Positions 1-20,275 of a stretch of 20,275 nucleotides of DNA are shown piece by piece; within the stretch, counting starts at the first letter, position 1; each line of letters starts with the position of its first letter. Position numbers and translations under genes: made by a program. Origin of the DNA: a virus. A model generated the notes under the pieces. It ran no database searches, had not been told where the DNA came from, and saw nothing but the letters and a program-made list of their open reading frames with translations. Location of the stretch: the IMG/VR virus record IMGVR_UViG_3300009172_000095, positions 1-20,275 of that record; one strand, 5' to 3'.

Positions 1-461
1 GTAGTGTTATTGCCGAATCAAGAACTGCATTAGCAAAAGAAGCATTAGAAAAAAATGCTTCTCACTTGTTGTGGCTCGACAGTGATATGCACTTTCCGCC
101 ATCTGTTTTCGAAACTCTGTTATCACACAACAAAGACATTGTCGCAGGCCAATACAGTACTAGGTATTCACCGTATCAAACTGTTGCATTTACCGATCCT
201 GATGATATACAAAAAAGACTCAATGAAAACAATGGGTTACACCAGGTATGGGCAGTAGGTATGGGATGTATGTTGGTTAATGCAGATGTGTATAACAACT
301 TGCCAAAGCCGTGGTTTGACCACGAATATAACAAACGATTAGATACTTTTAGCGGAGAGGATATATACTTTTGTAATCAAGCAATGCACCACGGTTACGA
401 AGTATGGATAGATGCAGGTATCAAACTTGCACATTATGGAACAAAGGCAAATATACTATGA
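1..461 (+). CDS. GT-A glycosyltransferase, 3' part (5' end outside window)
   Basis: The reading frame is open from base 3, so the start codon lies to the left and only about 152 C-terminal residues are seen. The segment LLWLDSDMHFPP has the hydrophobic strand followed by a DxD motif (DSD) that binds the metal and nucleotide-sugar in GT-A transferases. It is followed by a VAGQYSTRYS strand, a GMGCMLVNADV core strand, and an acidic GEDIYFCNQAMHHGYEVWIDAG segment with a late histidine (AHYG) typical of the C-terminal half of GT-A folds. Phage members of this type usually modify phage or host surface sugars or modified DNA bases; the substrate cannot be read here. The TGA stop overlaps the ATG of the next gene (ATGA at 458-461), which indicates translational coupling to another glycosyltransferase-like gene. 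Family-level call good; acceptor unknown. Confidence 0.75.
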   Translation, partial: SVIAESRTALAKEALEKNASHLLWLDSDMHFPPSVFETLLSHNKDIVAGQYSTRYSPYQTVAFTDPDDIQKRLNENNGLHQVWAVGMGCMLVNADVYNNLPKPWFDHEYNKRLDTFSGEDIYFCNQAMHHGYEVWIDAGIKLAHYGTKANIL

Positions 462-3091
462 AAGCTATTGACAGATTTGAAAGACTAAATGTACAGACAA
501 CAACTATGTTTCCTGGACAAGATTCTTTAAAGAATCATATTTTAAACAAAGCAGATATTTTGTATGTTGATAATCCTACAGACTTTTCTGTATTAGAAAC
601 ATATACAGGAAACTCTAAGTTTGTATGGTTGGTTGATAAAAATATTACAACGTATGCAAGTTTTCCTTGGTATTACAAACCTAGCAACAACAGCATTTAT
701 AAGTTTCCTTATGTATTTGATAAAAGCCGTAAAGTAAAAACATTTGATAGTGTAGTACTTGTTCCAGTAGACGCACACACAGTAGAATATAATATTGTAC
801 ACGAAAACTATATTGCCGGACATTATGATCCGTACAATGGTAAAGACAAGTTTGATATTTTTTATATTGGTAAAGATAAAACAGTATTAGAAAAACTAGA
901 AGCTCGAGGGTTTGACTTACAAGTAGTCAAAACATATGAACAAGCACAGCAACAAAGTTTTACAGATATGTTCTGGATTGTTTACGACGATACAGATGTA
1001 AGAGATACTTTCAAGTTTAGTTATAAACCAGACGAATGGAGTTATGACATACCACATGTGTTTGGCAATGGAGACATTGATACACTAGACGGTATTGTAC
1101 TTTGTCCAAAGTCTTATAATATTACCGATCGTGAAATTACTCATCGCTTTTTTGCTAACAAAAAAGAAGTTAGGATTATGGCAAGTAATCCACGCAAGTA
1201 CGATGTATACACTGTTAAAAACTACAGTGATTATTTGTATGCAATGGAAAATACTACTACAGATATGTTCTGGGGATACTCAGAGCAAGTTGTTATTGAA
1301 GAAGATTTTAAGTTTGATTATTATATTAGTCATCACAGCAGCGACAGAAAAATCAATCATGCGTGGCTAAATGGAAACAAATATGATGGGGTATTTTTGT
1401 TTAGTAAGTATGTTAAACTAAGCAAAGAAGAAATAGAACTTAAAGAACCAACTGAAAAAATTGATCACGATATTGTTGCAAGTAATCCGCATGACTTTGA
1501 AACATTTGCTGTAGACACATATGAACAATATGTTAATGCATTTAATCATTGCCAAACTGATATGTTTTGGTTAGTACCTAGTGATGTAGAAGTGTGTGAT
1601 AATTTTAAATGGAGCAAATACTTTCATGAACAAAGCACTTTTGACAGATCAACAAATCATGTTTTCTTAAATGGCGAACACTATGACGGTATTGCACTTT
1701 TAACTAAAACTGCTAAAATATCCGAAAAAGAGTTTGAACATAGATTTTATGTAAACAAAAAAGAGCATAACGTGGTTGCAAGTAATCCTAAAAAATATAA
1801 TAAGTTTACTATTAACAACTACGAAGATTATACAGAAGCATTATATAATACCGATACTGAAATGTTTTGGGGTGTGCCAGCTGATATTGAAGTAGATAAA
1901 GACTTTGACTTTGATTTGTACTTTAGTCATCAGAACTCCTACGATAGAAATATTAATCATGTTTTCCTAAATGATGAAAACTATGATGGTATTGTATTGT
2001 ATAGTAAAAATGTATTAGTTAGTGAAAAAGAAATTGAGCATAGATTTCTTATTAAGAAAAAAGAATACAATATTGTAGCAAGTACTCCAAAGCCTTATCC
2101 TATATACACTGTAAATAGTTACAAAGATTATTTAGAAGCTAAGGAATCTTGTAATGTTGATATGTTTTGGATGGTAAATCATTCATTTTTACCCGTCTAT
2201 GATTTTAACTGGAACTTTTATATTAGTCATCACAATCAATATGAAAGAAAAGTTAATCACGTTTGGAAAAATGGAGATTTTTATGACGGTATTGCATTAG
2301 TTAGTAAACACTTAAATATTAGTCAGCGTGAAATTGATTATAGATTCTTTGTTACTAAAAAAGAATACGACGAAGTTGGCAGTATGCCTAACCCGTATGA
2401 TATTGTGTTTATTAGTAACGGCGAAGCTAATGCCGAAGAAAACTTTGACGATTTATCTTTTAGATTTCCAAGAGCTAAACGTGTAATGGATATTAAAGGA
2501 ATTCATGCTGCTCACAAACGTGCAGCAGAACTAGTAGAAACAGAAATGTTTTGGGTAGTTGACGGGGATGCAAACGTTATTGATAATTTTGACTTTAGTT
2601 ATTATATTCCGGCATACGACATTGATGGCAAAGATACTGTTTATGTTTGGAGAAGTTTAAATCCTGTTAACAAGCTAGTATACGGATATGGCGGCGTAAA
2701 ACTACTACCTACTATGTTAACACGAAACTTAGATGAACGCACAACAGATATGACTACTAGTATTAGTGATAAGTTTAAAGGCATTAACGAAATGAGTAAT
2801 ACTACTATCTTTAATACAGATGCGTTTAGTGCCTGGCGCAGCGGATTTAGAGAATGTGCTAAGTTAGCATCAAAAATTATTGCTAGACAGCAAGACGACG
2901 AAACAGATTTTAGATTAGACGCATGGTGTACTAGAGGGTCAGCAGAGTCATTTGGAGATGCAACTATTGCTGGTGCAATCGCAGGCAGAGCATTTGGAAC
3001 TGAAAATAAAGATAATCTAACCGAGCTTGCAAAGATTAATGATTTTGAATGGTTGCATGAAACGTTTACGCAATCATATCCACAAGTCTAA
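458..3091 (+). CDS. Multi-repeat glycosyltransferase-like protein (877 aa)
   Basis: The start is taken at the ATG overlapping the upstream stop (ATGA). An earlier in-frame ATG at 404 would lie inside the upstream gene. The protein is built of serial copies of a module of about 100 residues, anchored by a T(D/E)MFW motif at residues 169, 268, 367, 467 and 567 and again at 695 in a longer C-terminal domain. A decayed copy (KFVWLVD) is at residue 54. Each copy also has a (V/A)(W/F)xNGxxYDG(I/V) element, an EIEHRF-like element and VASNP. Only the last domain (about 640-877) looks like a whole transferase: DIVFISNGE strand, then WVVDGDANV with DGD at 702-704 in the DxD position, then VWRSLNPVN and YGYGGVKL. 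The other copies have D-D, E-Q, D-E or no acidic pair there. I infer one active C-terminal GT-A-like domain with a string of degenerate domains that might bind sugar or space the enzyme. No signal peptide or membrane segment is evident. The substrate is unknown. Confidence 0.7.
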   Translation: MKAIDRFERLNVQTTTMFPGQDSLKNHILNKADILYVDNPTDFSVLETYTGNSKFVWLVDKNITTYASFPWYYKPSNNSIYKFPYVFDKSRKVKTFDSVVLVPVDAHTVEYNIVHENYIAGHYDPYNGKDKFDIFYIGKDKTVLEKLEARGFDLQVVKTYEQAQQQSFTDMFWIVYDDTDVRDTFKFSYKPDEWSYDIPHVFGNGDIDTLDGIVLCPKSYNITDREITHRFFANKKEVRIMASNPRKYDVYTVKNYSDYLYAMENTTTDMFWGYSEQVVIEEDFKFDYYISHHSSDRKINHAWLNGNKYDGVFLFSKYVKLSKEEIELKEPTEKIDHDIVASNPHDFETFAVDTYEQYVNAFNHCQTDMFWLVPSDVEVCDNFKWSKYFHEQSTFDRSTNHVFLNGEHYDGIALLTKTAKISEKEFEHRFYVNKKEHNVVASNPKKYNKFTINNYEDYTEALYNTDTEMFWGVPADIEVDKDFDFDLYFSHQNSYDRNINHVFLNDENYDGIVLYSKNVLVSEKEIEHRFLIKKKEYNIVASTPKPYPIYTVNSYKDYLEAKESCNVDMFWMVNHSFLPVYDFNWNFYISHHNQYERKVNHVWKNGDFYDGIALVSKHLNISQREIDYRFFVTKKEYDEVGSMPNPYDIVFISNGEANAEENFDDLSFRFPRAKRVMDIKGIHAAHKRAAELVETEMFWVVDGDANVIDNFDFSYYIPAYDIDGKDTVYVWRSLNPVNKLVYGYGGVKLLPTMLTRNLDERTTDMTTSISDKFKGINEMSNTTIFNTDAFSAWRSGFRECAKLASKIIARQQDDETDFRLDAWCTRGSAESFGDATIAGAIAGRAFGTENKDNLTELAKINDFEWLHETFTQSYPQV
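1178..2374 (+). repeat. Four in-frame tandem repeats of about 99-100 codons
   Basis: Within the 877-aa protein, residues 241-639 form four units with nearly constant length: the TDMFW-type anchor recurs at nucleotides 1259, 1556, 1856 and 2156 (steps of 297, 300 and 300). A fifth, less similar unit precedes them (anchor at 962, also 297 bases earlier). Similarity is clear in the protein but the DNA copies have diverged, so this is an old amplification kept in frame, not a recent duplication or assembly artefact. Confidence 0.85.
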
Positions 3092-3500
3092 TAACCGTAT
3101 CGAGTTTTTTTTGATTAGTTTTACTTCTTAGTGTATTGTTTAACCCGTTGTGCAACGGTTTAGGCCATGCGCTAAATGTTACCCACGCATATCCATTGTG
3201 TTCGTCATTTAGTTTAGGAATAAACTCATTGTTTATTACACACAAATATGTATGGAAACTAAAGTGACTATCACTGCTTATAAAAGTTTCTAGTGGAATA
3301 GTTTTTTTAATATTAGAAACTACTCCAATTTCTTCTTCAATTTCTCTTTTTAAGCCTTCCCACGGAGTTTCGGCTCCTTCGTTTGTACCACCGACTAATC
3401 CCCAAAGATTTTTTGTTTTTCCTTTGGTACGATGTAAAAAGAGAAATCTTTTTGTTTCAAGACTGTAAAATAGAGCACCACTACAAATTATTTTATTCAT
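3066..3500 (-). CDS. Nudix hydrolase (144 aa)
   Basis: A full Nudix box is visible: G-x5-E-x7-REIEEEIGV, matching GX5EX7REUXEEXGU, in the context WGLVGGTNEGAETPWEGLK. The family hydrolyses a nucleoside diphosphate linked to another group (NDP-sugars, dNTPs, NADH, capped RNA); the box positions the catalytic glutamates and Mg2+. The substrate cannot be assigned: the residues diagnostic of GDP-mannose hydrolases are not clearly present. I chose the ATG at 3498-3500 (MNKIICSGALFY), which begins the usual first strand; a longer reading would run into gp15. It lies 13 bases after the gp15 stop and has no obvious Shine-Dalgarno, so it is probably read from the gp14-gp15 transcript. Its 3' end overlaps the convergent repeat-protein gene by 26 bases. 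Neighbouring glycosyltransferases make an NDP-sugar substrate possible, as inference only. Confidence 0.88.
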   Translation of the reverse strand: MNKIICSGALFYSLETKRFLFLHRTKGKTKNLWGLVGGTNEGAETPWEGLKREIEEEIGVVSNIKKTIPLETFISSDSHFSFHTYLCVINNEFIPKLNDEHNGYAWVTFSAWPKPLHNGLNNTLRSKTNQKKLDTVIRLVDMIA

Positions 3501-3513
3501 ACAAATACTTATT

Positions 3514-5217
3514 TTAAAGTGTAATAGTCCAAGTGCCTCGTGGATAATATCCGTCAACTGCACTCTGCCAGTAGTAGTTATTCCAATAAAACTGTTGTCC
3601 TGTGGTTATATTAGTAACATATGTAGTTGTAGTATTTTCACTTGAGTTCCATATATTAACCCATTTAGATCCGTTCCATTCAGCAATGTCATTTGCATCT
3701 GCTGAAAAGTCAGTGTTGTCTGCATTTTTCCATGCAGCAGGGCCCTGTTCGTTGAGATTTAAAACATAAGAAACTACATCGTCTACATCATACTTTGTAG
3801 TTAAGTTTAATACAAACTTGTCGTTGACGTTTGATTTTGTTGCAGCAACAGGCACCCCGTTAACAAATACCTGGAATGTAGTTACACGTTCGTCGCCTTC
3901 TCTGCCTGCTAAATCACTGCTGCTAATAATATAATCTATGTCAGTATCTATTCTTGTACTGCTGGCAGTTGCTTTAAAGGTACGTTCAACTTTGTAACCA
4001 ATAGGGCCAAGCATTAGTATTCTTACGCCCGAAGCCTTAACAGTGTTAGGATTAAATGTTATTGGATCAACAATATAGTCTATTGTACCATCTGATTTAG
4101 TTGGTCCGACTAAAATAGTATTTGCTGGCAATGTATCCTCGTCCCAATCAATGATCATATTCATTGTGTCGTTTTCGTATACATTAAATGTACCAACTAT
4201 CTCGCCGGTCATTTCTGCTCTACGTAATCTAATCTGACTTATGCCGGGCTGGTACTGGGATGGCAATTCAGCTTCGAGTATATTCTTCCAACTAATATCT
4301 CCAACTCGTAGACTTTTATTCTTTGCTAGTTGAGCAGTGTCGTTGTTAACAATTAAATCAAAGTTGCGATAACTTACAATCAATGGGTTTGATAAGTTAA
4401 GCGATCCATTTCCAATATTTTGAGTACTTGTAATACCAATACTACCGTCATTAACAACAGTTCCATCTGGCAATACTGTAACTCCGCTTGCTGCTCCTGC
4501 GTCTCCGTTAGTGGATGGATTAAATCCTTCTAAGCTAATAGTACCTGCGTCTTGATTGTAAACACTTGTAATAATATCTGTGATAATACCAAGTTTTTTA
4601 ACTTTACTTGGCGGAGATATATAAATGGGCGCAGTAAATCCTAATGTAGCAACATCAATATCGTCCTGTGTTCCTACTGGTACTGTTCTACTACTAAAGT
4701 TAATATCTTCCAAATATAACACACTTAAACTTGTCCAGTCGACATAGTTGTCAGACGTTTGAAATTCTAAGTCTGGATTAAACAGCATAAAGATTTGTTC
4801 TAATATTTGCAGTTTTTGATCAGTACTTGTTGACCAAACATCAACATTAACACTTAATGTGTAAGGAGTTGGGTGCAATCTTTCAACTGTGTATCCTTTA
4901 GCTTGACTTGCTGTGTAACTACTTGTCCCTGCGTCGAACGTTTTTTCTCTAAGATTAATCTTACTTACATAACTACTGTCGCTTAGTCTAGCTCTGTCCA
5001 TTTGTAAGCTAGTAATATATACACCCATTCTTGGCGCACTTGGTAGTTTGTTGTCACTGTTTTCTCTAATAATACTAGCAACCTGTCTTGTAATATCACC
5101 ATACAACACCGGAACTACTTTAATATCGCCTTCGCCGTCGCGATAGCTAAAATTACTAAATGCTCTTACAATCTGTGTAATGTATCTACGTATCTGTCCA
5201 TCATAGAAAAATTGCAT
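3514..5217 (-). CDS. 15: gp15-like tail sheath stabiliser with long C-terminal extension (567 aa)
   Basis: Residues 1 to about 210 align by eye with T4 gp15, the ring that caps the tail tube and sheath and joins the tail to the head. Matches include FYDGQIRRYITQIVRAFSNF near the N-terminus (T4 FYNSSFRRYATLMGDLFSNI), PRMGVYITSLQMDRAR, the PTPYTLSVNVDVWS strand, and LQILEQIFMLFNPDLEF (T4 FQIVEQILPYFQPHF), ending in the IYISPPSK strand. T4 gp15 is 272 aa; here about 350 more residues follow, rich in beta-forming and Ser/Thr/Asn/Asp residues and ending with aromatic WNGSKWV, FYWNNYYW and PRGTW motifs. The extension may decorate the neck. It follows gp14 with a TAATG one-base overlap, so the two are translationally coupled. 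Identity of the core is well supported; the role of the extension is unknown. Confidence 0.86.
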   Translation of the reverse strand: MQFFYDGQIRRYITQIVRAFSNFSYRDGEGDIKVVPVLYGDITRQVASIIRENSDNKLPSAPRMGVYITSLQMDRARLSDSSYVSKINLREKTFDAGTSSYTASQAKGYTVERLHPTPYTLSVNVDVWSTSTDQKLQILEQIFMLFNPDLEFQTSDNYVDWTSLSVLYLEDINFSSRTVPVGTQDDIDVATLGFTAPIYISPPSKVKKLGIITDIITSVYNQDAGTISLEGFNPSTNGDAGAASGVTVLPDGTVVNDGSIGITSTQNIGNGSLNLSNPLIVSYRNFDLIVNNDTAQLAKNKSLRVGDISWKNILEAELPSQYQPGISQIRLRRAEMTGEIVGTFNVYENDTMNMIIDWDEDTLPANTILVGPTKSDGTIDYIVDPITFNPNTVKASGVRILMLGPIGYKVERTFKATASSTRIDTDIDYIISSSDLAGREGDERVTTFQVFVNGVPVAATKSNVNDKFVLNLTTKYDVDDVVSYVLNLNEQGPAAWKNADNTDFSADANDIAEWNGSKWVNIWNSSENTTTTYVTNITTGQQFYWNNYYWQSAVDGYYPRGTWTITL

Positions 5218-6371
5218 TAGTCACCTGCCTTTGCTCTTAGAGCTTTACTCAGAGCCTGTCTTTCAACAACTTCTTCTCCGCTAATACTATTTACTGTTGT
5301 GTTGTTTATAAACGTGCCTTTTAGAGTATCGCGACCACTTGTTTGTGTAAGTGTGGTTCTTACTGAATCTTCTATTTTGCGCCAACTATTTCCATCGTAT
5401 CTAAACAATCTATTAGGAGACAAATCAATTCTTAAAAAGTAATCGCCTGTATCTGGTCCGCCTGGAAAACTAATGCCAGTACCATACGGTGCACCATTAG
5501 GCGGTATTCCGTCACCGACAAGATATCCTTGATATCCGTTTCCATCAGGAGTAACAAAAACTGTATCTGCTGTTATTCCGCCGTCTGCTAATAATGTATT
5601 ATAGTCAGTACTTACTATTTGAACCTCGCCTACATCATTAACTTGTAATGTGTAAAACTGTATAGTTTCGTATCCGCTCAGTGGAACGTCAACTTCGGCT
5701 TGTGCAATAATAGCATTGTTTATTTCTATCTCTTTATCATATGTACTAAGCACATCTCTAAGAGTTGTGTCACTGCCTTCTTCTGCTGGCAAGTCTAGTA
5801 TATCTTTGTATTCTTGTGAATCAAGTATTTGCTTACTTCTTACTCTGTACAAATGTGGATACCAAGTCTGACTGAATCCTTCTGCTGCTCTTGTTACTTC
5901 GTCAACAACATAAAAACGTTTTAGTGCAACATTATAATCGTTAGCAGCGTACTCGTCCTTCATGTGCGGGAGTTCTATTACATCACCTGGCATAATCTTT
6001 CTGCCAAGTTGTTTAACACTACTGTTAATGTGTATTGTCATAAACAAAGTATCATTTTGTAAAAATAACCCAAACTGACTTAGATCAAAATCCTGATCGC
6101 TTACATTGTAATGACCTCGAATAGTATAAATGTCTTCATCGTATTTGCGATCTCTATTTTCTAAAAATAACAAGTCTTGAATGTTAGTTTCTTTAACAAC
6201 ATCATAAACGGGTTGTTCGGCAGTTGCATCTTCTGCTAACGTAGTCTTTGGACCAAGATATTTGTGTATATTAAAATCAGTCCCTCCAACGGTAAACTGC
6301 TCGAGGACAACACCATCGATGAAACTGTAATCTTTTGTTTTTTCTGGTCTATATAAACTTAGTCTTGGCAT
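5217..6371 (-). CDS. 14: gp14-like neck protein (384 aa)
   Basis: This is the likely homologue of T4 gp14, which with gp13 forms the neck sealing the portal after packaging. Shared features are the N-terminal block with FTVGGTDFNIHKYLGP, an ENRDRKYDEDIYTIRGHY region, DFDLSQFGLFLQNDTLFMTI, the IMPGDVIELPH strand (T4 EPKEGDLIYFPM) and a following FYVVDEV strand. T4 gp14 is 256 aa. The extra C-terminal third includes a GDYFLRID...NRLFRYDGNSW hairpin-like motif at 309-330, a type seen in several tail and neck proteins. I start at the ATG at 6369-6371 (MPRLSLYRPEK) rather than 6404, because the late-promoter box lies between them and would otherwise sit inside the coding region. The ATG follows the box by 5 bases without a Shine-Dalgarno. 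The next gene, gp15, overlaps by one base. Confidence 0.82.
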   Translation of the reverse strand: MPRLSLYRPEKTKDYSFIDGVVLEQFTVGGTDFNIHKYLGPKTTLAEDATAEQPVYDVVKETNIQDLLFLENRDRKYDEDIYTIRGHYNVSDQDFDLSQFGLFLQNDTLFMTIHINSSVKQLGRKIMPGDVIELPHMKDEYAANDYNVALKRFYVVDEVTRAAEGFSQTWYPHLYRVRSKQILDSQEYKDILDLPAEEGSDTTLRDVLSTYDKEIEINNAIIAQAEVDVPLSGYETIQFYTLQVNDVGEVQIVSTDYNTLLADGGITADTVFVTPDGNGYQGYLVGDGIPPNGAPYGTGISFPGGPDTGDYFLRIDLSPNRLFRYDGNSWRKIEDSVRTTLTQTSGRDTLKGTFINNTTVNSISGEEVVERQALSKALRAKAGD

Positions 6372-6376
6372 ATGTA

Positions 6377-6384
6377 TATTTAGC
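6377..6384 (-). promoter_or_regulatory. T4-type late promoter box (GCTAAATA) for gp14-gp15-Nudix
   Basis: Read on the minus strand this is GCTAAATA, ending 5 bases before the gp14 ATG. It matches the TATAAATA core recognised by the phage late sigma factor (gp55 in T4). Transcription would start at or very near the ATG, giving a leaderless or nearly leaderless message. It shares base 6384 with the plus-strand box for gp13. Confidence 0.6.
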
Positions 6385-6391
6385 ATAAATA
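6384..6391 (+). promoter_or_regulatory. T4-type late promoter box (CATAAATA) for gp13
   Basis: CATAAATA differs from the T4 late core TATAAATA at one base and lies 16 bases before the gp13 ATG, with a Shine-Dalgarno (GTGGAG, 6395-6400) in between. It abuts the minus-strand box for gp14. Confidence 0.65.
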
Positions 6392-6407
6392 CTTGTGGAG
6401 ACAAACA

Positions 6408-7169
6408 ATGACCGACTTAACAACACAAAAACAAGAAGTATTTGATTATGTAAACGCTTTCCTAGGCGGAGGAATGGTCGACGTTGAACTAGACCCAATC
6501 CACTACAATACAGCACTATCAAAAAGTCTAAGCAAATATAGACAGCGCAGTGAAAACGCAGTTGAAGAAAGTTATATTACACTTGCATTATCGCAAGATC
6601 AAAACGCATACACATTGCCTACTGATATTATTGAAGTAAGAAAAGTTTATAGACGCAGTGTTGGTAGTAGACTTGGCGGCAACGCTAGTGGCGGAACAAC
6701 GTTTGAACCATTCAACCTTGCTTATACAAACACATACTTGTTAGCAGGAAGTGGCATCGGCGGCTTAGCAACATACGATATGTTTGCTCAACAGCAAGAA
6801 CTTGTAGGACGTATGTTTGGCTCGTTTATTGAGTTCACTTGGAATACAAGTAATAAGAAACTAACAATACTAACACGCCCTAGAGCAGAAGAAGAAGTGC
6901 TGTTGTGGTGCTATAATCATAGACCCGACTTTGAGTTGTTTAAAGATTACAAAGCATTCCAGTGGCTTAAAGATTATACACTTGCTAACTGTAAGTATAT
7001 GCTAGGTGAAGCACGTAGTAAGTTTGCAACTATTGCAGGCCCAGGCGGTGGAACAACACTAAATGGTGATAGTTTAAAATCCGAAGCACAGCAAGAGATG
7101 GAAAAACTAGAAAACGATCTAGCAATGTCAGTTGCAGGCGGCGTCGGCTACGGATTCTTAATCGGATAA
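6408..7169 (+). CDS. 13: gp13-like neck protein (253 aa)
   Basis: T4 gp13 is the neck (head-completion) protein that binds the portal after DNA packaging. The layout here agrees with it: an N-terminal helix followed by GGGMVDVELDPIHYNTALSKSLSKYRQRS (T4 has [28 protein letters not shown]), a central beta region with IEVRKVYRRSVGS, a Gly-rich loop, MFGSFIEFTWNTSNKKLTI, then WLKDYTLANCKYMLGEARSKF and a C-terminal VGYGFLIG (T4 ends PPFGILVG). It is shorter than T4 gp13 (309 aa). I chose the ATG at 6408 because GGAG at 6397-6400 lies 7 bases upstream; an earlier in-frame start at 6393 would overlap that site. Divergent from gp14, its expected partner. Followed by an unrelated early-type promoter. 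Confidence 0.84.
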   Translation: MTDLTTQKQEVFDYVNAFLGGGMVDVELDPIHYNTALSKSLSKYRQRSENAVEESYITLALSQDQNAYTLPTDIIEVRKVYRRSVGSRLGGNASGGTTFEPFNLAYTNTYLLAGSGIGGLATYDMFAQQQELVGRMFGSFIEFTWNTSNKKLTILTRPRAEEEVLLWCYNHRPDFELFKDYKAFQWLKDYTLANCKYMLGEARSKFATIAGPGGGTTLNGDSLKSEAQQEMEKLENDLAMSVAGGVGYGFLIG

Positions 7170-7175
7170 AATCTA

Positions 7176-7204
7176 TTGACACTATTTAAATAGTATGCTA
7201 TAGT
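7176..7204 (+). promoter_or_regulatory. Sigma70-type promoter for dNMP kinase
   Basis: TTGACA at 7176-7181, a 17-base spacer, and TATAGT at 7199-7204 give a near-consensus sigma70 promoter. The expected start site falls at about 7211, the A of the ATG, so the message would be leaderless; no Shine-Dalgarno is present. The spacer contains a 14-base perfect palindrome (7181-7194). Confidence 0.72.
7181..7194. promoter_or_regulatory. 14-base palindrome in promoter spacer (possible operator)
   Basis: ACTATTTAAATAGT is its own reverse complement and fills most of the space between the -35 and -10 elements. A dimeric regulator bound here would block host polymerase. It is AT-rich, so chance occurrence is possible; binding is inference. 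Confidence 0.35.
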
Positions 7205-7210
7205 AATACT

Positions 7211-7711
7211 ATGAATAAGAAACTACTAGTCATTGGGCACGGCAGGCACGGTAAAGATACTGTGTGCGAGATCCTACGAGACAAATACAACTATACATTT
7301 GAAAGCAGCAGCAAGTTTTGCAGCACACGGTTTATCTACAATCAACTAAAGGACAAGTATGGATATGTTAATGAAGAACAATGCTATGCTGACAGGCATA
7401 ATCACAGAACAGAATGGTATGATGCTATCTGCGCTTATAATGTACCTGATGCAGCGACTTTAGGCAGAGAAATGTTTGGCGCCTACGACATTTATTGTGG
7501 GCTACGCAACAAGCGTGAATTCTTTGCAATGCAAAACACTGGTGTATTTGAACATTGTATTTGGGTTGATCGTAGTATGCATCTTCCTCCTGAATCAAAA
7601 GACAGTATGAGCCTAGAACACTGGATGTCCGATTTTACCATTGACAACAACGGATCATTAGAAGAACTACAGTTTAATGTAGATCAGTTAATGAGTTATA
7701 TACGCACTTAA
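7211..7711 (+). CDS. Deoxynucleoside monophosphate kinase-like P-loop protein (166 aa)
   Basis: The N-terminus has a beta strand and a P-loop, LLVIGHGRHGKDT at residues 5-17, with K15-D16-T17, resembling the SGVKRSGKDT loop of T4 gp1 dNMP kinase. gp1 phosphorylates dNMPs to dNDPs for phage DNA synthesis. Further features are TLGREMFGAYDIYCGLRNKREF and a CIWVDRSMHLPPE strand with an Asp-Arg pair, as expected for the lid and nucleotide-binding end of this family. At 166 aa it is shorter than T4 gp1 (241 aa), so substrate range may differ. It sits alone between virion genes, has its own sigma70-like promoter and no ribosome-binding site, and reads as an early gene placed in a late region. Kinase superfamily clear; exact substrate inferred. 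Confidence 0.75.
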   Translation: MNKKLLVIGHGRHGKDTVCEILRDKYNYTFESSSKFCSTRFIYNQLKDKYGYVNEEQCYADRHNHRTEWYDAICAYNVPDAATLGREMFGAYDIYCGLRNKREFFAMQNTGVFEHCIWVDRSMHLPPESKDSMSLEHWMSDFTIDNNGSLEELQFNVDQLMSYIRT

Positions 7712-7743
7712 CCCCTAAAAACACCCTTTTTCTTTAGTGACCT

Positions 7744-7751
7744 GCTAAATA
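7744..7751 (+). promoter_or_regulatory. T4-type late promoter box (GCTAAATA) for gp18
   Basis: GCTAAATA lies 33 bases before the gp18 ATG, and AGGAG at 7772-7776 provides a good ribosome-binding site 8 bases before the ATG. The preceding gene ends at 7711, so the box is in the intergenic gap. Confidence 0.62.
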
Positions 7752-7784
7752 ATAGTAAGAAACCACTTTACAGGAGAAAAAGAA

Positions 7785-10700
7785 ATGGCATTAACTTCCC
7801 CAGGTGTATCAGTTTCAGTTATTGATGAGAGTTTTTATACTCCAGCTGAACCAGGTACAGTACCTATTATTTTTGTCGCAACTGGCGAAAACAAAACAAA
7901 CGGCGCAGGAACTGGTACAGCACCAGGTACTTTAAAAGCCAACGCAGGCAAACCATACCTACTAACATCACAACGCGATCTAGTAGATACATTTGGCGAT
8001 CCGTTATTTTATACAGATGCAAATAACAATCCTATTCATGGCGGCGAGCAAAATGAATACGGCCTACAAGCAGCATATTCGTATTTGGGTGTAAGTAACA
8101 GAGCCTATGTTGTAAGAGCAGATACAGATCTTACATCACTAACAGCAAGTTCAACTCCAACAACAGCAAACCCAACAAACGGAACTTACTGGTTAGATAC
8201 GCAAACTTCAAAGTACGGTATATTTGAATGGAACGCAACCGCACAGTCAGCAACTAATACAGCTGGTCAAACATTTACAAATAAAGCAATTACTGTTATT
8301 ACAGATGCAACACGCACAACAGGATCAACACCGTATACTCCAAAAGCAGCAGTTGGCGCTGTTGGCGATTATGCAATCGTGGCAGTTTCAACTATTATCC
8401 GCACATGGTATAAAAATACTGCTGGTACTTGGGTACAAGTAGGTAGTGCAGATTGGAAAGACAGCTGGCCTTCAGTAACAGGTACAGCAGCTTCAGTAAC
8501 TTATACAATTGGTGAAACTATTACAGAATCAGAGTCTGGTAGTACAGTTGCATTAACTGGAACAACTCTTACACAAACTGTTGCTGATTTCAATGCAGCA
8601 ATAACCGGTGTAGGTATTAGAGCAGCAGCAGTAGACGGCAAATTGGCTATCTTTAACGATGGTTCAACACATGCAAGTATTACACTAGGCGGCGCAGCTC
8701 TAGTAGATGCAGGCATTACTGCTGGCACATATTATCCACCAGCATTGCAAGCAACTGCCCACACAAGTGTTCCAGAATGGAAAACAGCAGATACGACATC
8801 ACGTCCAACTGGTAGTATTTGGGTTAAAACAACTACACCAAACAGTGGTGCAGATTGGAAAGCTAAAGTTTGGAATAGTTCAACAGAACTATGGGATGCA
8901 GCAAGTGCTCCAATATATACTTCAAATCACGCAGCGTTATTTGGTTTAGATAAAACAGCAGGCGGCACAAACTTGTCAACTGCAAACTTGTATGTACAAA
9001 CAAATACAACAGAATCTGCAACAAATGTAGCTAACTTTACTATTTACAAACGTAATGCTATAGGTGCAACAACTGTTACTAGTGCAGCGATTACTGCTAC
9101 AACATTTACAGCAGGCAGTCATGCTTTTACTATCCAAGAAACAACAAAAGGTAGTGCAACATTAAGTACAGTAGCAAACATTTCGTTTACAGCAGCTGGC
9201 ACAACAGCCGATGCAGATACTTTTGCAGCAGCAGTTAATACAGCAGGCTTAATTAATGTTACTGCTAGTGTAGATTCAAGTAATAAAATTATTATTACAC
9301 ATGCACTTGGCGGCGATATTAGATTTGATGATGGAACTGGTACACCAGTAGCAGATGCATTTACCCCATGGAACTATACAACCAACGCAGGGACCACAAA
9401 CTTTTATGATTCACCAACTGGTGCAGCAACAAACTATATTGCAACACTTTGGAAAGAACTAACATATACAGCAAGTGGTGATGCTCCAACTGCTCTTGCA
9501 GTACAAGGCGCACTATGGTATAGTAGTGTTATTGACGAAGTTGATGTTATGGTTCACGACGGTATTAAGTGGGTTGGATATCTACACGCTGACAGTCCAT
9601 ATACTGGAACAGATCCAGCAGGGCCTATTGTTTCAGCAACAGCACCAGTAGACGGCGGCCGTTCGGATGCAGGAGACTTGGTAACAGGCGATCTTTGGAT
9701 TAGTACAGCAAATCTTGAGTCTTTCCCAACAATGTATCGTTGGAATAATACATTAAATGTTTGGACAGCACTAGATACAACAGACCAAACTACTGAAAAT
9801 GGTGTTTTGTTTGCAGATGCACGTTACGGTACAAGTGGCGGAACAGCAACAACTGCTCCAGCAGGAACTATTGCAGAACTACTAGAAAGTAACTATGTAG
9901 ATACTGACGCTCCTGATCCAGCATTATATCCAAAAGGTATGTTGCTTTGGAACACACGTAGAAGCGGATTTAATGTTAAGCGTTTTGAACGTAACTACAT
10001 AGACTTAGCAGCAGACAACGTTAGAATGGGCGATGTAAGTATGGCAGCATATTATCCACATCGTTGGGTAACTGAGTCAGCAAACAATGCAGACGGTTCG
10101 GGTAGCTTTGGTCGCAACGCACAACGTAAAGTTGTTGTACAAGCACTACAAGCAATGGTTAACAGTAACCAAGACATCCGCGATGATGAATCGAGAATCT
10201 TTAACTTGATTACTACTCCAGGATATCCAGAGCTAATCGGCGAAATGATTACACTAAACTACGACAGAGGCCTAACAGCATTTGTTATTGGTGATAGTCC
10301 AATGCGTTTGGCATCTAATGCAACTTCGATCAACGAATGGGCAACTAACGTTGCAACTGTAGTTGAAGATAACGATGATGGACTTGTTAGTAGAGATGAG
10401 TATTTGGGTGTTTACTATCCAAGTGGTTTCACAAGTGATAACGCAGGCAACAACGTTGTTGTTCCAGCAAGTCACATGGTACTACGTACATACGCACTAA
10501 ACGACCAAGTTGCATATCCATGGTTTGCACCAGCAGGTACAAGACGCGGTGGAGTTACTAACGCAACTGCAACTGGTTATATCAACAGTGAAGGTGAATT
10601 TGTAAGTATTGCACTTAACGAAGGACAGCGTGACACATTGTATCAAAACAACGTTAACCCGATTACTTTCCTAACAGGAGCAGGGCTAGTTGTATTTGGA

Positions 10701-11051
10701 CAAAAAACTCGTGCAAGAAATGCAAGTGCTCTTGATAGAGTAAATGTTGCAAGACTAGTTGTGTACTTACGTAGTCAACTAAGTACGTTGTCAAAACCAT
10801 ATCTATTTGAGCCAAATGATAAAATCACACGTGACGAAATCAAGCAGCAAGTAGAAAGTTTAATGGTTGAACTAGTGGGACTAAGAGCTCTTTATGACTT
10901 CTTAGTTGTGTGTGACGAATCAAACAACACACCAGCGAGAATTGATAGAAACGAATTATATGTTGATATTGCTATTGAACCAGTCAAAGCAGTTGAATTT
11001 ATTTACATTCCGTTACGTATCAAAAACACAGGAGAAATCGCAGGGTTATAA
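7785..11051 (+). CDS. 18: gp18-like tail sheath protein, enlarged (1088 aa)
   Basis: This is the contractile tail sheath subunit. The N-terminus MALTSPGVSVSVIDESFY and residues 1-115 are typical of sheath proteins (TSPGV start, FGDPLFYTDANN, AAYSYLGVSNRAYVVRAD). The C-terminal region from about 715 matches T4 gp18 closely: RARNASALDRVNVARLVVYL, KPYLFEPNDKITRDE, LYDFLVVCDESNNTPARIDRNE (T4 EYRVVCDTTNNTPSVIDRNE) and IYIPLRI at the end. T4 gp18 has 659 residues; the difference is a Thr/Ala-rich insertion at about 125-705, expected to project from the sheath surface. It holds short G-x-x-W-(V/I/L)...W hairpin motifs (near 133, 343, 575, 635) and two segments (about 246-303 and 450-518) sharing an ADxFxAA...VD...KLxI pattern. 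Strong late promoter and AGGAG site suit a protein needed in many copies. Confidence 0.93.
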   Translation: MALTSPGVSVSVIDESFYTPAEPGTVPIIFVATGENKTNGAGTGTAPGTLKANAGKPYLLTSQRDLVDTFGDPLFYTDANNNPIHGGEQNEYGLQAAYSYLGVSNRAYVVRADTDLTSLTASSTPTTANPTNGTYWLDTQTSKYGIFEWNATAQSATNTAGQTFTNKAITVITDATRTTGSTPYTPKAAVGAVGDYAIVAVSTIIRTWYKNTAGTWVQVGSADWKDSWPSVTGTAASVTYTIGETITESESGSTVALTGTTLTQTVADFNAAITGVGIRAAAVDGKLAIFNDGSTHASITLGGAALVDAGITAGTYYPPALQATAHTSVPEWKTADTTSRPTGSIWVKTTTPNSGADWKAKVWNSSTELWDAASAPIYTSNHAALFGLDKTAGGTNLSTANLYVQTNTTESATNVANFTIYKRNAIGATTVTSAAITATTFTAGSHAFTIQETTKGSATLSTVANISFTAAGTTADADTFAAAVNTAGLINVTASVDSSNKIIITHALGGDIRFDDGTGTPVADAFTPWNYTTNAGTTNFYDSPTGAATNYIATLWKELTYTASGDAPTALAVQGALWYSSVIDEVDVMVHDGIKWVGYLHADSPYTGTDPAGPIVSATAPVDGGRSDAGDLVTGDLWISTANLESFPTMYRWNNTLNVWTALDTTDQTTENGVLFADARYGTSGGTATTAPAGTIAELLESNYVDTDAPDPALYPKGMLLWNTRRSGFNVKRFERNYIDLAADNVRMGDVSMAAYYPHRWVTESANNADGSGSFGRNAQRKVVVQALQAMVNSNQDIRDDESRIFNLITTPGYPELIGEMITLNYDRGLTAFVIGDSPMRLASNATSINEWATNVATVVEDNDDGLVSRDEYLGVYYPSGFTSDNAGNNVVVPASHMVLRTYALNDQVAYPWFAPAGTRRGGVTNATATGYINSEGEFVSIALNEGQRDTLYQNNVNPITFLTGAGLVVFGQKTRARNASALDRVNVARLVVYLRSQLSTLSKPYLFEPNDKITRDEIKQQVESLMVELVGLRALYDFLVVCDESNNTPARIDRNELYVDIAIEPVKAVEFIYIPLRIKNTGEIAGL

Positions 11052-11060
11052 GTCATTAAA

Positions 11061-11086
11061 GTAGGGGGAAAATAAAATCCCCCTAC
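11061..11086 (+). terminator. Hairpin between gp18 and gp19 (no T-tract)
   Basis: GTAGGGGGA (11061-11069) pairs perfectly with TCCCCCTAC (11078-11086) around an 8-base A-rich loop, 10 bases after the gp18 stop. It lacks a following T-run, so it may be an RNA-stabilising or processing hairpin at the gp18 3' end rather than an intrinsic terminator. Confidence 0.6.
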
Positions 11087-11090
11087 AAAT

Positions 11091-11098
11091 GATAAATA
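11091..11098 (+). promoter_or_regulatory. T4-type late promoter box (GATAAATA) for gp19
   Basis: GATAAATA lies 22 bases before the gp19 ATG; AAGGAG (11107-11112) is the ribosome-binding site, 8 bases before the ATG. Confidence 0.65.
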
Positions 11099-11120
11099 CA
11101 TGCGATAAGGAGAAACATAG

Positions 11121-11759
11121 ATGGCAATCTCAACTCTACTAAACTTAACAGTACCATTAGCCAATGATACTAGTGCAAGCAGCCAAGGTCTGCTGATGCC
11201 AAAACTAGCGTATCGCTTCCGCGTTACACTTGAAAACTTTGGTATTACAGGTAATACAACCGAACTTACAAAACAGGTTATTGATGCGTCAAGACCTAAT
11301 ATTTCGTTCGATCAAATACCACTTGATGTTTACAACTCAAGAATTTATATGGCAGGAAAACATACATGGGCACCGGTTACTATTAACCTACGTGACGATG
11401 TTAATGGTAATGTTCAAAAATCTGTAGGCGAGCAGTTACAGAAACAGTTCGATTTTTACGAACAGTCAAGTGCTGCTACAGGACAAGATTATAAGTTTAC
11501 ACAACGTATAGAAGTACTAGACGGCGGTAACGGTGCTAACACACCAAACGTACTAGAAACTTGGGAACTATACGGTTGCTACTTAACAACAGTTGATTAT
11601 GGTTCGATGAACTATTCTACTAATGATGCAATGACTGTAGCTTTGACTATACAATACGACAATGCTGTTCAGCTTAATATTGGAGTTGGCACTCCAAACA
11701 ACTTCCAAGATAGAAACAGAGAAACAGGCACTGGCGCCACTGGCGCAGCAGCTCTTTAA
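11121..11759 (+). CDS. 19: gp19-like tail tube protein (212 aa)
   Basis: Its place directly after the sheath gene and its strand pattern fit the tail tube subunit, which stacks in hexamers inside the sheath and carries DNA on ejection. Visible: LMPKLAYRFRVTLENFGI as first strand, then VIDASRPNISFDQIPLDVYNSRIYMAGKHTWAPVTINLRDD (T4 gp19: KATALPAGIVEKIPVGFMNRKINVAGDRTFDDWTVTVMND), the LETWELYGCYLTTVDYGSMNYSTNDAMTVALTIQYDNA C-terminal strands (T4 KEIEIKGLWPTNVGELQLDWDSNNEIETFEVTLALDYWE). It is longer than T4 gp19 (163 aa), with extra N-terminal residues and a Gly/Thr/Ala-rich tail. Own late promoter, strong AAGGAG site, and its own terminator make it a single-gene unit. Confidence 0.88.
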   Translation: MAISTLLNLTVPLANDTSASSQGLLMPKLAYRFRVTLENFGITGNTTELTKQVIDASRPNISFDQIPLDVYNSRIYMAGKHTWAPVTINLRDDVNGNVQKSVGEQLQKQFDFYEQSSAATGQDYKFTQRIEVLDGGNGANTPNVLETWELYGCYLTTVDYGSMNYSTNDAMTVALTIQYDNAVQLNIGVGTPNNFQDRNRETGTGATGAAAL

Positions 11760-11782
11760 ATAATACAGAGATTGCTTAACTT

Positions 11783-11815
11783 ATAAGGAGCCCCTAAAGG
11801 GCTCCTTATTTGTTA
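11783..11815 (+). terminator. Intrinsic terminator after gp19
   Basis: ATAAGGAGCCC (11783-11793) pairs with GGGCTCCTTAT (11799-11809), 11 perfect pairs with a 5-base loop, followed by T-rich TTGTTATT. It closes the gp19 unit just before the next late promoter. Confidence 0.88.
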
Positions 11816-11838
11816 TTATATGCATAGTTTAAATATAA

Positions 11839-11846
11839 GATAAATA
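11839..11846 (+). promoter_or_regulatory. T4-type late promoter box (GATAAATA), 4 bases before ATG
   Basis: GATAAATA is followed by CATT and the ATG at 11851. The start site would fall on or near the ATG, giving a leaderless message for the 415-aa gene and the genes behind it. Confidence 0.6.
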
Positions 11847-11850
11847 CATT

Positions 11851-13098
11851 ATGCCGTTAAACAGAAACTTTGATAACTTTAGCAACTTCGATACCAACAA
11901 AGGTATAATGGGTGATTTTACTCACGCATCAAATCTTTATAGACGTAACAACTTTAGATTAACACCTAAGGTTAAGTTTTTATATCATGTTGTAATAGAT
12001 GTAAATCCAGTTGCATTAAAACAACTTGGCAACAGTGTAAGCAGTATGCTAAACAAACGAGAGTTTAACATACTAGCATCTTCCGCAGATCTACCATCTT
12101 ATACAGTTAACACTGAAACAGTAAACCAATACAATAGAAAAAAAGTTATTCAAACTAGAATAAACTATGACGAAGTTGGCATTGAGTTTCATGATGATGC
12201 AGCCGGACTTACTACATTACTTTGGGAAGCATATTATAGATACTATTATGAAGATGGTAACTATGCAGACCAAGGCACTCGCCCTCGTGCATATCAAACA
12301 GGATTATATGATTCTGAACCACTTAACACTTATAGACATGGATTTAACAGACAAGGAAATAGTGTTCCGTTTTTTAATAGTATATCAATCCATCAGTTAC
12401 ACCACAATAATGCTGATAGTCATCATACTAGCTTTACTCTAGTTAATCCTATTCTAACACAGTGGAACCATGATAGAGTAGATCAGGCAGATGGCAGCGG
12501 AACAATGAAAAATAATATGCGTGTTGCATATGAAACTGTTCTTTATAATAGAGGGTATACTGAAAATGGTAACCCTGCTGGGTTTGGCGATAATGCACAT
12601 TATGATAGATCTCCTAGTCCGTATAGTAGTACAAGTACAAGTTCTGTTGATAAAAATACAAATGGAATAACCGACGGATGGACAAAGGTCTTTACAGATA
12701 TATTCTTTGAAGCTATTGGATTAACTGAAATCAATAGTTTACAACAAAAGAATATTAGAGCTACATCGCCGACATCTGCTGTAACATCAACTAACACTGT
12801 TCCATTTAATAAAGATGTTGTATTTCCAACAAACTCAACAACTAACCTATTAACATTAGCACAACAGTTTAATAATATATCAGCTTTTCAGCAATCAGGC
12901 ACAACAGCACAACAACAAGCCGATGGTGCTAGATATCAATCTACTAGTTCTATTTCAATAGCAACTGGTAGAAATATTGCAGAAAGTCAAGTATACTACG
13001 ACAGCTTACCGACTAGTACAAAAGCTGCAATTGAAGCAAGTTTAGTAAGTGGCGATTCTGCTAATACTGCATTGCGTAATGCCGGAGTAATACAATGA
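11851..13098 (+). CDS. Tail-tube-fold virion protein, possibly tube initiator (gp54/gp19-related), 415 aa
   Basis: Not named with certainty. Residues about 36-145 look like a tail tube fold: NFRLTPKVKFLYHVVIDVNP, FNILASSADLPSYTVNTETVNQYNRKKVIQTRINYDEVGIEFHDDAAGLTTLLWEAYYRYYY. This is the 'polar-to-aromatic strand, then pointed loop, then WExYYxYYY' pattern of gp19/gp54-type proteins. A second block (VPFFNSISIHQL, SFTLVNPILTQWNHD, YETVLYNRG) gives the closing strands. The C-terminal 150 residues are Ser/Thr/Asn/Gln-rich and probably disordered. Position after gp19 suggests a minor tube-related part such as the baseplate tube initiator. No Shine-Dalgarno; the ATG follows the late box by 4 bases. 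The stop overlaps the next ATG (ATGA, 13095-13098). Virion protein likely; exact T4 counterpart uncertain. Confidence 0.6.
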   Translation: MPLNRNFDNFSNFDTNKGIMGDFTHASNLYRRNNFRLTPKVKFLYHVVIDVNPVALKQLGNSVSSMLNKREFNILASSADLPSYTVNTETVNQYNRKKVIQTRINYDEVGIEFHDDAAGLTTLLWEAYYRYYYEDGNYADQGTRPRAYQTGLYDSEPLNTYRHGFNRQGNSVPFFNSISIHQLHHNNADSHHTSFTLVNPILTQWNHDRVDQADGSGTMKNNMRVAYETVLYNRGYTENGNPAGFGDNAHYDRSPSPYSSTSTSSVDKNTNGITDGWTKVFTDIFFEAIGLTEINSLQQKNIRATSPTSAVTSTNTVPFNKDVVFPTNSTTNLLTLAQQFNNISAFQQSGTTAQQQADGARYQSTSSISIATGRNIAESQVYYDSLPTSTKAAIEASLVSGDSANTALRNAGVIQ

Positions 13099-13469
13099 GT
13101 AGCGTAACAGATAGCAGTATTAATAAATCACCTGATAGTGCAGCAGAAGTAAAAACGTTTTTTGATCGTTACTTTTCAAAATCAATATCTATTACTAGTA
13201 ACGAAGTTGATACTGTATTAGGATTCTTTACAAAAAGAAACTTTGATAAATCATCTGCAATCGCAGTAACTACAGTAATATTACAACAAGCCAAGTCCGA
13301 AGGCAAAAATGTTTTTGAGTTGCTAGATAGTCTAACAGGATTAGACGAAGTAAAACTTAGTCAGCTAGTAAGTGCTATTTTAAATAATAATAGAAGTAAA
13401 ATCAGTGCATTAGGATATACTGTTGAGTTTGATAAACCAACACAAGAAAATAGAAATGTGTTACTCTAA
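13095..13469 (+). CDS. Small helical protein of unknown function (124 aa)
   Basis: I do not recognise this protein. It is a soluble, mainly helical protein: a Ser/Asp-rich N-terminus (about 1-18), helices around AAEVKTFFDRYF, NEVDTVLGFFTKRNF, SSAIAVTTVILQQAKSEGKNVFELLDSLTGL and LSQLVSAILNNNRSKISALGY, then a short polar tail. There is no signal peptide or membrane segment. It overlaps the upstream gene by ATGA and the downstream gp4 gene by one base (TAATG at 13467-13471), so the three are translationally coupled and it is expected to be made late with virion proteins. A minor virion or assembly role is an inference from position. I remember similar small proteins in this spot in marine T4-like phages but cannot name a function. 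Confidence 0.8.
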   Translation: MSSVTDSSINKSPDSAAEVKTFFDRYFSKSISITSNEVDTVLGFFTKRNFDKSSAIAVTTVILQQAKSEGKNVFELLDSLTGLDEVKLSQLVSAILNNNRSKISALGYTVEFDKPTQENRNVLL

Positions 13470-13906
13470 TGTCTCGATTTGCGCAAGGCAAGTTTGCATT
13501 AAAAAATCCTGAAAAATATATTGGCGGCCGCACACCAACTTATCGAAGTAGTTGGGAGTTTCACTTTATGCGTATGTGTGATACCAATGATAGCATAACA
13601 AAATGGGCAAGTGAAGCAGTACGTATTCCTTATAGAAACCCATTAAGCGGCAAGCACACCATTTATGTTCCGGATTTTTTTTTAGTATATGTAGATCGTA
13701 CTGGAAAGCAGCATGTTGAACTTATTGAAGTTAAACCGGCCAATCAAGCATTTAGTGAAAAGTTAGGCTCGAGTAAAGTAAACAAGTTACACTATGTTGT
13801 TAATCAAGCCAAGTGGCAAGCCGCAAGAGCATACTGTAAACAAAAAGGTATGGCATTTAGGATTGTTACAGAAAGCGATATATTTCATACAGGTAAGAGA
13901 AAATAA
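13469..13906 (+). CDS. 4: gp4-like head completion protein, nuclease fold (145 aa)
   Basis: It agrees with T4 gp4 (also called gp50/gp4, 150 aa), a head-completion protein acting after DNA packaging. Aligned blocks: KNPEKYIGGRTPTYRSSWEFHFMRMCD (T4 KNISKYRGDPKKITYRSNWEKFFFEWLD), ITKWASEAVRIPY (T4 IIAWGSETAVIPY), and QAKWQAARAYCKQKGMAFRIVTE (T4 TDKWKAAQSLAEKRGIKFRILTE). E30, D69 (in VPDF) and E87-x-K89 (in IEVKP) form the E...D...ExK set of PD-(D/E)XK / TnsA-like nucleases, so a trimming nuclease activity is plausible. The ATG overlaps the preceding stop by one base. It ends directly before a late promoter box for gp16. Confidence 0.92.
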   Translation: MSRFAQGKFALKNPEKYIGGRTPTYRSSWEFHFMRMCDTNDSITKWASEAVRIPYRNPLSGKHTIYVPDFFLVYVDRTGKQHVELIEVKPANQAFSEKLGSSKVNKLHYVVNQAKWQAARAYCKQKGMAFRIVTESDIFHTGKRK

Positions 13907-13914
13907 GATAAATA
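13907..13914 (+). promoter_or_regulatory. T4-type late promoter box (GATAAATA) for gp16
   Basis: GATAAATA starts on the base after the gp4 stop codon and lies 26 bases before the gp16 ATG; GGAAAG at 13930-13935 may serve as a weak ribosome-binding site. Confidence 0.6.
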
Positions 13915-13940
13915 ATAGTAGCATATAATGGAAAGCTATT

Positions 13941-14426
13941 ATGACAAAAAAACTCGAAGAAATGTTAAACCTTCCTGACAACGAAGATATTAAACAAAAA
14001 GTAAAAGAACAAGCAGTTATTGCACAAGAAGAAACATTCCGTGATATAGAAGAGTTTGATAAGATTGCAAGTGCATTACCAGCAGTTAAGGGTCTTGGCC
14101 AAAAAGCAGACGACGAGCTTGAAGATATTGCAAGACGAGCACTAGAAGCATATGACGATTTAATGGACCTAGGCATGAATGTAGAATCACGTTACGCAAG
14201 CAGAGTGTTTGAAGTAGCAGGCGGTATGTTAAAAACTAGTTTAGATGCTAAAGTTGCAAAGATGGATAAGAAGTTAAAAATGATTGACTTGCAACTTAAA
14301 AAAGAAAAAATGGACAGAGATAACAGTCCTAACGGTGCTGGCGATATAGTCAACGGCGAAGGATATGTTGTTACTGATAGAAACAGTCTTTTACAGAAAC
14401 TAAAAGGCATGGACAATGATAAATAG
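13941..14426 (+). CDS. 16: gp16-like terminase small subunit (161 aa)
   Basis: The length is close to T4 gp16 (164 aa) and the architecture is the same: an N-terminal acidic region with LNLPDNEDIKQKVKEQAVIAQEE, a long central helical hairpin (ELEDIARRALEAYDDLMDLGMNVESRYASRVFEVAGGMLKTSLDAKVAKMDKKLKMIDLQLK) expected to form the oligomer ring, and a C-terminal linker ending in LLQKLKGM. Small terminase regulates the gp17 motor and recognises DNA ends for packaging. Sequence similarity to T4 gp16 is weak; the call rests on the coiled-coil core, size and position shortly before gp17. The two genes here are separated by two conserved genes of unknown role, while in T4 they are adjacent. Its stop overlaps the next late promoter box. 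Confidence 0.78.
   Translation: MTKKLEEMLNLPDNEDIKQKVKEQAVIAQEETFRDIEEFDKIASALPAVKGLGQKADDELEDIARRALEAYDDLMDLGMNVESRYASRVFEVAGGMLKTSLDAKVAKMDKKLKMIDLQLKKEKMDRDNSPNGAGDIVNGEGYVVTDRNSLLQKLKGMDNDK
14418..14425 (+). promoter_or_regulatory. T4-type late promoter box (GATAAATA) for the 160-aa gene
   Basis: GATAAATA overlaps the last codons and stop of gp16 and lies 23 bases before the next ATG. AGGA at 14438-14441 is the likely ribosome-binding site. Confidence 0.58.
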
Positions 14427-14448
14427 TAGTATAAAGTAGGATACAATA

Positions 14449-14931
14449 ATGAAAAACTTTGCAGATTATTTAACTGAGAGTAAAAAAACATATGATTTTA
14501 AAATTGGTGTGGCTGGTCCGCTGCCAGAAGGTTTTGAAGATCAGCTTGAAACCAGTTTACAAAAATACGGTTGCTCACAAGTAGCATCTGGAAAAACAAC
14601 TCCGATACAAGAACGTCCTTTAGACTTTCCACAACTTGAAAACATGGAAGCTACTTATTTTGAAATAAGTTGTGTGTATCCAACAACTGTTCAAGTATTA
14701 CAAGAATATATTGGACAATGTTGCGGCGTTCCGCAAAGTCATATTATTGTACGTAGTCCTAATGAACCACAAGAAGAATATCAAGAAGAAGCAACTGAGA
14801 CAGTATATGTTGCAAAGTTAACTGTCGAAGAGTTGGAGGGCAAAAGTGCTCAAGATTCAGTTGGCGGAACTCGAGTAATGAATCTGTTAAAAGAACTTGA
14901 AGTTGCCCAAAAAGAAAAGTCAGGAAACTAA
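14449..14931 (+). CDS. Conserved phage protein of unknown function (160 aa)
   Basis: I recognise this as a type of protein common in marine T4-like phages but know no function. It begins MKNFADYLTESKKTYDFKIGVAG; the F-x-x-Y-L-x-E opening is shared with many phage virion and core proteins. The body reads as an alpha-beta protein, with strands KIGVAGPL, ATYFEISCVYPTT, SHIIVRSP and ETVYVAKLTVEEL and helices GFEDQLETSLQKYG and TVQVLQEYIGQCCG, compatible with a ferredoxin-like fold. The C-terminal end (RVMNLLKELEVAQKEKSGN) is a helix. Cysteines occur at about 42, 75, 90 and 91. It is read from its own late promoter with AGGA 7 bases before the ATG; the next gene starts 1 base after its stop. A virion assembly role is inferred from context between the terminase genes. 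Confidence 0.8.
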   Translation: MKNFADYLTESKKTYDFKIGVAGPLPEGFEDQLETSLQKYGCSQVASGKTTPIQERPLDFPQLENMEATYFEISCVYPTTVQVLQEYIGQCCGVPQSHIIVRSPNEPQEEYQEEATETVYVAKLTVEELEGKSAQDSVGGTRVMNLLKELEVAQKEKSGN

Positions 14932-14932
14932 A

Positions 14933-15799
14933 ATGAAAAAAGTAAATGAAGCAAACATGAATATTAGTGTTAATGGCGACAGTGCAGCAGAAGTATCGGA
15001 ACTACTACGTATTATGCAACTTGCAGGAACTGGCGCAAAAGAAGTTGGCATCAATGATATTAATCAAAAAATGCTACCAAGTCCAGACAGCGATTCAGGA
15101 TCGTGTGAAATCTGCGGTGGAGACCACGGCCCGGCCGACCTAATGGCAGGCTGCGGCAGTAAGTCACCAAGTGAAAAAATGGGTGATACAATACGTATGA
15201 TTAGCGCAGGCGAAGAAGCATACGAAGAAGTCGACGATGGCGGATTTGGCAGTGCTACTACAGAACCAGAAGAACTGCCAGGCGATGTTAGTGACATGAT
15301 TCCGGCAGGCGACGACTTGCACAAAGAAAAAGGGTCGTATCCAGCAACAGCAGGCGGCGACAATCCAATGAATACCAAAGAAAGTATTCATGCAATACTT
15401 ACAAAAGCACTTGCTGAAAAAAAATCTAATAAAAAACCAGACAATGACGGCGACGGTGTTCCACCGTGGGCAGACAAAGATGATAACGATCCAGAAGTTG
15501 GCGCTGATGATGAAAAAGCAGACGAGTCAATTGTAGAGCGCGATATTGAATCTAACTTTGAAAACAAGAACAAAGACATCAACAACTTAGGTCGTAAAAT
15601 GATGGATATGAGTACAAAAATGAGTGGCACAGATGATACTAGCTTGATGATGGGAAATGCACTTTCGAGACTAGGCGAAGTACTAGCTGAGTTCGGCGGC
15701 AACGGATTTGCTGCTAACAACATGAATGATGTTATTAAAAAATCAGCATTGACCAAAGAGATTGTGCAAATGCTAATGAAAAAAGCAAAAGCAGCATAA
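14933..15799 (+). CDS. Conserved acidic protein with Cys cluster and Asp-rich loop (288 aa)
   Basis: No known function, but similar proteins occur in marine T4-like phages. The N-terminus (NEANMNISVNGDSAAEVSELLRIMQLAG) resembles a strand-helix unit. Residues 58-74 hold C-E-I-C-G-G-D-H...C, a Cys2-His-Cys pattern that could bind zinc. The middle is acidic and Gly-rich, probably disordered. DNDGDGVPPWADKDDND at 170-186 resembles a calcium-binding DxDxDG loop of the thrombospondin type 3 kind. The C-terminal 80 residues are helical and end in VIKKSALTKEIVQMLMKKAKAA. I start at the ATG at 14933, with AGGA at 14922-14925 eight bases upstream; a TTG start 12 codons earlier would overlap the preceding gene. 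It follows the 160-aa gene with a single-base gap and ends in a terminator. Role unknown; an assembly or scaffold function is possible. Confidence 0.8.
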   Translation: MKKVNEANMNISVNGDSAAEVSELLRIMQLAGTGAKEVGINDINQKMLPSPDSDSGSCEICGGDHGPADLMAGCGSKSPSEKMGDTIRMISAGEEAYEEVDDGGFGSATTEPEELPGDVSDMIPAGDDLHKEKGSYPATAGGDNPMNTKESIHAILTKALAEKKSNKKPDNDGDGVPPWADKDDNDPEVGADDEKADESIVERDIESNFENKNKDINNLGRKMMDMSTKMSGTDDTSLMMGNALSRLGEVLAEFGGNGFAANNMNDVIKKSALTKEIVQMLMKKAKAA

Positions 15800-15812
15800 T
15801 AATAAAAATATC

Positions 15813-15838
15813 AAATAGGGCCTCCGGGCTCTATTTTT
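15813..15838 (+). terminator. Intrinsic terminator after the 288-aa gene
   Basis: AAATAGGGCC (15813-15822) pairs with GGCTCTATTT (15827-15836) with one G-U pair, around a TCCG tetraloop closed by C-G (UNCG class), and runs into TTTTT. It separates this unit from gp17. Confidence 0.88.
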
Positions 15839-15841
15839 CTG

Positions 15842-15849
15842 AGTAAATA
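15842..15849 (+). promoter_or_regulatory. T4-type late promoter box (AGTAAATA) for gp17
   Basis: AGTAAATA is followed by CAAT and the gp17 ATG, leaving 4 bases, with no Shine-Dalgarno. The same arrangement is seen at the 415-aa gene. The -10-type T4 core would put the start site on or near the ATG. Confidence 0.55.
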
Positions 15850-15853
15850 CAAT

Positions 15854-17434
15854 ATGGCAGCATCATTAGACGGCGTCTTAATTAAAAAGGCAAATAGAAA
15901 AGAAACATTTACCGAAGAGCAAATTGCAGACTTATTAGCCTGCATGGATCCTGACACTGGTTATTTGCATTTTGCAAAACACTTTGCATACATTCAACAT
16001 CCTACTAAAGGAAAGTTGCTGTATGATCCTTATGAGTACCAGTTGGGGTTAATGGATAGTTATCATAACTATCGATTTAACATCAACATGATGCCTAGAC
16101 AAACAGGCAAGACTACGTGTGCTAGTATCTATCTAGCATGGTATGCAATGTTTGTACCAGATCAAACTTGTCTTATTGCTGCACACAAATACACAGGCGC
16201 ACAAGAGATTATGTCACGCATACGCTTTGTTTATGAAAGTTGTCCAGATCATATTAGAGCAGGGGTTACTAGTTATAACAAGGGCAGTATTGAATTTGAA
16301 AATGGATCACGTATTGTAAGTCAAACAACAACGGGCAACACAGGACGTGGTATGAGTATTTCATTACTATACTGTGACGAGTTTGCATTTGTGCAACCTA
16401 ACATTGCTGAAGAGTTTTGGACTTCAATATCTCCTACACTAGCAACAGGTGGTCGTGCTATTATTACAAGCACACCAAACTCAGATGAAGATACCTTTGC
16501 AACCATTTGGAAACAAGCAGAAAATAAGTTTGACGAACACGGCAATGAACAAGAGCTAGGTTCAAACGGGTTTCATAGTTTTATTGCACACTGGAGTGAA
16601 CATCCTGATAGAGACGAAGAATGGAAGGTAGCAGAAGTTGGTCGCATTGGCGAAGAAAAGTTCCGGCGTGAATACGGTTGCGAATTCCTTGTATTCGACG
16701 AAACACTTATTAATAGTATTAAACTTGCTTCAATGGAAGGTATACTACCTATTATTAACATGGGTCAAATACGCTGGTATAAAAAACCAATGCCTGGCAA
16801 GTCGTATATAGTAGGGCTAGATCCTAGTATGGGAACCGGCGGCGATTATGCTGCTATTCAAATTATGGAACTTCCGGGCTACGAACAAGTTGGCGAATGG
16901 AAGCATAACCTTACAGCTATTCCTGGGCAGATTAGAGTACTAACAGATGTATGCAAATATATTGAAAGTGAATGCCTTGGTGATAGCACTATTTACTGGA
17001 GTGTTGAAAACAACGGTATTGGCGAAGCCTGTTTGATTGTTATTAATGATTTTGGTGAAGAAAATATTCCTGGACTGTTTATTAGCGAGCCGATGAAAAA
17101 AGGTCATGTAAGAAAGTTCCGTAAAGGATTCAATACTACACATAGTAGTAAAACATCTGCATGTGCTAGACTTAAAACAATGATAGAAAACGATAAACTT
17201 ACAGTTAGAAGTAAAGCATTGATTAGTGAGTTAAAAGCATATATTGCAGCAGGTAGTAGTTTCCAAGCTAAACCAGGCCACCACGATGACTTGATTAGTA
17301 GTTTACTGTTAACTATTCGAATGATGACAGTGATGAAAGACTGGGATCCAGAAATATATAACTCGTTTAGTCAAATAGATGCAGATGATGATTATGAAAT
17401 GCCCATGCCTATCTTCGTTAGCAGTAGTTATTGA
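15854..17434 (+). CDS. 17: gp17-like terminase large subunit (526 aa)
   Basis: This is the packaging motor ATPase and headful nuclease. The ATPase domain has the Walker A-type loop PRQTGKTT at 81-88 (T4 SRQLGKTT), Walker B LLYCDE at 171-176 with catalytic E176, and the coupling motif TSTP at 205-208. The nuclease domain (RNase H-like) has VGLDPSMGTGGD at 320-331 with D323 and D331, VENNGIG with E385, and HHDDLISSLLL with D478-D479. T4 gp17 has 610 aa; the difference is mostly at the ends. It starts at the ATG at 15854, 4 bases after a late box and without a Shine-Dalgarno. Its stop overlaps the late box of the next gene. gp16 is expected to regulate it and the portal (outside this window) to anchor it. 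Confidence 0.96.
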   Translation: MAASLDGVLIKKANRKETFTEEQIADLLACMDPDTGYLHFAKHFAYIQHPTKGKLLYDPYEYQLGLMDSYHNYRFNINMMPRQTGKTTCASIYLAWYAMFVPDQTCLIAAHKYTGAQEIMSRIRFVYESCPDHIRAGVTSYNKGSIEFENGSRIVSQTTTGNTGRGMSISLLYCDEFAFVQPNIAEEFWTSISPTLATGGRAIITSTPNSDEDTFATIWKQAENKFDEHGNEQELGSNGFHSFIAHWSEHPDRDEEWKVAEVGRIGEEKFRREYGCEFLVFDETLINSIKLASMEGILPIINMGQIRWYKKPMPGKSYIVGLDPSMGTGGDYAAIQIMELPGYEQVGEWKHNLTAIPGQIRVLTDVCKYIESECLGDSTIYWSVENNGIGEACLIVINDFGEENIPGLFISEPMKKGHVRKFRKGFNTTHSSKTSACARLKTMIENDKLTVRSKALISELKAYIAAGSSFQAKPGHHDDLISSLLLTIRMMTVMKDWDPEIYNSFSQIDADDDYEMPMPIFVSSSY

Positions 17435-17440
17435 TAAATA
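17433..17440 (+). promoter_or_regulatory. T4-type late promoter box (GATAAATA) for the 572-aa gene
   Basis: GATAAATA overlaps the last two bases of the gp17 stop TGA and lies 7 bases before the ATG at 17448, without a Shine-Dalgarno. Confidence 0.58.
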
Positions 17441-17447
17441 GTTTACA

Positions 17448-19166
17448 ATGAGAAATTTAGATAAAGTAGCAGAACAACTATTCAATGAGATTAGAGGACG
17501 TTATCCAAGCGTTACAATCGGTGATGCCGAAGGTAATGTAACTAGCGCACCTAGTCTTGCAAGATTTTACGAGTTTGATTTTAAAAGTCAAAATACAAAC
17601 TTAGGTAAAGTTAGTATATCACTAGATGAAACATCAGGTGTAACTATAATGTATAATAAAGACTTTACCAATGAAGTAGGCCATGCCGAAACTAAAGACT
17701 GGTATGAGTTTTTAAGACATGTAAGAATGTTTTCAAAAAAACGTTTATTAAATTTCGAAGTTAGAGACATAAACAAAACTAACTTTACAAAAAGAGATTA
17801 TGCAGATATGGCAGCAACTCGCGGAGAAACACAAATGGCAGAGTCAAAAATGTACGGCACTCACAAAACTAGCTTCCAAAAATTTGGAAATGCTAAACTA
17901 TCTATTAAGCACACAGATGCAATAGGTGAAGGCGAAAGTAGAAACAAGAAAATTGGTTCGCTTTTTATTGAAAACACATCAGGTGAAAAGTTTAAGTATC
18001 CATTTAAACATTTAAGTGGTGCAAGAGCAATGGCAATACATGTTAGTGAAGGCGGTCATCCGTATGATGACTTTGGCAAGCACATTACCGGATTAAGTGA
18101 AGAACTTTCAAATCTCCGCAAGTTTAAAACTTACATGGGTCGTAGTAGTGTAATGGCAGAAAGTCTTGCTGAACATATGGGTACAGTAAACGAGCGTATG
18201 GTTGCAGTTAAGAAAAGAATTCAAACATTACAAAAGCCTACAATGTACAAAGAAGCATTTGAGGAGTTTGTAGTTATTGAAGATACACAAGTACCGGAAG
18301 ACGTACAAACTGATTGGATTGATCAACTTACTATTAAACAGTTTAACGAAGATTTAAAAGATGTATTTCCATACATTTACAAACTAGTAAGTGAAGCAAG
18401 TGCAACACAAGATTTGTCGTTTGATGATATCATGGCAGAAACAGCACCAGAAACTAGTATGCGTCCACAAGCAAGACCAACTAGTATGCGTCCACAAGCA
18501 AGACCAGAAGTTCATGCAACACCTGCATTAGCGCAACGTGCAGCAGAAACAGAACTAGCATCACAGCCAAACCAAATGAAACAGCAGTTTGAAAAGGGTA
18601 TTGACTATAAGATAGTTCCTGCACAAGGCGGCTTTATGTACCAACTTGCACCAGAAGTAAACATTGGCGCAGGCTCGCAATCAACTACAATGCCAAACGG
18701 TTCAGATGATGGAAGCACACGAGGCACAGCACCAATGGAATCAAATATTGACGCAGCATACGATAAGTTGCTAGGACAGTTTTCAGATAACTTTAATGCA
18801 CAAGTAGAAAGCGAAGAAGAAGCCGAAGAAGGCAATGCATATGCTAAAGCAGTACGCCAAGCTAAAATGAATGGCAAGAAAAAAGGCGATAAAGTAGCTG
18901 GTCCATCCGGCGATGAGATTGTACTTGCTTCTGAAGAACAAAAGACTCCACTTGGTGAATTTATATTAAGTTTCTACGATAGAGAACAAGGTGTATTTCC
19001 AAAAGGCGAAACGGCAATCTTAACTATGGTTGAAAAAGACTACGGTGATAGATATATCAAACCAGCGAGTAAGTTTATTGAACGTTTAGGACAAGTGTTC
19101 GAAAAATACCAAGTTGCAAAAATAAGCAACATAGATAGAATTCAAGAGTTAGCTGGTTTAAGATAA
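17448..19166 (+). CDS. Large conserved phage protein of unknown function (572 aa)
   Basis: I recognise a pattern common to marine T4-like phages next to gp17 but no known function. Residues 1-240 form a conserved domain: NEIRGRYPSVTIGDAEGN, ARFYEFDF, LGKVSISLDETSGVTIMYN, then KDWYEFLRHVRMFSKKRLLNFEVRDINKTNFTKRDYADM and IGSLFIENTSGEKFKYPFKHLSGARAMAIHVSEGG. A helical section follows (about 215-270, LSEELSNLRKF... MVAVKKRIQTLQK), then DVQTDWIDQLTIKQFNEDLKDVFPYIYKL. Residues 320-490 are Gln/Pro/Ala/Glu-rich and likely disordered, including a perfect 9-residue tandem repeat. The C-terminal 75 residues are again folded (EFILSFYDREQGVFPKGE). The ATG follows a late box by 7 bases without a Shine-Dalgarno. 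A terminator hairpin spans the stop. A virion or assembly role is inferred from position. Confidence 0.8.
   Translation: MRNLDKVAEQLFNEIRGRYPSVTIGDAEGNVTSAPSLARFYEFDFKSQNTNLGKVSISLDETSGVTIMYNKDFTNEVGHAETKDWYEFLRHVRMFSKKRLLNFEVRDINKTNFTKRDYADMAATRGETQMAESKMYGTHKTSFQKFGNAKLSIKHTDAIGEGESRNKKIGSLFIENTSGEKFKYPFKHLSGARAMAIHVSEGGHPYDDFGKHITGLSEELSNLRKFKTYMGRSSVMAESLAEHMGTVNERMVAVKKRIQTLQKPTMYKEAFEEFVVIEDTQVPEDVQTDWIDQLTIKQFNEDLKDVFPYIYKLVSEASATQDLSFDDIMAETAPETSMRPQARPTSMRPQARPEVHATPALAQRAAETELASQPNQMKQQFEKGIDYKIVPAQGGFMYQLAPEVNIGAGSQSTTMPNGSDDGSTRGTAPMESNIDAAYDKLLGQFSDNFNAQVESEEEAEEGNAYAKAVRQAKMNGKKKGDKVAGPSGDEIVLASEEQKTPLGEFILSFYDREQGVFPKGETAILTMVEKDYGDRYIKPASKFIERLGQVFEKYQVAKISNIDRIQELAGLR
18453..18506 (+). 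repeat. Perfect 27-base direct tandem repeat (2 copies), in frame
   Basis: Two identical 27-base copies at 18453-18479 and 18480-18506 encode TSMRPQARP twice within the disordered linker of the 572-aa protein (residues 336-353). Perfect DNA identity points to recent slippage or unequal exchange; the length is a multiple of three, so the frame is kept. Confidence 0.95.
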
Positions 19167-19180
19167 TCAGCTAATTTTTT
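19149..19180 (+). terminator. Intrinsic terminator spanning the end of the 572-aa gene
   Basis: TTAGCTG (19149-19155) pairs with CAGCTAA (19168-19174), extended inward by G-T and two A-T pairs, followed by TTTTTT (19175-19180). The TAA stop (19164-19166) lies in the loop side of the hairpin, so coding sequence and terminator overlap. It shields the gp32 promoter from late read-through. Confidence 0.75.
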
Positions 19181-19202
19181 AATAAAACTTGTCATTTTAT
19201 TG

Positions 19203-19231
19203 TTGACAAGTCATAACTAACAGTGTAGTAT
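19203..19231 (+). promoter_or_regulatory. Sigma70-type promoter for gene 32
   Basis: TTGACA (19203-19208), a 17-base spacer, and TAGTAT (19226-19231) form an early/middle-type promoter for host polymerase. The start would be near 19238, leaving a leader of about 70 bases. No late box is seen here. Confidence 0.65.
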
Positions 19232-19259
19232 GTAATAGTGCTGCACACAAACAGGCACA

Positions 19260-19272
19260 GCGTATTATACGC
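19260..19272 (+). promoter_or_regulatory. Hairpin in gene 32 leader (possible translational operator)
   Basis: GCGTA (19260-19264) pairs with TACGC (19268-19272) over a TTA loop, in the leader of gp32 and 24 bases before its ribosome-binding site. T4 gp32 represses its own translation by binding a leader nucleated at a structured RNA; this hairpin could play the same part, as inference. Confidence 0.4.
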
Positions 19273-19309
19273 ACAAGCACATAGGCATTAACATTTAGGA
19301 GGCATAACT

Positions 19310-20275
19310 ATGGCATCATTAGCAGAAATCCGAGCAAAGCTCAAGGAACAAGAAGCAAACACAGGCGGCAATCGTTCGTCAAGTGGAGGCGACAACGCAA
19401 TTTTCGCATTTTGGAATATGAAAGAAGGTGAGCAATCAACTCTCCGTTTCCTTCCAGACGGCGACGACACAAACACTTTCTTTTGGAAAGAACGTTTGAT
19501 GATTAAACTACCATTTGCAGGCATTAAAGGCGAAACTGATTCACGTCCAGTGCAAGTGCAAGTACCTTGCATGGAAATGTACGGCGAAAGCTGTCCTATT
19601 CTACAAGAAGTACGTGGCTGGTTTAAAGACGCTGCCCTTGAAGACATGGGTCGCAAATATTGGAAAAAGCGTTCATATATTTTCCAAGGTTTTGTATCAG
19701 AAAATCCATTAACAGATGATGGCAATCCAGAGAATCCAATCCGTCGATTCATTATTGGTCCACAAATCTTCCAGCTTATTAAAGCAGCTCTTATGGATCC
19801 AGACATGGAAGAACTTCCAACAGATTATACTGCGGGTGTAGACTTCCGTCTTTCAAAGGGTTCCAAAGGTGGCTATGCAGACTATGGTGCATCAAACTGG
19901 GCCCGACGCGATCGTCCTCTAACTGATGCAGAAATGGCGGCAGTAAATCAACACGGGTTGTTTAATCTTAGTGACTTCCTTCCTAAAAAGCCAGATGAAA
20001 CCGCAGTAAAAATTCTTACTGAAATGTTTGAAGCAAGTGTAGATGGCGAAGCATACGATGCAGATCGTTGGAGTAGCTATTTCCGTCCTGCAGGTATGGC
20101 AGCACGTACAGGTGATCCGACACAAGCAGCAAGTGTAAATGCAACTGCTGTAAGTCAAAGTGCTCCAGCAGCACCAACACCACAACCTGCGGCAGTAGTT
20201 GAAACTGCAACTGATACAGGTTGGAAAGATGTTGCACCAGTAGTAGCAGCACCAGCAGCAGCAGCACCAGCAGCA
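19310..20275 (+). CDS. 32: gp32-like single-stranded DNA-binding protein (3' end outside window)
   Basis: This is the phage ssDNA-binding protein that coats replication and recombination intermediates. The first 322 residues are present and no stop is reached. An N-terminal helix (SLAEIRAKLKEQ) matches the T4 cooperativity region (TAELAAQMAKL). The core includes FAFWNMKEGEQSTLRFLPDGDD (T4 [20 protein letters not shown]), the ESCPIL segment (T4 DSCPVC), a KKRSYIFQGFVSENP strand (T4 KTSYWANILVVKDP), RRFIIGPQIFQLIKAA (T4 FKYRFGKKIWDKINAM) and GVDFRLSKGSKGGYADYGAS (T4 [20 protein letters not shown]). Only Cys87 and Cys95 of the four T4 zinc ligands have counterparts. The last 45 residues are Ala/Pro-rich, unlike the acidic T4 tail at this point. 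Start set by AGGAGG (19297-19302) seven bases before the ATG; own sigma70-like promoter and leader hairpin. Confidence 0.9.
   Translation, partial: MASLAEIRAKLKEQEANTGGNRSSSGGDNAIFAFWNMKEGEQSTLRFLPDGDDTNTFFWKERLMIKLPFAGIKGETDSRPVQVQVPCMEMYGESCPILQEVRGWFKDAALEDMGRKYWKKRSYIFQGFVSENPLTDDGNPENPIRRFIIGPQIFQLIKAALMDPDMEELPTDYTAGVDFRLSKGSKGGYADYGASNWARRDRPLTDAEMAAVNQHGLFNLSDFLPKKPDETAVKILTEMFEASVDGEAYDADRWSSYFRPAGMAARTGDPTQAASVNATAVSQSAPAAPTPQPAAVVETATDTGWKDVAPVVAAPAAAAPAA

Follow-up and report, generated by a model that had tools for sequence, protein, structure and literature searches.

A predicted phage glycosyltransferase domain on a variable-length chain of its own degenerate copies

Why would a phage gene carry one glycosyltransferase-like domain behind a series of partial copies of it? 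The question arises from a 20,275-bp linear IMG/VR virus record, analysed here over its whole length (the window), in which genes of a T4-like contractile-tailed phage are recognisable: sheath stabiliser, neck, tail sheath, tube, head closure and a gp17-type terminase. (The window has no T4-type late promoter motif TATAAATA, and further conserved genes of an undescribed kind lie at 14449-15799.) An earlier note on this DNA had pointed to an open reading frame for an 877-aa protein and had taken the product for one live catalytic domain with a chain of pseudo-enzyme modules kept for binding or spacing. The reading frame is present, and we consider it likely that it encodes a single predicted live transferase domain whose own degenerate copies form a non-catalytic arm of variable length. 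The relevant features are the following:

3..461, + strand: 3' part of the gene before it, for a 194-aa glycosyltransferase, truncated by the edge of the window (Pfam Anp1, E 5.5e-9)
458..3091, + strand: 877-aa multi-module protein, residues 1-877 (open reading frame; ATGA overlap with the upstream gene)
548..814, + strand: degenerate N-terminal module, residues 31-119 (hhalign probability 86, E 5e-6)
911..1177, + strand: module u0, residues 152-240, Y-D-D in the DxD register (HMM E 9e-16)
1187..1477, + strand: module u1, residues 244-340, S-E-Q (HMM E 5e-36)
1484..1777, + strand: module u2, residues 343-440, P-S-D (HMM E 4e-38)
1784..2077, + strand: module u3, residues 443-540, P-A-D (HMM E 3e-41)
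2084..2377, + strand: module u4, residues 543-640, N-H-S (HMM E 3e-37)
2369..3088, + strand: predicted C-terminal GT-A-type glycosyltransferase domain, residues 638-877 (AlphaFold2 pLDDT 92.3, pTM 0.87; Foldseek matches in the PDB)
2561..2569, + strand: DxD motif D702-G703-D704 (conservation in 145 terminal domains)
2699..2701, + strand: Lys748 (invariant alignment column K111 of the terminal domains; counts in the module column)
2849..2863, + strand: R798-E799-x-x-K802, at the start of the C-terminal helices (invariant alignment columns R161, E162 and K165)

The modules and the terminal domain

The anchor motif recurs at residues 169, 268, 367, 467, 567 (VDMFW) and 695 (TEMFW), exactly as had been noted before, with spacings of 99, 99, 100 and 100 residues and then of 128 before the terminal copy, the last being lengthened by an additional beta-alpha unit that precedes the motif in the terminal domain. 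The serial layout described earlier, with five internal modules of about 100 aa and a terminal copy, is real, but it had overlooked one more, degenerate module at about residues 31-119, which is matched by the profile of all modules (hhalign probability 86, E 5e-6, against E 0.1-0.6 for 5 shuffles). There are therefore six upstream modules and a terminal domain.

An HMM built from internal modules of the family only finds the five modules at 152-640 with E values of 9e-16 to 3e-41, and scores the C-terminal copy of the same protein at E 0.0034 (Z = 1e6). When a profile of 462 modules is aligned with one of 139 terminal domains, hhalign gives a probability of 97.8 and E 8e-13, whereas five column-shuffled control profiles give E 0.1-0.7. 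Searched against other phage records, the model of the terminal domain likewise matches internal modules (E 5.6e-5 to 1.3e-10). The repeats of the 877-aa protein are thus confirmed to be far beyond chance, and the modules to be homologous to the terminal domain.

What kind of domain is the terminal copy? Modelled alone by AlphaFold with 67 sequences, it is predicted with confidence (pLDDT 92.3, pTM 0.87), and D702-G703-D704 lies at the end of strand 697-702, the position after the relevant core strand that a metal- and nucleotide-sugar-binding DxD motif occupies. A Foldseek search of the PDB gives 42 matches at E<=0.001, of which 41 are GT-A glycosyltransferases and one is HddC, a related nucleotidyltransferase. 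The predicted structure and its Foldseek matches agree with the GT-A nature that the earlier note had suspected for the terminal domain. The matches, which include RmlT, K4CP, SunS, WrtF, ppGalNAcT and ArnC, have E values of 1e-4 to 1e-3 and TM-scores below 0.5, so that the domain would be a divergent GT-A member. In the model of the whole protein (27-sequence family alignment; mean pLDDT 85.7, pTM 0.58), each module has the same order of elements; the shape of the arm is not fixed by this model, given its pTM. The reading of single modules as truncated GT-A domains rests on sequence homology and on secondary structure that matches in the model of the whole protein.

The sequence family libraries searched did not recognise the terminal domain. 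Pfam Glycos_transf_2 (PF00535, GT2) matches nothing in the window at any E value up to 10 (controls were positive in 14 of 14 genomes), and Pfam Anp1 matches the upstream gene but not the 877-aa protein. Searches by tblastn with the whole protein, the terminal domain and stand-alone relatives found nothing significant in 50,697 annotated phage records. As modelled, then, the terminal domain represents a divergent GT-A family that escapes the sequence libraries. A match to Pfam DUF5001 (E 0.0014, below the cut-off) and sequence matches in the PDB to fumarate reductase and TFAM (E > 0.1) were put down to chance, and hhalign did not link the terminal domain to the family of the upstream Anp1-like glycosyltransferase beyond a short motif.

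Loss of the active site and growth of the array

How much of an active site is left in the modules? Among the relatives in IMG/VR, the first Asp of the DxD motif is found in 0 of 462 upstream modules, which have P, Y, N, S and other residues instead, and the second Asp is kept in 303 (66%), so that the modules may still bind a ligand weakly. The terminal domains have D (141 of 145) or E (4 of 145) at the first position and an Asp at the second without exception (145 of 145). The earlier claim that the last copy alone has an intact motif stands for the DGD at 702-704; the readings then given for the other copies are corrected here to Y-D-D, S-E-Q, P-S-D, P-A-D and N-H-S, the first Asp being always lost in the five internal modules and the second kept in three. 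Lys748 is likewise invariant in terminal domains, and the aligned module position has V, A, F or a similar hydrophobic residue, or another residue. R798, E799 and K802, which are also invariant in terminal domains and absent from the modules, are candidate catalytic or acceptor residues to judge by their conservation.

The modules stop where the long strand of the terminal domain (773-783) stops and thus lack its whole C-terminal helical half, as was anticipated when the last copy was described as carrying a longer C-terminal part. They also lack the first strand-helix of the terminal domain, and each therefore corresponds to about residues 676-783 of it.

The terminal domain is found in hundreds of uncultured marine phage contigs (at least 600 matches), and the variation in copy number for which a survey of relatives had been proposed is considerable, from 0 to 9 upstream modules. 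By HMM detection, distinct complete proteins have 0 (30 proteins, single-domain paralogues included), 1 (12), 2 (8), 3 (11), 4 (1), 5 (51), 6 (1), 7 (1), 8 (5) or 9 (4) upstream modules; these counts come from short-read assemblies, in which the collapse of repeats could bias some. In a tree of terminal domains (a quick tree with some long branches and an unsure root), module-free forms are basal and long arrays originate in separate clades. The first module (u0) forms one clade in 29 of the 29 proteins sampled, with support 1.0, the last module mostly forms its own, and the extra modules of long forms cluster together in the middle of the array. The modules have positional identity, and extra ones are inserted in the middle. 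One such step can be seen between L057 and L051, which differ by the presence or absence of exactly one 104-residue module and are otherwise mostly about 94-99% identical (lower beside the indel).

Synonymous divergence between the window (458-3088) and L003:4456-7086 climbs along the gene from 0.02 in u0 to 1.3 in u4, which suggests homologous recombination inside the array between close relatives. Two further variants, L055:5992-9372, which is identical to L051 except that 69 aa are missing inside one module, and L044:5944-8627, in which the frame is broken between array and enzyme, may be assembly errors or real, and were left out of the evidence.

Some relatives are built differently. In one family clade there is a C-terminal extension of about 215 aa of the SCP2 sterol-transfer type (L102:6748-7389 and L118:6985-7626; PF02036, E 2.4e-8 and 1.7e-7). 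A lipid-binding domain of this kind is unusual on a phage glycosyltransferase; long C-terminal extensions are also present in L104, L111, L124 and L125. Stand-alone terminal domains occur with a paralogue of about 300 aa that has the motif (T)VDGDN (L126:1808-2725 and 7995-8672; L127:7091-8702), and in L157:3029-4681 the two are fused into a 551-aa protein.

The modules have dN/dS values mostly of 0.02-0.13, compared with 0.04-0.11 for the terminal domain. Purifying selection on them is as strong as on the enzyme domain, and they are therefore retained for a function. Since they are homologous to an active-type domain, lack its catalytic residues and are kept by selection, the modules qualify as putative pseudo-enzymes. 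The split in the DxD motif, the homology of the modules, their variation in number and the selection on them all argue for the architecture originally proposed, with one live-type catalytic domain and a pseudo-enzyme chain.

The acceptor and the role of the arm

How might such a protein work? Residues ~638-877 would bind a nucleotide-sugar and metal through D702 and D704 and transfer the sugar to an acceptor by means of the C-terminal helical half, with R798, E799 and K802 as the invariant candidates. The six upstream modules would have arisen by serial duplication of the part of this domain that binds the nucleotide, which runs from the strand-helix-strand containing the former DxD as far as the long strand; they would have lost metal binding and would be without the acceptor half. 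The arm that they form would hold a long or repetitive acceptor, either a glycan chain or the adjacent tail fibre, near the single active site. Both catalysis by the terminal domain and a binding or spacing role of the arm are what we infer, and the variable length of the chain among phages suggests that dead enzyme copies became such an arm. That the dead half-GT-A modules make a length-tunable glycan- or fibre-binding arm, their number fitted to the spacing or length of the acceptor, and thus a pseudo-enzyme ruler on its parent enzyme, is a more speculative idea and a rather doubtful one.

The surroundings of the gene bear on its acceptor. Its ATG overlaps the stop of the upstream Anp1-like gene (ATGA, 458-461), the intact 194-aa form of which is seen in L003 and L046. 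The same overlap exists in most of the 34 contigs with both glycosyltransferase genes, and for this reason 458 is the likely start; the multi-module gene is translationally coupled to the Anp1-like gene. In all contigs of the window's many-module clade that reach far enough, the order is S74 tail fibre, a 125-aa gene, the Anp1-like glycosyltransferase, the multi-module gene, and then a convergent NUDIX gene with tail and neck genes. The fibre ends in a Peptidase_S74 intramolecular chaperone and is 219-1588 aa long (often cut by the contig end). The 125-aa gene always sits between fibre and glycosyltransferase pair (L046:5041-5415), its product having no Pfam match, and a NUDIX hydrolase and two tail or virion genes (3069-6404, - strand, in the window) are convergent with the glycosyltransferase operon in all relatives. 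Relatives with few modules or none are found in islands rich in radical-SAM/SPASM, sugar-nucleotide dehydrogenase-like and other glycosyltransferase genes.

Two acceptors are weighed equally, the adjacent fibre and a host surface glycan. The enzyme may glycosylate a component of its own phage's virion, the tail fibre or another, with the arm docked along the fibre; this is a tenable reading, short of probable. It accords with two features of every informative contig of the clade, the position of the multi-module gene near the S74 fibre and its coupling to a second glycosyltransferase, and self-glycosylating phages are known, since the mycobacteriophages Che8, Corndog and Myrna glycosylate their own virions (PMC12363180). 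However, the length of the fibre is not related to the number of modules in the loci seen, and the relatives with fewer modules, in their radical-SAM islands, mostly have no visible fibre within 4 kb.

For the other acceptor the case is just as tentative: surface glycans of the host, such as the O-chain, would be modified during infection, superinfection would be blocked, and the modules would bind the polymer. Stand-alone relatives have radical-SAM and sugar-nucleotide dehydrogenase-like genes around them, and some members carry the C-terminal SCP2 lipid-binding domain. The locus also resembles the host-recognition cluster of pelagimyophages, where the stretch between VrlC and gp14 contains fibres, glycosyltransferases and radical-SAM genes, which are proposed to modify the host O-chain (PMC7029224). 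On the other hand, the many-module clade is strictly paired with fibre and tail genes, not with genes for sugar synthesis.

Could the protein be no enzyme at all? As a virion component, an adhesin or fibre accessory, it would use its GT-A folds for glycan binding only, and its place among the structural genes, immediately behind the one for the fibre, as well as its long and repetitive architecture would suit such a role. Yet the DxD motif and the catalytic half are near-completely retained, and in the terminal domain only; sparing of one site would not be expected if binding were everything, which disfavours this explanation, and single-domain relatives stand alone among metabolic genes. We therefore regard it as unlikely. 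A neutral reading, with the modules as leftovers of duplication that are tolerated upstream of the enzyme, would account for the whole-module steps in copy number but is highly improbable, given purifying selection as strong as that on the enzyme and the conserved positions of the first and last modules.

With a predicted live transferase domain on an arm of its own copies as the preferred reading, the relatives make a graded series from a stand-alone enzyme to one with 1 to 9 dead modules, in which an enzyme domain has been turned into a repeat array with one catalytic-looking copy. The terminal domain is widespread in marine phage contigs, yet unrecognised by the family libraries, solved structures and annotated phage genomes searched. 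Because short and long variants exist in nature, the repurposing of pseudo-enzymes and the role of array length are directly testable.

Comparison with known systems

The earlier note knew of no description of a poly-pseudo-glycosyltransferase architecture, and literature searches likewise turned up none. The top Foldseek match of the whole model is the chondroitin polymerase K4CP (PDB 2z86/2z87), which also has more than one GT-A domain per chain. In K4CP both are full catalytic domains, whereas the 877-aa protein has one full domain and several dead partial modules, and the two have no detectable sequence relation. GT2/GT27-like enzymes (RmlT, SunS/ThuS, WrtF, ppGalNAcT) share the predicted fold of the terminal domain, with the DxD at the expected place, but the TM-score is below 0.5, there is no Pfam GT2 match, and those enzymes have no module array. 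We know of no module array in the virion glycosyltransferases of mycobacteriophages either, although these too are phage glycosyltransferases and that of Che8 is among the viral matches in Foldseek. Che8 gp110 and its like differ further in acting on capsid and tail tube (PMC12363180).

The pelagimyophage cluster is similar in having fibres, glycosyltransferases and radical-SAM genes near a neck gene; its glycosyltransferases are mainly GT8, and the parts of the report consulted mention no module arrays (PMC7029224). The loci described here have the S74 fibre upstream and neck and tail genes downstream, VrlC and gp14 themselves not being identified by name. A duplicated GT-A domain is also present in the DPM synthases of Borg archaeal elements, 5 of 7 such proteins having an extra GT-A copy without the metal motif, but this is a single extra domain and there are no half-domain arrays (PMC12660748). 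Two proteins of uncultured Caudovirales phages in BFVD, A0A6J5LK21 (804 aa) and A0A6J5L5L5 (1076 aa), match the whole model with E 4e-37 and 6e-35 and are probably, on this structural likeness, members of the multi-module family, deposited as uncharacterised and without a described architecture. The enzyme thus belongs to a familiar type; what is new is its array of dead half-domains in variable number.
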